Shown here one piece after another: positions 1 to 64,000 of a stretch of DNA of 64,000 bases. The stretch spans positions 310,001-374,000 of the forward strand of contig NZ_CP026730.1 of NCBI RefSeq assembly GCF_003369795.1, written 5' to 3'. How positions within the stretch are numbered: the first letter of the stretch is position 1; each line of letters opens with the position of its first letter. Both the position numbers and the translations under genes were made by a program. A model generated the notes under the pieces. It saw only the letters and a program-made list of their open reading frames with translations, was not told the DNA's origin and did not search any database. Source of the stretch: Streptomyces sp. CB09001. Lineage in GTDB: Bacteria; Actinomycetota; Actinomycetes; Streptomycetales; Streptomycetaceae.

Positions 1-146
1 ATCAACGACCAGCGCCCGTTGTCGGACCGGCGGCCGAGCAGCACTCTGCCCTCGTCGTCGAAGACGACGGCGGTGACTCCGGGGAGCCACAGGAGCTGGT
101 GTCCGGCCGAGGCGCGCAGGTCGCGGATGAAATCGGGAGTAGTCAT
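1..146 (-). CDS. NUDIX hydrolase, N-terminal part (cut by window edge)
   Basis: About 48 codons are visible from an ATG at 146-144; the rest lies left of the window. The product begins [20 protein letters not shown] and continues with [20 protein letters not shown], the first strands of a NUDIX fold, where a variable strand is followed by LLGRR and normally by the NUDIX box. The box itself is outside the window, so the substrate (usually a nucleoside diphosphate derivative) cannot be guessed. It is followed by lnt on the same strand, about 70 bases away. Confidence 0.75.
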
Positions 147-214
147 GTGTCCGACCCTAACGGGGCGTCCGGACCGCTCCCGCCCTCGTCACGGGGCGTG
201 CACCGGGCGTACGG

Positions 215-1828
215 CTACACGTCGCGGGCGCGTCGACCGCGCACACCGGCGCCGACGGCCCAGCCGAGCCCGCCGGCGGCGACCAGCACCAGGGCGATCT
301 CGGGTGCGATGCCGAGCCGGGTGGCGGGCGTCTCGGAGGAGCGCAGCGGCACCTCCTGCACCAGGGAGTCGGCCACGAACATTCCGGTCCTCTGGGTGAT
401 CCGGCCGTCCGGCATGATGATCGCGCTGACGCCGCTGGTCACCGGGACGGTGACGGTCCGGCTGTGCTCGACCGCCCGGATCCGGGACATGGCGAGCTGC
501 TGGTAGGTCATCTCGCTGCGGTCGAAGGTGGCGTTGTTGCTGGGCACGGAGATCATCTGGGCGCCGTCGGTGACCTCCGAGCGCACGGCCCAGTCGAAGG
601 CCGCCTCGTAGCAGGTCACCAGGCCCACCTTGGTGCCGGCCATGGTGAACACGCCGGGTTCGGTGCCCCGGCTGAAGTCCCGGCTGACCATGCTCGTCCA
701 GGTGTCGTTGATCGCCCCGATGAGCGAGCGCAGCGGCAGGTACTCGCCGAAGGGCTGGATCTGCCGCTTGTCGTACGTGTCGACGGGGCCCTTGTCCGGG
801 TCCCACAGGATCTGCTCGTTGAGCAGCTTGCCGTCGCGTTCCACGACGCCGCCGACCGAGATGGGCGCGCCGATGGCCTTGGCGGCCCGGTCGATGACGA
901 GGCGGGCGTCGGCGTTGGCGAAGGGGTCGATGTCCGAGGAGTTCTCCGGCCAGAGCACGAAGTCGGGGCGTGCCACCTTGCCCGCCTTCACCTCGTCGGC
1001 CAGGCGCTGTGTCTCGCGCGCGTGGTAGTCGAGTACGGCCCGGCGCTGGGCGTTGAAGCCGAGTCCGGCGCGCGGCACGTTGCCCTGGATCACGGCGACG
1101 GTCGCGGTGCCGTCCTCCGCCGTGTCGCTGACCAGCGGCCGGGCGGCCACGGCGCCCACCACGGGTACGGCGACGCCGAGGAGTGCCACTGCCGCGGCGC
1201 CGCGCCGCACCTCGTCGCCGCGGCGGGCCCGGACGGCCAGGCGCACGGCCTCGTGGAGGGCGAAGCCGCACAGGACGACCGCGAAGCCGAGAACCGGTGT
1301 GCCGCCGACCGCGGCGAGCGGCAGGAACACGCCGTCCGCCTGCCCGAACGCGATCTTGCCCCAGGGGAAGCCCTCGAAGGGCGCACGCGCGCGTGCCGCC
1401 TCCCCGGCGATCCACAGCGCCGCCGCCCACACCGGCCACCCCGGCAGCTTCGACACGGCGGCGACGCCCGCGCCGACCGCCGCCACGAAGAGCGCCTCGA
1501 TGGCGGCCAGGGCGAGCCAGGGGCCGGGGCCGACCTCCACCCCGGTCCACACCAGCAGGGGGAGCAGGAAGCCGAGGCCGAAGAGGTAACCGAGGCCGAG
1601 GCCCGCCTTCCAGCCGCGGCCGCGCAGCACCCAGCCGAAGACGGCGAACGCGGGCAGCGCCAGCCACCACAGGGTGCGCGGCGGGAAGCTGATGTAGAGG
1701 AGCACTCCGGAGAGCGCCGCGGCGGCGGCCGGGAGGAGGCGCACGAGCCGCGAGACGGCCCGGGAGGCGGGCGTGGTCTGCGGATGCGTCCGGTCCGACT
1801 CGCCGACGGAAGTTGCGGTGGCTGTCAC
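215..1828 (-). CDS. lnt: Apolipoprotein N-acyltransferase
   Basis: Lnt adds the third acyl chain to the N-terminal cysteine of lipoproteins in the cytoplasmic membrane. The 537-residue product has about 200 N-terminal residues of hydrophobic segments, then a carbon-nitrogen hydrolase domain. The catalytic triad is visible: Glu in FVLWPENSS (about residue 295), Lys in YDKRQIQPFGEYLP (about 353) and Cys in VGLVTCYEAAF (about 406). I chose the GTG at 1828, which begins VTATATSVGESD, because longer in-frame readings upstream are Arg/Pro-rich and not protein-like; the purine-rich stretch just before it is only a weak ribosome site. Streptomycetes are known to carry Lnt homologues although Gram-positive. 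Family assignment is firm; whether it is the main or a secondary Lnt is not visible. Confidence 0.93.
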   Translation of the reverse strand: MTATATSVGESDRTHPQTTPASRAVSRLVRLLPAAAAALSGVLLYISFPPRTLWWLALPAFAVFGWVLRGRGWKAGLGLGYLFGLGFLLPLLVWTGVEVGPGPWLALAAIEALFVAAVGAGVAAVSKLPGWPVWAAALWIAGEAARARAPFEGFPWGKIAFGQADGVFLPLAAVGGTPVLGFAVVLCGFALHEAVRLAVRARRGDEVRRGAAAVALLGVAVPVVGAVAARPLVSDTAEDGTATVAVIQGNVPRAGLGFNAQRRAVLDYHARETQRLADEVKAGKVARPDFVLWPENSSDIDPFANADARLVIDRAAKAIGAPISVGGVVERDGKLLNEQILWDPDKGPVDTYDKRQIQPFGEYLPLRSLIGAINDTWTSMVSRDFSRGTEPGVFTMAGTKVGLVTCYEAAFDWAVRSEVTDGAQMISVPSNNATFDRSEMTYQQLAMSRIRAVEHSRTVTVPVTSGVSAIIMPDGRITQRTGMFVADSLVQEVPLRSSETPATRLGIAPEIALVLVAAGGLGWAVGAGVRGRRARDV

Positions 1829-2098
1829 CCCCCGGAGTGTACGGCGGGTGACCTGGCCGTGGACAGGACGGTCCGGGGACGTCGAAGGGCCGTGGGCGAC
1901 CCCTGCCGCATCGTTTCGCCACAACCGGGCGCCGACCGGTCCACAATCCGCCGACCAGCCGTTACGGTGTGGCCGAGCCCCGGACGCCGGCCCGATTCCG
2001 CCAGGCGGCGGGGCCCGTGAGGTCAGGGGCGACGGGGCGGGGGACACGGTGGGTTCGAGGGGGACGGCGTCCGCGTCCGGTGCGGCCTGAGCTGGGCG

Positions 2099-2593
2099 GT
2101 GCCGGGCGGCTTCGTGCCGGACGCACTCGCCGCGTCCCTTGAGGGGCAGCTGACCTCCCATCGCGTCCGGCTCTGGGCCGACGCGCTGGAGTTGCTGCGC
2201 GGGGACCCGGCCCTCGGCGTGGGGCCGGGACGGTTCGGGGCGTCGAGCCCGACGGCCTCGGGGTCGCCGGTGCCGGACGGCCGCCCGCACTCCGCGGTGT
2301 GGCAGCAGGGGGCCGAACAGGGGCTGGTGGGGGCAGCGCTGCTGGTCGCGGCCTTCTGCTGGGTGCTGTACGCGCTGTGGCGCTCCCCGCGCCCCACTCC
2401 GGTCGCCCTCACCGCCGGCGTGGCACTCACCGGGCTCGCGGCCGTCGCCGCCGTCGGCAACGCGCTGAGTTTCTCCGCGGTCCCGCTGGGCGCGGGACTC
2501 CTCGCTGGACTGGCCACGGCCCGCCCCCTCGCCGAGGAGTCGCCGGCTCGGGGCACGGACGCAAGGCCGCGGAACGGCCGGCTGCCCCGCTGA
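2099..2593 (+). pseudogene. C-terminal remnant of an O-antigen-ligase-like membrane protein
   Basis: The 164 residues match only the last part of an O-antigen ligase (WaaL/RfaL-type) protein. RLWADALELLRGDPALGVGP followed by PHSAVWQQGAEQGLVGA is the periplasmic loop near the end of that family, and two final membrane segments follow (about residues 75-100 and 105-140). Full-length members have roughly 400 residues and ten or more segments. The frame stays open upstream to a stop at 2018-2020 and is homologous-looking from about 2084 (GLSWAVPGGF), with no ribosome site before the GTG at 2099. I infer loss of the 5' two thirds. A short expressed protein cannot be excluded. Confidence 0.55.
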
Positions 2594-2656
2594 GGCCGTG
2601 CGGTTCGGCGTACGTCTCGTGCCGCGGGCTCGGCGGGCCTGGTTCCCCTGTCTGTC

Positions 2657-3217
2657 TCAGTGTGCCGGGCCCGGTGCCTTCGGGCGCAGACGGTCCTTGA
2701 TGACCTGGACGGCCGCCTCCGCGTCGTCCACGGTGATCGTGAAGGTGTGACCGTCCAGCAGGCGCAGGATCAGGCCCTCCCCGCGCCGTACGACGACGGC
2801 CGTGCCCATCTCCGGCCGCCACCGGTAGCCCCAGCCGCCCCATTGGCGCGGGGTGACGTGCGGCGCGAACTCGGCGCCCGCGACGTGGGAGAGGGGGATG
2901 CGGCGGCGAGGCACGCCGATGTGGCCGCAGCGCACTTCGAGGCAGTCCTCGTCGACTCTCAGCGCGACGTGTACGAACGCGAGTGTGCCGAACAGGACCA
3001 GCAGTCCGGCCGCGATGCAGCCGACGACGGCCATGGCGAGCGGGGCGACGCCGGACTCCCAGGCCGATTCGACGGCCAGGGCGATGCCGAGCGCCAGGCA
3101 GGCGGCGCCGATGAGCGCCAGGAACCACTGGACCCGGCTGGTGGCACGGCCGGTCCAGACGTTGGGCTGTGGGACGGTCTCGCCGTGGCGATGCCTCATG
3201 GCTATGAGGTTACTCAT
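2657..3217 (-). CDS. Small membrane protein with PH-like tail, function unknown
   Basis: The 186-residue protein has two hydrophobic segments (about residues 28-48 and 55-85, in FLALIGAACLALGIALAVES and AMAVVGCIAAGLLVLFGTLA), then a soluble domain of about 100 residues rich in beta strands. The segment RRIPLSHVAGAEF and the ending LLDGHTFTITVDDAEAAVQV resemble bacterial PH-like domains, a weak similarity. The start could be the ATG at 3217 or the ATG at 3199; neither has a strong ribosome site. It lies 62 bases downstream of murI on the same strand and may share its transcript. Confidence 0.75.
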   Translation of the reverse strand: MSNLIAMRHRHGETVPQPNVWTGRATSRVQWFLALIGAACLALGIALAVESAWESGVAPLAMAVVGCIAAGLLVLFGTLAFVHVALRVDEDCLEVRCGHIGVPRRRIPLSHVAGAEFAPHVTPRQWGGWGYRWRPEMGTAVVVRRGEGLILRLLDGHTFTITVDDAEAAVQVIKDRLRPKAPGPAH

Positions 3218-3279
3218 GTTTCGCTGCGCGGGTACCTCGTCGCGCAGGGTGACTGGGCCGACCGGGCGCGGAGGACTCG

Positions 3280-4065
3280 TCAGCCGGCCGGTGTGACCGC
3301 GCGCAGGAGCCTGCCCTCGTCGTAGGCAAGCGCGGGCGCGGGCAGGGGGCCCTCGCGTCCGCTCAGCAGCACGGTCAGGGTGCCGGTCGCCGGGGCGCCG
3401 GGGTCGGGGCGGGCGCCGATCCGGCGCAGCGCCTGGGCGGCCACCGCTCCGGCGGAGCCGTGCAGAACGAGCCGCGGAGCGCGGGGGCGCTGCACGGCGG
3501 CGCGGATGCGCTCGGCGACCAGTTCGTAATGGGTGCAGCCGAGGACGACGGTCGTCACGTCGTCGGGTGTGAGGGCGGCCGCGGCGGCGACGGCAGCGGT
3601 GACCGCGGTCTCGTCCGCGTGCTCGACGGCGTCGGCGAGGCCCGGGCAGGGCACCTCGGTGACCGTCGCGTCCCCCGCGAAGTCCTCGATCAGGCCCCGC
3701 TGGTAGGGGCTGCCCGTAGTGGCGGGGGTCGCCCAGATCGCCACCGGTCCGCCGCCGGCCGCAGCGGGCTTGATCGCCGGCACGGTGCCGATGACGGGCA
3801 CCTCGGGCTCGAGCCGGGCGCGCAGTGCGGGCAGCGCGTGCACCGTGGCGGTGTTGCAGCCGACGATCAGGGCGTCCGGGCGGTGTGCCGCGGCGGCCTC
3901 GGCCACGGCGAGGGCGCGCCCGGTCAGATCTTCGGGGGTGCGCGGGCCCCAGGGCATTCCGTCGGGGTCCAGGGAGAGGATGAGATCGGCGTCCGGTCGC
4001 AGCCGTCGTACCGCGGCGGTGGCCGCCAGCAGGCCGATTCCGGAGTCCATGAGCGCGATCTTCAC
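3280..4065 (-). CDS. murI: Aspartate/glutamate racemase family protein, probable glutamate racemase
   Basis: Glutamate racemase converts L- to D-glutamate for peptidoglycan. The 261-residue product has both catalytic cysteines in the expected contexts: GCNTATVHAL (Cys about 70) and GCTHYELV (Cys about 177), and the N-terminal strand begins KIALMDSGIGLLAA. Length fits the family. I start at GTG 4065, preceded by GGTGG; the longer in-frame reading adds Arg-rich residues. The usual GVGG substrate-binding motif is less clear here, and related racemases (Asp/Glu/hydantoin) share the two cysteines, so the precise substrate is inferred from length and motif quality. A glycosyltransferase gene diverges 57 bases away. 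Confidence 0.82.
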   Translation of the reverse strand: MKIALMDSGIGLLAATAAVRRLRPDADLILSLDPDGMPWGPRTPEDLTGRALAVAEAAAAHRPDALIVGCNTATVHALPALRARLEPEVPVIGTVPAIKPAAAGGGPVAIWATPATTGSPYQRGLIEDFAGDATVTEVPCPGLADAVEHADETAVTAAVAAAAALTPDDVTTVVLGCTHYELVAERIRAAVQRPRAPRLVLHGSAGAVAAQALRRIGARPDPGAPATGTLTVLLSGREGPLPAPALAYDEGRLLRAVTPAG

Positions 4066-4122
4066 CCGGCCACCATAGACGATGCGCCGCCACCGGCCGG
4101 TGCCGTGCGGCAGACTGCGCAC

Positions 4123-5358
4123 GTGAGCGCCGATGCGTGGACTTCCGTCGTGACCGTCGTGACCTTGGTGTCAGCCCTCTCCCTCGCCGCCTGGCTGTGG
4201 CTGCTGTTCGCCCGGGGCTTCTTCTGGCGCACGGACGTCAGACTTCCGGCCCTTGAGGAGCCCGGCGTCTGGCCCCCGGTGTGCGTCGTCGTCCCGGCGC
4301 GCGACGAGGCGGCGGTGCTGTCGTCGAGCCTGCCGTCGCTGCTCGCCCAGGACTATCCGGGGCGGGCGGAGGTCTTCCTGATCGACGACGGCAGCACGGA
4401 CGGCACGGGTGAGCTGGCGTGCGAGCTGGCCCGGCGGCACGAGGGGCTGCCGCTGACCGTGGCCTCGCCGGGGGAGCCGCCCGCCGGCTGGACGGGCAAG
4501 CTGTGGGCGGTGCGGCACGGCATCGGCCTGGCGCGCACGCGTGAGCCCGAGTACTTGCTGCTGACGGACGCCGACATCGCGCACGCTCCGGACAGTCTGC
4601 GCGCGTTGGTGTCCGCGGCCGGCACCGGAGGTTTCGACGTCGTATCCCAGATGGCCCGGCTGCGGGTGGATAGCGTGTGGGAGCGGCTCGTGGTACCGGC
4701 CTTCGTCTACTTCTTCGCCCAGTTGTACCCGTTCCGGTGGATCGGTGGTGGCCGCGCCGGGAGCAGGCGGCAGAGGGCGACGCGGACGGCGGCCGCGGCG
4801 GGCGGTTGCGTACTGCTGCGGGCCGACGCCGCCGAGCGGGCGCGGATCCCGGACGCCATCCGGCACGCCGTCATCGACGACGTGGCCCTCGCCCGCGCGG
4901 TGAAGGGCGCAGGCGGCCGGGTCTGGCTGGGCCTGGCCGACCGGGTGGACAGCGTGCGCCCGTATCCGCGGCTGCACGACCTGTGGCGGATGGTCTCGCG
5001 CAGCGCCTACGCGCAACTGCGGCACAACCCGCTGGTGCTGGCCGGAACGGTGCTCGGCCTGGCCCTGGTGTATCTGGTGCCGCCCGCGGCGGTGCTCGTC
5101 GGCGCGGCGACGGGGCAGGGCGCGACGGCCGCGTTGGGCGCGGCCGCCTGGCTCGTGATGGCGGGGACGTACCTGCCGATGCTGCGCTACTACCGGCAGC
5201 CCCTGTGGCTCGCGCCGCTGCTGCCGTTCACCGCGTTCCTCTATCTGCTGATGACGGTCGACTCGGCGGTGCAGCACTACCGGGGGCGCGGCGCGGCCTG
5301 GAAGGGCCGCACTTACGCCCGTCCGGACGCGGTGCCCGAGGAGGGCCGAGCGGGCTGA
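4123..5358 (+). CDS. hpnB: HpnB-type (hopene-associated) family 2 glycosyltransferase
   Basis: The 411-residue protein has one N-terminal membrane segment (residues about 8-30), a GT-A domain and three hydrophobic segments near the C-terminus (about 305-385). The GT-A domain shows VCVVVPARDEAAVL, the donor-binding IDDGSTDG and the metal-binding TDADI. The signature AGWTGKLWAV, the block VSQMARLRVDSVWERLVVPA and RTAAAAGGCVLLR are those of the HpnB family, usually encoded near squalene-hopene genes. No other hopanoid gene is present in the window, so a role in hopanoid decoration is by family only. Start GTG 4123 lies opposite murI. Confidence 0.8.
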   Translation: MSADAWTSVVTVVTLVSALSLAAWLWLLFARGFFWRTDVRLPALEEPGVWPPVCVVVPARDEAAVLSSSLPSLLAQDYPGRAEVFLIDDGSTDGTGELACELARRHEGLPLTVASPGEPPAGWTGKLWAVRHGIGLARTREPEYLLLTDADIAHAPDSLRALVSAAGTGGFDVVSQMARLRVDSVWERLVVPAFVYFFAQLYPFRWIGGGRAGSRRQRATRTAAAAGGCVLLRADAAERARIPDAIRHAVIDDVALARAVKGAGGRVWLGLADRVDSVRPYPRLHDLWRMVSRSAYAQLRHNPLVLAGTVLGLALVYLVPPAAVLVGAATGQGATAALGAAAWLVMAGTYLPMLRYYRQPLWLAPLLPFTAFLYLLMTVDSAVQHYRGRGAAWKGRTYARPDAVPEEGRAG

Positions 5359-5376
5359 GCTCCTCCCGGGGGCGGG

Positions 5377-6675
5377 TCATTTGCGGCCGGGGGTCCAGTT
5401 CATGCCCCACCCGTAGGCGTGGTCGACCGTTCGCTGCGGGCTCACCCCGCGGTCGGGCACCAGGTAGCGGGCCTCGCGCTGGACGACGAGGTCGTTTCCG
5501 GTGTTGGTGATCAGCGCGAGGGCGCACACGGTCGAGGGCACGGTGCACTCGTCGAGCGAGAAGTCGACCGCAGCGCCGTACTGCGGCTGGAGGGTGACGG
5601 TGGCGTGCAGGTCGGCGAAGGAACGGGCGCCCTCGTAGATGGTCACGAATACGAGGATGCGCCGGAAGTACTGCTTGTGGTCGAGGCTGATGGTGAGGTT
5701 CTCGCCGGTCGACACGGCGCCGGTGCGGTCGTCGCCGTCGAGGTGGATGAACGGCGGCTGGTGCAGCGCCCCGAAGGCGTTGCCGAGCGCCTGGACGACA
5801 CCCTTGCTGCCGTCGCTCAGTTCGTACAGGCAGCACAGGTCGAGGTCGAGGTCGTCGTGCATGGCGACCGGGCGGCCGAGCTTGCGGGCCCAGCCCGAGA
5901 ACTGCTTGCGCACCTGCCAGTTGAGGTTGACGCGCATGGAGCCGGAGGTGCCGCCCTGCTTGGTGAGCGAGACGGAGGGCGCCGCCTTGGTGAGCGTGAC
6001 CTTGGTCAGCCGGACCGGCTCGGCGGAGGGCGCGGCCGGGGGTGGCGGAGGCGCCGCGGACGGCCGTGTCACGGGAGGTGCGGGAGGCGCCGGCGGGGGC
6101 ATCGCGGGCGCGGGGGCGGGCGCGGGCGGGGCCGTCGGCGGGGCGTACTGCGGCTCGTCCACCGAGATGCCGTAGTCCGTGGCCAGGCCCTCGAGTCCGC
6201 TGTCGTATCCCTGTCCGACGGCGCGGAACTTCCAGGCGCCCTGGCGGCGGTAGAACTCGCCCAGCACGAAGGCCGTCTCGACGCTCGCGCCCGGGTTGTC
6301 GAAGCGGGCCACGACGGTGTTCCGCGTGGTGTCGCGCACCTCGATGTACAGATCGGGGACCTGCCCGAACGCTCCGCCGTCCGAGGAGGCGGCGAGGATC
6401 ACCGTCTCGATCGCGGGCTCCACGCGCGTGAGGTCGACGAGGAGGCTGTCGGTCACCCGGCCGCCGGCGTCCCGCTTGCCCTCGTGGCGGACCGAGCCGG
6501 AGGCGTGGGCCGGCTGGTTGTAGAAGACGAAGTCCGCGTCGGAACGGACCTTGCCGCCCACCAGCAGGAGGGCGGAGGCGTCCGCGTCGGGCACGCCGGG
6601 GCCGGATCGCCAGCCCAGTTCGACCCGCAGCGCCGCCGTCGGCACCGGGGTGTTCGACCCTTTCGACATTGACAT
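5377..6675 (-). CDS. TerD/TerA-domain stress protein (tellurium-resistance family)
   Basis: The 432-residue protein has an N-terminal TerD-like domain (residues about 8-180: VELGWRSG, then [10 protein letters not shown] and [20 protein letters not shown]) with the acidic residues that bind calcium in this family. A linker rich in Pro and Ala follows (about 185-240), then a second TerA-like domain ([36 protein letters not shown]). TerD-family proteins are linked to tellurite, phage and envelope stress; their mechanism is unsettled. The ATG at 6675 is preceded by GGGGGCGG at good distance, so I prefer it over upstream in-frame ATGs. No other ter gene is next to it. Confidence 0.85.
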
Positions 6676-6958
6676 GTCCGCCCCCATCACGTGTCACCGA
6701 GCCGAGTCGTGTCCCGGCGAATCGTCGAGTTCCTGACGCACAACCTATTCTCCGGGCGGCCCGCCCTTGAAGAAGAGGCCGGCAGAAGGTTCGGTCAACC
6801 GCCGGTAACCCGTGCGGAACTCGGCCTTTACCGCAAAATCGCGTGGCGTGACGCCCTATTTTGCCAAGTTCGCTCGCATTGGGGATGCCCGGTCACTGCG
6901 GACACGGAAAACAACCCTCTTATCGGTCTCCCCAACCAGCACATCGTGGGCTTAACTT
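6676..6958. other. Intergenic promoter region, AT-richer than its surroundings
   Basis: This divergent region of 283 bases separates the TerD/TerA gene from a small Tyr/Pro/Gln-rich protein gene. The part from about 6820 to 6958 has several A/T runs (around 6836, 6856 and 6908-6925) unusual for this window, as expected for promoters firing both ways. I see no clear inverted repeat, RNA gene or coding frame. Confidence 0.5.
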
Positions 6959-7408
6959 ATGGCCATGACCTCCCCCCGCTCCACTTATGGCGGCGGCTAC
7001 TACTCCGCCTCCTTCCCGGACACCCCGATCTACGACTCGCTCGTGGCCGAACGGGGCACACCGCAGATCGCCCCGATCCGGGTCCCCGCCGCGTACGACA
7101 TGCCGAGCAGCAGCCATCTGCCCGCGCTGCCGTCCGCCCTGCCCGCCCTCCCGGCGGGCCCTTCGCAGCCCTCCTACGGATATTCGCAGCAGGCCCCGCA
7201 GCCCGCCCCGCTGCAGCAGGCGCCCGCCGCGTACATCCCGCACCAGGCGACCGCGCCCCGCGGCTACCCCGGCCCCCAGCAGCCGCAGCAGCCCCGCCCG
7301 GGCGCGCCCGGCCCCGCGGGGTACGAGGCGATGCGCCCCGCGGCTCCCCGGCCGGCCCCCGCGCCGTACCAGGATCCGTACAACCAGCAGCAGTACCGCG
7401 GCTACTGA
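6959..7408 (+). CDS. Small Tyr/Gln/Pro-rich protein, DUF6643-like, function unknown
   Basis: The first 50 residues (TSPRSTYGGGYYSASFPDTP, then IYDSLVAERGTPQIAPIRVP) look like a conserved head; I associate it from memory with the DUF6643 family found in streptomycetes. The remainder is low-complexity Pro/Gln/Ala with Tyr (PQQPQQPRPG, YNQQQYRGY) and should be disordered. There is no signal peptide or membrane segment. ATG 6959 and ATG 6965 are both possible; GTGGG at 6946-6950 is better spaced for the first. It lies 42 bases before the MOSC gene in the same direction. Confidence 0.7.
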   Translation: MAMTSPRSTYGGGYYSASFPDTPIYDSLVAERGTPQIAPIRVPAAYDMPSSSHLPALPSALPALPAGPSQPSYGYSQQAPQPAPLQQAPAAYIPHQATAPRGYPGPQQPQQPRPGAPGPAGYEAMRPAAPRPAPAPYQDPYNQQQYRGY

Positions 7409-7450
7409 GCCGTCCTCCGGGTTGTCGGTGCCGGCTGGCACGATGACCTG

Positions 7451-8278
7451 ATGGGGTACGCGCGACTGCAGTCGATCCACGTCCATCCGGTCAAGGCGTT
7501 CCGGAGCCTGTCGCTCCAGGAGGCCGTCGTGGAGCCCTGGGGGCCGGCCGGAGACCGACGCTGGATGCTGATCGACGACGGGGGAAAGGTCGTCACGCAA
7601 CGCCGGCAGCCGCGCCTCGCCCTGGCCGCCGCCGAGCTTCTGCCCGGCGGCGGCGTACGGCTGTCCGCGCCCGGCATGGCACCGCTCGCGGTCCCGGTCC
7701 CGCGCGCGGTGGGCACCGTGACGGTGCAGATCTTCCGGGACAAGGTCGAGGCGCTCCCCGCCGAGGACGCGGCCGCGCACGCCTGGTGCAGCACGCTGCT
7801 CGGAGCCGACGTCCGGCTGGTGCACCTGGACGATCCCGCCACCCGCAGGCCCGTCGACCCTGCGTACGCGCTGCCGGGCGAGACCGTCTCCTTCGCGGAC
7901 GGGTTTCCGTTGCTGCTGACCACCACCGCCTCGCTCGACGCCCTCAACTCCCTGATCGCGCGGGGCGAGCACGCGGACGAGGGCCCCCTGCCGATGAACC
8001 GCTTCCGGCCGAACCTGGTCGTCTCGGGCACCGAGCCCTGGGCCGAGGACCGCTGGTCCCGCGTCGCCGTCGGCGAGGTCGTCCTGCGGGTCGCCAAGCC
8101 GTGCGGGCGGTGCGTCGTGACGACCACCGACCAGGGCACCGCGGACCGCGGCGCCGAGCCCCTGCACAGCCTCGGCCGGCACCGTCGCGTCGACGGCAAA
8201 CTGGTCTTCGGGCAGAACCTGGTCCCGCTCGGCCCCGGCACGGTCCGGGTCGGCGACCCGGTGCGGATCGTCGAGTGA
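7451..8278 (+). CDS. MOSC domain-containing protein
   Basis: The 275-residue protein has an N-terminal beta-barrel domain (residues about 4-110, starting LQSIHVHPVKAFRSLSL and GDRRWMLIDDGG), then a MOSC domain ending in FRPNLVVSGTEPWAEDRW and KPCGRCVVTTTD. The conserved Cys pair in CGRC corresponds to the region that carries or transfers sulfur in molybdenum-cofactor sulfurase C-terminal domains and in mARC-type amidoxime reductases. The family binds Moco or moves sulfur to it; the substrate here is unknown. No other molybdenum gene is nearby. Confidence 0.88.
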   Translation: MGYARLQSIHVHPVKAFRSLSLQEAVVEPWGPAGDRRWMLIDDGGKVVTQRRQPRLALAAAELLPGGGVRLSAPGMAPLAVPVPRAVGTVTVQIFRDKVEALPAEDAAAHAWCSTLLGADVRLVHLDDPATRRPVDPAYALPGETVSFADGFPLLLTTTASLDALNSLIARGEHADEGPLPMNRFRPNLVVSGTEPWAEDRWSRVAVGEVVLRVAKPCGRCVVTTTDQGTADRGAEPLHSLGRHRRVDGKLVFGQNLVPLGPGTVRVGDPVRIVE

Positions 8279-8299
8279 CGTGCGCCCGTTCGTCCGCAC

Positions 8300-8369
8300 G
8301 GGTTCAGGGTTCCCGGCTCAGGGCTCAGGGCTCAGGGCTCAGGGCTCAGGGCTCAGGGCTTAGGGCTCA
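8300..8369. repeat. Heptamer tandem array, consensus GGGCTCA, 10 units
   Basis: Ten consecutive 7-bp units fill 8300-8369. The first three are variants (GGGTTCA, GGGTTCC, CGGCTCA), five are perfect GGGCTCA (8321-8355), one is GGGCTTA (8356-8362), and the last is perfect (8363-8369). The array lies in a 281-base gap between the MOSC gene and the next gene; the rest of the gap shows no coding frame or obvious site. Variants at one end and perfect copies in the middle suggest expansion by slipped replication. Confidence 0.95.
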
Positions 8370-8559
8370 GGTTCCGGACAAACGGCCCGGTAACGGGAAC
8401 CCGGTCCGGGGTCCGCGCGTTGGGCTTTGTGAGAGGTTCATGAGAACCAGGCCGGCACGGGCCACCGCGCGGCGACGGCACGCCCCCGCGGTCCGGCCCG
8501 CCCGGGATCCGCGTGGACGGCTCGACGGGGGTGGAGCGGAGCGGTGAGGGGGTGAGCGG

Positions 8560-9168
8560 GTGCGAGCGGTCCGAGGTCTCTGGCGCTGGAGGGGCAATCC
8601 GCTGCGCCGCGGGAGCGACCTGGCCGAGGCCTGGGTGGCCCTGACGGCGCTGCTGCTGATGCTGTCCGTGGCACCCCTGTTCGGCGTGCTCGTCGGCGGC
8701 GCGGCGCAGAACGCCCTGCAGCGGTCGGTGCGCGAGCAGCACGAGTACCGGCACCGGGTGACGGCCACCGTGGTCCGTGCCCTGGAGCGTTCGCGTTCGG
8801 CCGTCGACCCGGAGGGCGCCTCCTCCGGCGACGAGCTGCGCAGCCGTGTCCTGGCCGCCTGGACCGGGCCGGACGGCTCGCGGCACGAGGGCCCCGTCCT
8901 GGTGGGCATCGACCGCCCGGACAGCGGCGACCGGTTCGCGATGTGGACGGACGCGCGGGGCCGTGAGGTGGCCCGCCCGCTGGATGCCGAGACCGCGACC
9001 ACCCACGCGGTGCTCGCCGGGATCGGCACCGCGGTGGCGGTGGCGGCCCTCGTGGAGGCCGCCCGACGCACAGTGGTCTGGCGCCTGGTCCGCCGCCGGT
9101 ACGCGCGCCTGGAGCAGGAGTGGGAGCGGGCGGGACCGGACTGGGGCAGGACCGGCGCGGGCAGCTGA
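8560..9168 (+). CDS. Rv1733c-like two-segment membrane protein
   Basis: The 202-residue protein begins with GLWRWRGNPLRRGSDLAEAW, then membrane segment 1 (about 25-50). An external region of about 95 residues follows (HEYRHRVTATVVRALERSRS, WTGPDGSRHEG), then membrane segment 2 (about 145-168, LAGIGTAVAVAALVEAARR) and a short Arg-rich cytoplasmic tail (WRLVRRRYARLEQEWERA). This matches the layout of the actinobacterial Rv1733c-like family, whose biochemical role is unknown. The GTG at 8560 is within a G-rich stretch. It runs toward the beta-helix/AAA+ gene, 108 bases away. Confidence 0.78.
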   Translation: MRAVRGLWRWRGNPLRRGSDLAEAWVALTALLLMLSVAPLFGVLVGGAAQNALQRSVREQHEYRHRVTATVVRALERSRSAVDPEGASSGDELRSRVLAAWTGPDGSRHEGPVLVGIDRPDSGDRFAMWTDARGREVARPLDAETATTHAVLAGIGTAVAVAALVEAARRTVVWRLVRRRYARLEQEWERAGPDWGRTGAGS

Positions 9169-9276
9169 CGGGCTTCCGCCACCGGTCAACTCACCACCTG
9201 CGCACACGCTACGGTGGACCGGCCGAACCGAATCGGCGACGACCCGCGTACGACGAGGTGGGGGCACAGCAACGCC

Positions 9277-11712
9277 ATGGCACAGGGCACGGTCCAGGTG
9301 ACGCACACCGGCACCTCGCGGTGGCGGCGCCGCACGGGTGAGTACGCATCGCTCGCCGCCGCCCTGGAGGCCGCGGCCGACGGTGACGTCCTCACCGTCG
9401 CCCCCGGGACCTACCGGGAGAACCTCGTCGTCCAGCGGGCGGTGACCCTGCGCGGGCCCGACGGCGCCCAGGGGTCGGTGCGCATCGCGCCGGTCGACGG
9501 CGTCCCGCTGACCGTGCGCGCCCCGGCGGTGATCCAGGACCTGCACGTGGAGGGCCAGGACGCGGCGGCGCCGGCGGTGCTGGTCGAGGACGGTACGCCG
9601 GAGCTGCTGGGCCTCAGGGTCGTCGCGCGTTCCGCCTCCGGGATAGAGGTGCGCGGCGCGCGTCCCACGGTGCGGCGCTGCACCGTCGACAATCCGGCCG
9701 GTGTCGGCATCGCCGTCCTGGACGGCGGGGGCGGCGTGTTCGAGGAGTGCGAGGTCGTCGCGGCCGGCCAGGCGGGCGTCGCGGTGCGCTCCGGCGCCCA
9801 CCCCCGCCTCGAGCGCTGCCGGGTGCACCACGCGGCGGGTTCCGGACTGACGGCGACCGGCGAGGGCTCGGCGCTCGAGGCCGTGGGCTGCGAGGTCTAT
9901 GAAGTGCGGGGCAGTGGCGTGCAGGTGACCGCCCGGGCCACGGCCCACCTGACCGACTGCGACGTGCACCGCACCACCGGCGACGGTGTCACGCTGGACA
10001 CGGACGCGGTGCTCACCCTCGCCGACTGCCGCATCCACGACATCCCGGAGAACGCGGTCGACCTCAGGTCCCGCTCGGTCCTCACCCTGACCCGCACCAG
10101 CGTGCGGCAGTTCGGACGCAACGGCCTGTCGGTGTGGGACCCGGGCACACGCGTGGACGCAAACCAGTGCGAGATCTTCGACAGCACCGGCGACTACCCG
10201 GCGGTCTGGGTCAGTGACGGTGCCACCGCCGTGCTCGACTCCTGCCGGGTGCACGACGTGCCGGACGCGCTGTTCGTCCTGGACCGCGGCTCGCGCGTGG
10301 ACGTCGTCGACAGCGACCTCTCCCAGGTGCGCAACACCGCCGTGTCGGTGAGCGACGGCGCCACCGCGCAGCTCGACGACTGCCGCATCCGGGACGCCGC
10401 CACCGGCGCCTGGTTCCGCGACCACGGCAGCGGCGGCACCCTGAACAACTGCACCCTGGACGGCAATCGCACCGGTGTGATCGTCACCAAGGGCGCCGAC
10501 CCCACCATCGAGCGCTGCACGGTCGACTCGCCTTCCGAGGCGGGCGTGTACGTGTCGGCCGGAGGCCGCGGCAGCTTCCTGAACTGCCGGGTGACCGGCA
10601 GCGCCGGCTACGGCTTCCACGTGATCGACGGCTGTCGTACGACGCTGCGGAAGTGCCGCACGGAGCGGTGCGCGCGCGGCGGTTACGAGTTCGCGGACGG
10701 CGGCCCCGACACGGCGTACGACTCCGGGCCGCTCGTCGAGGACTGCACCAGTGACGAGAGCACCGGCCTGACGTCACCCGCCGTGCCCGAGCCGGTGGTG
10801 CAGACGTCGGCCCAGTCCCCCGGTCTGCTGGGCTCGATCCCCGGGCAGCGCACCACAGAGCAGGAGCCGCTGATCGCGGGCACCTTCCCGCCGGAGCCGG
10901 CCCGGACCTCGAAGGCCGTCCTGGGCGAACTGGACGCCCTGGTGGGCCTGGACAGTGTCAAGCGCGAGGTCCGGGCGCTGACCGACATGATCGAGGTGGG
11001 CCGGCGCCGGCAGCGGGCGGGCCTCAAGGCCGCGTCGGTCAAGCGGCACCTGGTCTTCACCGGCTCCCCGGGCACGGGCAAGACGACGGTCGCCCGGCTG
11101 TACGGCGAGATCCTCGCCTCGCTCGGGGTCCTGGACAAGGGCCATCTGGTCGAGGTGTCCCGGGTGGACCTGGTGGGCGAGCACATCGGCTCCACGGCGA
11201 TCCGCACCCAGGAGGCGTTCCAGCGGGCGCACGGCGGCGTGCTGTTCATCGACGAGGCGTACGCGCTCTCGCCCGAGGACGCGGGCCGGGACTTCGGCAA
11301 GGAGGCCATCGACACGCTGGTCAAGCTGATGGAGGACCAGCGGGAGGCCGTCGTCGTGATCGTCGCGGGGTACACGGCGGAGATGGAGCGCTTCCTGTCC
11401 GTCAACCCCGGTGTGGCGTCCCGCTTCTCACGTACCATCACCTTCGGCGACTACGGCCCCGGGGAGCTGCTGCGGATCGTGGAGCAGCAGGCCGACGAGC
11501 ACGAGTACCGGCTGGCGCCGGGCACGTCCGAGGCGCTGACGAAGTACTTCACCGAGATCCCCAAGGGCCCGGCCTTCGGCAACGGCCGCACCGCCCGCCA
11601 GACCTTCGAGGCGATGGTGGAACGGCACGCGAGCCGCGTCGCCCAGCTGTCCGACCCGAGCACGGACGACCTGACCCTGCTGTACCCGGACGACCTGCCC
11701 GGGCTGCCGTAA
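9277..11712 (+). CDS. Right-handed beta-helix repeat / AAA+ ATPase fusion protein
   Basis: The 811-residue protein has two parts. Residues about 20-475 form a long right-handed parallel beta-helix of about 20 repeating rungs of the type 'hidden Val/Leu - small loop - C/R' (for example RRCTVDNPAGVGIAVLDGGG, LTDCDVHRTTGDGVTLDTDA, LDDCRIRDAATGAWFRDHG), as in pectate-lyase or carbohydrate-binding folds. After a linker (about 480-545), residues 550-811 form an AAA+ module of the CbxX/SpoVK/EccA group: Walker A GSPGTGKTT (about 595-603), Walker B VLFIDEAYAL (about 652-661), and sensor/arginine region VASRFSRTITF. It has no signal peptide. An ATP-driven remodelling factor whose helix reads a partner or surface is inferred. 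Start ATG 9277 is the most plausible; ATG 9214 is in frame upstream. Confidence 0.88.
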   Translation: MAQGTVQVTHTGTSRWRRRTGEYASLAAALEAAADGDVLTVAPGTYRENLVVQRAVTLRGPDGAQGSVRIAPVDGVPLTVRAPAVIQDLHVEGQDAAAPAVLVEDGTPELLGLRVVARSASGIEVRGARPTVRRCTVDNPAGVGIAVLDGGGGVFEECEVVAAGQAGVAVRSGAHPRLERCRVHHAAGSGLTATGEGSALEAVGCEVYEVRGSGVQVTARATAHLTDCDVHRTTGDGVTLDTDAVLTLADCRIHDIPENAVDLRSRSVLTLTRTSVRQFGRNGLSVWDPGTRVDANQCEIFDSTGDYPAVWVSDGATAVLDSCRVHDVPDALFVLDRGSRVDVVDSDLSQVRNTAVSVSDGATAQLDDCRIRDAATGAWFRDHGSGGTLNNCTLDGNRTGVIVTKGADPTIERCTVDSPSEAGVYVSAGGRGSFLNCRVTGSAGYGFHVIDGCRTTLRKCRTERCARGGYEFADGGPDTAYDSGPLVEDCTSDESTGLTSPAVPEPVVQTSAQSPGLLGSIPGQRTTEQEPLIAGTFPPEPARTSKAVLGELDALVGLDSVKREVRALTDMIEVGRRRQRAGLKAASVKRHLVFTGSPGTGKTTVARLYGEILASLGVLDKGHLVEVSRVDLVGEHIGSTAIRTQEAFQRAHGGVLFIDEAYALSPEDAGRDFGKEAIDTLVKLMEDQREAVVVIVAGYTAEMERFLSVNPGVASRFSRTITFGDYGPGELLRIVEQQADEHEYRLAPGTSEALTKYFTEIPKGPAFGNGRTARQTFEAMVERHASRVAQLSDPSTDDLTLLYPDDLPGLP

Positions 11713-11748
11713 CGGAACCGGGGCGGGCTGCCGTAACGGAACCGGGGC
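11701..11748. repeat. 24-bp perfect tandem duplication across a stop codon
   Basis: Bases 11701-11724 and 11725-11748 are identical. The first copy holds the last three codons (GLP) and the TAA stop of the beta-helix/AAA+ gene; the second repeats them just downstream in the same frame (24 is a multiple of three), so even readthrough would meet a second stop. It has no obvious hairpin. Confidence 0.95.
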
Positions 11749-11766
11749 GGGGTGCCCGGCCGGGTA

Positions 11767-14121
11767 TCAGCAGTCGCCCGCCGTGTCGTCGGCGGCCGGG
11801 ACGGTGGCGGCACCCTCGGTGTGACGCGGTGCCGGCACCTCGGGCCGCAACCGGGCCAGCAGCCGGCCGCGTTCCTCGGCGAAGGCCGGGTCGGCCTGGT
11901 ATTCGGAGTGGCCGAGGATCGGCGCCGGCAGCGGGTGGAGTTCGGTCCGGCCGTACGTCAGCGGGTCCTTGAGGGGTGCGCGGTCCACGGCTGGGCCCGC
12001 GTCGCCCGGCAGTCGCATCGGGCCGCCGATGGGGTCGGTGCGCCGGTAGAGGTTGCGCCAGCAGTCGACCTCCTCGTGCAGTGAGGCGAGCGCGTCGGGG
12101 CCGAAGTGGGCCGGGAACCAGCGGCCGTACAGCCGCTCCAGCGGGGAGCCGTAGGTGAGCAGGGCGACGCGCCCGCGGGCGGACGGTTCGAGCTGCCAGG
12201 ACGCGGCGGCGGCGAGGACGCTGCCCTGCGAGTGCCCGGAGATGACCAGCCGGCCACCGGTGGCGCGGGTCCAGGTCGCCATCCGCCAGGTCAGGTCGGG
12301 CACCGCGCGCTCGGCGTAGCAGGGCGGTGCGAAGGGATGCGCGGCGCGCGGCCAGAAGGTGCCGACGTCCCACAGGATGCCGATGGTGCGCCGCGCGGAG
12401 GCGTCCTTGTAGGCGCGCCTGCCCCAGGTGACGAACAGTATGAAGCCGAGACCGATCAGCCAGGAGCCCATGTCCTGCGCGGTCTGCGCGGCCCCCTGGA
12501 CGACGGCGTACGTGCCGCGCGCGGCCTCGCCGGGCACCTGGTCCGTCGTCAGGGCACCCACCAGGGCTCCTGCGCCGAGGAGCAGGGTGGCGGCGGAGGT
12601 GATGGCGACGAGGAGGGGCACCCGGTCGGTGAGGGTGGCCATGGCGCGGGTGAGGGCGATGCGCCGCGTGCGCCCCGGGTCGCCGGCCTCCCCCGGGTGG
12701 TCGCCCTCCACGGCGTCCCGTTCCGCGCGGGCCAGGCGCAGGGTGTGCCGGGCGAGCGCGGCGCACAGCAGCAGGACGACGACGAGCAGTGGCGGGATGA
12801 CGGACGCCTGCCAGGTCAGCAGGACGGGCGGTCCGTCGAGGGAGGTGCCGGTGCCGTCCATCCAGTCGGAGACGCGCTGGGCGACGCCGCCGGACATCAC
12901 GCCGCCCAGCGCGCAGGCCAGCATGGCGACGGCGGGGCCGCCGAGGCCGCGGAGCGCGGCGCGGGCGTCGGGGCGGCTGCGGTGGAGCAGGTGGGCGACC
13001 ACGGCCAGGGTGACGACCAGCAGTCCCTGTACCAGGGCGATGCCGCCGAAGGCGGTGTTCCCGGACAGCCGGCCGCCCGAGGTCCAGTCCGGGCGGGCCC
13101 AGCCGCCGTAGAGCAGGGCGAGGACGAGCAGGAGGAGGGCGGCGAGCGGCAGGCGGCGTACGAGGTGCTCGTCGAGTGTCCGGTCGATGAGCCGCTCGCT
13201 GCGGCCGCGGCGGCACACCACCGCGATCACGGCGACCGCCCCCGCGGCCAGCGCCGCCAGCAGCGCCCATCCGAGCGTGTCGAGCAGCGCGGGCCCGCCC
13301 GGCCGGCGGTCGAAGCGGGCCGCCGGGACGGCCACCGCCACGGCGACGGTCAGCAGACCGGCGGCGGTGTGCGCGGCACGCAGCCGGGCCACCAGACGGC
13401 GCCCGTACCAGAACCCGGGGCGGCCCAGCGCGCCGCGGCGGGGGTCCTCCTCGGCGTCGATCTCGCGGTCCATCGGCTGCTGGGACTCGTACGCCCGCCA
13501 GGTGCGCAGCGACAGGTACCAGAGCAGCCCGGTCAGGGCGGCGGGCACCGCGGCCGCGAGGGCGAGCCTGCGGCCGGGCGTGCTCCACCAGCCGCCGCCC
13601 GACAGCGCCGGTGACAGGAAGCCCAGCCAGGAGTGCCGCTCGGCGCACGCGCGCGTGCCCGCGCACTGCCAGGCGACGAGGTCGAGGGCGACCTCGCAGG
13701 CGGCCGCGACCAGCAGCACCGTCAGGGTCAGGCCCGTGAGCCGCAGCAGCAGCCCGTAGAGGCGGACCGTGCGGATCCGGTCGTGGGCGGCGGGCCGCAT
13801 CCAGTGCGCGATGTTGACCACCATGAAGGGCAGGAGCAGCAGCCACAGGGCGCGGGTGCCGTTGCCGGAGGTCAGGTTGCACCAGACGTAGGCCTCGGGC
13901 ACCGGCCGGCCGCGGTAGTCCTCGGGCCGGGACTCGGCGTCGGCGTCCTCGGTGCGCCGGAAGACGGCCGCGACGTGGTCGCCGGTGATCCGCACGGTCC
14001 GCGGGTCGTCCAGCATCTCGGCGGGTGTCGTACCGCCCACTCCGTGCACCAGGAGTTCCAGGGCGGTGCCGCTTCTCGCGTCGCTCCCGCCGGTCCCGGC
14101 CCGTTCCTGCGCCTTCTTCAC
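11767..14121 (-). CDS. Large multi-spanning membrane protein with lipase-like alpha/beta-hydrolase domain
   Basis: The 784-residue protein opens with LELLVHGVGGTTPAEML, an oxyanion-hole-like HGVGG typical of lipases. A central region with about ten hydrophobic segments follows (about residues 85-560). The C-terminal domain (about 600-750) carries the nucleophile elbow GGRLVISGHSQGSVLAA, YGSPLERLYGRWFP and a later HPLPAPILGHSEY that can supply His. The fold's sequence is thus split, with N-terminal strand and C-terminal Ser/His parts around a membrane block. I start at GTG 14121, which follows GGGGGAG at good distance. Substrate and role are unknown; it is convergent with the beta-helix/AAA+ gene. 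Confidence 0.85.
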   Translation of the reverse strand: MKKAQERAGTGGSDARSGTALELLVHGVGGTTPAEMLDDPRTVRITGDHVAAVFRRTEDADAESRPEDYRGRPVPEAYVWCNLTSGNGTRALWLLLLPFMVVNIAHWMRPAAHDRIRTVRLYGLLLRLTGLTLTVLLVAAACEVALDLVAWQCAGTRACAERHSWLGFLSPALSGGGWWSTPGRRLALAAAVPAALTGLLWYLSLRTWRAYESQQPMDREIDAEEDPRRGALGRPGFWYGRRLVARLRAAHTAAGLLTVAVAVAVPAARFDRRPGGPALLDTLGWALLAALAAGAVAVIAVVCRRGRSERLIDRTLDEHLVRRLPLAALLLLVLALLYGGWARPDWTSGGRLSGNTAFGGIALVQGLLVVTLAVVAHLLHRSRPDARAALRGLGGPAVAMLACALGGVMSGGVAQRVSDWMDGTGTSLDGPPVLLTWQASVIPPLLVVVLLLCAALARHTLRLARAERDAVEGDHPGEAGDPGRTRRIALTRAMATLTDRVPLLVAITSAATLLLGAGALVGALTTDQVPGEAARGTYAVVQGAAQTAQDMGSWLIGLGFILFVTWGRRAYKDASARRTIGILWDVGTFWPRAAHPFAPPCYAERAVPDLTWRMATWTRATGGRLVISGHSQGSVLAAAASWQLEPSARGRVALLTYGSPLERLYGRWFPAHFGPDALASLHEEVDCWRNLYRRTDPIGGPMRLPGDAGPAVDRAPLKDPLTYGRTELHPLPAPILGHSEYQADPAFAEERGRLLARLRPEVPAPRHTEGAATVPAADDTAGDC

Positions 14122-14379
14122 TGTGCGCGCTCCCCCGTGACGTGCCGTCGGCTCTGTCCGTGCGGGCACAAGGATCTCCCTTCCGCGGACCGCGTACACC
14201 CCTCGGCACGGAATCTCCCCGATCCGTGCGACCGGTGGTGCCCGGGGCGGGCGGTGGGCGCGGGCCGTGGCGGGGCGTGCGAGGATGGGACATCCGCGCA
14301 CGGGTGCGGGGAGAAGTCCTCATCAGAGCGAGTGCGGCGGCGTGTCGGACGGTTTTGCGGCGAAAGGACCGGGGCGTAC

Positions 14380-15204
14380 GTGAGTGAGAATCCGAACCTC
14401 CTCGCGGAGCAGCGGCGCGCCCTGATCCTCGACGAGGTGCGCCGCCGGGGCGGGGTCCGGGTCAACGAGCTGACCCGCAAGCTCGGTGTGTCGGACATGA
14501 CGGTCCGCCGCGACCTGGACGCGCTGTCCCGACAGGGCGTGCTGGAGAAGGTGCACGGCGGCGCGGTCCCGGTGGCCGAGGCGAGCACGCACGAGCCGGG
14601 TTTCGAGGCCAAGTCGGGTCTGGAGCCGACCGCCAAGGAGGACATCGCGCGGGCCGCGGCGGAGCTGGTGGCGCCGGGCGCCGCGATCGCCCTGTCGGGC
14701 GGTACGACGACGTACGCGCTGGCGCACCGGCTGGTGGACGTGCCGGATCTGACGGTGGTCACCAACTCGGTGCGGGTGGCCGACGTGTTCCACGTGGCGC
14801 AGCGTACTTCGGGGGCGCGGCAGGGCGCGGCGACGGTGGTGCTCACCGGCGGGGTGCGCACACCCTCGGACTCGCTGGTGGGCCCGGTCGCGGACCAGGC
14901 GATCGCGACGCTCCACTTCGACGTGCTGTTCCTGGGCGTGCACGGGATATCGGCCGAGGCCGGCCTGTCCACGCCGAACCTCGCGGAGGCCGAGACGAAC
15001 CGGCGGCTCGTGCAGTCGGCACGGCGTGTCGTGGTGGTCGCGGACCACACCAAGTGGGGTGTCGTGGGCCTGAGTTCGTTCGCCGCGCTGGAGCAGGTGG
15101 ACACGCTCGTGACCGACTCCGGACTGTCGGCGGAGGCCCGCGCGGAGGTCGCCGAGCACCTCGGGCTGATCGTGGCGGGCGAGCCGGAGCCCGAGACCGA
15201 CTGA
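14380..15204 (+). CDS. DeoR/GlpR family transcriptional regulator
   Basis: The 274-residue protein has an N-terminal winged HTH (residues about 8-62; VSDMTVRRDLDAL is the recognition helix) and a DeoR C-terminal sugar-phosphate sensor domain (about 80-245) with ALSGGTTTYALAHRL, TVVTNSVRVADVF and VVVADHTKWG. Such regulators respond to phosphorylated sugars and repress nearby sugar genes. No sugar gene is directly beside it; an SRPBCC gene follows. GTG 14380 is placed by AAAGGA at 14363-14368. Confidence 0.92.
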   Translation: MSENPNLLAEQRRALILDEVRRRGGVRVNELTRKLGVSDMTVRRDLDALSRQGVLEKVHGGAVPVAEASTHEPGFEAKSGLEPTAKEDIARAAAELVAPGAAIALSGGTTTYALAHRLVDVPDLTVVTNSVRVADVFHVAQRTSGARQGAATVVLTGGVRTPSDSLVGPVADQAIATLHFDVLFLGVHGISAEAGLSTPNLAEAETNRRLVQSARRVVVVADHTKWGVVGLSSFAALEQVDTLVTDSGLSAEARAEVAEHLGLIVAGEPEPETD

Positions 15205-15437
15205 CGTCGACGCCGGCCGTGCGCGGAAGCTCTCTGTCCCGAGAGCCGTGTCGCGAGAGCCCCTGTCACGGGAACGCCGGCCTGGTGCGCCTGCCGGGTG
15301 TGCCTGCCGGGCAGGGCGCCGCGGCGGCCGGCCGTGGGGCGCCCGCCCCGCTGACACCCGGCGCGCCCGGGTCTATCGTGGCGCCACCCAGCCGATCGTC
15401 CGCCGTGCGCGCGGCTTCGCCCCAGGGGGTGGTGTCC

Positions 15438-15911
15438 ATGGCTCGCCGTCTGCGTCCGGTGGGTCTCGACTTCGTCGAGACGGCACCGGTACGCCTGGTC
15501 TTCGCGCGGGAGGTCTCCGCCGCTCCGGACACCGTCTTCCGCGCCCTGGCCGAGGACGTGCCCGGCTGGACCGCGTGGTTCTCGGCGGTGACGTTCGCCC
15601 GGCCCATCGGTGAGGGCGCGGGGCGCGAGATCCGGCTCAGGGGCGGTGCGCGCTTCGTGGAGACGGTGCTGGCGGCCGAGCGGCCCGAGGTGTACGCCTA
15701 CCGCGTCGACGTCACCAACGTGCCGGGCGCCCGGGCCATGCTCGAGGAGTGGCGGCTGACGCCGGCCGGTGCCGGGACACGGGTGCGCTGGACGTTCGCG
15801 GCGGACGGTACGGCGCCGTTCCGTTTCGTGCTCGACCGGGCGCGTCCGGGGCTGGGACGGGCTTTCCGGGGCGCCGTCACCTCGCTGGACCGGCGGCTGC
15901 GGCGGCCGTAG
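15438..15911 (+). CDS. SRPBCC (START/polyketide cyclase-like) family protein
   Basis: The 157-residue protein has the helix-grip pattern of the SRPBCC fold: FAREVSAAPDTVFRALAEDV, then GWTAWFSAVTFARPIGEGAG and LEEWRLTPAGAGTRVRWTF, ending in a long amphipathic helix (RARPGLGRAFRGAVTSLDRR). Members bind hydrophobic ligands in the central cavity; none of the residues visible here assigns a ligand. ATG 15438 follows AGGGGG at 15424-15429, better placed than the in-frame GTG 15432. Confidence 0.85.
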   Translation: MARRLRPVGLDFVETAPVRLVFAREVSAAPDTVFRALAEDVPGWTAWFSAVTFARPIGEGAGREIRLRGGARFVETVLAAERPEVYAYRVDVTNVPGARAMLEEWRLTPAGAGTRVRWTFAADGTAPFRFVLDRARPGLGRAFRGAVTSLDRRLRRP

Positions 15912-15912
15912 C

Positions 15913-15940
15913 CCGGCGACCGGCGACCGGCGACCGGCGA
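15913..15940. repeat. Heptamer tandem repeat CCGGCGA, 4 units
   Basis: Four perfect CCGGCGA units sit between two convergent stop codons, followed by a degenerate fifth unit (CCGGCTC, 15941-15947) that runs into the stop codon of the PLP enzyme gene. It occupies nearly all of the 34-base gap. Confidence 0.95.
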
Positions 15941-15945
15941 CCGGC

Positions 15946-17070
15946 TCAGTCGAGCAGGCGGCCGGTGCGCAGCAGGGACTCGATCGCCGCCGTGTACGGC
16001 TCGATGTCGAGGCCCTGTTCGGCGAGCCAGGCGTCCGAGTAGTACTTGTCGAGGTAACGGTCCCCCGGATCGCACAGCAGTGTCACGACGCTGCCCCGCT
16101 CCCCCGCGGCAACCATCTCGGCGACGATCTTCAGCGCGCTCCACAGCCCGGTGCCCGTGGAGCCGCCCGCCCTGCGGCCGATCACCCGCTCCAGGGAGCG
16201 TACGGCCGCGACGCTCGCCGCGTCCGGCACCTTCATCATGCGGTCGATCGCGCCGGGCACGAAGCTCGGTTCCATCCGGGGCCGGCCGATGCCCTCGATG
16301 CGGGAGCCGCGGTCGCAGGCCACGTCGGGGTCGCCGGTGGTCCAGCCCTCGAAGAAGCAGGAGTTGTCCGGGTCGGCGACGCAGACGCGGGTGTCGTACT
16401 GCATGTAGTGGACGTAGCGGGCGAGGGTCGCCGAGGTGCCGCCGGTGCCGGCCGTGGCGACGATCCAGGAGGGCTCGGGATACCGTTCCAGCCGCAACTG
16501 ACGGAAGATCGACTCGGCGATGTTGTTGTTGCCGCGCCAGTCGGTGGCGCGCTCGGCGTAGGTGAACTGGTCCATGTAGTGGCCGCCGGTCTCCGCCGCG
16601 AGGCGGGCCGACTCCTCGTACATCCGCCGGGAGTCGTCCACGAAGTGGCACCGTCCGCCATGGAACTCGATCAGCCGGATCTTCTCGGTGCTCGTCGTGC
16701 GGGGCATGACGGCGATGAAGGGCACGCCGACCAGGTTCGCGAAGTACGCCTCGGAGACGGCCGTCGAGCCGCTGGACGCCTCGATCACCGGGCGGTCCGG
16801 CCGGATCCAGCCGTTGCACAGGCCGTAGAGGAACAGGGAGCGGGCGAGCCGGTGTTTGAGACTGCCGGTCGGGTGGGTCGACTCGTCCTTCAGATACAGG
16901 TCGATGCCCCAGTGCTCCGGGAGCGGGAACAGGAGCAGGTGGGTGTCGGCCGAGCGGTTGGCGTCGGCCTGGACCTTGCGGACGGCCTCTTTCAGCCAGG
17001 CCCGATAGGCGGCGTCGCTGTGATCGACGTCGAGAGTGGTGCCGGTGCCGGTCTGTCGGTCAGTGCTCAC
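15946..17070 (-). CDS. PLP-dependent cysteine synthase-family enzyme, Cds1-like
   Basis: The 374-residue fold-type II PLP enzyme has the cofactor lysine in [14 protein letters not shown], the substrate loop [15 protein letters not shown], and the phosphate-binding glycines in [15 protein letters not shown]. Overall it resembles mycobacterial Cds1 (L-cysteine desulfhydrase) more than CysK or CysM, notably in [19 protein letters not shown] and [11 protein letters not shown]. Cds1 releases sulfide, pyruvate and ammonia from cysteine. Specificity is inferred from overall similarity. GTG 17070 is preceded by GGAG, 9 bases away. The promoter region holds two CATAAAC motifs and short palindromes. 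Confidence 0.85.
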
Positions 17071-17126
17071 TTCGGGGGCTCCTTACGCCGCGCGCCGACG
17101 GCGGACAGCGCGGCCGACACCTGGAT

Positions 17127-17199
17127 CATAAACACCTTCCACACGCTTCTCACCTGCATAAACGCCCCTTTGGGGGCCTCAAAGGCACCCCTGGGGTGC
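17127..17199. promoter_or_regulatory. Upstream region of the Cds1-like gene: repeated CATAAAC and palindromes
   Basis: CATAAAC occurs at 17127-17133 and again at 17157-17163, 30 bases apart (GTTTATG on the Cds1 strand). Further out are GCCCC-TTT-GGGGC-like symmetry around 17164-17177 and the perfect palindrome GCACCCC-T-GGGGTGC at 17185-17199. Regulation of the Cds1 gene is the likely use; a terminator function for the palindromes cannot be excluded. No factor is assigned. Confidence 0.4.
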
Positions 17200-17348
17200 G
17201 GGGGTCGACGCGGCGGGGGCGCGACGGGGGGCGCATTCACGCGAGTGCTCCGGTCGCCTCCGGAAAGGCCCGGCGCGTACTGGTGCTCGGAGCTTGGCGC
17301 GGGCAGACTGCCAGCGGCGGAACCGACGCGCACAAGGGGGCGACGGCG

Positions 17349-17672
17349 ATGGCGGAGCCGGAGTTCAGGGCCACGGGGGTGCGGATCGGCAAGCGGCTGC
17401 GTTCACTCACCCGGGCCGGGACGGTCCGGATCAGCGGTGGCCGGGTGGAGTTGCTGACCAGCTACGGCAGCGAGATAGACAGCGCGCCGGTGCAGTCGGT
17501 GCGCGCCTCCCGCCCGTGGTTCGCCCCGCAGGACCGGGCGCTGGCCGACCTCGACGGCAAGCGGTACCTGCTGACCCTCGGCGAGCGTGACCCGGCCCCC
17601 GGCGAACCGGGGCCTCCCGCCGCCCGCCGCTTCATCGAGGCGGTGCGCAGGGCGGCCGGACGCCGCGCCTGA
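17349..17672 (+). CDS. Conserved small protein, function unknown
   Basis: The product is 107 residues, soluble, with alternating short strands (RLRSLTRAGTVRISGGRVEL, LLTSYGSEIDSAPVQSVRAS) and a closing helix (AARRFIEAVRRAAGRRA). The pattern 'GTVRISGGRVELLTSYG...SAPVQSVRAS' resembles a small PH-like or Sm-like barrel, a weak impression. ATG 17349 follows AAGGGGG at 17335-17341, so the start is well supported. It has no close operon partner. Confidence 0.7.
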   Translation: MAEPEFRATGVRIGKRLRSLTRAGTVRISGGRVELLTSYGSEIDSAPVQSVRASRPWFAPQDRALADLDGKRYLLTLGERDPAPGEPGPPAARRFIEAVRRAAGRRA

Positions 17673-17857
17673 GAGATGTCCGTAACTTGCGGTGCCTCAC
17701 CCCTTGCGTCACGCTGGTCTCACGTCACTCTGGGTTTACCGGCGATAACGCTGCGAACCAGCCCGCCGGCCATGACAGCGGGCGACGTGCGCCACGTGCG
17801 GCTCGCTGGATCCGAACTCCGTGTTCTTCCGGACCTCTATGTCGGGGAGTCGCAGCC

Positions 17858-18406
17858 GTGATCACTCACCCAAGCAGACACTGCACGGTGGAGCTCCAAG
17901 CCCTGCCGTCGCGGATCGGCCAGGTCCGCAGAATCGTATCTGCGCAATTGCGCTACTGGCATATGGATCTCCTGATCGACCGGGCGGTGCTCGGCGTGAC
18001 GGAGTTGCTGACCAATGTCCACCTCCATGCGCGGCCCGACAAGACGTGCACCGTGGAGATAGAACTGCTCCTGGACCGGCTCACGGTCTCGGTGCGCGAC
18101 CACGATGCGCGACTGCCCGTCGTGGACGATGCCGAACCCCTCGCGACGTGCGGGCGCGGCCTCGCCATGGTGGCCGCGATGAGCGAGAGCTGGGGCGCCC
18201 GGCCGGACGGCGAGTCCGGCAAGGTCGTCTGGTTCACGCTTCCGACGGCCGTGACCGCCGCGCCGGTCACCGCGCCACCCGTGTCGGCCCGTCCGCCGCG
18301 CCGTCTGGTCGAGGAGGTGCCGGCCGCCGCGTTCGCCGAGGTCGAGCACACGGTCGACCTCGGCACCCGCCAACCCGCTCCCGCCCGGTCGGCCGTTGTC
18401 GGCTGA
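17858..18406 (+). CDS. RsbW-type ATP-binding protein (anti-sigma-factor-like kinase)
   Basis: The 182-residue protein has a GHKL/HATPase_c_2 domain (residues about 10-125). The N box is GVTELLTNVHLHA with Glu and Asn for Mg-ATP, G1 is DHDARLP, and G2 is CGRGLAMVAAMSESWG followed by GKVVWFTLP. A Pro/Ala-rich tail of about 55 residues follows. In streptomycetes such single-domain proteins bind sigma factors or anti-anti-sigma proteins, but no partner gene is adjacent. GTG 17858 has GGGGAG at 17844-17849. Confidence 0.85.
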   Translation: MITHPSRHCTVELQALPSRIGQVRRIVSAQLRYWHMDLLIDRAVLGVTELLTNVHLHARPDKTCTVEIELLLDRLTVSVRDHDARLPVVDDAEPLATCGRGLAMVAAMSESWGARPDGESGKVVWFTLPTAVTAAPVTAPPVSARPPRRLVEEVPAAAFAEVEHTVDLGTRQPAPARSAVVG

Positions 18407-18721
18407 CCGGGCGGTGACCGTCCGCCGCCGCGGACCGCGCGGTACGGGTTCCGGCCCACGGCCGGGACGCGGATCCGCGACTGCGGCGGCCCCCGACCGC
18501 CGTGGCCGGTGGCGGCTCCGACGGCACGTCGGACGTCCGGAGGGGCGCGTGACGGAGGCCGGGCGAGGCGGAGACTGAGGCCGGCCAGAACGGGGCGGGA
18601 CGGGCCGGGGCGGGGCGACCGATCGATGTCTCCGCTACCGGCAACCGTTGGCACCCGTGTCCCTCAGGGGTCCGAGCGTCCTTTCCCGCGGCGTCAACCC
18701 GCGCGGGTGCGGACGATCCGC

Positions 18722-18789
18722 GGTCGGTGCACCCGCCCGTCCTGCGGTGACGGGCGGTCGGTGCACCCGCCCGTCCCGCGGTGACGGGC
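18722..18789. repeat. 34-bp tandem repeat, 2 copies, one mismatch
   Basis: Copy 1 is 18722-18755 and copy 2 is 18756-18789. They differ by one base (T at 18743 versus C at 18777). The core GGTGCACCCGCCCGTC is also found inverted downstream, so the unit can form alternative hairpins. Confidence 0.9.
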
Positions 18790-18799
18790 GGGTGCACCG
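18759..18799. terminator. Hairpin with 17-bp stem, likely bidirectional terminator
   Basis: The left arm 18759-18775 pairs perfectly with 18783-18799 around a 7-base loop (18776-18782). It lies between convergent genes, 28 bases beyond the stop of the FtsX permease. Actinobacterial terminators often lack a T tract, as here. Copy 1 of the 34-bp repeat offers a second, competing left arm. Confidence 0.6.
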
Positions 18800-18826
18800 G
18801 CCGGGATGTCACCCGTACGGCGCGGG

Positions 18827-21388
18827 CTACTCCGTGGCGACGGCGCGCAGTACGTCCAGGCGGGATGCCCGCCGGGCCGGGCGCAGGCCCGCCAGGGCAC
18901 CGGCCCCGAGGCCGACCAGGGCCACCACCGCGAGCTGCACGGGCGGCACGGCGAAGGCGAAGGCGCTGTCCGAGGCACCGTCGGAGGCCGCCACCAGGAC
19001 CCAGCCGAGGAAGGCGCCGAGGCCGAGCCCGCCGACCGTGCCGAAGGCGGCGACCAGGACGGACTCCCAGCGGACCATGGCCCGCAGCTGGGCCCGGGTC
19101 TGGCCGACGGCGCGCAGCAGGCCGAGTTCGCGGGTGCGCTCGTGAATCGCCAGGGTGAGGGTGTTGGCGATGCCGAGCAGGGCGATGAGCACCGCGAGGG
19201 CGAGCAGCGCGTAGACGAGGGTCAGCATCATGTCGATGCCGCCCGCCGAGGACTCGGCGTACTCGTCGCGGGTCTGCACCTCCGGGTTGCCGTACTGGCC
19301 GGCGACCTTCTCGACCGCTGCCTTGCCGGCGTCCGCGCCCACTCCGTCCTCGAAGGCGACGGCGACCAGGGTGTCGGAGTCCTGGGTGCGGTGCGGGGCC
19401 CAGGCCGCGCGGGTGATGACGTAGTCGCCGGCGAGTTCGGACTGTCCGTAGACCGCGCGGACGGTGAAGGTCCCGCTCCGCCCGTCGGTGAAGGTGAGCC
19501 GCGTGGTGTCGCCGGTGGTCAGCCCCTGCTTGTCCGCCTCGCTCTCGGTGACCGCGATGCCGTCGGTGCCGAGGCCGTCCAGTGAGCCGTGGACGGCGCC
19601 CAGGTCGAAGGTGCGGTTCAGGGCGACCGGGTCGGTGACGGTCAACGCCCGTCCCTCGCCGTCCACTTTCGCGACGCCCCGGCCGAGGCCGACGGCGGTG
19701 TCCACCTCGGGCAGCTTCTGGACCGCTCCGGCCAGTCGCGGGCTGAGGCCGCTGCCGCCGGCGCCGAAGGAGGGCGCGCTGACGGCGACGTCGCCCGCGA
19801 AGGACCGGGAGACGGTCTGGTCCATGGTGGCCTTGAGCGAAGCCCCGAACACGGTGAACAGCGACACGACCGCCACGCCGATCATCAGCGCCCCGGCGGT
19901 GGCGGCCGTGCGCTTGGGGCTGCGCAGGGCGTTGCGCCGGGCGAGGACGCCGGTGACGCCGCGCAGCCGGTCCAGCGGGGCTCCGAGGACGCGTACGGCG
20001 GTGGCGGAGGCGACCGGGCCGAGCACCACGAAGGAGGCCAGGGCGAGGACGGCGCCCAGTCCCGCCAGCCACACCGACGGGGAGAGCAGGACCCCGACGA
20101 GTGTCACCGCGAGGGCGAGCGCGAGCAGCGCCGTGCCGGTGACCGCCCGCGCGCGGGAGGCGCCGGAGGTGTCGACGGCCGTCTCGCGCAGCGCGGCCAG
20201 GGGTGCGGTGCGGCCGGCCCGGGCGGCGGGCAGCAGGGCGGAGCCGAGGCAGACCACCACGCCGACGGCGAGCGGCAGCAGCAGCGACAGTGCGCTGATC
20301 ACCAGGGCTCCCTCGGGGAAGGGGAAGCCGATCGCCGGGAAGAGGGCCTGGAGTCCGGCCGCGATGCCGATGCCGCCCGCGAGCCCGGCGGCGGACGCGG
20401 TCACGGCCACGACGGCCGCCTCGACGAGGGTGGCGGCGGTGACTTGGCGGCGGGAGGCGCCGAGGGCGCGCAGCAGGGCGTTCTCGCGGGTGCGCTGGGC
20501 GACCACGATGGCGAAGGTGTTGTGGATCGAGAAGGTCGCGACGAGCAGGGCGATGCCGGAGAAGACGAGCAGGAAGGTCGTGAACAGGGTCAGGAACTGG
20601 CTGGAGATCATGTCGGTGTTCTCCGCGGCCGACTCCTGCCCCGTGATGGCCTCGACGCCGTCGGGCAGCGCGGGGGTCAGCCGGTCGACGAGTTCCCGCT
20701 GGCCGACGCCCGGCCCGGCCCGCACCTGGATGCTCGCCGCCTCGCCCGGCCGCGCCGTGAGGTACTTCTCGGCGTCGGCCCGGGTCATGCCGGTGAAGGT
20801 CACCTGGGCCATGCCGTCCTCGCCGCCGAAGGTCGCGAGACCCACGACGGTGACCTCGACGGGGTCGGGCGTGCGCAGAGTGGTGGTGTCGCCGATCGCC
20901 AGGCCGCCCTTCTCGGCGGCGCCGCGGTTGACGACGACCTCGCCGGACCTCTGCGGGGCGCGGCCCTCGGCGAGGCGGTACGGGTTCAGCTCCGGGTCGG
21001 TGATCCAGTTGCCGGCCAGGGTGGGCGGGCCCTGGCCGCCGATCGGGTCGCCGTTCGCGCCGACGAGCTGGCCCGCGCCCTGGATGCTGGGGGCGACGGC
21101 GGCGACGCCGGGCACCCGCTCGATCGTCCGGACCAGGTCGGTGCCGACCGGCTGCCGTACGCCCTGGCTCTCGCCCGGTGTCGTGATGGCGTCGGCGCTG
21201 CGGACCACGACGTCGGTGCCACTGGCGGCGTTGCCGAACATGGTGTCGAAGCTCGCGCGGAGCGTGTCGCCCATGACCAGGGTGCCGGCCAGGAAGGCGA
21301 CACCGAGGACCACGGCGAGGAACGTCCCGGCGAAGCGGCGTTTGTGGGCCCTGAGCGAGGAGACGCTCAGGCGGACGGAGGCGTTCAT
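18827..21388 (-). CDS. ABC transporter permease, FtsX/MacB type
   Basis: The 853-residue protein has two MacB/FtsX halves: an N-terminal segment (RRFAGTFLAVVLGVAFLAGT), a large external domain (about 45-250), three segments (about 260-400), further segments, a second external domain and three closing segments (about 725-845). The conserved FtsX block FSIHNTFAIVVAQRTRENALLR and its second copy LGIANTLTLAIHERTRELGL are clear. Such transporters use the transmembrane lever to export lipids, peptides or to act on envelope proteins. It overlaps its ATPase gene by 4 bases, which indicates coupled translation. Confidence 0.93.
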   Translation of the reverse strand: MNASVRLSVSSLRAHKRRFAGTFLAVVLGVAFLAGTLVMGDTLRASFDTMFGNAASGTDVVVRSADAITTPGESQGVRQPVGTDLVRTIERVPGVAAVAPSIQGAGQLVGANGDPIGGQGPPTLAGNWITDPELNPYRLAEGRAPQRSGEVVVNRGAAEKGGLAIGDTTTLRTPDPVEVTVVGLATFGGEDGMAQVTFTGMTRADAEKYLTARPGEAASIQVRAGPGVGQRELVDRLTPALPDGVEAITGQESAAENTDMISSQFLTLFTTFLLVFSGIALLVATFSIHNTFAIVVAQRTRENALLRALGASRRQVTAATLVEAAVVAVTASAAGLAGGIGIAAGLQALFPAIGFPFPEGALVISALSLLLPLAVGVVVCLGSALLPAARAGRTAPLAALRETAVDTSGASRARAVTGTALLALALAVTLVGVLLSPSVWLAGLGAVLALASFVVLGPVASATAVRVLGAPLDRLRGVTGVLARRNALRSPKRTAATAGALMIGVAVVSLFTVFGASLKATMDQTVSRSFAGDVAVSAPSFGAGGSGLSPRLAGAVQKLPEVDTAVGLGRGVAKVDGEGRALTVTDPVALNRTFDLGAVHGSLDGLGTDGIAVTESEADKQGLTTGDTTRLTFTDGRSGTFTVRAVYGQSELAGDYVITRAAWAPHRTQDSDTLVAVAFEDGVGADAGKAAVEKVAGQYGNPEVQTRDEYAESSAGGIDMMLTLVYALLALAVLIALLGIANTLTLAIHERTRELGLLRAVGQTRAQLRAMVRWESVLVAAFGTVGGLGLGAFLGWVLVAASDGASDSAFAFAVPPVQLAVVALVGLGAGALAGLRPARRASRLDVLRAVATE

Positions 21389-22134
21389 GAGGGCACCTCG
21401 AAGGCTTTCATCCGGTCCAGGACCTTGTCGGCGGTCGGCGCGTCCATGCGGTCGACGAGGCGTCCGTCGGCGAGGAAGACGACCTCGTCCGCGTGGGCGG
21501 CGGCGACGGGGTCGTGGGTGACCATGACGACCGTGCGGCCGGTCTGCCGGACGGTGCGGCCGAGGAGGCCCAGCACCTCGCCGCCGGAGCGGGAGTCGAG
21601 GTTGCCGGTGGGCTCGTCGGCGAAGACCACGTCCGGCTGTCCGGCGAAGGCGCGGGCCACGGCCACGCGCTGCTGCTGGCCGCCGGAGAGTTCGGCGGGC
21701 CGGTGGTGGAGGCGGTCGCGCAGTCCGACGACGTCGATCAGCGCGTCGACCCACTCGGTGTCGCCCCGGCGGCCGGCGAGGTCGAGGGGGAGGGTGATGT
21801 TCTCGGCGACGGTCAGCGTCGGCACCAGGTTGAAGGCCTGGAACACGAAGCCGACGCGGTCGCGGCGCAGCAGGGTGAGCCGGCGGTCGTCGAGGGTGCT
21901 CAGGTCGGTGTCGCCGATGCGGGCGGTGCCCGAGGTGAGCGTGTCGAGGCCGGCGGCGCAGTGCATGAGGGTGGACTTGCCGGAGCCGGAGGGCCCCATG
22001 ATGGCGGTGAAGCGGCCGGCCGGGAAGTCGACGCTGACGCCGTCGAGGGCGCGTACGGCGGTGTCGCCACCGCCGTACACCTTCACCGCGTCCACGACCC
22101 GGGCCGCGGCCCGGGTGGCGGTTGTCGTAGTCAT
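21385..22134 (-). CDS. ABC transporter ATP-binding protein, MacB/LolD type
   Basis: The 249-residue ATPase has Walker A GPSGSGKST (about 48-56), Q loop FVFQAFNLVPTLT, signature LSGGQQQRVAVARA, Walker B VVFADEPTGNLDS, and the H-loop VMVTHDPVAAAHAD. The EPTGNLDS ending is typical of the LolD/MacB subgroup that works with FtsX permeases. It lies between the SHOCT gene and the permease with 4-base overlaps at each side. Confidence 0.95.
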   Translation of the reverse strand: MTTTTATRAAARVVDAVKVYGGGDTAVRALDGVSVDFPAGRFTAIMGPSGSGKSTLMHCAAGLDTLTSGTARIGDTDLSTLDDRRLTLLRRDRVGFVFQAFNLVPTLTVAENITLPLDLAGRRGDTEWVDALIDVVGLRDRLHHRPAELSGGQQQRVAVARAFAGQPDVVFADEPTGNLDSRSGGEVLGLLGRTVRQTGRTVVMVTHDPVAAAHADEVVFLADGRLVDRMDAPTADKVLDRMKAFEVPS

Positions 22135-22415
22135 GCCGCACCGCCCTTTCCGGTCCGGCCGAACTGCTCGTCCAGTACGGACAGGCGGCGCCAGTACTCG
22201 TCCTCGTCGATCTCGCCGGAGGCGAAGCGGTGGCCGAGCACGGTGATGGGCGAGTTCTCCTCGACGGTCCTCGGCCGCCCGGGGCCGCGGCGCCCGCGCC
22301 ACACCGTGCGGCGCAGCAGGGTGATGCCGCCGCCGATGATCAGTGCCCAGATCAACGGGAAGAGCAGGATCCACGGGCCGGGCCCGCCGTCGCCGAACTG
22401 TGCCAGGGTCTCCAT
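22131..22415 (-). CDS. Small membrane protein with SHOCT motif
   Basis: The 94-residue protein has one membrane segment (WILLFPLIWALIIGGGITLL, about 15-34), a basic stretch, and a C-terminal SHOCT motif (LGHRFASGEIDEDEYWRRLS). SHOCT is a short oligomerisation or membrane-near module. The ATG at 22415 is chosen because GAGGAG precedes it by 9 bases; an in-frame TTG lies three codons earlier. Its ATGA overlap with the ATPase makes it the first gene of this three-gene operon. Confidence 0.85.
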   Translation of the reverse strand: METLAQFGDGGPGPWILLFPLIWALIIGGGITLLRRTVWRGRRGPGRPRTVEENSPITVLGHRFASGEIDEDEYWRRLSVLDEQFGRTGKGGAA

Positions 22416-22547
22416 GTCGTCCAACTCCTCGGTCGCGATGTCCCTTGTGTCGCTTCCGAGCCTCGCTCCGGGAGGGGGTCCCGGTCGTCGTACGGCCAGC
22501 GGCAGTGCGGGTACGACGCAGGGAGTACTCCGGCGGTCCGCGTCTGC

Positions 22548-22605
22548 TTCTCCGCGTCTCTCGTCGGCCGCTCGACTTCTCCGCGCCTCTCGTCGGCCGC
22601 TCGAC
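22548..22605. repeat. 29-bp tandem duplication upstream of tetR
   Basis: Bases 22548-22576 and 22577-22605 are adjacent copies of a 29-bp unit with one mismatch (T at 22557 versus C at 22586). The duplication lies in the divergent region between the SHOCT operon and tetR and ends 2 bases before the tetR palindrome. Confidence 0.92.
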
Positions 22606-22607
22606 GC

Positions 22608-22629
22608 CTGTAACTACTAGTATGTACAG
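22608..22629. promoter_or_regulatory. 22-bp palindrome, probable TetR operator
   Basis: Arms CTGTA (22608-22612) and TACAG (22625-22629) are placed symmetrically around the perfect core TACTAGTA (22615-22622); 9 of 11 base pairs match. It ends 7 bases before the tetR ATG, is AT-rich against its surroundings and has the size of a TetR dimer site. Autoregulation is the natural reading; it could also affect the divergent ABC operon. Confidence 0.75.
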
Positions 22630-22636
22630 TGCTTGC

Positions 22637-23209
22637 ATGAGCACCTCGGAACGACTGATCGAGTCCACCCGCGAGCTGTTGTGGGAGCGCGGGTACGTGG
22701 GCACCAGTCCCAAGGCGATCCTGGAGCGGGCCGAGGCCGGGCAGGGCAGCATGTACCACCACTTCAAGGGCAAGCCCGACCTCGCACTCGCCGCGATCCG
22801 GCGCACCGCCCAGGAGATGCGGGGCGTCGCCGGGGCCGTGCTCGCCGGTCCGGGGACACCGTACGAGCGCATCGCGGCGTATCTGCTGCGTGAGCGCGAC
22901 GTCCTGCGCGGGTGTCCGGTCGGGCGTCTGACGATGGACCCGGACGTGATCGCCGACGACGCCCTGCGCGCCCCCGTCGACGAGACCCTCGACTGGCTGC
23001 GCGAGGAGATCGCCCAGCTGGTCGAGGAGGGCAGGGAGCAGGGTGAGTTCGCACCCTGGCTGGACGGCGAGGAGATCGCGGCGGCGGTCGTCGCGACCGT
23101 GCAGGGAGGCTACGTCCTGGCCCGTGCGTCCGGTTCCCCCGCCGCCTTCGACGCGGGTGTCCGGGGCCTGCTCTCGCTGCTCGCACCGCCGAAGTCCCGC
23201 ACCCCGTGA
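22637..23209 (+). CDS. TetR family transcriptional regulator
   Basis: The 190-residue protein has the TetR HTH in residues about 5-52 (TSPKAILERAEAGQGSMYHH, then FKGKPDLALAAI), and an all-helical ligand domain with a TetR_C-like end (GEEIAAAVVATVQGGYVLAR). The ATG at 22637 has no ribosome site and lies just after the operator palindrome, so a short or missing leader is possible. Downstream are four enzyme genes starting 40 bases away; their control by this repressor is inferred. Confidence 0.92.
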   Translation: MSTSERLIESTRELLWERGYVGTSPKAILERAEAGQGSMYHHFKGKPDLALAAIRRTAQEMRGVAGAVLAGPGTPYERIAAYLLRERDVLRGCPVGRLTMDPDVIADDALRAPVDETLDWLREEIAQLVEEGREQGEFAPWLDGEEIAAAVVATVQGGYVLARASGSPAAFDAGVRGLLSLLAPPKSRTP

Positions 23210-23249
23210 CGGAGTTCGCAGCCACCGAAAGGTCCGGAGGATCACGACC

Positions 23250-23837
23250 GTGCATGCCATGCAGTACACCTTCACCCTGCCCGCCGACTACCCGATGGGC
23301 GTCATCAGGGAGCGGGTGGCCCGCACCGGGCATCTGCTGGACGACTGGCCGGGACTCGGGCTGAAGGCGTATCTGATCCGCGAGCGGGGCGAGGACGGTT
23401 CGCCGGTCAACCAGTACGCGCCGTTCTACCTGTGGCACACCGTGGAGGGCATGAACTCGTTCCTCTGGGAGGGCGCCTTCCAGCGGCCCACCGACGACTT
23501 CGGCAGGCCCGCGGTCCGGCAGTGGACGGGCCTGGCGTACGAGGAGGGAGGCACCGCCGGCGGCCCCGCGCGGCACGCGGTCCTGCGGCGGCACCGGGTG
23601 CCGGAGGGGGTGCCGCTGTCGGAGGTGGCGGCGGACGCGGTGCGGGAGACCGGGCGGCTGGCGGCCACCGGTGGGGCGCTGCTCGCCGCGGCGGTCGTCG
23701 ACACCGGGCGCTGGGAGCTGGTGCACTTCTCACTGCACGCGGGCGGCGCGCCCGACGGGGTGGAGGGCGAGGTCTTCAAGGTGCTGCACCTGTCCGCGCC
23801 GGGGCGGGCCCTGCTGCCGAGGGGGCGCCAGTGGTGA
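23250..23837 (+). CDS. DUF4865 family protein
   Basis: The 195-residue protein starts HAMQYTFTLPADYPMGVIRE and contains LGLKAYLIRERGEDGSPVNQ, YAPFYLWHTVEGMNSFLWEG and GWELVHFSL-type strands, as in DUF4865 proteins. The family resembles ferredoxin-like or heme/flavin-binding small enzymes in size, but its reaction is unknown. GTG 23250 is set by GGAGG at 23236-23240. The last 4 bases overlap the next gene. Confidence 0.85.
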   Translation: MHAMQYTFTLPADYPMGVIRERVARTGHLLDDWPGLGLKAYLIRERGEDGSPVNQYAPFYLWHTVEGMNSFLWEGAFQRPTDDFGRPAVRQWTGLAYEEGGTAGGPARHAVLRRHRVPEGVPLSEVAADAVRETGRLAATGGALLAAAVVDTGRWELVHFSLHAGGAPDGVEGEVFKVLHLSAPGRALLPRGRQW

Positions 23838-24742
23838 GCGCCGTCCGCACGGTCCTCGGGGACGTGCCCGGCGGGGAGTTGGGGGTGTGCGACGCCCACG
23901 ACCACCTGTTCTTCGCCAGCCCCCGGCTGCCCGGTGAGGAACTGCTCGACGCCGCGGCGGCACGGGCGGAGCTGGCCGCATTCCGGGCACGGGGCGGCGG
24001 CGCGGTGGTGCAGTGGACGCCGTACGGACTGGGCAGGCGGGCCGCCGATCTGCCGGCTCTGTCCCGGGACACCGGCGTCCACGTGGTGGCCGCCACGGGA
24101 CTGCACCAGGACGTCCACTACGACCAGGACACGCTCGCCGCGCTGCGGGGCCGGGCCGCCGAGGTCTTCGTGGCCGAACTGACCCGGGGCATCGGGACGT
24201 CGGGCGTCCGCGCCGGGCTGATCAAGGTGGCGGGCGGCTTCCACGCGCTCGACGGGCACGCGCGGTGGACCATGTCGGCGGCGGCCGAGGCGCACCACGC
24301 GACGGGGGCGCCGATCGCCGTGCACCTGGAGCTGGGCACCGGCGCCCTGGACGTCCTGGAGCTGCTGTGCGGCGAGTCGGGCGTCCCGCCGCACCGGGTG
24401 ATCCTCGGTCACCTCAACCGCTCCCCCGACCCCGTGACCCATCGGCAGGCCGCCGCGTCGGGGTGCTGGCTGGCCTTCGACGGACCGTCGCGGGCCCACC
24501 ACGCCACCGACTGGCGGATGCCGGACGCCGTGCGGGACCTCGCCGAGGCGGGTTTCGGCGACCGGCTGCTGCTCGGCGGCGACACGACCACGGCGTCCGC
24601 CCGGTCGGTCGACGGGGGCCCGGGGATGCCGTACCTGCTGCGCCGCGTGGCCCCCCGGCTCGCGCTCGCCGTGGGCGAGGAGCCGGTGCGGCGCGTCCTC
24701 ACCGAGAACCCGGCGCGGGCGTTCGCCGTCGACTGGCGCTGA
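23834..24742 (+). CDS. Phosphotriesterase-like amidohydrolase-superfamily enzyme
   Basis: The 302-residue protein keeps all metal ligands of the phosphotriesterase/lactonase family: the HxH in CDAHDHLFFA, the bridging Lys in GLIKVAGGF, His in AVHLELGTG, His in ILGHLNRSPD, and the Asp in LLLGGDTTT. These enzymes hydrolyse lactones or phosphoesters with two metal ions. The substrate is not evident. GTG 23834 overlaps the DUF4865 stop (GTGA) and has GAGGGGG at good distance; an in-frame GTG lies at 23831. Confidence 0.86.
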   Translation: MSAVRTVLGDVPGGELGVCDAHDHLFFASPRLPGEELLDAAAARAELAAFRARGGGAVVQWTPYGLGRRAADLPALSRDTGVHVVAATGLHQDVHYDQDTLAALRGRAAEVFVAELTRGIGTSGVRAGLIKVAGGFHALDGHARWTMSAAAEAHHATGAPIAVHLELGTGALDVLELLCGESGVPPHRVILGHLNRSPDPVTHRQAAASGCWLAFDGPSRAHHATDWRMPDAVRDLAEAGFGDRLLLGGDTTTASARSVDGGPGMPYLLRRVAPRLALAVGEEPVRRVLTENPARAFAVDWR

Positions 24743-24792
24743 CGCGCCCCTTCCACCGACTTGTCCCGGCCCCGTCCGACAGGAGATCACTC

Positions 24793-25194
24793 ATGCCCTT
24801 CGTCCGCATCGACGCGCACGGCTGCGGCACCGGCGACGACCGGCTCGACGCGCTCGGGCGGGCCGTGCACGATGCCCTGGTCGAGACGCTCGGCATCCCC
24901 CGCGACGACCGCTTCCAGGTCCTGACCGCGCACGATGCCGCCGCCCGCACCCTGCGCCACGACGACTACCTGGGGGTGCGCCGGGACGCGGGCATCGTGT
25001 TCGTGGCGATCACGCTGCGGGCCGGCCGGACGACCCGGCAGAAGGAGGCGCTGTACGCCCGGATCGCCCAACTCGCCGAGGAGTATGCGGGGACGGCCCC
25101 CCGCAACGTCTTCGTCACCCTGACCGAGAACACCTCCGCGGACTGGTCGCTCGGCAACGGGCTGGCGCAGTACGTAGGGTCGGGGTCATGCTGA
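24793..25194 (+). CDS. Tautomerase family protein
   Basis: The 133-residue protein starts MPFVRIDAHG, so Pro1 would be the catalytic base after Met removal, as in 4-oxalocrotonate tautomerase relatives. The two-motif length (about twice a 4-OT subunit) and the closing VTLTENTSADWSLGNGLAQY place it in the fused tautomerase group. AGGAG at 24781-24785 fits the ATG. The last 7 bases overlap the VOC gene. Confidence 0.88.
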   Translation: MPFVRIDAHGCGTGDDRLDALGRAVHDALVETLGIPRDDRFQVLTAHDAAARTLRHDDYLGVRRDAGIVFVAITLRAGRTTRQKEALYARIAQLAEEYAGTAPRNVFVTLTENTSADWSLGNGLAQYVGSGSC

Positions 25195-25586
25195 GACTCG
25201 GAATCCCCGTCGTCGGTGTCACGGACCTCCCCCGCGCGGTGGCGTTCTGGACGGCCGCGCTGCCGCTGGTGGCCGTGGAGGAATGGCAGAGCGAGACCTG
25301 GCGCACACTGGAGTACGCGGACGGCTCCGGGCGGGCCCTCGGCCTGCTGCGCAGTGACTCGCCGCCCGAACCCCGGCCCCGGCTGCACCTCGACCTGTTC
25401 ACGGACTCGGCCGAGGAGCAGCGGGCGGAGGTGCGGCGGCTGATCGGCCTCGGCGCGCGGGCCGTCGAGTGGGACCTGTACCCGCCCGACCCCGACTTCG
25501 TCGTCCTGGCCGACCCGGACGACAACATCTTCTGCGTCGTCGACCTCGGCCACGCCCCGAGCGGAAGCGACCGGCCCGCGCCCTGA
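25188..25586 (+). CDS. VOC (glyoxalase/dioxygenase-fold) family protein
   Basis: The 132-residue protein has one VOC module pair: GIPVVGVTDLPRAVAFWTAA, PRLHLDLFTDSAEEQRAEV and DFVVLADPDDNIFCVVDLG. The metal-ligand candidates are His in LHLDL and Glu/Asp near the end (FCVVDLG has Asp where Glu is usual), so a metal role is unsure. Translation is coupled to the tautomerase by a 7-base overlap, which argues for joint work on one pathway. Confidence 0.87.
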   Translation: MLRLGIPVVGVTDLPRAVAFWTAALPLVAVEEWQSETWRTLEYADGSGRALGLLRSDSPPEPRPRLHLDLFTDSAEEQRAEVRRLIGLGARAVEWDLYPPDPDFVVLADPDDNIFCVVDLGHAPSGSDRPAP

Positions 25587-25607
25587 GGCGTGGGCACGTC
25601 CGGCTGC

Positions 25608-26846
25608 CTACGCCGGCACGCCCAGCGGGTCGTCCAGGACCGGCTGCCAGGCCAACTCGGCCGCGCCGACCAGGCTGTTGTGGTCCAGGCCGCAGGGCAG
25701 GATGGGCACCCCGCCGCTCTGGCCCCACAGGCTGCGCCCGGCGACGACCGCACGCAGCCGCTCGGGGTCCGCGTCGAGGAGCGCCCGGTGCAGTCCGCCG
25801 AGGATGATGCGGTCCGGGTTGAGGATGTTCACCAGGCCCGCGAGTCCCAGGCCGAGACGGTCGATGAGGGTCTCGGTGGCGGTGCGGACGGCCGGGTCGG
25901 CGTAGTGCTCGCGGATCAGGTCGTAGGACTGCTGGAGCAGGGACACCTCGGGTCCCGGTTCGCGTCCGGCCGCCGTGAGGAAGGCCAGCGGGTCGGTCTC
26001 CACGTCCAGGCAGCCGCGGCTGCCGCAGTGGCAGGGGCGGCCCTCCGGGTTGACGGTGAGGTGGCCGACCTCCAGGGCGAGTCCGGAGCTGCCGGTGTGC
26101 AGACGGCCGTCCAGGACCAGCGCACCCCCGACGCCGCGGTGGCCGGTGGCCACGCACAGCAGGTCGCGGGCGCCCCGCCCGGCACCGTGGCGGTGCTCGG
26201 CGAGGGCGGCGAGGTTGACGTCGTTGGCGGCGAAGGCGGGCCCCTCGATCCCGGCGGCACGCACCTGCTGCGCGAAGATCTCCCGCACGGGCGCGCCCGC
26301 GGGCCAGGCAAGGTGCAGCGGGTTCAGGGCCAGGCCCTCCGGTTCCGCGACGGCGGACGGCACGGCGAGTCCGGCGCCGACGCAGCGCCGCCCGGTCTCC
26401 CGCAGCAGTTCCGCGCCCGCCTCGACGACGGAGCCCAGCACCTTCGCCGGGTCGGCGTCGACGACCTCGCAGCCGGGCGCGGTGGCGACGATCCGGCCCC
26501 CGAGGCCGACCAGGGCCGCGCGGAATCCGTCGGCGTGGATCTGGGCGGCGAGGGCGACCGGCCCGTCCTCGGCGACCGAGAGACGGTGCGAGGGGCGGCC
26601 CTGGGAGCCGGCCGCCGCGCCGGGCCTGGCGTCCACCCGGATCAGGCCGAGCGCCTCCAGCTCGGCGGCGACCGCGCCCGCCGTGGCCCGGGTCACGCCC
26701 AGTTCCGCGGTGAGGACGGCCCGGGTCGGGGCGCGCCCGGTGTGCACGAGCTCCAACGCGGGTCCGAGCGCGCCGCGCCCCCGGTCCAGCCGCGTCCTCG
26801 AGGTGGTCCCTTCCCCCGCCGCCCGGGGGTCCGCCTTGCCGCTCAT
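25608..26846 (-). CDS. ROK family transcriptional regulator (intact)
   Basis: The 412-residue protein has an N-terminal winged HTH (about 30-80, APTRAVLTAELGVTRATAG) and a ROK sugar-kinase-like domain with the zinc motif CHCGSRGCLDVET (about 273-285) and the closing LVNILNPDRIILGG. It lacks signs of decay. ROK repressors in streptomycetes control sugar use (xylose, GlcNAc, others). No sugar gene is adjacent; it may act on the sugar clusters at 39-47 kb, which is a guess. ATG 26846 has GGAG 10 bases upstream. Confidence 0.92.
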   Translation of the reverse strand: MSGKADPRAAGEGTTSRTRLDRGRGALGPALELVHTGRAPTRAVLTAELGVTRATAGAVAAELEALGLIRVDARPGAAAGSQGRPSHRLSVAEDGPVALAAQIHADGFRAALVGLGGRIVATAPGCEVVDADPAKVLGSVVEAGAELLRETGRRCVGAGLAVPSAVAEPEGLALNPLHLAWPAGAPVREIFAQQVRAAGIEGPAFAANDVNLAALAEHRHGAGRGARDLLCVATGHRGVGGALVLDGRLHTGSSGLALEVGHLTVNPEGRPCHCGSRGCLDVETDPLAFLTAAGREPGPEVSLLQQSYDLIREHYADPAVRTATETLIDRLGLGLAGLVNILNPDRIILGGLHRALLDADPERLRAVVAGRSLWGQSGGVPILPCGLDHNSLVGAAELAWQPVLDDPLGVPA

Positions 26847-26883
26847 GAGGGGGAGTCTCCCATGATCCGTCCGCACGGGGTGC

Positions 26884-27534
26884 CTAGAAGCCACTGACCC
26901 GGAGCGTGATGTTCAGCCGCCCCTGGAGTCCCAACTCGGGCGGCGCGGTGCCCGGGTGCACCCTCGGCACCCCGTGGTACGCGAGCCGCGAGGGGCCGCC
27001 GAAGACGAACAGGTCGCCGCTGCGCAGCTCGGTGTCGGTGTAGGGCCGGGTGCGGGTCTCGGGGTTGCCGAAGCGGAAGACGCAGGTGTCGCCGAGGCTC
27101 AGGGAGACCACGGGGGCCTCGGAGCGCTCGTCGGCGTCGCGGTGCATGCCCATGCGGGCGTGGGCGTCGTAGAAGTTGATCAGCGCGATGTCGTACGGCG
27201 CCGGTGCCACCGCTTCGGCGCCGAGCGCCTCGCTCACCGCGCGGCGGGCGAGGTCGCCGAGCCGGGCCGGGAAGGGCTTGACCGGGGCTCCGTCGCCGTC
27301 GACGGCGGTGCGGGCGTAGCCGTACGGGTACCAGTGCCGGCCGAGGCAGACCTGCTGTGCGGTCATGGTGCCGCCGCCGGGGGTGCGCACCGTGCGCAGT
27401 CCGGCGGGCGGGCGCGCCCAGTCGCGGCAGGCCTCCACCAACTCGCGCTGCAGTGCCGGGGCCAGCCAGTCCGGGACGTGGACGGCACCGGGCGCGGTCT
27501 CGGCCCGGGTCCTGGGGAACAGCTCGGCGTCCAT
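26884..27534 (-). CDS. alkB: 2-oxoglutarate/Fe(II) dioxygenase, AlkB type
   Basis: The 216-residue protein has the iron ligands in MGMHRDADE and AYHGVPR and the 2-oxoglutarate-binding RLNITLRVSGF, plus the AlkB substrate loop PYGYARTAVDGDG and YDIALINFYDAHARMGMHRD. Length equals that of E. coli AlkB. The enzyme repairs 1-methyladenine and 3-methylcytosine. It is followed by the ROK gene on the same strand and diverges from the RlmG gene, 77 bases away. Confidence 0.93.
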   Translation of the reverse strand: MDAELFPRTRAETAPGAVHVPDWLAPALQRELVEACRDWARPPAGLRTVRTPGGGTMTAQQVCLGRHWYPYGYARTAVDGDGAPVKPFPARLGDLARRAVSEALGAEAVAPAPYDIALINFYDAHARMGMHRDADERSEAPVVSLSLGDTCVFRFGNPETRTRPYTDTELRSGDLFVFGGPSRLAYHGVPRVHPGTAPPELGLQGRLNITLRVSGF

Positions 27535-27611
27535 GCCCCCATCCTGCCTCCGCGCCCCGCTCCCCCGGCGGGACCGGCGCTGAGCTGCGGCTCGGCTAGC
27601 CTGGACCCACG

Positions 27612-28790
27612 ATGAACGACCGCAGCACGAACGACCGCAGCGACCACGACGACCGCATGACGACCCCGTGGGGCGAGCACGTGCTGTCCCGGTTCCCCGA
27701 GGACCCGCGCGACCGGCTCCGTGCCTGGGACGCCTCCGACGAGTACCTGCTCGGGCACCTCGCGGAGCGGGAGGTCCCGCTGTCCGGCACGGTCGTGGTG
27801 GTCGGCGACCGCTGGGGCGCGCTGGTGACGGCGCTGGCTGCGCACCGTCCGGTGCAGATCACCGACTCCCACCTCGCGCGGGAGGCGACGCGGGTCAACC
27901 TGGAGCGCGGCGGTGCCGAGCCGGGCTCGGTGCGCCTGCTCACCACGCAGGACCCGCCGCCGGACCGCGTCGACGTGCTGCTGGTGCGGGTGCCGAAGAG
28001 CCTGGCGCTGCTGGAGGACCAGTTGCTGCGGCTGGCGCCCGCGCTGCACGAGGGCACGGTCGTGGTCGGCACCGGGATGGTCAAGGAGATCCACACCTCG
28101 ACGCTCCGGCTGTTCGAGCGGATCGTCGGCCCGACCAGGACGTCACTGGCCGTGAAGAAGGCCCGGCTGATCTTCGCGGAGCCGGATCCCGCCCTGAAGC
28201 GGCCCGCCAACCCCTGGCCGCTCGGCTACCGGCTGCCCGACGACATCGGGACGCTCTCCGGCAGGCCCGTCGTCAACCATGCCGGGGTCTTCTGCGCCGA
28301 CCGTCTCGACATCGGCACCCGCTTCTTCCTCCGGCACCTGCCGGACCCCGGGGCCTTCCGGCGGGTGGTGGACCTGGGCTGCGGCAACGGAGTGGTCGGT
28401 ACGGCGGTGGCGCTGGCCGATCCCGGCGCGGAGCTGCTGTTCACCGACGAGTCGTTCCAGGCCGTGGCCTCGGCCCGGGCGACGTACCGTGCGAACGAGG
28501 TCGCGGGCCCGGCCGAGTTCCGGGTCGGCGACGGGCTGGCCGGGGTGCCGGACGGCAGTGTCGACCTGGTCCTGAACAACCCGCCGTTCCACTCCCACCA
28601 GGCGACGACCGACGCCACGGCGTGGCGGATGTTCACCGGGGCGCGGCGGGTGCTGCGCCCCGGCGGCGAACTGTGGGTGGTCGGCAACCGGCACCTGGGC
28701 TACCACCTCAAGCTGCGGCGCCTGTTCGGCAACAGCCGGCTGGTGGCGGGCGACCGGAAGTTCGTGGTGCTGAAGGCGGTCAAGGAGTAG
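27612..28790 (+). CDS. rlmG: RlmG-like rRNA (guanine-N2) methyltransferase
   Basis: The 392-residue protein has an N-terminal RlmG/RsmC-type domain (about 15-190, RLRAWDASDEYLLGHLAERE) and a methyltransferase domain with SAM motif VVDLGCGNGVVGTA and catalytic motif DLVLNNPPFHS. E. coli RlmG modifies G1835 of 23S rRNA; this protein has matching length and motifs. ATG 27612 begins with near-repeated NDRS residues; ATG 27657 (MTTPWGEHVL) is a reasonable alternative start. Its end overlaps the aldolase remnant by 11 bases. Confidence 0.85.
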   Translation: MNDRSTNDRSDHDDRMTTPWGEHVLSRFPEDPRDRLRAWDASDEYLLGHLAEREVPLSGTVVVVGDRWGALVTALAAHRPVQITDSHLAREATRVNLERGGAEPGSVRLLTTQDPPPDRVDVLLVRVPKSLALLEDQLLRLAPALHEGTVVVGTGMVKEIHTSTLRLFERIVGPTRTSLAVKKARLIFAEPDPALKRPANPWPLGYRLPDDIGTLSGRPVVNHAGVFCADRLDIGTRFFLRHLPDPGAFRRVVDLGCGNGVVGTAVALADPGAELLFTDESFQAVASARATYRANEVAGPAEFRVGDGLAGVPDGSVDLVLNNPPFHSHQATTDATAWRMFTGARRVLRPGGELWVVGNRHLGYHLKLRRLFGNSRLVAGDRKFVVLKAVKE

Positions 28791-28998
28791 CCGGGGGAGG
28801 GGGAACGGGCGCGGTCGGGGTCACCACCTGGATGAGCGTCGCCACCGTCCGGACCGTGGCCTCCCGTCCCGCGGTGAGGTGGCCGCGCGCGTCGACCTTC
28901 TCGGGACGGGTCGCGAGGTGCTCCCGGATCGCTCCGGTCATGGCGACGTTGAGCGCGGTGCCGACGTCGGCTCTGTCATGCCGCACACTCCCGCCCAC
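28780..28998 (-). pseudogene. C-terminal remnant of a class II ketose-bisphosphate aldolase
   Basis: From about 28970 down to the stop at 28780 this frame reads VGTALNVAMTGAIREHLATR, PEKVDARGHLTAGREATVRT, VATLIQVV. This matches the C-terminal helices of KbaY/GatY-type aldolases (in E. coli KbaY the equivalent reads VATELKNAFSQALKNYL). Full proteins have about 280 residues; only about 60 remain, and upstream the homology ends abruptly at the promoter of the deoR gene. A deletion of the first three quarters is inferred. No ribosome site exists. Confidence 0.75.
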
Positions 28999-29002
28999 GC
29001 AT

Positions 29003-29038
29003 TGATTGTTTCTGCAAGATATAGCGAACTTTCAATCA
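29003..29038. promoter_or_regulatory. AT-rich promoter with inverted repeat TGATTG/CAATCA
   Basis: TGATTG (29003-29008) and CAATCA (29033-29038) are symmetric around an AT-rich stretch with a -10-like TATAG near 29019-29024. It lies 68 bases upstream of the DeoR/AgaR-type gene and beside the broken end of the aldolase remnant. A site for autoregulation by the DeoR protein is plausible. Confidence 0.45.
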
Positions 29039-29105
29039 CCATCATGCAATTCGAGGAAAGGATGCGTGCGCTAGGGTCGGCGGGGATCGAGGAACGGAGG
29101 CGCGG

Positions 29106-29885
29106 ATGTCGCGCGACGCCCGCTGGAAGGCGCTGCTGGAACTGCTCGTCGAGCGCGGCCGGCTGGACGTCGAGGAGGCGGCGACCGAGCTGGAGGTCTC
29201 GGCCGCGACGATCCGCCGTGACTTCGACCGGCTCGCCGAGCAGCAGATGCTGGTGCGCACGCGCGGCGGCGCGGTGGTGCACGGGGTGTCGTACGAACTG
29301 CCGCTGCGTTACAAGACCGCCCGCCGCGCCTCGGAGAAGCAGCGCGTCGCGCAGGCGGTCGCCGCCCTGGTGGCGCCCGGCGAGGCGGTGGGACTGACCG
29401 GGGGCACGACCACCACGGAGGTGGCGCGCGCTCTGGCCGTGCGCGCCGACCTGGCCTCCGGCACCCCCGCGCTGACCGTGGTGACCAACGCGCTCAACAT
29501 CGCCAACGAGCTGGCCGTCCGCCCGCAGTTCAAGATCGTGGTGACCGGCGGGGTGGCCCGGGCGCAGTCGTACGAGCTGATCGGGCCGCTCGCGGACGGC
29601 GTGCTGGGGCAGGTGACGCTCGACGTGGCGGTCCTCGGAGTCGTCGCCTTCGACGCCGCCCACGGTGCCGCGGCCCACGACGAGGCGGAGGCCGCGATCA
29701 ACCGGCTGCTGTGCGAGCGCGCCGAGCGGGTGGTCGTGGCCGCCGACTCGAGCAAGCTGGGGCGGCGGGCGTTCGCCCGGATCTGCGCGACCGAGTCCGT
29801 GGACACGCTGGTGACGGACGCGGCGGCCGATCCGGAGCTGGTGGGGCGGTTCGAGGAGGCGGGGGTCCGGGTCGTCACGGCCTGA
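29106..29885 (+). CDS. DeoR/AgaR-type transcriptional regulator
   Basis: The 259-residue protein has the DeoR HTH (EVSAATIRRDFDRLAEQQML, residues about 30-50) and the sensor domain with GLTGGTTTTEVARAL, TVVTNALNIANEL and VVVAADSSKLGRRAF. The last motif is the sugar-phosphate-binding Asp/Lys region. AgaR-like members govern amino-sugar or tagatose aldolase genes, in line with the aldolase remnant that diverges from it. GGAGG at 29096-29100 supports ATG 29106. Confidence 0.92.
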   Translation: MSRDARWKALLELLVERGRLDVEEAATELEVSAATIRRDFDRLAEQQMLVRTRGGAVVHGVSYELPLRYKTARRASEKQRVAQAVAALVAPGEAVGLTGGTTTTEVARALAVRADLASGTPALTVVTNALNIANELAVRPQFKIVVTGGVARAQSYELIGPLADGVLGQVTLDVAVLGVVAFDAAHGAAAHDEAEAAINRLLCERAERVVVAADSSKLGRRAFARICATESVDTLVTDAAADPELVGRFEEAGVRVVTA

Positions 29886-29926
29886 GGGGGTGTCCGGCGG
29901 CCCGGCCGCGCCCGCGGCGGTGCAGG

Positions 29927-30931
29927 TCAGTGCCCGTGGCCGTCGGCGTGTTCCGGTGTGGCGCCCGGGTCGGCCTCCGTCGTCGCACCGGTCGTCGAGT
30001 CCGTCGCCGATCCGGCGCGCACGGTGAACGCCGCGGTGTGGACCTCGCCCCGGTGCCGGAAGTCCAGGAAGAGGCGGTAGGTGCCGTCGCTGGGCGCGGT
30101 GGCGGTGAACGAGATCTCCGGGCCCGGCGCGGTGGTGCCGTCGCCGGGTTCGCCGTTCGGGTGGACGTGGAGGTAGGCGAGGTCGCCGGAGCGCAGGGCC
30201 ACGAGGTGGCCGTAGGCGCCCAGGTACGGCTGGAGGTCGCCCACGGGTTCGCCGTCGCGGGACACCTTCAGCTTCAGCTCGCTCGCCCTGCCGGGGCGCA
30301 GGGAACCGTCGAGTTCGACCTCGTAGCCGTCGGTCCGGGCCGTGCCGTTCGGCGCCGGGAGCCGTGCGGGCTCGTATCGGCCCGAGGCGGCCAGGTCGGC
30401 GCCGAGGGTGAGGTTCTCCGCGTCCGCGCCGGACGGGGTGAAGTCGGCGAAGACCCGGTAGCCGCCCGCGGCGGGCAGGTCGACGGGGGTGCTCCAGGTG
30501 CCGTCGGCGGCACGGGTGGGGTGCAGGTGGCGGTAGGTGACCAGATCGCGTGAGGCCAGGATGAGGTGGAGTTCCTTCTCGTGCTCGCGCTGGAACGCGG
30601 TCACGGCCGCGCCGCTCGCGTCCCGGACCGTGAAGCGCAGCTCGGTGCGCTGACCGGCGGTGACGCGCGGAGTGGCGAGGTCGAGGGTGTAACCGCCCTC
30701 GGAGATCCGCAGGCCGCCGGCCGGGGTGCTCTCGTGACCCCCTTGGGCACCGCCCCGCGTCGGCCGCGGCGTCGGTTCACGCGGCCCGTCCGGTTCGCCG
30801 TGCTCGTCGTGGGGCGCGGGCGCGGCGCCGTCCGCGACGATCGGGTCCATCCCCGTGCCTACGCCGTAGGCGGTGCCGAAGGTGGCGGCCAGCGCGGCGG
30901 CGAACGCGGTGATCCTCAGTCCGGTGTGCAT
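29927..30931 (-). CDS. Secreted or membrane-anchored copper-locus protein with His-rich tail
   Basis: The 334-residue protein has an N-terminal hydrophobic helix (RITAFAAALAATFGTAYGVG), a His/Asp-containing spacer, two beta-sandwich domains (about 75-170 and 185-310; EKELHLILASRDLVTYRHLH, ALRSGDLAYLHVHPNGEPG, FLDFRHRGEVHTAAF), and a tail ending HADGHGH. Histidines are well placed to bind metal, as in periplasmic copper-binding proteins. It diverges from copZ-copA and has a CsoR-like operator upstream of its start, so copper control is likely. An exact biochemical role is unknown. Confidence 0.82.
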   Translation of the reverse strand: MHTGLRITAFAAALAATFGTAYGVGTGMDPIVADGAAPAPHDEHGEPDGPREPTPRPTRGGAQGGHESTPAGGLRISEGGYTLDLATPRVTAGQRTELRFTVRDASGAAVTAFQREHEKELHLILASRDLVTYRHLHPTRAADGTWSTPVDLPAAGGYRVFADFTPSGADAENLTLGADLAASGRYEPARLPAPNGTARTDGYEVELDGSLRPGRASELKLKVSRDGEPVGDLQPYLGAYGHLVALRSGDLAYLHVHPNGEPGDGTTAPGPEISFTATAPSDGTYRLFLDFRHRGEVHTAAFTVRAGSATDSTTGATTEADPGATPEHADGHGH

Positions 30932-30995
30932 GACGGTCGTCCTCTCCTCGGATCAAGGCTCCGGCTCACTCGGAGGCCTCTTCATGCACTTCACC

Positions 30996-31012
30996 ATACC
31001 CCTAGGGGGTAC
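30996..31012. promoter_or_regulatory. CsoR-like copper operator 1
   Basis: ATACCCCTAGGGGGTAC is the 17-bp near-palindrome bound by copper repressors of the CsoR family, centred on the TA of CCTAGG. It lies about 65 bases upstream of the secreted protein's ATG, on the side of that gene. Confidence 0.82.
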
Positions 31013-31042
31013 CCAGTCAAGCGAAGGGGACGCTTGCTTTCG

Positions 31043-31059
31043 GTACCCCCTAGGGGTAT
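31043..31059. promoter_or_regulatory. CsoR-like copper operator 2 (exact reverse complement of operator 1)
   Basis: GTACCCCCTAGGGGTAT is the exact reverse complement of the site at 30996-31012. It lies about 60 bases before the copZ ATG. The centres of the two sites are 47 bases apart. Each divergent promoter therefore has its own operator with mirrored orientation. Confidence 0.82.
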
Positions 31060-31121
31060 ACATGGATGCGACGGACGGATACCCCCGCCCCGTATTCGCG
31101 ACCACACCTCCGGAGGAAGCA

Positions 31122-31355
31122 ATGCCCTCGAACGCCACCGCCCCCGTCACCACCGCCTACGCCGTCGCGGGCATGAGCTGCGGTCATTGCAGCGCGACGC
31201 TCACCCGGGTGATCGGCGAGCTGGCCGGTGTCACCGGTGTCGACGTCGAGCTGGACACCGGCCGGGTCACCGTCACCGCCGACGCCGAGCCGGACGACGC
31301 CGCGATCGCCGAGGTGGTCGAAGAGGCCGGGTACGAGCTGACCGGCCGCGTCTGA
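31122..31355 (+). CDS. copZ: Copper chaperone CopZ (heavy-metal-associated domain)
   Basis: The 77-residue protein is a single HMA domain with the copper-binding loop AGMSCGHCSATLTRV and the ending IAEVVEEAGYEL. It delivers Cu(I) to CopA or to the repressor. ATG 31122 follows a strong GGAGGAA (31112-31118). It lies 78 bases before copA, and both are behind CsoR-like operator 2. Confidence 0.95.
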   Translation: MPSNATAPVTTAYAVAGMSCGHCSATLTRVIGELAGVTGVDVELDTGRVTVTADAEPDDAAIAEVVEEAGYELTGRV

Positions 31356-31433
31356 CCGACCCGCACTCCCCCGCCGCACCGCCGGGACCCGCGACACCGG
31401 GTCCCGGCCGACGACCCCGCATCAGGAGCAGCC

Positions 31434-33695
31434 ATGACCACCAGTACGACCAGCCCACCAGCCGAGGTGGAACTCGCCATCGGCGGCATGACCTGTGCCT
31501 CGTGCGCCGCCCGGATCGAGAAGAAGCTCAACCGGTTGGAGGGGGTCACCGCGACCGTCAACTACGCGACGGAGAAGGCCAAGGTCAGCTACGGCGCTGA
31601 CGTGTCCGTGCCGGAGCTGATCGCCACCGTCGAGGCGACCGGGTACACGGCCCGCGAGCCCGAACCGGCGCGTACCGACGCCGGGCCCGGGCCGGGGGAC
31701 GCCGAGACCGTCGACGAGCTGCGGCCCCTGCGCGAGCGGCTGGTGACGGCGGTGGTGCTGGCGGTCCCGGTGATCGCGATGGCGATGGTGCCCGCGCTGC
31801 AGTTCGAGTACTGGCAGTGGCTGTCGCTGACGCTCGCGGCGCCCGTGGTGACATACGCGGCCTGGCCCTTCCACAAGGCGGCGTTCACCAACGCCCGGCA
31901 CGGCGCGGCCACCATGGACACCCTGATCTCGGTCGGCACGTCCGCGGCGTTCCTGTGGTCCCTGTGGGCGCTGTTCCTCGGCACCGCGGGCACGCCCGGC
32001 ATGACCCACCCCTTCGAGCTGACCATCGCCCGCGGCGACGGCTCCGGGAACATCTACCTGGAGGCCGCGGCGGGCGTGACCGCCTTCATCCTCGCCGGGC
32101 GCTACTTCGAGGCACGGTCCAAGCGCAAGGCCGGTGCCGCGCTGAAGGCGCTGCTGGAGCTGGGCGCCAAGGACGTCACGCTCGTGCGGGGCGGCCGTGA
32201 GGAGCGGATCCCGGTGGGGGACCTGAAGGTCGGGGACCGGTTCCTGGTCCGCCCCGGCGAGAAGATCGCGACCGACGGCACGGTCGTCGAGGGCAGCTCA
32301 GCGATCGACGCGTCGATGCTCACCGGCGAGTCGGTGCCGGTCGAGGTCGGCACCGGCGACGGGGTCACCGGGGCGACGGTGAACGCGGGCGGCCGGCTGG
32401 TGGTCGAGGCGACGCGGGTCGGCACGGACACCCAACTGGCGCGGATGGCCAGGCTGGTGGAGGACGCACAGAACGGCAAGGCCGCGGCCCAGCGGCTCGC
32501 CGACCGCATCTCCGGTGTCTTCGTCCCCGTCGTGATCGCCCTCGCGCTGGCCACCCTCGGCTTCTGGCTCGGCAACGGCTCCGGAGCGGCCGCCGCGTTC
32601 ACCGCCGCCGTCGCCGTCCTGATCATCGCCTGCCCCTGCGCGCTGGGCCTCGCCACCCCGACCGCGCTGATGGTCGGCACCGGGCGCGGCGCCCAGCTCG
32701 GCATCCTCATCAAGGGGCCCGAGGTCCTGGAGTCCACCCGCAAGGTCGACACCGTCGTCCTGGACAAGACCGGGACCGTCACCACCGGCCGCATGACCCT
32801 GCTCGCCGTGCACACCGCCGACGGCACCGACGAGACGGACGTGCTGCGGCTGGCCGGGGCCTTGGAGCACGCCTCGGAGCACCCGATCGCGCAGGCGGTG
32901 GCCGCGGGCGCCACCGAACAGGTCGGCACCCTGCCCGCCCCCGAGGACTTCGCCAACGTGCCCGGTCTCGGGGTGCAGGGCGTCGTCGAGGGCCACGCGG
33001 TCCTGGTCGGCCGCGAGAGGCTGCTCTCCGAGTGGGCCATGGAACTGCCCGCCGAGCTGGCCCGCGCGATGGCCCGGGCGGAGGCCGCCGGCCGCACCGC
33101 GATCGCCGTCGCCTGGGACGGTGAGGCCCGGGCCGTCCTGGAGGTCGCCGACGCGGTCAAGGACACCAGCCGCGAGGCCGTCACCCGGCTGCGGGCGCTG
33201 GGCCTGACGCCGGTCCTCCTCACCGGCGACAACCGGGCCGTCGCCGAGGCGGTGGCCGCGGAGGTCGGCATCGCTCCCGAGCACGTGATCGCCGAGGTCA
33301 TGCCCGAGGACAAGGTCGCCGTCGTCAAGCGCCTCCAGGGCGAGGGGCGTTCGGTGGCGATGGTCGGCGACGGTGTGAACGACGCCGCCGCACTCGCCCA
33401 GGCCGACCTGGGTCTCGCCATGGGCACCGGCACCGACGCCGCCATCGAGGCGGGCGACCTCACCCTCGTCCGCGGCGACCTGCGCGCCGCCGCCGACGCC
33501 ATCAGGCTGGCCCGCAGGACACTCGGCACCATCAAGTCCAACCTGTTCTGGGCCTTCGCCTACAACGTCGCCGCCCTGCCGCTCGCCGCCGCCGGACTCC
33601 TCAACCCGATGATCGCCGGAGCGGCCATGGCCTTCTCCTCCGTCTTCGTCGTCGGCAACAGCCTGCGCCTGCGCGGTTTCAAGGCGGCGGACTGA
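31434..33695 (+). CDS. copA: Copper-exporting P1B-type ATPase CopA
   Basis: The 753-residue pump starts with one HMA domain ([16 protein letters not shown]). Its ATPase core has TGES (about 298), the metal-binding CPC in [13 protein letters not shown] (about 398), the phosphorylation motif DKTGT (Asp about 443), the HP motif in ASEHPIAQA, and [10 protein letters not shown] (about 644). About eight membrane segments are visible, as expected for class 1B. It exports Cu(I) from the cytoplasm. AGGAG at 31422-31426 supports the start. A hairpin follows the stop. Confidence 0.96.
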
Positions 33696-33710
33696 CCCGC
33701 CGCCGCACCG

Positions 33711-33748
33711 GGCCGCCGCCGACTCCACGAGGGTCGGGCGGCGGCCCG
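33711..33748 (+). terminator. Hairpin after copA
   Basis: GGGCCGCCGCC (33711-33721) pairs with GGCGGCGGCCC (33738-33748) in 11 perfect base pairs, extended by GAC/GTC across a one-base bulge, with a short loop. It lies 15 bases after the copA stop. The remaining sequence to 33902 shows nothing else. Confidence 0.6.
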
Positions 33749-33902
33749 CCGTCGTGCGTGGACCCGGCCGGGCCGGCCCGCGGCGCCCGGACCGGGCCCG
33801 CCTCACCTCGGGCCGTCCCCCGGACGGGCCCCGCCCGCGCGCCGCCGGATCCGCGCACGACCAGGATGGCTGGGGTCCCGTCTCCCCGCGGAGCAGGAGC
33901 CC

Positions 33903-34556
33903 ATGACCGAACCGACCTGCGCCGACGGCGGCGCCCCCGGCCCGCTCGGGCCGCCTCCCGGCCCGGGGTCCGCCCGCAAGCGGGCCCTCGGCGCCGTACT
34001 CGGGGATCTGCGGGCCGTGGACGGCGCGTTGTACGCGGCGGTGGCCGCCACGTCCACGCCCACGCTCGACCGGGCGCTGCGGCGCCTGTCCCACGCCGCG
34101 GACCATTCGAAGCTCTCGCTGGGGATCGCCGCCGCACTCGCGCTGAGCGGTACGCGGGCGCGGCGGGCGGCCCTGGTCGGCGTGGGTGCGGTCGCCGTGG
34201 CGTCGGCCTCGGCGAACCTGCTGGGCAAGCGGCTGGTGCACCGGGCACGCCCGGACCGGGAGGCTGCGCGGGTGACGGTGGACCGGTACGTCCCCATGCC
34301 CGCGTCGGCGTCGTTCCCGTCGGGGCACACGGCCGCGGCGGTCGCGTTCGCCACCGCCGTGGGCGTCGTCCTGCCCGAGGCCGCCCTGCCGCTCGGCGCG
34401 CTGGCGAGCGCCGTCGGCTACTCCCGGGTCCACACCGGCGTGCACTATCCCGGTGACGTCGCCGCGGGCGCCGTCCTGGGCATCGCCAGTGCGGCGGCCG
34501 CGCTGGCGGCGGCGCCTGCCCGGGTTCGTCAGCCGAACACCTTGACGGCCTGGTAG
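33903..34556 (+). CDS. PAP2 superfamily phosphatase
   Basis: The 217-residue integral membrane protein has the three PAP2 motifs: KRLVHRARPDR, ASFPSGHTAAAV, and SRVHTGVHYPGD. The His of the third motif is the nucleophile in this family, whose members dephosphorylate phosphatidic acid, undecaprenyl pyrophosphate or related lipids. Five or so membrane segments are visible. It ends 28 bases inside the opposite gene for phospholipase A2. Confidence 0.92.
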   Translation: MTEPTCADGGAPGPLGPPPGPGSARKRALGAVLGDLRAVDGALYAAVAATSTPTLDRALRRLSHAADHSKLSLGIAAALALSGTRARRAALVGVGAVAVASASANLLGKRLVHRARPDREAARVTVDRYVPMPASASFPSGHTAAAVAFATAVGVVLPEAALPLGALASAVGYSRVHTGVHYPGDVAAGAVLGIASAAAALAAAPARVRQPNTLTAW

Positions 34557-34981
34557 TACGTCCAGGCCGTGCTGTTGCAGGCGGTCTTGGTGGCCCCGCC
34601 GTAACCGGCGCAGACGCGCTTGAGGTCCTCGTAGAAGGCGCTGTCGAGACGGGACTTGTTGGCGCTGAAGCTGCCCGCGTCCTTGTAGTTGCGGTAGCCG
34701 AAGTCGTGCCGTGCGCAGGAGGTGCTGAAGGGGAAGCCGAACGGGTTGTCCGGCGAGGAGGAGCAGTAGTCGGTGGTCCAGTCGAAACCGTAGGCGGACC
34801 ACGCGGACTTGTTCGCCCGTGCGGCCGTCCAGGCCTGGTAGCTGGACGCGCTGGTCTGCGTCCAGCTCGCGAGTACCTGTGCCTTGTCGGCGGGAGCGGC
34901 GTCGGCGGCCGCGGCGGTGGCGACGACGGTGGTCACGGCCAGCGCCGCGGCGGTGAGTCCGGTGGCGAGTCTGCGGTGCAT
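34529..34981 (-). CDS. Secreted phospholipase A2
   Basis: The 150-residue precursor has a signal peptide of about 29 residues (MHRRLATGLTAAALAVTTVV, then ATAAAADA), leaving about 121 residues, the size of streptomycete PLA2 such as that of S. violaceoruber. The catalytic His-Asp is in STSCARHDFGYRNY, Tyr and Asp before it supply the calcium site, and four cysteines can pair. It cleaves the sn-2 ester of phospholipids outside the cell. ATG 34981 follows GGAGG by 7 bases, which favours it over the in-frame GTG at 34987. Confidence 0.93.
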   Translation of the reverse strand: MHRRLATGLTAAALAVTTVVATAAAADAAPADKAQVLASWTQTSASSYQAWTAARANKSAWSAYGFDWTTDYCSSSPDNPFGFPFSTSCARHDFGYRNYKDAGSFSANKSRLDSAFYEDLKRVCAGYGGATKTACNSTAWTYYQAVKVFG

Positions 34982-35109
34982 GCCCACACCTCCATGAGGA
35001 CGCGGCCCGCCCCTCGGACCGCAGGTTCATGCCAAGATGATGCGCATCTCCACCACCCGTTCACACCTGTGGCGGCCCAACTCGCTGTGAACAATCCGGC
35101 TTTGGGACG

Positions 35110-36225
35110 TTACGCGTGCTCTGCGGGGGCCCAGTCGGGGTGGCCGCCGTGCATCGCGGAGTAGAAGGGGTCACCGGCGGCGATCTCGCCCGCGCGCACC
35201 GGCCGTCCGGTGAACGCCGCCTTGTACAGGGCTGCGGCGAACTCCAGCGTGGCGCGGGCCTCCTGGCCGCTGCCGGGCGGGCGGGCCCCGGCGTCCCAGG
35301 CGTCCAGTACGGCGCCGAGCTGCGCCGTGTGGGAGCTGGGCACGTCGGCGTCGGGGGTGCGCCAGGCGGCGGCGCGGGCGGGTGCGACGTGCCGGGCCGG
35401 GGTGTAGGTCCAGTCGTCGTTGCGGTGGCCGTACAGGTGGGTCAACTCGACCGTCGCGTCGGCACAGTCGACGCGTATCCGGCTCACCTCGTCCGGGGAG
35501 AGCACGCTGTTGACGACGGTGGCGAGGGTGCCGCTCTCGAAGCGCACCAGGGCGGTGGAGACGTCCTCGCTCTCGGTGTCGTGCACCAGACGCGAGGCCA
35601 TGGCCCGTATCTCCGCCCAGGGGCCGAGCAGATGCAGCAGCAGGTCGTACTGGTGGATGCCGTGGCCCATGGTCGGGCCGCCGCCCTCGGTGGACCAGCG
35701 TCCGCGCCAGGGCACCGCGTAGTAGGCGGCGTCGCGGTGCCAGGTCGTCTGGCAGTGGGCGACCAGCGGGGCGCCCAGTGCGCCGCCGGCGATCAGGTCG
35801 CGGGCGTGCGCCGCGCCGGAGCCGTACCGGTGCTGGAAGATCACGGACGCGTACGCCCCGGACGCCTCCTCGACCGCCGCGATGTCGTCGTACTCGGCCA
35901 GGGAGAGGCACAGCGGCTTCTCGCACAGCACCCACGCACCGGCCTTCAGCGCGGCCACCGTCTGCTCCCGGTGCAGCGAGGGCGGTGTGCCGACCAGGAC
36001 GAGGTCGGGCCGTACGGCGTCCAGCATGGCGCCCGTCGACGCGTACCCGGCGACGTCGCCGGGCGCCTGGGCGCGGAAGGCGTCGAGGCGCGCGGGATCT
36101 ACGTCGACGGCGGCGACCAGTTCGGTGCGGTCGGCGTGGGCGGCGAGGGCGGCCAGGTGGCCGCCGGTGACGATGGCACCGGTGCCGACCACCGCGACCC
36201 GGCGCCGGGCGGGACGTAGGGACAT
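35110..36225 (-). CDS. Gfo/Idh/MocA family oxidoreductase
   Basis: The 371-residue protein has an N-terminal Rossmann domain (VAVVGTGAIVTGGHLAAL, then LVGTPPSLHREQTVAALKAG), the conserved Lys of VLCEKPLCL, and a C-terminal domain with GGGPTMGHGIHQYDLLLHLL, in which the His is the usual catalytic acid. Members oxidise or reduce sugars and inositols with NAD(P). GAGGAGG precedes ATG 36225. A LacI-type operator lies 47 bases upstream, suggesting carbohydrate control. Confidence 0.92.
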   Translation of the reverse strand: MSLRPARRRVAVVGTGAIVTGGHLAALAAHADRTELVAAVDVDPARLDAFRAQAPGDVAGYASTGAMLDAVRPDLVLVGTPPSLHREQTVAALKAGAWVLCEKPLCLSLAEYDDIAAVEEASGAYASVIFQHRYGSGAAHARDLIAGGALGAPLVAHCQTTWHRDAAYYAVPWRGRWSTEGGGPTMGHGIHQYDLLLHLLGPWAEIRAMASRLVHDTESEDVSTALVRFESGTLATVVNSVLSPDEVSRIRVDCADATVELTHLYGHRNDDWTYTPARHVAPARAAAWRTPDADVPSSHTAQLGAVLDAWDAGARPPGSGQEARATLEFAAALYKAAFTGRPVRAGEIAAGDPFYSAMHGGHPDWAPAEHA

Positions 36226-36271
36226 GCGGTCCTCCTCGGACGGCGACGCGGTCGCACGCGCCCGTCGGCTA

Positions 36272-36283
36272 GAAAGCGCTTTC
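36272..36283. promoter_or_regulatory. LacI-family operator GAAAGCGCTTTC
   Basis: A perfect 12-bp palindrome with the central CG typical of LacI/GalR sites lies 47 bases upstream of the Gfo/Idh/MocA start. Flanks (TTGAAAGCGCTTTCTA on the minus strand) extend the likeness. The regulator is not adjacent and is not the LacI at 54.5 kb if that protein binds the different sequence found beside it. Confidence 0.7.
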
Positions 36284-36435
36284 AAGCAGGGCCGACCCTA
36301 AGCGGCGACCGATGGCCCGGACAACCCCCACCGTTTGCGGGCCGGGCCTACGGCTGGTCGACTGGCGCGGGGGGACCGGGACCGGCGGTTATCGCGCCGG
36401 CCCGCTCTTCAGTCCTCTCCGGAAGGAGTCCAGGC

Positions 36436-37038
36436 GTGAGTTCCCCGAAGCCGAAACCCTCGTCGTCCGTGGAGCACCGGTCGGACGGCAGCCAGCCCTG
36501 GCTGCACCAGAAGGGCCGGACCATTCAGGAGTTCGGCACCGTCAAGCAGTTCCCCGTGGCCCTGACCATGGACACCCGGCTCTACTCCTGCCAGCGGCTC
36601 AACAAGGTCCTGGCGGACACCCGGATCCTGCACGATCTGTACAAGAAGTACCACTGGCTGATGCGCGGGGCGACGTTCTACCAACTGCACCTGCTGCTGG
36701 ACAAGCACGCGGGTGAGCAGCTGGAGCTGATCGACACCGTCGCCGAACGCGTCCAGACGCTCGGCGGCGTCGCGGTCGGCGACCCCCGGCACGTCGCCGA
36801 GATCACCACCGTGCCGCGCCCGCCGGACGGGGTGGAGGAGGTGCCGTCGATGCTCTCGCGGCTGCTGGCGGCGCACGAGCTGATCCTGACCGAGTGTCAC
36901 GACGCGGCGGCCCGCACCCAGGAGTACGGGGACGACGGCACCAACGACCTACTGGTCTCCGAGGTCCTGCGGACCAACGAACTCCAGGCGTGGTTCGTGG
37001 CGGAACACCTCGTGGACACGCCGCTGGTCCACGCCTGA
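36436..37038 (+). CDS. Dps family ferritin-like DNA-binding protein
   Basis: The 200-residue protein has a tail of about 30 residues rich in Lys, Ser and Pro (SSPKPKPSSSVEHRSD), then a four-helix Dps domain with the intersubunit ferroxidase ligands in LYKKYHWLMRG (His) and LLLDKHAGEQLELID (Asp and Glu). Dps dodecamers store iron and shield DNA; the basic tail may help DNA binding, as in streptomycete DpsA. GTG 36436 follows GGAAGGAG. The next gene begins 11 bases downstream. Confidence 0.92.
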   Translation: MSSPKPKPSSSVEHRSDGSQPWLHQKGRTIQEFGTVKQFPVALTMDTRLYSCQRLNKVLADTRILHDLYKKYHWLMRGATFYQLHLLLDKHAGEQLELIDTVAERVQTLGGVAVGDPRHVAEITTVPRPPDGVEEVPSMLSRLLAAHELILTECHDAAARTQEYGDDGTNDLLVSEVLRTNELQAWFVAEHLVDTPLVHA

Positions 37039-37048
37039 CCCGGCCGGC

Positions 37049-38110
37049 ATGGCGCACACCGGCGAGGACACCGACGACGGCCCACCGGCGCCCGGGCGGT
37101 GGGCCGCCTTCCGGCGGTCGCCGTTCTGGCCGGCCACCGTGCTGGTGGTGATCGTCGCGGCCGCGGCAGGGCTCTTCGCGGGCTCGTACACCTACTCGAT
37201 GGCGAACCCGACGCCCCGTCTGATCCCCACGGCGGTGGTCGGCTCGTACGAGCAGGCCGGCGGCCGGGCCTATCTGCACGGCCTGGAACAGGCGCTGGAC
37301 ACCTCGGTGAAGGTGCACCCCTACGAGACCCGTGCCGCGGCCCGCCGGGCGATCGAGCAGCAGGAGGTCTTCGCCGTCTTCGAGCTGCGCGACGACGGGC
37401 GGGACGCCGTCCTCGACGTGTCCGGCGCGTCCGGCGCCTCGGTCGCCGAGCTGCTCGCGCAGACGGCACCGGCCGTGGGGAAGAAACTCGGCGTCCAGGT
37501 CACCGTCCGGGACGTCAACCCCCTCCAGCGGGGCGACCCGCGCGGGCTGGCGATCTTCTACATCTCGCTGGCCGCCGTGATCATCGGCTTCGTCGGGGCG
37601 ATCCAGCTCAGCGTGCACGCGCGGACGCTCACCCCGATGGAGCGCATCCTGTTCACGGTGGCGTACGCGCTGCTCGGCGCCTTCGCCATCGCCGCCGGGG
37701 TGGACTGGCTGCTGGGTGCGGTCGACCTGCCGTTCGCCGAGTCGTGGGCGATCCTCGCGCTCACCATGTTCGTCTCCGGCATGGTCTTCACCATGTTCAA
37801 CACCATGTTCGGCCGCTGGGCGATGCTGCCGACCTGGGGCCTGATGGTGATCATCGGCAACCCCTCCTCGGGCGGCGCGGTGTCCTGGCCGCTGCTGCCG
37901 TCCCCGCTGGGGGTGATCGGCCGGTGGCTGCCCCCGGGGGCCTCGGTCAACGCGCAGCACACCGCGGTGTACTTCCAGGGCCACCAGCACGCGTTTCCGT
38001 TCCTGGTGCTGGGCGGGTGGGCGCTGCTGTCCTGCACGGTCTTCTGGGTGTGGCGGCACCGGCATCCCGGCGGCCGCGACAAGGACCCGATGGGGGCGGA
38101 CGACTCCTGA
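37049..38110 (+). CDS. Membrane protein of the DUF3533/ABC-2-like group
   Basis: The 353-residue protein has one N-terminal segment (about 28-48), an external domain of about 120 residues (VVGSYEQAGGRAYLHGLEQA, TVRDVNPLQRGDPRGLAIFY), and a C-terminal block of about five segments (about 170-340). This is the layout of YhgE/Pip- or DUF3533-type proteins and of ABC-2 permeases without their ATPase. Its function is unknown. It is 11 bases after dps, so transcription with dps is likely. Confidence 0.8.
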   Translation: MAHTGEDTDDGPPAPGRWAAFRRSPFWPATVLVVIVAAAAGLFAGSYTYSMANPTPRLIPTAVVGSYEQAGGRAYLHGLEQALDTSVKVHPYETRAAARRAIEQQEVFAVFELRDDGRDAVLDVSGASGASVAELLAQTAPAVGKKLGVQVTVRDVNPLQRGDPRGLAIFYISLAAVIIGFVGAIQLSVHARTLTPMERILFTVAYALLGAFAIAAGVDWLLGAVDLPFAESWAILALTMFVSGMVFTMFNTMFGRWAMLPTWGLMVIIGNPSSGGAVSWPLLPSPLGVIGRWLPPGASVNAQHTAVYFQGHQHAFPFLVLGGWALLSCTVFWVWRHRHPGGRDKDPMGADDS

Positions 38111-38225
38111 GCGGTCCGTCGTGGGCCTCTGTCGTGAGCGCCGGGCTGCTGCGATCATGATGCGCGAGTCACCCGCTCTCGGGAGTCCCGGCCGTCGGGA
38201 GTCCCCGCTTCCGGTTGGAGTGCAC

Positions 38226-39428
38226 ATGGCCCTCGACGTCGACGCGATCCGCGCCCAGATACCCGCCCTGAAGTCCGGCTCCGCCCGCTTCGACGCGCCG
38301 GGCGGCACCCAGACCCCGCAGCCGGTCATCGACGCGATCGCCGAGGCCCTGGCCAACCCGCTGGCCAATCGCGGCCGGACGACCGAGGGAGAGCGCAACG
38401 CGGACGACATCGTCGCCGGCGCCCGCGGCGCCCTCGCCGACCTGCTGGGCACCGACCCACGGGGCGTCGTCCTCGGCCGCAGCGCGACGCAGCTCTCCTA
38501 CGACCTGGCCCGGACGCTCGCCAAGTCGTGGGGACCCGGGGACGAGGTGGTCGTCACCCGGCTGGACCACGACTCCAACATCCGGCCCTGGGTCCAGGCG
38601 GCGGAGGCGGTGGGCGCGACCGTCCGGTGGGCCGACTTCGACCCGGCGTCCGGGGAACTGCGTCCCGAGCACGTCGCGGCGGTGCTCTCCCCGCGCACCA
38701 GGCTGGTGGCGGCGACGGCCGCCTCCAACCTGATCGGCACGATGCCCGACCTGCCCGCCCTCGCCCGGCTGGCGCACGGCGTCGGCGCCGTGTTCCACGT
38801 CGACGCCGTGCACTACGCCTCGCACGCCGTCGTCGACCCGGCGGCCCTCGGCGCGGACACCCTGGTGTGCTCGCCGTACAAGTTCCTCGGACCGCACCTG
38901 GGGGTGCTCGCGGCCCGGCCGGAGTTCCTGGAAGGCCTGCGCCCCGACAAACTGCTGCCCTCCAGCGACGCAGTCCCCGAGCGCTTCGAGCTGGGCACGC
39001 TGCCCTACGAGCTGTTGGCCGGCGCCCGCGCGGCGGTGGACTTCCTCGCCGGTCTGGAAGCGGACGCGTCCGGCAGCCGCAGGGACCGGCTCGTCGCCTC
39101 GTTCGCGGCGCTCGAGGCGCACGAGGACGTGCTGCGCGAGCGGATCGAGCGGGGGCTGGCCGACCTCGGCGGCGTCACCGTGTACTCGCGGGCCGCCCGG
39201 CGCACCCCGACCCTGCTGTTCACGGTGGCCGGCCTGGGCCCGGCCGACGTGTACCGGCAACTGGCCGAGCGGGGCGTCGACGCGCCCGCCGGGTCCTTCT
39301 ACGCCCTGGAGGCCTCGCGCCGCCTGGGCCTCGGCGACGGGGGCGCCGTCCGGGTCGGACTGGCGCCCTACACCAGCGCGGACGACGTGGACCGCCTGCT
39401 GGCCGCGCTGGCCGGCCTCGACCGCTGA
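38226..39428 (+). CDS. Cysteine-desulfurase-like PLP-dependent aminotransferase, class V
   Basis: The 400-residue enzyme has the class V fold: N-terminal FDAPGGTQTPQPVIDAIAEA, VVVTRLDHDSNIRPW, Asp in VFHVDAVHYASHA and the PLP lysine in VCSPYKFLGPH. It belongs to the 'cysteine desulfurase-like' subgroup in which the catalytic Cys loop of true SufS/IscS enzymes is not obvious here, so desulfurase activity should not be assumed. GGAG at 38217-38220 supports ATG 38226. Confidence 0.88.
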   Translation: MALDVDAIRAQIPALKSGSARFDAPGGTQTPQPVIDAIAEALANPLANRGRTTEGERNADDIVAGARGALADLLGTDPRGVVLGRSATQLSYDLARTLAKSWGPGDEVVVTRLDHDSNIRPWVQAAEAVGATVRWADFDPASGELRPEHVAAVLSPRTRLVAATAASNLIGTMPDLPALARLAHGVGAVFHVDAVHYASHAVVDPAALGADTLVCSPYKFLGPHLGVLAARPEFLEGLRPDKLLPSSDAVPERFELGTLPYELLAGARAAVDFLAGLEADASGSRRDRLVASFAALEAHEDVLRERIERGLADLGGVTVYSRAARRTPTLLFTVAGLGPADVYRQLAERGVDAPAGSFYALEASRRLGLGDGGAVRVGLAPYTSADDVDRLLAALAGLDR

Positions 39429-39433
39429 GGCGC

Positions 39434-39473
39434 GCGGCCTCACGACGGCGGCCTCACGACGGCGGCCTCACGG
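39434..39473. repeat. 14-bp tandem repeat, nearly 3 units, at a stop codon
   Basis: Units at 39434-39447 and 39448-39461 are identical (GCGGCCTCACGACG); a third partial unit (39462-39473) contains the GH31 stop codon at 39468-39470. The array fills the 39-base gap between two convergent genes. Confidence 0.95.
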
Positions 39474-41738
39474 CAGCGCTACGGTCACCTCGCCCTCGCC
39501 CTCCGCGCTCGCGCCGCCCGCGACCCGGACGGTGAAGGGGCGGTCGGTGCCGCTCGCGGTGACCCGCAGGACGTCCCCGTCGCGCCGCACCCGGAAGGTC
39601 GCGGCCGGTGTGCCCAGCAGGTCGGGCACGGTGACCTCGGCCGCGTAGTCGGCGTCGTCGGCCGGGTGGACCAGCAGGGTCGGGGCGTCCAGCCAGTCGC
39701 CGTCGGGCCGCTGGTCGTCCGAGCCCAGCGGCAGGACGGCGCCCTCGCGGACGTACAGCGGCAGGCTGTCGTAGCCGTGCCGTTCGGTGCGCCAGGCCGG
39801 GCCGGTGACGCGCTCGCCGGTCAGCAGGTGGGTCCAGGTGCCCTCGGGGAGGTAGACCTCGACCTCGCCGTCCTCGGTGAAGACCGGGGCGACCAGGACG
39901 TCGGAGCCGAGCATGTACTGGCGGTCCAGCGGACGGCACGCCGGGTCGTGCGGGAACTCCAGGACCATCGGCCGCATCATGGGCACGCCGGTGCGGTGGG
40001 CCTCGGCGGCGACGCCGTACAGGTAGGGCATCAGGCGGTGCTTGAGGAGGGTGAAGCGGCGGGCGACGTCGACGGCCTCCTCGCCGAACTCCCACGGCAC
40101 CCGGTACGACGAGGAGCCGTGCAGCCGGCTGTGCGAGGAGAGCAGGCCGAAGGCCAGCCAGCGCTTGAAGACCGCCGGGTCGGGTGTGCCCTCGAAGCCG
40201 CCGATGTCATGGCTCCAGAAGCCGAAGCCGCTCAGCGAGAGGGACAGGCCGCCCCTGAGCGACTCGGCCATCGCCTCGAAGGACGACCAGCAGTCGCCGC
40301 CCCAGTGGACGGGGTACTGCTGGCCGCCCGCGGTCGCGGAGCGGGCGAAGAGGACGGCCTCGCCCTGGCCGCGCTCCTTCTCCAGGAGTTCGAAGACGGT
40401 GCGGTTGAACAGGTGCGTGTAGTAGTTGTGCATGCGCACCGGGTCGGAGCCGTCGTGCCAGACCACGTCGGTGGGCACGCGCTCGCCGAAGTCGGTCTTG
40501 AAGCAGTCCACGCCCTGGTCGAGCAGCGGCTTGAGCTTGCCTGCGTACCAGTCGCGGGCGGCGGGGCTGGTGAAGTCGACCAGGCCCATGCCGGCCTGCC
40601 ACAGGTCCCACTGCCAGATGTCGCCGTCCGGCCTGCGCACCAGGTGCCCGAGGGCGGCGGCCTCGTCGAACAGCGGGGACTTCTGGGCGATGTAGGGGTT
40701 GATCCAGGCGCTGATCCGCAGGCCCTTGGCCTTGAGCCGGGCGAGCATGCCGTCCGGGTCCGGGAAGACGTCCGGGTCCCACTCGAAGTCGCACCACTGG
40801 TACTCGCGCATCCAGAAGCAGTCGAAGTGGAAGACGGAGAGCGGGATGCCGCGCTCGGCCATGCCGTCCACGAACGAGGTCACCGTCTGCTCGTCGTAGG
40901 AGGTGGTGAAGGACGTGGTGAGCCACAGGCCGAAGGACCAGGCCGGCGGCAGGGCGGGGCGGCCGGTGAGGGCGGTGTAGCGGGTGAGGACGTCCTTGGG
41001 GGTGGGGCCGGCGACGACGTAGTACTCCAGCGTCTGGTCCTCGACGCTGAACTGGACCTGGCCGACGGACTCGGAGCCGACCTCGAAGGAGACCGCGCCG
41101 GGGTGGTTGACGAAGACGCCGTAGCCGCGCGAGGAGAGGTAGAACGGGATGTTCTTGTAGGCCTGCTCGCTGCTGGTGCCGCCGTCGGCCTGCCACATGT
41201 CGACGACCTGGCCGTTCTTGACGAACGGGGTGAAGCGCTCGCCGAGCCCGTAGATCTGCTCTCCGACACCGAGGGCGAGGCGGCTGAGCATGTGGTGGGC
41301 GCCGTCGCCGGTGGTGGCGAAGGCAGTGCCCTTGGCGTCGGCGCGGGTCAGCTCACGCCCGTCCGCGCCATGGAAGGTGAGGCCCCAGGGGCCCTCTCGG
41401 TCCAGGCGGAGGGTGAGCGGGCCGCTGGTCAGCTCGGTGACGGTGCCGTCCTGGCGTACCTCGCCGGCGCCGTCCGCCGCCCCGGAGAGGGTGAAGTCTG
41501 GGCCCGGCCGGCGCTTGCCGGCGTGGTGGGTGACGCGGACGCCGATGACGCCCTCGGCGGGTGAGAAGCACTCGACCGTGAGGAGCGGCGCGTTGAGCGT
41601 GTCCCCCCTCCGCGTCACCTTCTTCACGGCGGCGTGGGCGGTGAAGCGCTTCGATTCGGGGCGTACATCGCGTACCTCGGTGGCGTACGAGAGATGCACG
41701 CCCTCGCGGATGAGCCAGAAGCCGTCGGTGAACTTCAT
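39468..41738 (-). CDS. yicI: Alpha-xylosidase, GH31, YicI type
   Basis: The 756-residue enzyme matches E. coli YicI throughout. The nucleophile Asp lies in FKTDFGERVPTDV at residue 416 by my count, and the acid/base Asp in HWGGDC at residue 482, the same numbers as in YicI. YicI removes alpha-1,6-xylose from isoprimeverose and xyloglucan oligosaccharides. It has no signal peptide, so it acts inside the cell after import. AAGGAAG precedes ATG 41738. It diverges from a sugar importer and shares a regulatory region with it. Confidence 0.94.
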   Translation of the reverse strand: MKFTDGFWLIREGVHLSYATEVRDVRPESKRFTAHAAVKKVTRRGDTLNAPLLTVECFSPAEGVIGVRVTHHAGKRRPGPDFTLSGAADGAGEVRQDGTVTELTSGPLTLRLDREGPWGLTFHGADGRELTRADAKGTAFATTGDGAHHMLSRLALGVGEQIYGLGERFTPFVKNGQVVDMWQADGGTSSEQAYKNIPFYLSSRGYGVFVNHPGAVSFEVGSESVGQVQFSVEDQTLEYYVVAGPTPKDVLTRYTALTGRPALPPAWSFGLWLTTSFTTSYDEQTVTSFVDGMAERGIPLSVFHFDCFWMREYQWCDFEWDPDVFPDPDGMLARLKAKGLRISAWINPYIAQKSPLFDEAAALGHLVRRPDGDIWQWDLWQAGMGLVDFTSPAARDWYAGKLKPLLDQGVDCFKTDFGERVPTDVVWHDGSDPVRMHNYYTHLFNRTVFELLEKERGQGEAVLFARSATAGGQQYPVHWGGDCWSSFEAMAESLRGGLSLSLSGFGFWSHDIGGFEGTPDPAVFKRWLAFGLLSSHSRLHGSSSYRVPWEFGEEAVDVARRFTLLKHRLMPYLYGVAAEAHRTGVPMMRPMVLEFPHDPACRPLDRQYMLGSDVLVAPVFTEDGEVEVYLPEGTWTHLLTGERVTGPAWRTERHGYDSLPLYVREGAVLPLGSDDQRPDGDWLDAPTLLVHPADDADYAAEVTVPDLLGTPAATFRVRRDGDVLRVTASGTDRPFTVRVAGGASAEGEGEVTVALP

Positions 41739-42023
41739 GATCTTCCTTGGGTGGGGCGGGAGCTGTCGGGGTGGGAGCACGGGGGCCGTCTCACAGCGTT
41801 TTGATCGTACACAAAACAAATCCCGACGCCGAGGTGTTCACACCGGCTCCAGCGCGCTGAACTGGCATTATTACGCAAGAGAACGGTCTCCTCACCCCGC
41901 GGAACGTAGAGAGCGGGGCCACTTTGCTCTAGCGCGGAAGCGGGTTCGTGACGTATTAGTCATCACATCAAACAAAACAGTTCGGCGAGGAAGCCGGACG
42001 GTACGACAGCAAGGGCCCGCACC
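41739..42023. promoter_or_regulatory. Divergent promoter region with ROK/XylR-like operators
   Basis: The 285-base gap holds GTTTTG-N8-CAAAAC (41798-41817) 60 bases upstream of the GH31 start, and a further ACAAAAC half site (41972-41978) near the importer. A TGAC-GTATTA-GTCA symmetry lies at 41949-41962. The inverted GTTTTG/CAAAAC resembles the GTTTGT/ACAAAC operators of XylR-type ROK repressors. It is AT-rich against its surroundings and probably drives both directions. Confidence 0.6.
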
Positions 42024-43310
42024 ATGTCGAAGCGCTTCACCTCGCTCGCCTTGACAGCACACCCCCCGGCTGCCGCGCGCCGCGGGCGAGGACGCTCACG
42101 CCGAGTCGTCGCCCCGTTCACCGCGGTGTCCGTGCTGGTCGCCGGGGCGGCACTGGCCGGCTGCGGACAGCAGCGCGACGCCGGCACGTACACCGTGATG
42201 AACTCCTCGACCGACGAGTCGTACCACCGCTGGGACGCGGAGGCGATGGCCCGTTGCGGCAAGGAGCTGGGCGTCACGATCGAGCAGCAGAGCGTCCCGG
42301 CGGCACAGGTGATGACGAAGGCGCTGCGCATGGCCTCGTCCAAGTCGCTGCCCGACATCGTGCAGTTCGACGCGTCCGAGATGCCGACCTTCGCCGACGC
42401 GGGCGGCCTGGTCGACCTCCGGACCCTCGGGCTGAGCACCGACGACGTCCCCGACGGGATCGTGGACTTCGGTTCGTACAAGGGCACGTACTACGGCGCG
42501 GCCCGCTCGGTGAACACGCTCGCCCTCTTCTACAACAAGGACGTCCTCGACAAGGCGGGCGTGCAGGTGCCCACCACGTGGGCCGAGCTGCGGGAGACGG
42601 CGAAGAAGCTCACGCGGGGCAAGCAGTACGGCCTGGCGCTCAGCGCGGGCGGTGCGGAGGACGGCGTCTTCCAGTTCACGCCGTTCATGTGGTCCAACGG
42701 GGGTGACGAGACCGACCTGGACGGCCCGAAGGTGGTCGAGGCCCTGGACTACTGGAAGGGTCTGCTGAAGGACCGTTCGCTGTCGAAGTCGACGGTCAAC
42801 TGGACCCAGGCGGACGTCAACGACCAGTTCATGGCCGGGAACGCGGCGATGATGATCAATGGCCCGTGGCAGGTGGAGACGCTCAACAGCGACAAGTCGC
42901 TGCACTGGGGCATCGCGCCGATCCCGGTGCCCGAGGCCGGGGACGACTCGGTCGGCCCGCTCGGCGGTGCCGTCCTCACCGTGCCCAACACCGGTGACGA
43001 GGCCCGGGAGAAGACGGCCGGCAAGATCGTCGCGTGTCTGGCGAGCGAGCGGGAGCAGCTGACCTACGCGCTCAACAGCTGGATGGTCCCGGCCAACGCC
43101 GAGGCCGCCGCCGCCTGGCGCGAGAAGGTGCCCGAGCTGGACTCCCTCGCCGACCAGGTGGCCGTCGCCCGGTCCCGGACGGCGAAGCTCGGCGCCGGCT
43201 GGTCGAGCGTGTCACTCGCGCTGCAGAGCGCCTTCCAGTCGGCCCTGACCGGCCAGTCCAGTGAGACCGCCCTGAAGCGCGCCCAGCAGCGGGCCACGAG
43301 CGGGAACTGA
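42024..43310 (+). CDS. Sugar ABC transporter substrate-binding lipoprotein
   Basis: The 428-residue protein has a long basic start, a hydrophobic helix and the lipobox GAALAGC with lipidated Cys about residue 47. A family 1 solute-binding fold follows (SLPDIVQFDASEMPTFADAG, NTLALFYNKDVLDKAGV, NDQFMAGNAAMMINGPWQVE). The long N-region may mean the true start is internal. It binds the sugar for the two permeases downstream. Its neighbours (GH31, GH1) suggest a xylose/glucose-containing oligosaccharide. Confidence 0.92.
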   Translation: MSKRFTSLALTAHPPAAARRGRGRSRRVVAPFTAVSVLVAGAALAGCGQQRDAGTYTVMNSSTDESYHRWDAEAMARCGKELGVTIEQQSVPAAQVMTKALRMASSKSLPDIVQFDASEMPTFADAGGLVDLRTLGLSTDDVPDGIVDFGSYKGTYYGAARSVNTLALFYNKDVLDKAGVQVPTTWAELRETAKKLTRGKQYGLALSAGGAEDGVFQFTPFMWSNGGDETDLDGPKVVEALDYWKGLLKDRSLSKSTVNWTQADVNDQFMAGNAAMMINGPWQVETLNSDKSLHWGIAPIPVPEAGDDSVGPLGGAVLTVPNTGDEAREKTAGKIVACLASEREQLTYALNSWMVPANAEAAAAWREKVPELDSLADQVAVARSRTAKLGAGWSSVSLALQSAFQSALTGQSSETALKRAQQRATSGN

Positions 43311-43321
43311 GGTACGCCCCC

Positions 43322-44287
43322 ATGACCACGCCCATGCCCACCTCCACCGCCGCCGCGCAGGCGCCCGCGAAGGCGTCCACGTCGCCCGCCGCGCCGGACC
43401 CCGGCCGGATCGCGCGCCGCCGCCGGCTCACCCAGTGGGGGTTCGTCGCCCCCGCCGTCGTCTTCATGCTGCTGTTCTTCGGCTACCCGCTCGTGCGCAA
43501 CGTCGTGATGAGCTTCCAGGACTACACGCCGAAGACCTTCTTCACCGGTGAGGCGCCCTTCAACGGTGCCGACAACTGGTCCAACGTGTTCCAGGACGCC
43601 CTGTTCGGCAAGGCGCTGTGGCACACGCTCGTCTTCACGGCGGGCTCCCTGCTCGGCCAGTTCTGCATCGGCCTGGCGCTCGCGGTGTTCTTCAGCCGCC
43701 GCTTCCCCCTCAACGGTGTGCTGCGCTCGCTGATCCTGCTGCCCTGGCTGGTGCCCATGGTGGTGTCCGGCATCGTTTGGCGGCGCATCCTCGACCAGGA
43801 CACGGGCGTGCTCAACTCGTTCCTGGACACGCTCGGGATCGGCGGTCACACGCCCTGGCTGACCAGCCCGGAGATGGCCCTGCTCTCGGTCATCCTGGTC
43901 AACATCTGGATCGGCATCCCGTTCAACATGGTCATCCTGTACGGCGGCCTCCAGGAGATCCCGAAGGAGCTGCACGAGGCGGCCGCGCTGGACGGGGCCT
44001 CTGCCTGGCGGACCTTCCGTTCGGTGACCCTGCCGATGCTCAAGCCCGTCGTGACGGTGGTCCTCGTGCTGGGCTTCATGTCGACGGTGAAGATCCTCGA
44101 CCTGATCCTCGCCCTGACCGACGGCGGCCCGGCCGACGCCACCCAGACGCTCGGCACCCTGACCTACCAGAACTCGTTCGTCCAGCTGGACTTCGGCGCC
44201 GGCGCCGTCGTCGGCAACGTACTCATCCTGATCTCCGCCGTGTTCGCGGTGTTCTACCTGCGGGCCAACCGCACCGAGGGGAAGTGA
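43322..44287 (+). CDS. Sugar ABC transporter permease, MalF type
   Basis: The 321-residue protein has six membrane segments (first in LTQWGFVAPAVVFMLLFFGY) and the EAA loop ELHEAAALDGASAWRTFRSV that docks the ATPase. It forms the channel together with the next gene's product. The start is 12 bases after the binding protein's stop; GAGG lies at suitable distance. Confidence 0.93.
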   Translation: MTTPMPTSTAAAQAPAKASTSPAAPDPGRIARRRRLTQWGFVAPAVVFMLLFFGYPLVRNVVMSFQDYTPKTFFTGEAPFNGADNWSNVFQDALFGKALWHTLVFTAGSLLGQFCIGLALAVFFSRRFPLNGVLRSLILLPWLVPMVVSGIVWRRILDQDTGVLNSFLDTLGIGGHTPWLTSPEMALLSVILVNIWIGIPFNMVILYGGLQEIPKELHEAAALDGASAWRTFRSVTLPMLKPVVTVVLVLGFMSTVKILDLILALTDGGPADATQTLGTLTYQNSFVQLDFGAGAVVGNVLILISAVFAVFYLRANRTEGK

Positions 44288-44292
44288 CGTCC

Positions 44293-45120
44293 ATGGCCTC
44301 CCACACGCCCACCGCCTCCCGGCGCCGCTGGGGCTCCACCGTCGCCGGCGTTCTGATCCTGTGCGTGATGCTGTTCCCGCTGTACTGGATGCTCAACACC
44401 GCGCTCCAGCCCGACTCGGGGCTGCTCCAGGTCGACCCGGTGCCGGGCAGCCTGGACTTCTCCGGCTTCTCCAAGGCGATCAGCGACCAGGGCGGGCACC
44501 TGCTGACCTCGCTGGCGGTCTCGCTCGGCGCGGTCGCCATCTGCCTGGCGGTCTCGGCGCCCGCCGCGTACGGTCTCGCGCGGTTCGGGCTGCGCGGCTC
44601 GCGCACCATCGTGTTCGGCACGCTGATCACCCAGATGGTGCCGGGCATCGTCATCGCCAACGCGCTCTACAACTCCTACGTCGACCTGGGCCTGGTCAAC
44701 TCCTACTTCGGGCTGATGCTGGCGGACGCCTCGCTGGGCATCCCGTTCTCCATCGTGCTGATGCGCTCCTTCATGGTGTCCATCCCGGGCGAGGTGATCG
44801 AGGCGGCGCAGATCGACGGCGCCGGTCCGGTCCGCACCTTCGTACGGGTGGTGCTGCCGATGAGCCGCAACTCGCTGATCACGTCGGGGTTGTTCGCGTT
44901 CCTGTTCTCGTGGAGCGACTTCATGTTCGCGCTCACCCTGAACACGACCGACGAGGTCAAGCCCATCACCCTGGGCATCTACCAGTACATCGGCGCGCAC
45001 GTCGGCGACTGGGGCTCGGTGATGGCCGCGTCGGTGCTGTCCGCGGTGCCCGCCGCGATCCTCCTCGTCCTCGCCCAGAAGTACATCGCCGCCGGGATCT
45101 CCGGCGGCTCCGTCAAGTGA
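44293..45120 (+). CDS. Sugar ABC transporter permease, MalG type
   Basis: The 275-residue protein has six segments and the EAA loop VIEAAQIDGAGPVRTFVRVV. ATG 44293 is placed by GAGGGG just upstream; GTG 44284 is in frame but too close to that site. No ATPase gene follows, as in most streptomycete CUT1 importers, which share MsiK. The GH1 gene begins 42 bases later. Confidence 0.93.
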   Translation: MASHTPTASRRRWGSTVAGVLILCVMLFPLYWMLNTALQPDSGLLQVDPVPGSLDFSGFSKAISDQGGHLLTSLAVSLGAVAICLAVSAPAAYGLARFGLRGSRTIVFGTLITQMVPGIVIANALYNSYVDLGLVNSYFGLMLADASLGIPFSIVLMRSFMVSIPGEVIEAAQIDGAGPVRTFVRVVLPMSRNSLITSGLFAFLFSWSDFMFALTLNTTDEVKPITLGIYQYIGAHVGDWGSVMAASVLSAVPAAILLVLAQKYIAAGISGGSVK

Positions 45121-45161
45121 CCCCCGCACCGCCCCGAACGCATGGAGATGAGCAGCACAGC

Positions 45162-46541
45162 ATGAGTGAGTACCCCAGCTTCCCGCCCGGCTTCGTCCTC
45201 GGCGCCGCGACCGCCTCGTACCAGATCGAGGGCGCAGCGACCGAGGACGGCCGCGGTCCGTCGATCTGGGACACCTACAGCCACACCCCCGGCCTGGTGG
45301 TGAACGGCGACACCGGTGACGTGGCCTGCGACCACTACCACCGCTACCCCGAGGACGTGGCCCTGCTGCGCGACCTCGGCGTGGACTCGTACCGCTTCTC
45401 GATCGCCTGGCCGCGCATCGTGCCGGACGGCTCGGGCGCGGTGAATCCCAAGGGGCTCGACTTCTACTCCCGCCTGGTGGACGAACTGCTGGCGGCGGGC
45501 ATCGAACCGGCCGCCACCCTCTACCACTGGGACCTGCCACAGGCGTTGGAGGACCGGGGCGGCTGGCGGGTGCGGGAGACGGCGGAGCGGTTCGCCGAGT
45601 ACACGGCGGTGGTCGCGGAGCACCTGGGCGACCGGGTGCCGCGCTGGATCACCCTCAACGAGCCGTGGTGCAGTTCCTTCCTCGGGTACTCGATCGGCCG
45701 GCACGCGCCCGGCGCCAAGGAGGGCCGGGGCGCCCTGGCCGCCGCCCACCACCTGCTGGTCGGCCACGGGCTGGCCGTGCGGGCGCTGCGCGCGGCCGGG
45801 GTGCGCGAGGTCGGTATCACGCTCAACCTGGACCGCAACCTGCCCGCCACCGACTCCCCCGCCGACCTGGCGGCGGTGGTCCGCGCGGACACCCAGCACA
45901 ACCTGGTGTGGACCGAGCCGATCCTCGCGGGCCGCTACCCGGCCACCGAGGAGGAGACCTGGGGCGAGCTGATCACCGGGGAGGACTTCCGGCGGGAGGG
46001 TGATCTGGGGCTGATCTCCCAGCCGCTGGACTTCCTCGGCGTCAACTACTACCGGCCGATCGTGGTCGCCGACGCCCCCCACCGCGAGAGCGACCCGGCC
46101 CGGCGCGTGGCGACGGACAACCGCTACGAGGAGGTACAGCACCCCGGAGTGCGGCACACGGCGATGAACTGGCCGGTCGTGCCGGACAGCTTCACCGACC
46201 TGCTGGTCCGGCTGAGGGAGCGGTACGGCGACGCGCTTCCACCCGTTCACATCACCGAGAACGGCTCGGCGGAGGACGACGCGGCCGCCGCCGACGGCAC
46301 GGTGCACGACGCCGACCGGGTCGCCTACCTGCGCGACCACCTCACGGCGCTGCGGGCGGCGATCGACGCGGGCGTGGACGTACGCGGGTACTACGTGTGG
46401 TCGCTGCTGGACAACTTCGAGTGGGCGTACGGCTACGACAAGCGTTTCGGCATCGTGCGGGTGGACTACGACACGCAGGAGCGCACCCCCAAGGACAGCT
46501 ACCGCTGGTACCGGGAGATGATCGCCGCCAACCGCGGGTGA
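45162..46541 (+). CDS. Beta-glycosidase, GH1
   Basis: The 459-residue GH1 enzyme starts FPPGFVLGAATASYQIEGAA. Its acid/base Glu is in TLNEPW (about residue 167) and its nucleophile Glu in VHITENGSAEDD (about 366); GYYVWSLLDNFEWAYGY is the +1/aglycone region. It has no signal peptide and so acts inside the cell, probably as a beta-glucosidase or galactosidase on the imported sugar after the xylosidase has trimmed it. The last step of the division of labour is inferred. Confidence 0.94.
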   Translation: MSEYPSFPPGFVLGAATASYQIEGAATEDGRGPSIWDTYSHTPGLVVNGDTGDVACDHYHRYPEDVALLRDLGVDSYRFSIAWPRIVPDGSGAVNPKGLDFYSRLVDELLAAGIEPAATLYHWDLPQALEDRGGWRVRETAERFAEYTAVVAEHLGDRVPRWITLNEPWCSSFLGYSIGRHAPGAKEGRGALAAAHHLLVGHGLAVRALRAAGVREVGITLNLDRNLPATDSPADLAAVVRADTQHNLVWTEPILAGRYPATEEETWGELITGEDFRREGDLGLISQPLDFLGVNYYRPIVVADAPHRESDPARRVATDNRYEEVQHPGVRHTAMNWPVVPDSFTDLLVRLRERYGDALPPVHITENGSAEDDAAAADGTVHDADRVAYLRDHLTALRAAIDAGVDVRGYYVWSLLDNFEWAYGYDKRFGIVRVDYDTQERTPKDSYRWYREMIAANRG

Positions 46542-46546
46542 AGGAG

Positions 46547-46596
46547 GCGGCCTGACGTGGAGCGCTGCCGGGCGGCCGCCCTCCGCGTCAGGCCGC
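46547..46596. terminator. Composite hairpin at the end of the GH1 operon
   Basis: GCGGCCTGACG (46547-46557) pairs perfectly with CGTCAGGCCGC (46586-46596). The loop carries a second perfect palindrome, GGGCGGCCGCCC (46570-46581). It lies 6 bases after the GH1 stop, and the right arm includes the stop codon of the opposite ROK remnant, so it can end transcription in both directions. Confidence 0.65.
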
Positions 46597-47084
46597 GTCC
46601 CGTTCCGCGTACGCCGCCGGGTCGGCCAGTACCTCGCGGACGATCACGCCGGCCGCGCCCCGGGCCGCGTCGCCGAGCGAGGACGCGGCCCGCAGCCGTT
46701 TGCCGGCCTCGCTCCACAGCCCGGACACCACGCGCAGGGCGAGTTCGCGGTCGACGGCCGGAGCGAGCCACTCCATGAGCTCGCGGTAGACGCCGCCGAG
46801 CATCACCGCCTCGGGGTCGAAGAGGTTCACCGCGCCCGAGACCACGACGCCCAGTTGCCGTCCGGCCCGATCGATCGCGGACAGTGCGCAGGGGTCGCCC
46901 CGCCGGGCACGGCGTTCGAGTTCGGCGACGACACCGCCGCCCGGGTCAGTCCCACGTGCGTGGCGACGCCGGCCCTGGTCGCCTCCCCCGCGTCGTGCAC
47001 GGCCCTCAGGACCAGGCTGAGGTTGTGCCGTCTGACCGTGGCCTTGTCGGCCTTCGGCTCCAGGGGGGTGAGGTTGTTCATCAT
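46588..47084 (-). pseudogene. ROK family regulator, internally deleted
   Basis: The 5' part (ATG about 47084) reads PLEPKADKATVRRHNLSLVL, RAVHDAGEATRAGVATHVGL, TRAAVSS, a ROK winged HTH. The frame then changes near 46925-46940, and the other frame reads VVAELERRARRGDPCALSAI, DRAGRQLGVVVSGAVNLFDP, EAVMLGG, the ROK C-terminus, to the stop at 46588. The whole sugar-kinase core, about 230 codons including the zinc motif, is missing and the parts are joined out of frame. The gene is in the position expected for the local regulator of the GH31/GH1 cluster. Confidence 0.85.
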
Positions 47085-47139
47085 GGTGCTGTCGAGCGTA
47101 TGCGACACCCGGGGCACCGGGCCCCGGGTGCCCTCGCCG

Positions 47140-48810
47140 CTAGGCGGGCAGGTTCCACTTCTGGGTGCCGAGGCCGTTGCAGTCGTAGATCTGCAGCTTG
47201 GTGCCGTTGGCGGTGCCGCCGGACGGGATGTCCAGGCAGCGGCCGGACTGCGGGTTGAGCAGCGAGCCGTCGGCCTGGTGGCGCCACTGCTGGCCGCCGA
47301 CGCCCGGGGCGCAGTCCCACACCTGGACCTTGGTGAAGTTGGCCGTGCCGTTGCCGTCGATGTCCAGGCACTTGCCGAACGCGCGCACCGTGCCGTCGGG
47401 GGCCACGGACCAGCGCTGGCCGGTGGCGGTGCTGCAGTCCCACAGCTGGGCGGCGTTGCCGTTGCCGCTGGTGTTGGTGTCGACATCGAGGCACTTGCCC
47501 GCGACCCACGGCGTGGTGACCTGGCCGACCGGTCCGCCGAGGCTTCCGGTGCCGAAGCGGACCTGGCACTGGTTGCCGGTGCCGAGCCAGGTGGCGGTCA
47601 GGTAGAGGAAGGAGGTGCCGTCGGCGCGCGGCACGATCGGCGAGCTGTAGCCGGGGCAGGAGGGCTCACCGGGGTTGTAGCCGCCGGTGGGGCCGGTCTG
47701 GACCGGGGCCTCGATCTCGGTCCACTCCCCCGCGCCGAGGCGGGTGTTGGCGAAGACCACGGTGCCGGACTCCGACAGTACGGTCTTGTTCCCGGTGGGT
47801 CCGCTCACCACGCGCTGGCCGGACATCAGCAGTGTGCCGTCGGGTCCGCCGCCCGGCACCCAGGCGAGGTAGGGGGTGTGCAGCAGTTCCCTGCCGTCGG
47901 CGGTGCGCACCAGGGTGCCCGGATTGTCGGCGGGCGCCCAGTTCAGGCCGTCGGGGCTGGTCTTGGTGTACACCTCGCAGGCGTGGTCGGCGTCGGTGGC
48001 GTCCCGGCACATCTCGTACGCCATCATGAACCGCCCGTCGGGCAGCGCGACGACGATGGACATGCCGGGGCGGGCCAGGTTGTCGGCGGGGAAGGCGACG
48101 TCCTGGGTGAGGGTGCCGCTCCAGGTGCGGCCGCCGTCGGTGGAGGTGTAGTGGCCGATGACCTGGTTGTTGGTCGGGCTGTTCGCGGGCCGCTCGTCGG
48201 AGATGAAGCAGGCCAGCGTGTTGTCGGGGGCCAGCAGGAACCAGGGTTCCCAGATGCCGTGCCCGATGGTGTCGGGCAGGCCGCTGGTGCGGGTGCAGTC
48301 GGAGAGGTACTGCCAGCTCCGGCCGTGGTCGGTGCTCCTGAAGACCTCGACGCGCTGCGTGGTGTAGTCGCCGGCCTGCCAGGCGGTGCCGGCGGCGAGG
48401 AGGTCGCCCTGGTTCAGGCCGTTCGCGGTGCGCGGCACCTCGTAGAGGACGGGTGCCTCGATGTCCCAGCCCGGGGTGTGCGAGGTGATGGTGGAGATGG
48501 GGGCGGCGCTCCAGGTGCGCCCGCCGTCGGTGCTGCGGTGGACGGGCAGGGTGTTCGTGGCGCCCTGTTCGCGCCGGGCGTAGGTGGCCAGCATGGTCTG
48601 GCCCGCCGAGCCGTCGTGGTCGAGGCGGACGGCGCGCGGGTAGCTGTTGTCGCCCTGCGGGTGGGCCGCGAGGTCGGGCGACGCCAGGACCTGGCCGGCG
48701 GGCGCGGCCGACGCGGGCTGTGACCACAGGGACAGCAGGGCCGTGAGCAGGGCGAGGACGCCGAGCAGGGCCGGTGATCTTCTGAGAGTGGTGGGTGACG
48801 GGTTGCGCAC
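47140..48810 (-). CDS. Secreted sialidase-fold beta-propeller enzyme with C-terminal ricin domain
   Basis: The 556-residue precursor has a signal peptide (about residues 1-35, ALLGVLALLTALLSLWSQPA). A six-bladed propeller with Asp boxes follows (STDGGRTWS, STDHGRSW, STDGGRTWSG, TSPDGLNW). A ricin-B lectin domain with QxW-type repeats closes it (about 425-556; GKCLDVDTNTSGNGNAAQLW, SGRCLDIPSGGTANGTKLQI). The arginine triad and FRIP motif of true sialidases are not evident; GIWEPWFLLA and GWDIEAPVLYE are more like GH93 exo-arabinanase. AAGGAG supports GTG 48810. It is last in the operon; family GH33 or GH93 remains open. Confidence 0.83.
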   Translation of the reverse strand: MRNPSPTTLRRSPALLGVLALLTALLSLWSQPASAAPAGQVLASPDLAAHPQGDNSYPRAVRLDHDGSAGQTMLATYARREQGATNTLPVHRSTDGGRTWSAAPISTITSHTPGWDIEAPVLYEVPRTANGLNQGDLLAAGTAWQAGDYTTQRVEVFRSTDHGRSWQYLSDCTRTSGLPDTIGHGIWEPWFLLAPDNTLACFISDERPANSPTNNQVIGHYTSTDGGRTWSGTLTQDVAFPADNLARPGMSIVVALPDGRFMMAYEMCRDATDADHACEVYTKTSPDGLNWAPADNPGTLVRTADGRELLHTPYLAWVPGGGPDGTLLMSGQRVVSGPTGNKTVLSESGTVVFANTRLGAGEWTEIEAPVQTGPTGGYNPGEPSCPGYSSPIVPRADGTSFLYLTATWLGTGNQCQVRFGTGSLGGPVGQVTTPWVAGKCLDVDTNTSGNGNAAQLWDCSTATGQRWSVAPDGTVRAFGKCLDIDGNGTANFTKVQVWDCAPGVGGQQWRHQADGSLLNPQSGRCLDIPSGGTANGTKLQIYDCNGLGTQKWNLPA

Positions 48811-48849
48811 GGATCGACTCCTTGGTGGTGGGGATGTCGGGTGGTGCGG

Positions 48850-48946
48850 GGTCGGTTGGCCGGTTGGCCGGTGGGCCGGTGGGTCGGTGGGTCGGTGGGT
48901 CGGTGGGTCGGTGGGGAGTCAGGCGGTCGGGAGTCAGGCGGTCGGG
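48850..48946. repeat. Octamer array (8 units) followed by a 15-bp duplication
   Basis: Eight 8-bp units run from 48850 to 48913, changing along the array from GGTCGGTT and GGCCGGTT through two GGCCGGTG to four perfect GGTCGGTG. Then a 15-bp unit occurs twice (48917-48931, 48932-48946); the second copy contains the stop codon of the GH2 gene. Together they fill the gap between GH2 and the propeller gene. Confidence 0.95.
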
Positions 48947-51015
48947 AGCGCCTGCGGGTCGTCGCCGATGTGGGGTGCGGTACGCGTGTCCACGTCCAGC
49001 GCGGTGCGCGCGGCGACGGTGCCGTCCACGACCAGTGCCAGGTGCAGCCGGCCGCTGGTCCAGCCCTCGGGCAGCGCGGCGGGCACGGTGACGGGGGCGC
49101 CGAGGACGTATGGCTTGGCCTCCGCGCGGCCGCCGGGGACGGCGTCGCCGGGAGCGTCGGGCGTCCTGGCGTACACCGGGGTCCAGGTGGTGTGCAGGGT
49201 GCCCGCGACCGGGTCGGCGCCGTGGTGGGAGACGTGGACGTCGACCGTGAAGTCGGGGCCGGGGGTGAGCAGGTCGCGGCCGGGTGCCACCGGCGTCACG
49301 TCCAGGACGAGGGTGGTCGGCGCGTTGGCGTGCGCCGGGTCGACGCCCGCGAGGTCCTTCGCGCCGCGCCCGAAGTCCAGCAGCCCGGCGCTCTCGTGCT
49401 CGATGTCGTACAGCTCGGTGTACACGTACCCGGCGAGCCGGTCGTGGCGGCGCAGCTCCTGGGTCTGCCAGCGCAGGTGCCAGGCGCGGTCCAGGCCGGT
49501 GAAGCCACCGCCGTACTCGCTGTTGAGGTTGGGCAGGCCGCGCAGCGGCTGACCGGGGACGGCGAGCTTCTTGTGGACGACGAGGTCGGGGCCCAGCTTG
49601 ACGGGGAAGTCGTCGCGTTCGCCGGAGAGCAGCTCGGCGACGGTGGTGGCCCAGGAGGCGGCGCTCTCGTCGTAGTAGTGCCAGTCGAGCAGGTCGGTCT
49701 TGACGTGGGTCCAGCCGGAGTTGTCGACGACCGGGCGGGTGGCGTCGAGGGCCTTGAGGCGGTCGTAGGCGTCGGCGGTGGCGCGCTGCTTGGCCGGGTC
49801 GCCGGGAATGTCCCAGTCCAGGCCCCATTCCTCGTTGTACAGGCCCCAGATGACGATGGCGGGGCTGTTGCCGTCGCGTTCGACCATGGGCTCGATCTGC
49901 TCGGTGAAGGCGGTGACGGATGCGGGTGAGAAGCGGCCGGGCGAGGCGGGTTCGGCCCACAGGAGCATGCCGAGGGTGTCGGCGTGGTGGGTGAAGCGGG
50001 GGTCCTCCAGTTTGAGGTGCTTGCGGACGAGGTTGTAGCCGGCCTCGGCCGCGAGTTCGAGGTCGTGCCGCAGGGCGGCGTCGTCGGGGGCGGTGATGCC
50101 GCTTTCGGGCCAGTAGCCCTGGTCGAGCACACCGCGCACGAACAGCCGCCGCCCGTTGAGGTACAGGGATTCGCCGTCGACGGTGACGGTGCGCAGTCCG
50201 GTGTACGCGGCGACCCGGTCGGTGCCGTCGGCGGAGGTGAGTTCGGCGTCGACGTGGTAGAGGTGCGGGTCCTCGGGCGACCACGGCCTCGGTGCGGCGA
50301 GCGGGAGTTCGGTGTTGAGCCGTCCGTCGGGGTCCACGGTCGCCGTGACTGCGGTGTCCTCGTCGCGTACCCGCAGCCGGAGTTCGGCGCGGTCCGCCGC
50401 GGGGCCGTGCACGACGGCTTCGACGGTGATGCCGGTCAGGTCGCCGTTCGGGCGCAGCCGGAGCGCGGCGAGGTGGGTGGCGGGACGGGCTTCCAGCCAG
50501 ACGCTCTGCCAGATGCCCGAGGACGGGGTGAAGCAGACGCCGTCGTAGTCGTCGCGGGGCATGCTGCGCTGTTTGCCGTGGGCGATGTCCAGCTTGTCCG
50601 CGGGGGCGTGCACCCGCACCGTGAGCAGGTGATCGCCGTCGCCGAGCGCGTCGGTGACGTCGGCGGCGAAGGGGGTGTAGCCGCCCTCGTGGCGGGCGAC
50701 TTCGGTGCCGTCGACCCAGACGGTCGCGGCGTGGTGCACGGCGCCGAAGTGCAGGATGACGCGCTGTCCGGCCCAGTCGGAGGGCACAGTGAACGTGCGC
50801 CGGTACCAGGCGGTCCGGAGCCAGTGCTCGGCGATGCCGGAGGCGGGCGTCTCCCAGGCGAAGGGCACGGTGATCGACCGGTCGTAGCCGTCGGGGGCGT
50901 CGGCCGCGTACCGCTCGGCGGGGTCGGCGCGGAAGTCCCAGGTGCCGTTGAGGGTGAGCCAGGAGTGGGACCGGTCGAAGTGGGGCCGGGGGTATTCGGG
51001 ACGGGGGGTGGTCAT
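48934..51015 (-). CDS. Glycoside hydrolase family 2 (beta-galactosidase/glucuronidase/mannosidase-like)
   Basis: The 693-residue enzyme has the GH2 order: sugar-binding jelly-roll (AWYRRTFTVPSDWAGQRVIL, then VWVDGTEVARHEGGYTPF), Ig-like domain, and TIM barrel. The acid/base Glu is in GLYNEEWG (about 395) and the nucleophile Glu in NLNSEYGGG (about 500). It has no signal peptide, so it acts on imported sugars. GH2 specificity cannot be read from these motifs. It lies between the permeases and the secreted propeller protein. Confidence 0.9.
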   Translation of the reverse strand: MTTPRPEYPRPHFDRSHSWLTLNGTWDFRADPAERYAADAPDGYDRSITVPFAWETPASGIAEHWLRTAWYRRTFTVPSDWAGQRVILHFGAVHHAATVWVDGTEVARHEGGYTPFAADVTDALGDGDHLLTVRVHAPADKLDIAHGKQRSMPRDDYDGVCFTPSSGIWQSVWLEARPATHLAALRLRPNGDLTGITVEAVVHGPAADRAELRLRVRDEDTAVTATVDPDGRLNTELPLAAPRPWSPEDPHLYHVDAELTSADGTDRVAAYTGLRTVTVDGESLYLNGRRLFVRGVLDQGYWPESGITAPDDAALRHDLELAAEAGYNLVRKHLKLEDPRFTHHADTLGMLLWAEPASPGRFSPASVTAFTEQIEPMVERDGNSPAIVIWGLYNEEWGLDWDIPGDPAKQRATADAYDRLKALDATRPVVDNSGWTHVKTDLLDWHYYDESAASWATTVAELLSGERDDFPVKLGPDLVVHKKLAVPGQPLRGLPNLNSEYGGGFTGLDRAWHLRWQTQELRRHDRLAGYVYTELYDIEHESAGLLDFGRGAKDLAGVDPAHANAPTTLVLDVTPVAPGRDLLTPGPDFTVDVHVSHHGADPVAGTLHTTWTPVYARTPDAPGDAVPGGRAEAKPYVLGAPVTVPAALPEGWTSGRLHLALVVDGTVAARTALDVDTRTAPHIGDDPQALPTA

Positions 51016-51075
51016 GGGCGTGTGTGCTCCGATTCGGTGCGGCTGCGGGAGAGTCGGCGGGTGTACCGGGGGAGG

Positions 51076-51957
51076 TCAGCCCTTGACGCTGCCCGCGAGG
51101 ATCCCGTTGATGAAGTGGCGTTGCAGCAGGACGAAGAGGGCCAGTACGGGGAGCATCGCGATGCTTCCGGCGGCGAGCAGTTCGCCCCAGACGGTGGCGA
51201 AGTCGGCGCCGACGCGGTTGCCGGTGACGTTCTGCGCGAGGGTGGACAGCACCACCTGGAGCGTCTGGTGGCTCTCGTCGTTGACGGCGACGACCGGCCA
51301 GACGAAGTCGTTGTAGATGTTCATGGCGGTCAGGACGCCGAGCGCGGCGATGCCCGGCCGGATGACCGGCACCACGATCCGGGCGAAGATGCCGAACTCG
51401 CTCGCTCCGTCCACGCGTCCGGCGTCGAGGAGTTCGTCGGGCACGGCGGCGATGGTCTGCCGCATCCAGAAGATGCTGAAGGCGTCGATGCTGCCGGGCA
51501 GGATCAGCGCCCGGTAGGTGTTGACCCAGCCCAGCTCGCTCATCTCCAGGAGCAGCGGGATGACCAGTACGAGGGTCGGCAGCATCAGGGTCAGCATCAG
51601 CACGCCGAAGAGCAGGTTCTTGCCGGGGAAGCGGTACTTGGCGAAGGCGTAGCCGGCCAGCGGGCAGAAGAACATGGTCATCGCGCCCTTGACGGCCACG
51701 ACGAGCACGGTGTTGACGAACCCGGTGCCGATCGGCACGTCGTCGAACATCGCCCGGTAGTTGTCGAGCGTGGCCGAGCCGAGCGAGAAGGACAGCGGGT
51801 CGCGGACGATGTCGGCCGGCGGCTTCAGCGAGGAGCTGACGGCCCACCAGATGGGGTAGACGAACACGAGGGCGAGGAGGCCGAGCACGAGGTACTGGAG
51901 CGGTCCCGGGCGGGGCTGGGACATGCTCCGGCCCGCCTTCTTGGTCTGGCTGGTCAT
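51076..51957 (-). CDS. Sugar ABC transporter permease, MalG type (second system)
   Basis: The 293-residue protein has six segments and the EAA loop LLDAGRVDGASEFGIFARIV. ATG 51957 and GTG 51963 are both possible; AAGGACGAG fits the ATG better, while the GTG would overlap the upstream stop. It ends with NGILAGSVKG, typical of the family's C-terminus. Confidence 0.92.
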   Translation of the reverse strand: MTSQTKKAGRSMSQPRPGPLQYLVLGLLALVFVYPIWWAVSSSLKPPADIVRDPLSFSLGSATLDNYRAMFDDVPIGTGFVNTVLVVAVKGAMTMFFCPLAGYAFAKYRFPGKNLLFGVLMLTLMLPTLVLVIPLLLEMSELGWVNTYRALILPGSIDAFSIFWMRQTIAAVPDELLDAGRVDGASEFGIFARIVVPVIRPGIAALGVLTAMNIYNDFVWPVVAVNDESHQTLQVVLSTLAQNVTGNRVGADFATVWGELLAAGSIAMLPVLALFVLLQRHFINGILAGSVKG

Positions 51958-51959
51958 GG

Positions 51960-52895
51960 TCACTCGTCCTTGGAGCGGAGCAGGCGCACGGACAGCAGGG
52001 ACAGCGCGAACACCAGCAGCACGAGCAGGAAGGAGTTCGCGGCGCCGGTCCCGAGGTCGGACGCCAGGATGTGGTTGTAGAGGTAGAGCCCGCCGGTGGT
52101 GGTCGAGCCGTACGGGCCGCCCTGGGTGACGACGAAGGGTTCGGCGAACATCTGGAACACCGCGAGGGTCTGCACCACGACGAGGAAGGCGATGCTGCGC
52201 CGGACCAGTGGCAGGGTCAGCGACCAGAACTGCCGCTTGCGGGAAGCCCCGTCGAGGGCGGCGGCCTCGTACACGTCGGAGGGCACGGCTTGGAGCCCGG
52301 CGAGCAGGATGATGATCGCGAACCCGGTGGTCTTCCACAGGAACAGCAGCGCCAGCGTCGGTTTGGCCCAGGCGGTCGACTGGAGCCAGTCGATGTCCGG
52401 CAGGCCGACCAGGTTGAACAGGTGGTTGACCAGCCCGTAGTCCGTGTCGAAGGCGACGATCCACACCTGGGCCATCGCCACCAGCGGGGTGACGAACGGC
52501 GCGATGAAGGCGACCCGGAACATGCCCCGCAGCCGCAGCCGCGCGTTGGCGAGCAGCACCGCCGCGGCGAGGCCGCCGACGATCTGGAGAGGGACGATCA
52601 GCAGCCACATCACGGCGCTGTTGCCCAGCGAGGACCAGAACTCCTCGCTGGTGAGCAGGTAGGTGTAGTTCTCCAGGCCGATGAAGTCGGCCTCGCCGGC
52701 GCCCTTCCAGTCGGTGAAGCTCAACTGGAGCGCGAAGACGAGGGGGTAGAGGCCGAAGGCCGCGAAGACGACGTAGAACGGCGCGACGAAGAGGTACGGC
52801 GCGAGGAAGGGCCCCCGGCGGGAGCGGCGGGCGGGGCTCGGCGTGGCGGGCGCCGCCCGTTCCTTGCGCGGCGGGGTAAGGGTGCCGGAGGTCAT
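51960..52895 (-). CDS. Sugar ABC transporter permease, MalF type (second system)
   Basis: The 311-residue protein has six membrane segments and the EAA loop VYEAAALDGASRKRQFWSLT. It overlaps the binding-protein gene by 4 bases, indicating coupled translation. An ATPase is missing here too. Confidence 0.92.
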   Translation of the reverse strand: MTSGTLTPPRKERAAPATPSPARRSRRGPFLAPYLFVAPFYVVFAAFGLYPLVFALQLSFTDWKGAGEADFIGLENYTYLLTSEEFWSSLGNSAVMWLLIVPLQIVGGLAAAVLLANARLRLRGMFRVAFIAPFVTPLVAMAQVWIVAFDTDYGLVNHLFNLVGLPDIDWLQSTAWAKPTLALLFLWKTTGFAIIILLAGLQAVPSDVYEAAALDGASRKRQFWSLTLPLVRRSIAFLVVVQTLAVFQMFAEPFVVTQGGPYGSTTTGGLYLYNHILASDLGTGAANSFLLVLLVFALSLLSVRLLRSKDE

Positions 52896-54253
52896 GCGCG
52901 GTCCACCAGGTTGCGCTGGATCTTCTTGGTGGAGTCGTCGATGACGTCGTCGGGGGCCATCTTCCCCTCGATGAGCCGCTGGAGGTTGTTTCCGAGGTAG
53001 TCGACGGACTTGGCCCACCAGGCCGGGATCGGCGCGGCGGACGGGATGGTGTCGGCGGCGTCCACGGCGACCTTCCACAGGTCCTGTCCGCCGAGCGCGG
53101 CCACCGGTTCGAACAGCGGCTTGTCGGGGCGCCGGGCGGGCCCGTAGCTCGGCACGGAGGTGGTCAGACCGCCCGGGTAGACCTCGCTCGGCCCGTACAC
53201 CGCGCTGTAGCCGGGTTCCTTGAAGCACAGGAACTCGTACAGCAGCCAGGCGAGTTCGGGGTTCTTCGCCTTCGCCGGGATGATGAAGCTGCTGCCGCCC
53301 ATGGCGCCGCTGCGGGCCCCGCCCGGGGTCCAGGCCGGCAGGGGTGCGGCCCGCCACGTGCCCTTGGCCTTCTTCAGCAGCTGCTGAGGGGCGAAGGACC
53401 ACCACACGGCCCAGGGGACCAGGGCCTGCTGTCCGTTCTCCAGGGCGGCGAGGTCGGCCTGCTTGAGGTACTCGGCGTGGGTGACCAGGTCGTCGTCGAC
53501 GGCGTCCCGGACCCAGTTGAGGACGTTGCGGTACTCCTTGGAGTCCAGCCGCACCTGCCCGTCGGCGTCGGCGAGGCTGGTGCCCTGCTGGCCCGCGAGC
53601 ATCTCCAGCCAGAGCTGGCCGAGGAAGGGGTCCTTCTCCATGTGCAGGGGGCGGGCCTTGGGGTTCTTCTCCCGCAGCGACCGGGCCGCCGCCAGCAGGT
53701 CGTCGTAGGTCTTCAGGCCGGCCGGGTCGACACCGGCGTCCTCCAGCAGGTCCTCGCGGTACCAGAGCAGCCCGGGGTCGAGGTCCCAGGGCACGCCGTA
53801 GATCCGCCCGCCCACGGTGTTGACCGAGAGCTTGTACGCCGAGGTCTTGTCGCGGTAGGGCGCTATCAGGTCCGTCAGGTCGTACAGGTGCTCCACCTGA
53901 CCACCGATCTTGGCGTCGTCCCAGAAGCTGCCGTCGGGCAGGTCGGTGCCGCTGATCAGGGTGTTGGCGAGCTTGGCGTCGATGTCGACGGCCTGGTGGT
54001 TGACCTTGATGTCCGGGTAGGCCTTGCGGAAGGCGTCGATCGCCGCGTCGAAGACCTTGAACAGGTCGCCCGAGCGGTTCCAGATGGTGATCTCGCCCTT
54101 GGCCGACGCGCTGGGCGTCCCGGTGAGCTTGCGCGGCTCGGACCCGGAGGAGCCGGGGGCGCACGCGGCGAGGGGACCGGCGGTCGCGGCGAGCGCGCCG
54201 GCGCCGAGTGCGCCGCGCAGCACGCTACGCCGCGGGACGAATGATCTGGACAT
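52892..54253 (-). CDS. Sugar-binding lipoprotein (second system), Tat-type signal
   Basis: The 453-residue protein has a signal with twin arginines (VPRRSVLRGALGAG, residues 7-20) and lipobox LAAC with Cys 31, so Tat export followed by lipidation is likely. The mature part is a family 1 binding fold (ITIWNRSGDLFKVFDAAIDA, YGVPWDLDPGLLWYREDLLE, GGSSFIIPAKAKNPELAWLL). GAGGAG precedes ATG 54253. It is the first gene of the five-gene operon and lies opposite lacI. Confidence 0.92.
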   Translation of the reverse strand: MSRSFVPRRSVLRGALGAGALAATAGPLAACAPGSSGSEPRKLTGTPSASAKGEITIWNRSGDLFKVFDAAIDAFRKAYPDIKVNHQAVDIDAKLANTLISGTDLPDGSFWDDAKIGGQVEHLYDLTDLIAPYRDKTSAYKLSVNTVGGRIYGVPWDLDPGLLWYREDLLEDAGVDPAGLKTYDDLLAAARSLREKNPKARPLHMEKDPFLGQLWLEMLAGQQGTSLADADGQVRLDSKEYRNVLNWVRDAVDDDLVTHAEYLKQADLAALENGQQALVPWAVWWSFAPQQLLKKAKGTWRAAPLPAWTPGGARSGAMGGSSFIIPAKAKNPELAWLLYEFLCFKEPGYSAVYGPSEVYPGGLTTSVPSYGPARRPDKPLFEPVAALGGQDLWKVAVDAADTIPSAAPIPAWWAKSVDYLGNNLQRLIEGKMAPDDVIDDSTKKIQRNLVDRA

Positions 54254-54387
54254 GAGCACGGCTCCTCGGTCGGGAATGCGGGCTGTGGTGCGCGAGAAGG
54301 GGGTGGCTGAGCAGGGGTGGACGTGAACGCGCGCAGGCGTCGTCGGCGGTGCGGCGGTACGCACCTGCCCCGTGCCGCCGCCTCGCT

Positions 54388-54432
54388 TTGCAACGATGCA
54401 GAGATGATGCTGCGCCTTTTGCAACGATGCAA
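54388..54432. promoter_or_regulatory. Paired LacI-type operators TTGCAACGATGCA(A)
   Basis: TTGCAACGATGCA occurs at 54388-54400 and again at 54419-54431, where it is followed by A to make a full 14-bp TTGCA-A-CG-A-TGCAA palindrome (54419-54432). The starts are 31 bases apart, three helical turns. The central CG is typical of LacI-family sites. They lie between the divergent binding-protein and lacI genes, so regulation of both is likely. Confidence 0.8.
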
Positions 54433-54531
54433 TACCTGAGTAACATCAACCTGCGTCAGCGCCGGTCCGCACCGACGCGAACACGAGATGCTGCCGACCG
54501 AGGCCCCGCGGGGGCCGTGAGGGGGAACTGG

Positions 54532-55554
54532 ATGGCCGGCTCCACGCTCCGCGACGTCGCCCGACGCGCCGGAGTCTCGATTCGCACCGTGTCCAACGTG
54601 GTCAACGGTTCGGTGCCCGTCTCCGACGAGTTGCGGGTCCGGGTGCAGGCCGCGCTCGACGAACTCGACTACCGGCCCAACCTGGTGGCCCGCAATCTCC
54701 GCCGGGGCCGCAGCGGCATGATCGCCCTGGTCGTCCCCGAGCTGGACGTGCCGTACTTCGCGGAACTGGCCCGCGAGGTGATCACCGCGGCGCGCACCCA
54801 CGGGTACGTGGTCATGCTCGACCAGACGGACGGCGACGGCGAGCGCGAGCGGGAACTGCTGGGCCGCGAGTCCCGGGCCACGATGTTCGACGGCCTGCTG
54901 CTGAGCCCGCTGGCCATCTCCGCGGACGAGTTGCGCCGGCGCACCAACCGGGTGCCCGTCGTGCTGCTCGGCGAGCACATCTTCAACGGCAGCCTCCACC
55001 ACGTGGCGATCGACAACGTCGCCGCGGCCCGGGAGGCGACGGAACACCTCGTCGGGCTCGGCCGTCGGCGCGTCGCGGCCATCGGCGACCAGCCCTACAG
55101 CACCGGTGAGACCGCGCAGTTGCGCACGACCGGGTACCGCCAGGCGCTGGAACGCGCCGGGCTCACCGTGGACGAGGAGCTGATCGTCCCCACCCCGCGC
55201 TTCCACCGCCACCTCGGCGCCCAGGCCATGGAGCGGCTGCTCGCGCTGCCCGAGCCGCCCGACGCGGTGTTCTGCTACAACGACCTGCTGGCCATCGGCG
55301 CCATGCACACCCTGACCCGGGCGGGGGTACGGGTGCCCGACGACATCGCGGTCGTCGGGGTCGACGGCATCCAGGAGGGCCGGTACAGCTCGCCGTCACT
55401 GACCACCGTCGCCCCGGACAAGGGCGCGATCGCGCGCACGGCGGTCAGCACCCTGCTCGGCGTGATCGACGGCTCGGCGCCCGCACCGACGGAGGCCAAG
55501 GCACCGCACCGGCTGGTGGTGCGGGAGAGCACGGCGGGGACACCGGGCGACTGA
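54532..55554 (+). CDS. LacI family transcriptional regulator
   Basis: The 340-residue protein has the LacI HTH with hinge (TLRDVARRAGVSIRTVSNVV, then YRPNLVARNLRRGRS) and a periplasmic-binding-like sugar domain with FDGLLLSPLAISA and PDAVFCYNDLLAIGAMHTLT. ATG 54532 follows GAGGGGG. It probably represses the second sugar operon from the paired sites at 54388-54432, lifting when the imported sugar or its product binds. Confidence 0.94.
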   Translation: MAGSTLRDVARRAGVSIRTVSNVVNGSVPVSDELRVRVQAALDELDYRPNLVARNLRRGRSGMIALVVPELDVPYFAELAREVITAARTHGYVVMLDQTDGDGERERELLGRESRATMFDGLLLSPLAISADELRRRTNRVPVVLLGEHIFNGSLHHVAIDNVAAAREATEHLVGLGRRRVAAIGDQPYSTGETAQLRTTGYRQALERAGLTVDEELIVPTPRFHRHLGAQAMERLLALPEPPDAVFCYNDLLAIGAMHTLTRAGVRVPDDIAVVGVDGIQEGRYSSPSLTTVAPDKGAIARTAVSTLLGVIDGSAPAPTEAKAPHRLVVRESTAGTPGD

Positions 55555-55587
55555 CGACGCCGGGGGCCCGCACGTCACGGCGCCTGC

Positions 55588-55603
55588 CCGGCCCCGGGGC
55601 CGG
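55588..55603. terminator. 16-bp perfect palindrome after lacI
   Basis: CCGGCCCCGGGGCCGG lies 34 bases after the lacI stop and immediately before the promoter of the MFS gene. It can form a short strong stem and may end lacI transcription. It has no T tract. Confidence 0.4.
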
Positions 55604-55609
55604 CCACCC

Positions 55610-55639
55610 TTGCCGCGCCCCCGGGCCCGCGTCTAGCCT
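55610..55639 (+). promoter_or_regulatory. Vegetative-type promoter for a probably leaderless MFS mRNA
   Basis: TTGCCG (55610-55615) and TAGCCT (55634-55639) are separated by 18 bases, close to the streptomycete housekeeping pattern. The expected transcription start, about 7 bases after the -10 box, is at the GTG start codon 55646 itself, and no ribosome site is present. Confidence 0.6.
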
Positions 55640-55645
55640 GACTTT

Positions 55646-56854
55646 GTGCCGCAAATAAACAAAGCCCGATCGCACAACGTCGTGCCGGGCTCCCGCGACG
55701 ACCTCACCCGTCTCCGAATCGCCCTGACCGCCTTCTTCGCCCTCGACGGCTTCGTCTTCGCCGGGTGGGTGGTCCGGATCCCCGCCATCAAGGAGCAGAC
55801 CGGCGCCTCCGCCGGCGCGCTGGGGCTCGCCCTGCTCGGTGTCTCGGCGGGTGCCGTGGTCACCATGACGCTCACCGGACGGCTGGTCCGCCGCTACGGC
55901 AGTCATCCCGTCACCGTCGCCTGCGCGGTCCTGCTCTGCCTCAGCATCGCCCTGCCCCCGCTCACCCACTCCGCGCTCGCTCTGGGCCTCGTCCTGCTGG
56001 TCTTCGGCAGCGCGTACGGCGGGATCAACGTGGCCTTCAACAGCGCCGCCGTCGATCTGGTGGCCGTACTGCGGCGCCCGATCATGCCCAGCTTCCACGC
56101 GGCGTTCAGCCTCGGCGGCATGGTCGGGGCGGGGCTCGGCGGGCTGGTCGCCGGGGCGCTGTCGCCGACGCGGCACCTGCTCGCCCTCACCGTGACCGGC
56201 CTGCTGGTCACCCTCGTCGCGGGCCGGGCCCTGCTGCGCTGCGAACCGGCCGCGCCACCGGACCGCACCTCCGAGGAGGACGGCACCCCGCACCGCCGGG
56301 ACCGCCGTACCCGTCGCCTCGTCGTCACCTTCGGCGTGATCGCCCTGTGCACGGCGTACGGCGAGGGTGCCATGGCCGACTGGGGCGCCCTGCACCTGGA
56401 GCAGGACCTCGACGCCTCCCCGGGCCTGGCGGCGGCGGGCTACTCGTGTTTCGCGCTCGCCATGGCCGTCGGCCGGCTGACCGGGACCACGCTGCTGGAA
56501 CGCCTCGGCCGGACGGCCACGGTGGTGGCGGGCGGCACCACCGCGGTGGCCGGCATGCTGCTCGGGTCGCTCGCGCCGTCCGTGTGGGCGGCGCTGTTCG
56601 GCTTCGCGATCACCGGACTCGGGCTGGCCAACATCTTCCCGGTCGCGATCGAGCGGGCCGGCGCGCTCGGCGGCCCGAGCGGGGTCGCGACCGCGTCCAC
56701 CCTGGGCTACGGCGGCATGCTGCTCGGTCCGCCCGCGATCGGTTTCATGGCCGACTGGTTGTCCCTGCCGGCCGCCCTCACCAGCGTGGCGGTGCTCGCG
56801 GCGGTGGCGGTGCTGGTCGCGGTCGCCACGCGGCGCGCGGCGGTTCCCGGCTGA
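55646..56854 (+). CDS. MFS transporter
   Basis: The 402-residue protein has about 12 hydrophobic segments in two halves. The loop after segment 2 (GRLVRRYGSHPV) is the MFS A-type motif. The first half carries RIPAIKEQTGASAGALGLAL, the second MADWGALHLEQDLDASPGLA, seen in YbjJ-like MFS carriers of unknown substrate. GTG 55646 has a promoter placed for a leaderless message. Confidence 0.9.
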   Translation: MPQINKARSHNVVPGSRDDLTRLRIALTAFFALDGFVFAGWVVRIPAIKEQTGASAGALGLALLGVSAGAVVTMTLTGRLVRRYGSHPVTVACAVLLCLSIALPPLTHSALALGLVLLVFGSAYGGINVAFNSAAVDLVAVLRRPIMPSFHAAFSLGGMVGAGLGGLVAGALSPTRHLLALTVTGLLVTLVAGRALLRCEPAAPPDRTSEEDGTPHRRDRRTRRLVVTFGVIALCTAYGEGAMADWGALHLEQDLDASPGLAAAGYSCFALAMAVGRLTGTTLLERLGRTATVVAGGTTAVAGMLLGSLAPSVWAALFGFAITGLGLANIFPVAIERAGALGGPSGVATASTLGYGGMLLGPPAIGFMADWLSLPAALTSVAVLAAVAVLVAVATRRAAVPG

Positions 56855-56933
56855 GCCAGCCGGGGGCGCCGCCCCGGGGAACGGGCCGGGGAGGGCTGCC
56901 GTCGAGTGCACTCCATGCGGCACACTCCCTGCC

Positions 56934-57674
56934 ATGAAGACCGCGGCGTACATCGAGATCCTGGACCGTGAAGGCGCGTTGCTGGCCGCGGCCGCCGAGG
57001 CGGCGGGCAGCGACGCCGAGGTGCCGACCTGCCCCGGCTGGCACGTGCGGGACCTGCTGCGGCACACGGGGATGGTGCACCGCTGGGCGACGGCGTTCGT
57101 CGCCGAGGGGCACACCGGTCCCCGGCGTGCCGACGACCCGCCCGCCCTCGACGGCGCCCGGCTGGTGAGCTGGTTCCGGGAAGGACACGAACGGCTCGTC
57201 GACACCCTCACCGGCGCCGCGCCCGACGTGCGGTGCTGGTACTTCCTGTCCGCACCGTCTCCGCTGGCCTTCTGGGCCAGGCGGCAGGCACACGAGACGG
57301 CGGTGCACCGAATCGACGCCGAGTCGGCGCGCGGCGGCGAACCCACCGGCGTCGGCGTGGACTTCGCGGTGGACGGCATCGACGAGTTGCTGTGCGCCTT
57401 CCACGCCCGCCCCAAGAGCGCCGTGCGCACCGAGGAGCCCCGCACGCTGCGGGTGCGGGCGACGGACGCGCCGGACGCCGTGTGGACCGTACGGCTGTCC
57501 GCGCAGCCGCCGGTGGCCGTGCGGGCGGCCGCGGGGACCGCCGACTGCGAACTGTCCGGACCCGCCGCCCGCCTCTACCCGGCGTTGTGGAACCGCACGC
57601 CGTTCCCGGAGGTGACCGGCGACGGCTCGCTCGCCGCGTTGTGGCGCGAGCGGTCGGGCGTCACCTGGAGTTGA
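56934..57674 (+). CDS. Maleylpyruvate isomerase-like (MDMPI/DinB-fold) protein
   Basis: The 246-residue protein has an N-terminal MDMPI domain (about 10-150: CPGWHVRDLLRHTGMVHRW, RRQAHETAVHRIDAESARG) with histidines in position for a metal site, and a C-terminal domain typical of actinobacterial members (ELSGPAARLYPALWNRTPFP). Such proteins may use mycothiol as co-substrate. The reaction is unknown. It is convergent with the marR gene. Confidence 0.88.
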   Translation: MKTAAYIEILDREGALLAAAAEAAGSDAEVPTCPGWHVRDLLRHTGMVHRWATAFVAEGHTGPRRADDPPALDGARLVSWFREGHERLVDTLTGAAPDVRCWYFLSAPSPLAFWARRQAHETAVHRIDAESARGGEPTGVGVDFAVDGIDELLCAFHARPKSAVRTEEPRTLRVRATDAPDAVWTVRLSAQPPVAVRAAAGTADCELSGPAARLYPALWNRTPFPEVTGDGSLAALWRERSGVTWS

Positions 57675-57698
57675 GACGGGCGCCCCCGGAGATGGCGG

Positions 57699-58097
57699 TC
57701 AGCCGGCCAGCATCCGGTGCAGCACCGCCCGCTGCACCGGGAGCGCCTCGCCGTGCCGTGCGCGCCCCCTCGGCGTGAGGGCCACCCGCACGCCCCGTCG
57801 GTCCTCGGGGCACAGGGAGCGCTCGACGAGACCGTCCTTCTCCAGCCGGGCGACCACCCGCGACAGCGCGCTCTGGCTGAGGTGGACCCGCTCGGAGATC
57901 TGCTGGACGCGGTATCCGCAGGAGCCGGAGCCGTCCTCGTCCCGGGTGCCGGCCAGGACGTCCAGGACCTCGAAGTCGCTTCCGCACAGGCCGTGTCCGT
58001 GCAGCGCACGGTCGACTTCGCACTGGACGCGGGCGTGCAGGACCAGGATCGAGCGCCACCGGGTCACGAGCGCCTGTTCGGCCTTCTTCGCCGCCAT
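57699..58097 (-). CDS. MarR family transcriptional regulator
   Basis: The 132-residue protein has the MarR winged helix (VQQISERVHLSQSALSRVVA, RLEKDGLVERSLCPEDRRGV) with the wing Asp-Arg, and dimer helices at both ends. ATG 58097 is the natural start. A small divergent membrane-protein gene lies 75 bases away, and GCGCGG-N6-CCGCGC (58120-58137) between them may be the operator. Confidence 0.9.
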   Translation of the reverse strand: MAAKKAEQALVTRWRSILVLHARVQCEVDRALHGHGLCGSDFEVLDVLAGTRDEDGSGSCGYRVQQISERVHLSQSALSRVVARLEKDGLVERSLCPEDRRGVRVALTPRGRARHGEALPVQRAVLHRMLAG

Positions 58098-58119
58098 CCG
58101 CGCACCGTAGCAGAGCTGC

Positions 58120-58137
58120 GCGCGGCAGGCACCGCGC
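58120..58137. promoter_or_regulatory. Inverted repeat GCGCGG-N6-CCGCGC between marR and its divergent gene
   Basis: Perfect 6-base arms at 58120-58125 and 58132-58137 with a 6-base spacer lie 23 bases upstream of the marR start. Position and size fit a MarR operator, but in GC-rich DNA such repeats arise easily. Confidence 0.35.
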
Positions 58138-58172
58138 TGCCGAAACGCCGACGCTCCGCGATACTTGCCGCC

Positions 58173-58457
58173 ATGGATGCCCACGGGGGACGGCGCACGC
58201 AGGGCGAGCGGGACGCCGTCACGGTCGAGATCGGCTACGCGCTGTGCAGCGCGGCGTTCGCGGCGGCCGTGCTGTTCGGTGCGGTGGCGGGGCCCGCGTA
58301 CCTCTTCGGCCCGACGGGCGGGGTGCGCGCGGCGCTCGTCGGGGCGGGCGTGGTGCTCGCCGTGGCGGTGTTCTCCGTCCGGGTGGTGAGCGTCCTGGTC
58401 CGGTTCACGCGCGGCGGTCAGCCGAGCCAGCCCGGCCGTACCAGCCCCGACTCGTAG
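58173..58457 (+). CDS. Small two-segment membrane protein, DUF6332-like
   Basis: The 94-residue protein has a polar start (GRRTQGERDAVTVEIGYALC) and two membrane segments (about 20-45 and 52-75). From memory this resembles the DUF6332 family of streptomycetes, of unknown function. Its last 40 bases overlap the opposite response-regulator gene. No ribosome site is seen; a TACTT-type -10 lies close before ATG 58173, so a leaderless message is possible. Confidence 0.7.
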   Translation: MDAHGGRRTQGERDAVTVEIGYALCSAAFAAAVLFGAVAGPAYLFGPTGGVRAALVGAGVVLAVAVFSVRVVSVLVRFTRGGQPSQPGRTSPDS

Positions 58458-59083
58458 GCCAGGACGACCAGTTGGGCACGGTCGCGGGCGCCCAGTTTCA
58501 CCATGGTCCGGCTGACGTGGGTCTTGGCGGTCAGCGGGCTGACGACCAGCCGGCGGGCGATCTCCTCGTTGGACAGGCCGATGCCGACCAGGGCCATCAC
58601 CTCGCGCTCCCGTTCGGTCAGCCGGGCCATCTCGCCGGCCGCCGCGGGCTCCTTGGAACGGGCCGCGAACTCGGCGATCAGCCGGCGCGTCACCCCCGGC
58701 GACAGCAGCGCGTCGCCGTCCACCACCGCCCGCACGGCGCGCAGGAGTTCCTCGGGTTCGGTGTCCTTGACCAGGAAGCCGGAGGCGCCGGAGCGAATCG
58801 CCTCGAAGACGTACTCGTCGAGTTCGAAGGTGGTGAGCATGACCACCTTCACGTCGTGCAGCCCCGGGTCGCCGGTGATCCGGCGGGTCGCGGCGAGGCC
58901 GTCGAGCAGGGGCATGCGGATGTCCATGAGGACGACGTCGGGGCGCAGTTCGCGGATCGAGCGCACCGCCTCCTCGCCGTCGGCGGCCTCCGCGACCACC
59001 TCGATGTCCGACTGAGCGTCCAGCAGCGCCCGGAAACCGGCCCGTACCAGTGACTGGTCGTCGGCGAGCAGTACGCGGATCAC
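58418..59083 (-). CDS. Response regulator, NarL/LuxR type
   Basis: The 221-residue protein has a receiver domain with acidic pair DD at 8-9, phosphorylation site Asp 54 in VVLMDIRMP and Lys in FLVKDTEPEE, then a LuxR HTH (LTEREREVMALVGIGLSNEE, IARRLVVSPLTAKTHV). GTG 59083 overlaps the kinase stop (GTGA), so the two are translationally coupled. Confidence 0.95.
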   Translation of the reverse strand: MIRVLLADDQSLVRAGFRALLDAQSDIEVVAEAADGEEAVRSIRELRPDVVLMDIRMPLLDGLAATRRITGDPGLHDVKVVMLTTFELDEYVFEAIRSGASGFLVKDTEPEELLRAVRAVVDGDALLSPGVTRRLIAEFAARSKEPAAAGEMARLTEREREVMALVGIGLSNEEIARRLVVSPLTAKTHVSRTMVKLGARDRAQLVVLAYESGLVRPGWLG

Positions 59084-60327
59084 CGGTCGTCCTCCTTCGC
59101 GTGGGTCGTGTGCTTCACGTCGATCGGCAGGGCCGCCAGGACCCGGAAGCCGCCGTCGGGGCGCGGGCCCGCCTCGATGGTGCCACCCAGCGCCGCCGCC
59201 CGCTCCCGCATCCCGGCCAGCCCGTTGCCGCTGCCGCCCGCCTCGGCGCCCGTCGCGGGACCGTCGTCGTCGACGCGCAGCAGCAGCATGCTCCCGTCCC
59301 GGTCGAGACGGAGGCGTGCGTGCCGGGACCCCGAGTGCCGTACGACGTTGGTGAGCGCCTCCTGCACGATGCGGAACGCGGCGAGGCCGGTGCCCGGAGA
59401 CAGGCGCGGCGGTTTCCCCTCCACCTCGACGGTGAGGCCCGCGCTCGCCGCCTGCTCGACCAGTTCGGGGAGCCGGTCGAGGCCGGGGGCCGGAGCCCGC
59501 GGCGCGTCTCCGGGGGTGCGCAGGGTGTCGAGCACCTGGCGCACCTCGCCGAGGGCTTCCTTGCTCTGGTCCTTGATGGTGGTGAGCGCGGTGCGGGCCT
59601 GCTCCGGGTCGGTGTCCAGGAGGGCGAGTCCGACGCCTGCCTGCACGTTGATGACGGAGATGCTGTGCGCGAGTACGTCGTGCAGCTCGCGGGCGATCCG
59701 CAGCCGTTCCTCGTCCGCGCGCCGCCGTGCCGCCTGGGCCCGCTCGGCCCGCTCCCGCGCCCACTGCTCGCGGCGGGCCCGGGCCAGTTCCGACAGGGCC
59801 GCGACGGCCACGACCCAGGTGGCGATCACCAGTTCCTGCCCCCAGGAAGCGGCCGAGTCCCCGGACGGTGGCAGCCACCGGTAGAGCCAGTGCGCCACCA
59901 GGGCGTGCCCGGCCCACAGGGTCCCCATCGCCGCCCACGCGGCCCTGCGGTGCCCGGCGACGACCGCGCTGAAGCAGGCCACCGCGACGGCCACGAACAC
60001 CGGGCCGTACGGGTATCCGGCGCCCAGGTAGACGAGGGTGGTGACCGCCGTGCCGAACACGACCGGCACCGGGTACCGCTGCCGCCACAGCAGGGCGGCT
60101 CCCGTCACGAAGAGCAGCACGCGCGCGAAGGGGTCCAGTCCGGCCCGCTCCCCCTCCTGGGCGTGGGCGGCGAAGGTGGAGCCGACCAGCACGAACGCCG
60201 TGACGAGCACGGTGGAGCGCCAGGGCCAGGCGGGGCGCTGTTCCCCGTCGCCCCGCCGGTTCCACCACGGGGGCCCGTGCCACCACCACTGCGGCGCCCG
60301 GCCCGCGCGCTCGTGCTGTCCGTCCAT
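59080..60327 (-). CDS. Sensor histidine kinase, HisKA_3 (NarX-like) type
   Basis: The 415-residue kinase has an N-terminal Trp-rich stretch and about five membrane segments (about 35-185), without a large external sensor domain. The dimerisation/phosphoacceptor helix is RIARELHDVLAHSISVINVQ with His about 216, and the ATP domain has IVQEALTNVVRHSGSRHARL and GNGLAGMRERAAALGG. A signal sensed within the membrane is likely. It acts on the response regulator encoded next to it. Confidence 0.95.
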   Translation of the reverse strand: MDGQHERAGRAPQWWWHGPPWWNRRGDGEQRPAWPWRSTVLVTAFVLVGSTFAAHAQEGERAGLDPFARVLLFVTGAALLWRQRYPVPVVFGTAVTTLVYLGAGYPYGPVFVAVAVACFSAVVAGHRRAAWAAMGTLWAGHALVAHWLYRWLPPSGDSAASWGQELVIATWVVAVAALSELARARREQWARERAERAQAARRRADEERLRIARELHDVLAHSISVINVQAGVGLALLDTDPEQARTALTTIKDQSKEALGEVRQVLDTLRTPGDAPRAPAPGLDRLPELVEQAASAGLTVEVEGKPPRLSPGTGLAAFRIVQEALTNVVRHSGSRHARLRLDRDGSMLLLRVDDDGPATGAEAGGSGNGLAGMRERAAALGGTIEAGPRPDGGFRVLAALPIDVKHTTHAKEDDR

Positions 60328-60788
60328 GACCGCCACGCTAGACGCCGGGCCCGGCGAGCGGCGTCACCCGCGCGTGGTGACCACACGTACTCCCGGCGAA
60401 GTACACACCTCGACGGCCCGGGAAACCGCCATGGGCCCGGACCCGCGGCGGACGGCCGGGGGAACACCCGGCCGACCGGACGGGCGAGGCGGTCCGCCGG
60501 GGGCGGCGGGGCGGCGGGGCGGCGGGGCGGCGGGGCGGCGGGGCGGCGGAAGAACGTCTCACGCTCCTCCACGACCCGGTTGCCCGGTCCGAACACCTCG
60601 GACCCGACCAACCCGGACGGCTCGGTCCGGCGGGCCGCCATCGCCGTCACGGTCTCGGGCCGCAGCCCGGCGGGCAGAACCGGCTTGGCGAGGCCCGTGC
60701 CCCGGTGCGCCTCACGGTCAGGTCCCCACCCGGCGGGCACCCACGGCCGGAGCCGGACGGACCGCCGCCGACGGGCGGTCGTCCCCGG
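60328..60788. other. 461-base region with octamer repeat and a possible coding remnant
   Basis: No complete gene is supported. An octamer array lies at 60503-60550. On the minus strand, about 60554-60706 reads GLRPETVTAMAARRTEPSGL, VGSEVFGPGNRVVEERETFF, with G-rich first and GC-rich third positions like real codons. It may be the end of a lost gene, with the array inserted in its 3' part. I do not recognise it. Confidence 0.4.
60503..60550. repeat. Octamer tandem array GCGGCGGG, 6 units
   Basis: Five perfect GCGGCGGG units (60503-60542) are followed by one variant ending in A (60543-60550). Confidence 0.95.
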
Positions 60789-62048
60789 TCAGGCGCCGGC
60801 CTCTTCTCCCTCCGGCGACGCGGACGGGGCGGACGCCTCGGTCCGACGGTCCATCGCTCCCAGCGCCCGCTGCGCCAGCGGATGGCTGCGGACCAGCTCG
60901 CCCAGCGAGGTCGAGCCCTGTGTGATGTCCTTGAACGCCTTCCAGGCCGGGCGGAAACCGGTGAGAGCCGCGTGGAAGAGCCCGGGCCGCCGCTCGAACA
61001 CCGTCAGCATCCGCTTGCCGATGCTCATCTCCACACCCAGCCCGGCCTTGATCGCGAACGCGTAGTTCAGGGCTTGCTTGCGCGCGTCCACGGCGTCGTG
61101 CGCCTCGGAGATGCGCACCGCCCACTCCCCGGCGAGCCGTCCCGAGCGCAGCGCGAAGGAGATGCCCTCGCGGGTCCACGGCTCCAGGAGCCCGGCCGCG
61201 TCCCCGCACACCAGGACCCGGCCGCGGGAGAGCGGCGAGTCGTCCGCGCGGCAGCGCGTCAGGTGGCCGGAGGAGACGCTCGGTTCGAATCCGGCGAGCC
61301 CGAGCCGGGCGACGAAGTCCTCCAGGTACCGCTTGGTCGCCGCGCCCTCGCCGCGCGCCGAGATGACCCCGACCGTGAGCGTGTCGCCCTTGGGGAAGAC
61401 CCAGCCGTAACTGCCGGGGATCGGGCCCCAGTCGATGAGTACCCGGCCCTTCCAGTCCTCGGCGACCGTCTCGGGCACCGGGATCTCCGCCTCCAGGCCG
61501 AGGTCGACCTGGTCGAGCTTCACCCCGACGTGCGCGCCTATCCGGCTGGCGCTGCCGTCCGCGCCGACCACGGCCCGGGCCAGCACCGTCTCGCCGCCCT
61601 GGAGGACGACGGCGACCGTGCGCCGGTCCGGCACCGCCGACCCGTGCTGCTCCACCCGGGTCACCGTCGCCCCGGTGCGCAGCTCGGCGCCCGCCTTCTG
61701 GGCGTGCTCGACGAGCTGCAGGTCGAACTCGGGCCGGTTGATCAGCCCGAACAGCATCTGCCGGGAGCGCCGGGTCCGGGTGAAGCGCCCGTTGTTCGAG
61801 AAGGTCACCGCGTGCACCCGGTCCTGGAAGGGCAGCTCGAAGCCGGGCGGGAGGGTGTCGCGCGAGGGCCCGATGATGCCGCCGCCACAGGTTTTGTAGC
61901 GGGGCAGCTCGGCCTTCTCCAGCAACAGGACGCGGCGCCCCGCGACCGCCGCCGCGTAGGCGGCCGAGGCCCCCGCCGGTCCCGCGCCCACCACGACCAC
62001 GTCCCAGACCTGACGCGCGTCGTCCGCCGAAGAGTTCTCGCTGCTCAC
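60789..62048 (-). CDS. FAD-dependent oxidoreductase, geranylgeranyl reductase family
   Basis: The 419-residue flavoprotein has the dinucleotide fold VVVVGAGPAGASAAYAAA, a Cys-containing loop YKTCGGGIIGPSRDTL and the FAD motif VLVCGDAAGLLEPWTREGIS. The family saturates isoprenoid chains or hydroxylates aromatics. In actinobacteria a frequent role is reduction of menaquinone or lipid-linked isoprenoids, which is family-level knowledge. GTG 62048 lies opposite the M20 gene. Confidence 0.9.
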   Translation of the reverse strand: MSSENSSADDARQVWDVVVVGAGPAGASAAYAAAVAGRRVLLLEKAELPRYKTCGGGIIGPSRDTLPPGFELPFQDRVHAVTFSNNGRFTRTRRSRQMLFGLINRPEFDLQLVEHAQKAGAELRTGATVTRVEQHGSAVPDRRTVAVVLQGGETVLARAVVGADGSASRIGAHVGVKLDQVDLGLEAEIPVPETVAEDWKGRVLIDWGPIPGSYGWVFPKGDTLTVGVISARGEGAATKRYLEDFVARLGLAGFEPSVSSGHLTRCRADDSPLSRGRVLVCGDAAGLLEPWTREGISFALRSGRLAGEWAVRISEAHDAVDARKQALNYAFAIKAGLGVEMSIGKRMLTVFERRPGLFHAALTGFRPAWKAFKDITQGSTSLGELVRSHPLAQRALGAMDRRTEASAPSASPEGEEAGA

Positions 62049-62192
62049 GATGGTCTACTGCTCCGATCAAACCGCATGCCGCACCTGACCCCCGCATCCT
62101 ACGGCGGGCATCGCCGCAGGCCACTGTGGGAGGATCGGCCCGTCATTCCAAGTACTCCTTGGTACAACGTCGCACCCACAAGGAGCGTGCCC

Positions 62193-63548
62193 ATGTCGTC
62201 GAATCCGGTCGCCGAGACCGTCGCTTCGCTGATGCCCCGCGCGAAGGAGGAACTCGCCGCGCTGGTGGCCTTCAAGTCGGTGGCCGACTTCGACCAGTTC
62301 CCGCGCAGTGAGAGCGTGGGTGCCGCCAACTGGATAGCGGCGGCCCTGCGCGCCGAGGGTTTCCAGGACGTCGCGCTGCTGGACACGCCGGACGGCACCC
62401 AGTCGGTGTACGGGTATCTGCCGGGGCCCGAGGGCGCGAAGACGGTGCTGCTCTACGCCCACTACGACGTGCAGCCGCCGCTGGACGAGGCGGGCTGGGA
62501 CACTCCGCCGTTCGAGCTGACCGAGCGCGACGGCCGCTGGTACGGGCGGGGCGCCGCGGACTGCAAGGGCGGCGTGCTCATGCACCTGCTCGCGCTGCGC
62601 GCGCTGAAGGCGAACGGCGGCGTGCCGGTGCACGTCAAGGTCATCGCCGAGGGCTCCGAGGAGCAGGGCACCGGGGGCCTGGAGCGGTACGCGGAGGCGC
62701 ACCCGGAGCTGCTGGCCGCCGACACCATCGTCATCGGCGACGCGGGCAACTTCCGGGTCGGTCTGCCGACGGTCACCTCCACGCTGCGCGGCATGACGAT
62801 GCTGCGCGTGAAGGTCGACACACTCGAAGGCAACCTGCACTCGGGGCAGTTCGGCGGTGCGGCGCCCGACGCGCTGGCCGCCCTGATCCGCGTACTGGAC
62901 TCGCTGCGGGCCGAGGACGGCTCGACGACCGTGGACGGTCTGGCGGCGGACAGCACCTGGGAGGGGCTGGCCTACGACGAGGAGCAGTTCCGCCGGGACG
63001 CGCGGGTGCTGGACGGCGTGGAGCTGATCGGTTCCGGTTCGGTCGCCGACCGGATCTGGGCGCGGCCGGCCGTCACGGTGCTCGGCATCGACTGCCCGCC
63101 GGTCGTCGGCGCCACCCCGTCGGTGCAGGCGGGCGCACGGGCGCTGGTGAGTCTGCGGGTGCCGCCGGGCGTGGACGCCGCCGAGGCCACCAAGCTGCTC
63201 CAGGCCCACTTGGAGACACGTACGCCGTGGGGCGCGCGGGTGTCCGTCGAGCAGATCGGCCAGGGCCAGGCGTTCCGCGCCGACACCACAAGCCCCGCGT
63301 ACCAGGCCATGGCGGACGCGATGGCGGTGGCGTACCCCGGCGAGGAGATGCAGTACGCCGGTCAGGGTGGCTCCATCCCGCTGTGCAACACCCTGGCGTC
63401 CCTCTACCCGGACGCGGAGATCCTGCTGATCGGCCTGAGCGAGCCGGAGGCGCAGATCCACGCCGTGAACGAGAGCGTGTCCCCCGAGGAGCTGGAGCGG
63501 CTGTCGGTGGCGGAGGCGCACTTCCTGCGCAACTACGCGGCGGGCTGA
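62193..63548 (+). CDS. M20 family metallopeptidase (dipeptidase)
   Basis: The 451-residue enzyme has the two-zinc motifs: His/Asp in LLYAHYDVQPP, bridging Asp in RGAADCKGGVLMH, Glu-Glu in IAEGSEEQGTGG (general base and ligand), Asp in VIGDAGNF and the last His in AQIHAVNESV. The dimerisation domain lies at about 205-330. Members cleave dipeptides or N-acyl amino acids. AAGGAG at 62180-62185 supports ATG 62193. Confidence 0.95.
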   Translation: MSSNPVAETVASLMPRAKEELAALVAFKSVADFDQFPRSESVGAANWIAAALRAEGFQDVALLDTPDGTQSVYGYLPGPEGAKTVLLYAHYDVQPPLDEAGWDTPPFELTERDGRWYGRGAADCKGGVLMHLLALRALKANGGVPVHVKVIAEGSEEQGTGGLERYAEAHPELLAADTIVIGDAGNFRVGLPTVTSTLRGMTMLRVKVDTLEGNLHSGQFGGAAPDALAALIRVLDSLRAEDGSTTVDGLAADSTWEGLAYDEEQFRRDARVLDGVELIGSGSVADRIWARPAVTVLGIDCPPVVGATPSVQAGARALVSLRVPPGVDAAEATKLLQAHLETRTPWGARVSVEQIGQGQAFRADTTSPAYQAMADAMAVAYPGEEMQYAGQGGSIPLCNTLASLYPDAEILLIGLSEPEAQIHAVNESVSPEELERLSVAEAHFLRNYAAG

Positions 63549-63657
63549 GCCGGGGCGCGGTCTCTGGTCGACGGGTGTGTGCCGCTCGCTGCGCCCGACG
63601 TCGACCGGGACCGGGCCGTCGCCCTCGGCGCGGACGTACGGGGGCCGTGGCCCGGCG

Positions 63658-64000
63658 TCAGCCGACCGGGGTGCCCGCCTCCAGGTAGTGGGCGGCGCCG
63701 CGTTCCCGGGCCCGCAGCGCCCAGCGCAGCCGCTCGTAGCGGACCGGGGGCAGCAGGTCGGCGGCCTCGTCCTCGGTGGCGAAGCGCCAGTCGCGCAGCT
63801 CGGGGCCGGGCAGCAGCACCCGGTCGGCGTCCGCGGCGTCGAGCCGGCCGCCGTCGAAGAGCAGCCGCAGACCGCCGTAGGCGGGAGGGGCCGGTGGTTC
63901 CCAGTCGACGACCAGCAGGGCCGGTACGTCCGGGAGGCTGAGGCCGGTCTCCTCGGCGACCTCGCGCATGCCGGCGCGGGCGGGCGCCTCGCCGGGTTCG
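63658..64000 (-). CDS. NUDIX hydrolase, C-terminal part (cut by window edge)
   Basis: The frame is open to the window edge; the start lies beyond 64000. Visible is the NUDIX box (EPGEAPARAGMREVAEETGL: G-x5-E-x7-REVAEETGL), followed by about 95 residues (WEPPAPPAYGGLRLLFDGGR, DWRFATEDEAADLLPP). The catalytic Glu residues are present. The substrate is unknown. Bases 63549-63657 before its stop show nothing certain. Confidence 0.9.
   Translation of the reverse strand, partial: EPGEAPARAGMREVAEETGLSLPDVPALLVVDWEPPAPPAYGGLRLLFDGGRLDAADADRVLLPGPELRDWRFATEDEAADLLPPVRYERLRWALRARERGAAHYLEAGTPVG

Follow-up and report, generated by a model that had tools for sequence, protein, structure and literature searches.

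A probable TetR-controlled regulon for small-molecule response in Streptomyces, with the uncharacterised DUF4865 protein as proposed core enzyme

In the TetR-family repressor NemR of Escherichia coli, C106 is critical for the sensing of reactive chlorine, and C21 and C116 are tied to electrophile sensing (review, PMC5297802). A glyoxal-induced operon of Pseudomonas aeruginosa encodes both a protein of the antibiotic-biosynthesis-monooxygenase (ABM) type and a glyoxalase (PMC12274486). A published tautomerase from Acinetobacter is encoded in a gene context which differs from the one reported here. For DUF4865 (PF16157) no publication was found in the open-licence literature. Here we analysed a locus which combines a TetR regulator with a DUF4865 protein and several small enzymes. 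It is located within 64,000 nucleotides of the Streptomyces sp. CB09001 genome (termed the window) and has the following features:

22608-22629: predicted TetR operator, CTGTAACTACTAGTATGTACAG, 22 bp, 18 of 22 positions self-complementary, 7 bases before the ATG of tetR
22637-23209, + strand: tetR, 190 amino acids, Pfam TetR_N and TetR_C_13
23259-23837, + strand: DUF4865 gene, 192 amino acids, alternative GTG start at 23250, PF16157 at 226 bits
23834-24742, + strand: phosphotriesterase (PTE)-like gene, PF02126 at 143 bits, metal-dependent hydrolase, probably a lactonase
24793-25194, + strand: tautomerase gene, PF14552 (Tautomerase_2) and PF01361 (Tautomerase), similar to malonate semialdehyde decarboxylase (MSAD), with Pro1
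25188-25586, + strand: VOC gene, PF18029 (Glyoxalase_6) at 62 bits, clade-specific addition

The first-pass annotation had described five co-directional genes with overlaps of 4 and 7 bases behind a TetR palindrome. Open reading frames and Pfam assignments agree with this at the coordinates above; DUF4865 and the PTE-like gene share the 4 bases, tautomerase and VOC the 7 bases, and the palindrome is present ahead of tetR. Upstream, the opposite strand (18827-22424) encodes a short protein and what looks like an ABC transporter with its permease and ATPase; their starts face the tetR operator region.

How specific is the palindrome? A CTGTAACTACTAGTATGTACAG-type site occurs once in the 64-kb window, where shuffling predicts none, and once in the 7.8-Mb genome when as many as three mismatches are allowed. 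We then compared the nearest loci, i.e. the best 80 of 553 contig entries encoding DUF4865 relatives, picked by similarity. In 79 of the 80 regions upstream of tetR the 22-bp core was almost invariant, and the bases further out were near random. For a survey of the regulon, 150 genomes spread evenly over the genus Streptomyces were scanned genome-wide. Seventy-seven genomes had sites, and 75 had a TetR orthologue with an identity of at least about 55%. Site and orthologue were both present in 74 genomes, the site alone in three, the orthologue alone in one and neither in 72 (Fisher p ~1e-37, a value which overstates the evidence because related genomes are not independent). The reversed operator pattern, used as a control, yielded fewer than 10 matches in the same genomes.

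Ninety-seven of the 102 sites were at most 350 bp upstream of a member gene: tetR in 76 cases, the tautomerase in 17, DUF4865 in three and the PTE gene in one. All 17 stand-alone tautomerases of the 150 genomes carried the operator, 4 to 144 bases upstream, and each of the 29 close tautomerase homologues was either part of a TetR cluster or had the operator. The tautomerase of the window has no operator of its own; its transcript would start at the tetR promoter. Among nine unlinked PTE homologues in the 150 genomes eight lacked the site, thus the PTE family extends beyond the regulon. The TetR-DUF4865 pair has also been retained in genomes of another family within this order, with an operator bearing 1 to 3 mismatches. 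At the level of sequence, the same operator at linked and unlinked enzymes is strong evidence for a dedicated TetR regulon, the enzymes of which appear to have been freely recombined. Enzymes placed under one regulator, linked or not, are, as judged by the shared operator, the main new result of this analysis.

The five sites without a recognised gene were inspected as candidates for additional regulon members, and none was accepted. One is ahead of a split tetR, one is ahead of a tautomerase remnant, and the other three (genomes G006, G315 and G318) have no recognised member nearby, in genomes where no TetR orthologue reaches 60% identity. In the genome with the split tetR (G307) the first codons of the orthologue are at 814 kb beside a large-serine-recombinase-like gene, and the remainder is about 75 kb away (L191:3144-3300, L201). 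The parts share ATGTACCA at the break within the helix-turn-helix codons, which suggests that an integrative element was inserted inside tetR. In another genome (G218, C8:34791-34842) two operator copies with 0 and 2 mismatches are 34 bases apart ahead of tetR.

The composition of the clusters was variable around a constant pair. TetR-DUF4865 was present in 79 of the 80 nearest loci. Counting whole and partial genes, PTE was found in 73 of these loci and the tautomerase in 27; VOC was found in 16. Order and direction of the genes were unchanged throughout. In 7 of the 80 loci the PTE gene was broken up or had lost a part (an eighth ends at a contig edge), and others had no PTE gene, hence it is not essential. 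In the 150 genomes full-length DUF4865 was encoded in 68; within 3 kb of it were a TetR orthologue in 63 of the 68, a PTE gene in 39 and a tautomerase gene in eight. Leaving the cupin described below aside, the clusters consisted of TetR and DUF4865 (20), TetR, DUF4865 and PTE (35), TetR, DUF4865 and tautomerase (5), TetR and PTE (4) or TetR and tautomerase (3). A fixed linear pathway in which all steps are required does not accord with enzymes that replace one another so readily. This mosaic favours clearance or detoxification over a strict linear pathway, and it is still compatible with catabolism of a single compound class. In five genomes (G007, G010, G304, G331, G348) degraded DUF4865 fragments were located beside tetR orthologues; the core enzyme is thus sometimes lost and the repressor kept.

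An additional cupin gene was present in 22 of the 80 nearest loci, in the order tetR-cupin-DUF4865 where this was read. Its metal-ligand positions (HxH, Gln, His) were conserved in 25 of 25 sequences, and its nearest solved relative is 4bif, which we take to be a manganese cupin hydroxynitrile lyase of the GtHNL type. An unlinked PTE homologue in G291 (L156:2249-3645) directly follows a gene of the carboxymuconolactone-decarboxylase (CMD) family and is divergent from an ABATE/CGNR stress regulator; the TetR operator is absent. Here this kind of enzyme may serve a purpose of its own.

The VOC gene does not belong to the core. Rare co-occurrence in other genomes would have refuted the first-pass reading; in the 150 Streptomyces genomes tetR, DUF4865, PTE and tautomerase passed this test and VOC failed it, being linked only in the genome of the window (G000) and one close relative (G330). 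It was consequently rejected as a core member. VOC homologues with 73-83% identity are located elsewhere, and the gene is a late addition within the clade of the window. The dioxygenase function suggested for it found no support: a check of the sequence for a 2-His-1-carboxylate site identified H67 as the sole fully conserved His, and the first strand has no His, Glu or Gln as a ligand.

The DUF4865 protein matched PF16157 at 226 bits (cut-off 26.7) over profile positions 4-183 of 183. A sequence search gave no solved relative, and at E 0.01 PF16157 was the only family returned, the ABM family PF03992 not being matched. The AlphaFold model (pLDDT 92, pTM 0.88) matched the putative monooxygenases 3mcs (Z 17.1, rmsd 2.8 over 179 residues) and 3f44 (Z 15.1) over the whole length; sulfur oxygenase reductases and HmoB were matched more weakly. 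DUF4865 is therefore predicted, on the basis of this model, to be a fused two-domain alpha+beta barrel of the ABM type, with two ferredoxin-like domains forming the barrel. Conservation extends from Actinobacteria to Proteobacteria at K36, N51, Y53, P55, Y57, W59, F81, D148 and W152, among other positions. No His belongs to this set, which speaks against an iron site, haem or non-haem, of the kind in HmoB or the sulfur oxygenase reductases.

In the PTE-like protein all ligands of the binuclear metal site are kept as previously claimed (H22, H24, K131, H164, H193, D250), and they are almost invariant among relatives. The nearest solved relatives are 3pnz and 3msr, and judged by its sequence the enzyme is probably a lactonase. 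Identity as a phospho-furanose lactonase was rejected (115 bits vs 630 bits for the NF045706 cut-off). The Pro1 reported for the tautomerase was also confirmed, as a Pro adjoins the initiator Met in 27 of 27 sequences. FG41 malonate semialdehyde decarboxylase is its nearest solved relative (89 bits). P2, D39, R76 and R79 are conserved in Streptomyces homologues; in those from Proteobacteria only the Pro, the Asp and the second Arg are. They coincide with the MSAD positions Pro1, Asp37 and Arg73/Arg75 with a spacing that differs by one residue. By these sequence features the tautomerase is MSAD-like with intact active-site residues.

The TetR protein contains a single cysteine, C93, which aligns with C106 of NemR. 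C93 and R163 were invariant in 101 of 101 loci. Equivalents of Cys21 and Cys116 of NemR are absent, and R163 is at the position of Lys175. Because the cysteines needed for the electrophile response of NemR are missing and Arg replaces Lys175, C93 may be structural.

Outside of Streptomyces, DUF4865 was sought in a phylum-wide draw of 198 genomes, in which Streptomyces alone encoded it, and by plasmid searches, which revealed it in Proteobacteria and Cutibacterium. In Pantoea, Chimaeribacter and Agrobacterium the plasmid-borne DUF4865 gene comes immediately after a tautomerase or cupin gene, and a LysR gene is divergent; the Pantoea and Chimaeribacter clusters also contain a CMD-family gene. 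For the tautomerases beside DUF4865 that were checked, from Pantoea ananatis and Agrobacterium, malonate semialdehyde decarboxylases were again the closest match. Thus, the partnership of DUF4865 and tautomerase recurs under another regulator. On a Cutibacterium acnes plasmid (L133:2516-4367) DUF4865 is near an alpha/beta hydrolase gene, and neither TetR, LysR nor tautomerase is annotated at this locus.

How might the regulon operate? We propose, with about an even chance of being right, an autoregulated, inducible regulon for small-molecule clearance with DUF4865 at its core and a reactive oxo or lactone compound as substrate. TetR would bind to the 22-bp palindrome which overlaps its own promoter region and block the operon. 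A small reactive compound would free TetR from the operator, either as a bound ligand or by modification of Cys93. The derepressed enzymes would then clear the compound or its products. DUF4865 may act as a cofactor-independent oxygenase of the ABM type, an isomerase or a decarboxylase; the PTE-family enzyme may open a lactone or ester, and the MSAD-like tautomerase may decarboxylate, hydrate or tautomerise an oxo-acid, both either downstream or in parallel. A metal cupin would participate in many relatives. DNA binding by TetR, sensing by Cys93, the order of reactions and the reactive oxo or lactone nature of the substrate are what we infer here. The reductases and thiol enzymes that are typical of operons for electrophile response are absent from the regulon, which counts against this proposal.

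The enzymes may instead constitute a dedicated catabolic pathway, acting one after another on a single lactone or aromatic ring-cleavage product toward central metabolism, with an intermediate as the TetR ligand. The intact active sites of the lactonase-type and MSAD-like enzymes would fit, as would the CMD-family and cupin partners among relatives and a DUF4865-tautomerase pairing which spans phyla. However, cluster composition is a mosaic, and a transporter, dehydrogenase or CoA enzyme was not found within the regulon; on balance we consider such a pathway rather unlikely. Degradation of a butenolide or gamma-butyrolactone-type signal is more doubtful still. It would make TetR a relative of the autoregulator receptors and the PTE-like enzyme, which does resemble lactonases, the signal lactonase. 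Similarity of TetR to ScbR-type receptors is weak, with 64.3 bits vs 150 bits for the NCBIfam equivalog cut-off, so that ScbR-type identity was rejected; that to AvaR1 is also weak (36 bits). Further, the lactonase is dispensable whereas DUF4865 is the core, and a signal synthase gene was not recognised in the examined loci. A chance grouping of genes that have no function in common describes in part the VOC gene with its close homologues elsewhere. For tetR, DUF4865 and tautomerase it is refuted by the operator distribution, as the same operator precedes unlinked members; gene order is moreover conserved in 79 of the 80 nearest loci, and we give this reading virtually no credence.

We retain the clearance regulon as the preferred reading. 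The first-pass annotation is upheld in part, namely in the grouping of the genes with the exception of VOC; a small lactone or keto-acid may be the substrate or the TetR ligand. In a bolder version, which we advance tentatively and with less confidence than the clearance regulon itself, DUF4865 would represent a new class of cofactor-independent fused-barrel enzyme. With the MSAD-like tautomerase it would define an undescribed, widespread bacterial pathway, with TetR as its switch in Streptomycetales and LysR in Proteobacteria, for clearing a specific electrophilic oxo- or lactone metabolite.

We class the locus as a TetR-controlled regulon that probably responds to a small molecule and has an uncharacterised core enzyme. 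DUF4865 becomes tractable because the operator is short and unique, the repressor is dedicated, and the partner enzymes are a defined set which recurs in two phyla. The TetR ligand is expected to be the substrate or a close relative, so a reporter screen based on the operator could reveal the chemistry of DUF4865. A physiological setting is also supplied for MSAD-like tautomerases, which are mostly uncharacterised.

Among known systems the nemRA-gloA electrophile-response operon of E. coli likewise begins with the gene of an autorepressor from the TetR family and includes a VOC-fold enzyme. NemR and the present TetR are 23% identical over nearly the whole protein and share the Cys at the C106 position. 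In contrast, C21, C116 and K175 are not conserved, a NemA-type flavin reductase is lacking and the enzymes differ. The PTE-family phospho-furanose lactonases (3pnz, 3msr) are the nearest solved relatives of a PTE-like protein with a complete set of metal ligands, yet its score is far below the equivalog cut-off and the substrate cannot be deduced from the match. The malonate semialdehyde decarboxylases of P. pavonaceae and of Coryneform strain FG41 are similarly the nearest solved relatives of the tautomerase and share Pro1, the Asp and the two Arg residues. Differences are an Arg spacing one residue longer than in the P. pavonaceae enzyme, a Leu at the position of the wall residue Phe116 and no degradation-pathway partners. 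The GtHNL-type hydroxynitrile lyase is nearest to a cupin of the relatives, in which HxH, Gln and His are kept, whereas the operon of the window has no cupin. Finally, the arqI-gloA2 operon of P. aeruginosa encodes ArqI, an LsrG-like ABM protein with a single domain, whereas DUF4865 is predicted to be a fused two-domain protein, and VOC is not a core component of the DUF4865 system; the likeness is that of an ABM-type protein which is co-expressed with a VOC-fold glyoxalase (PMC12274486).
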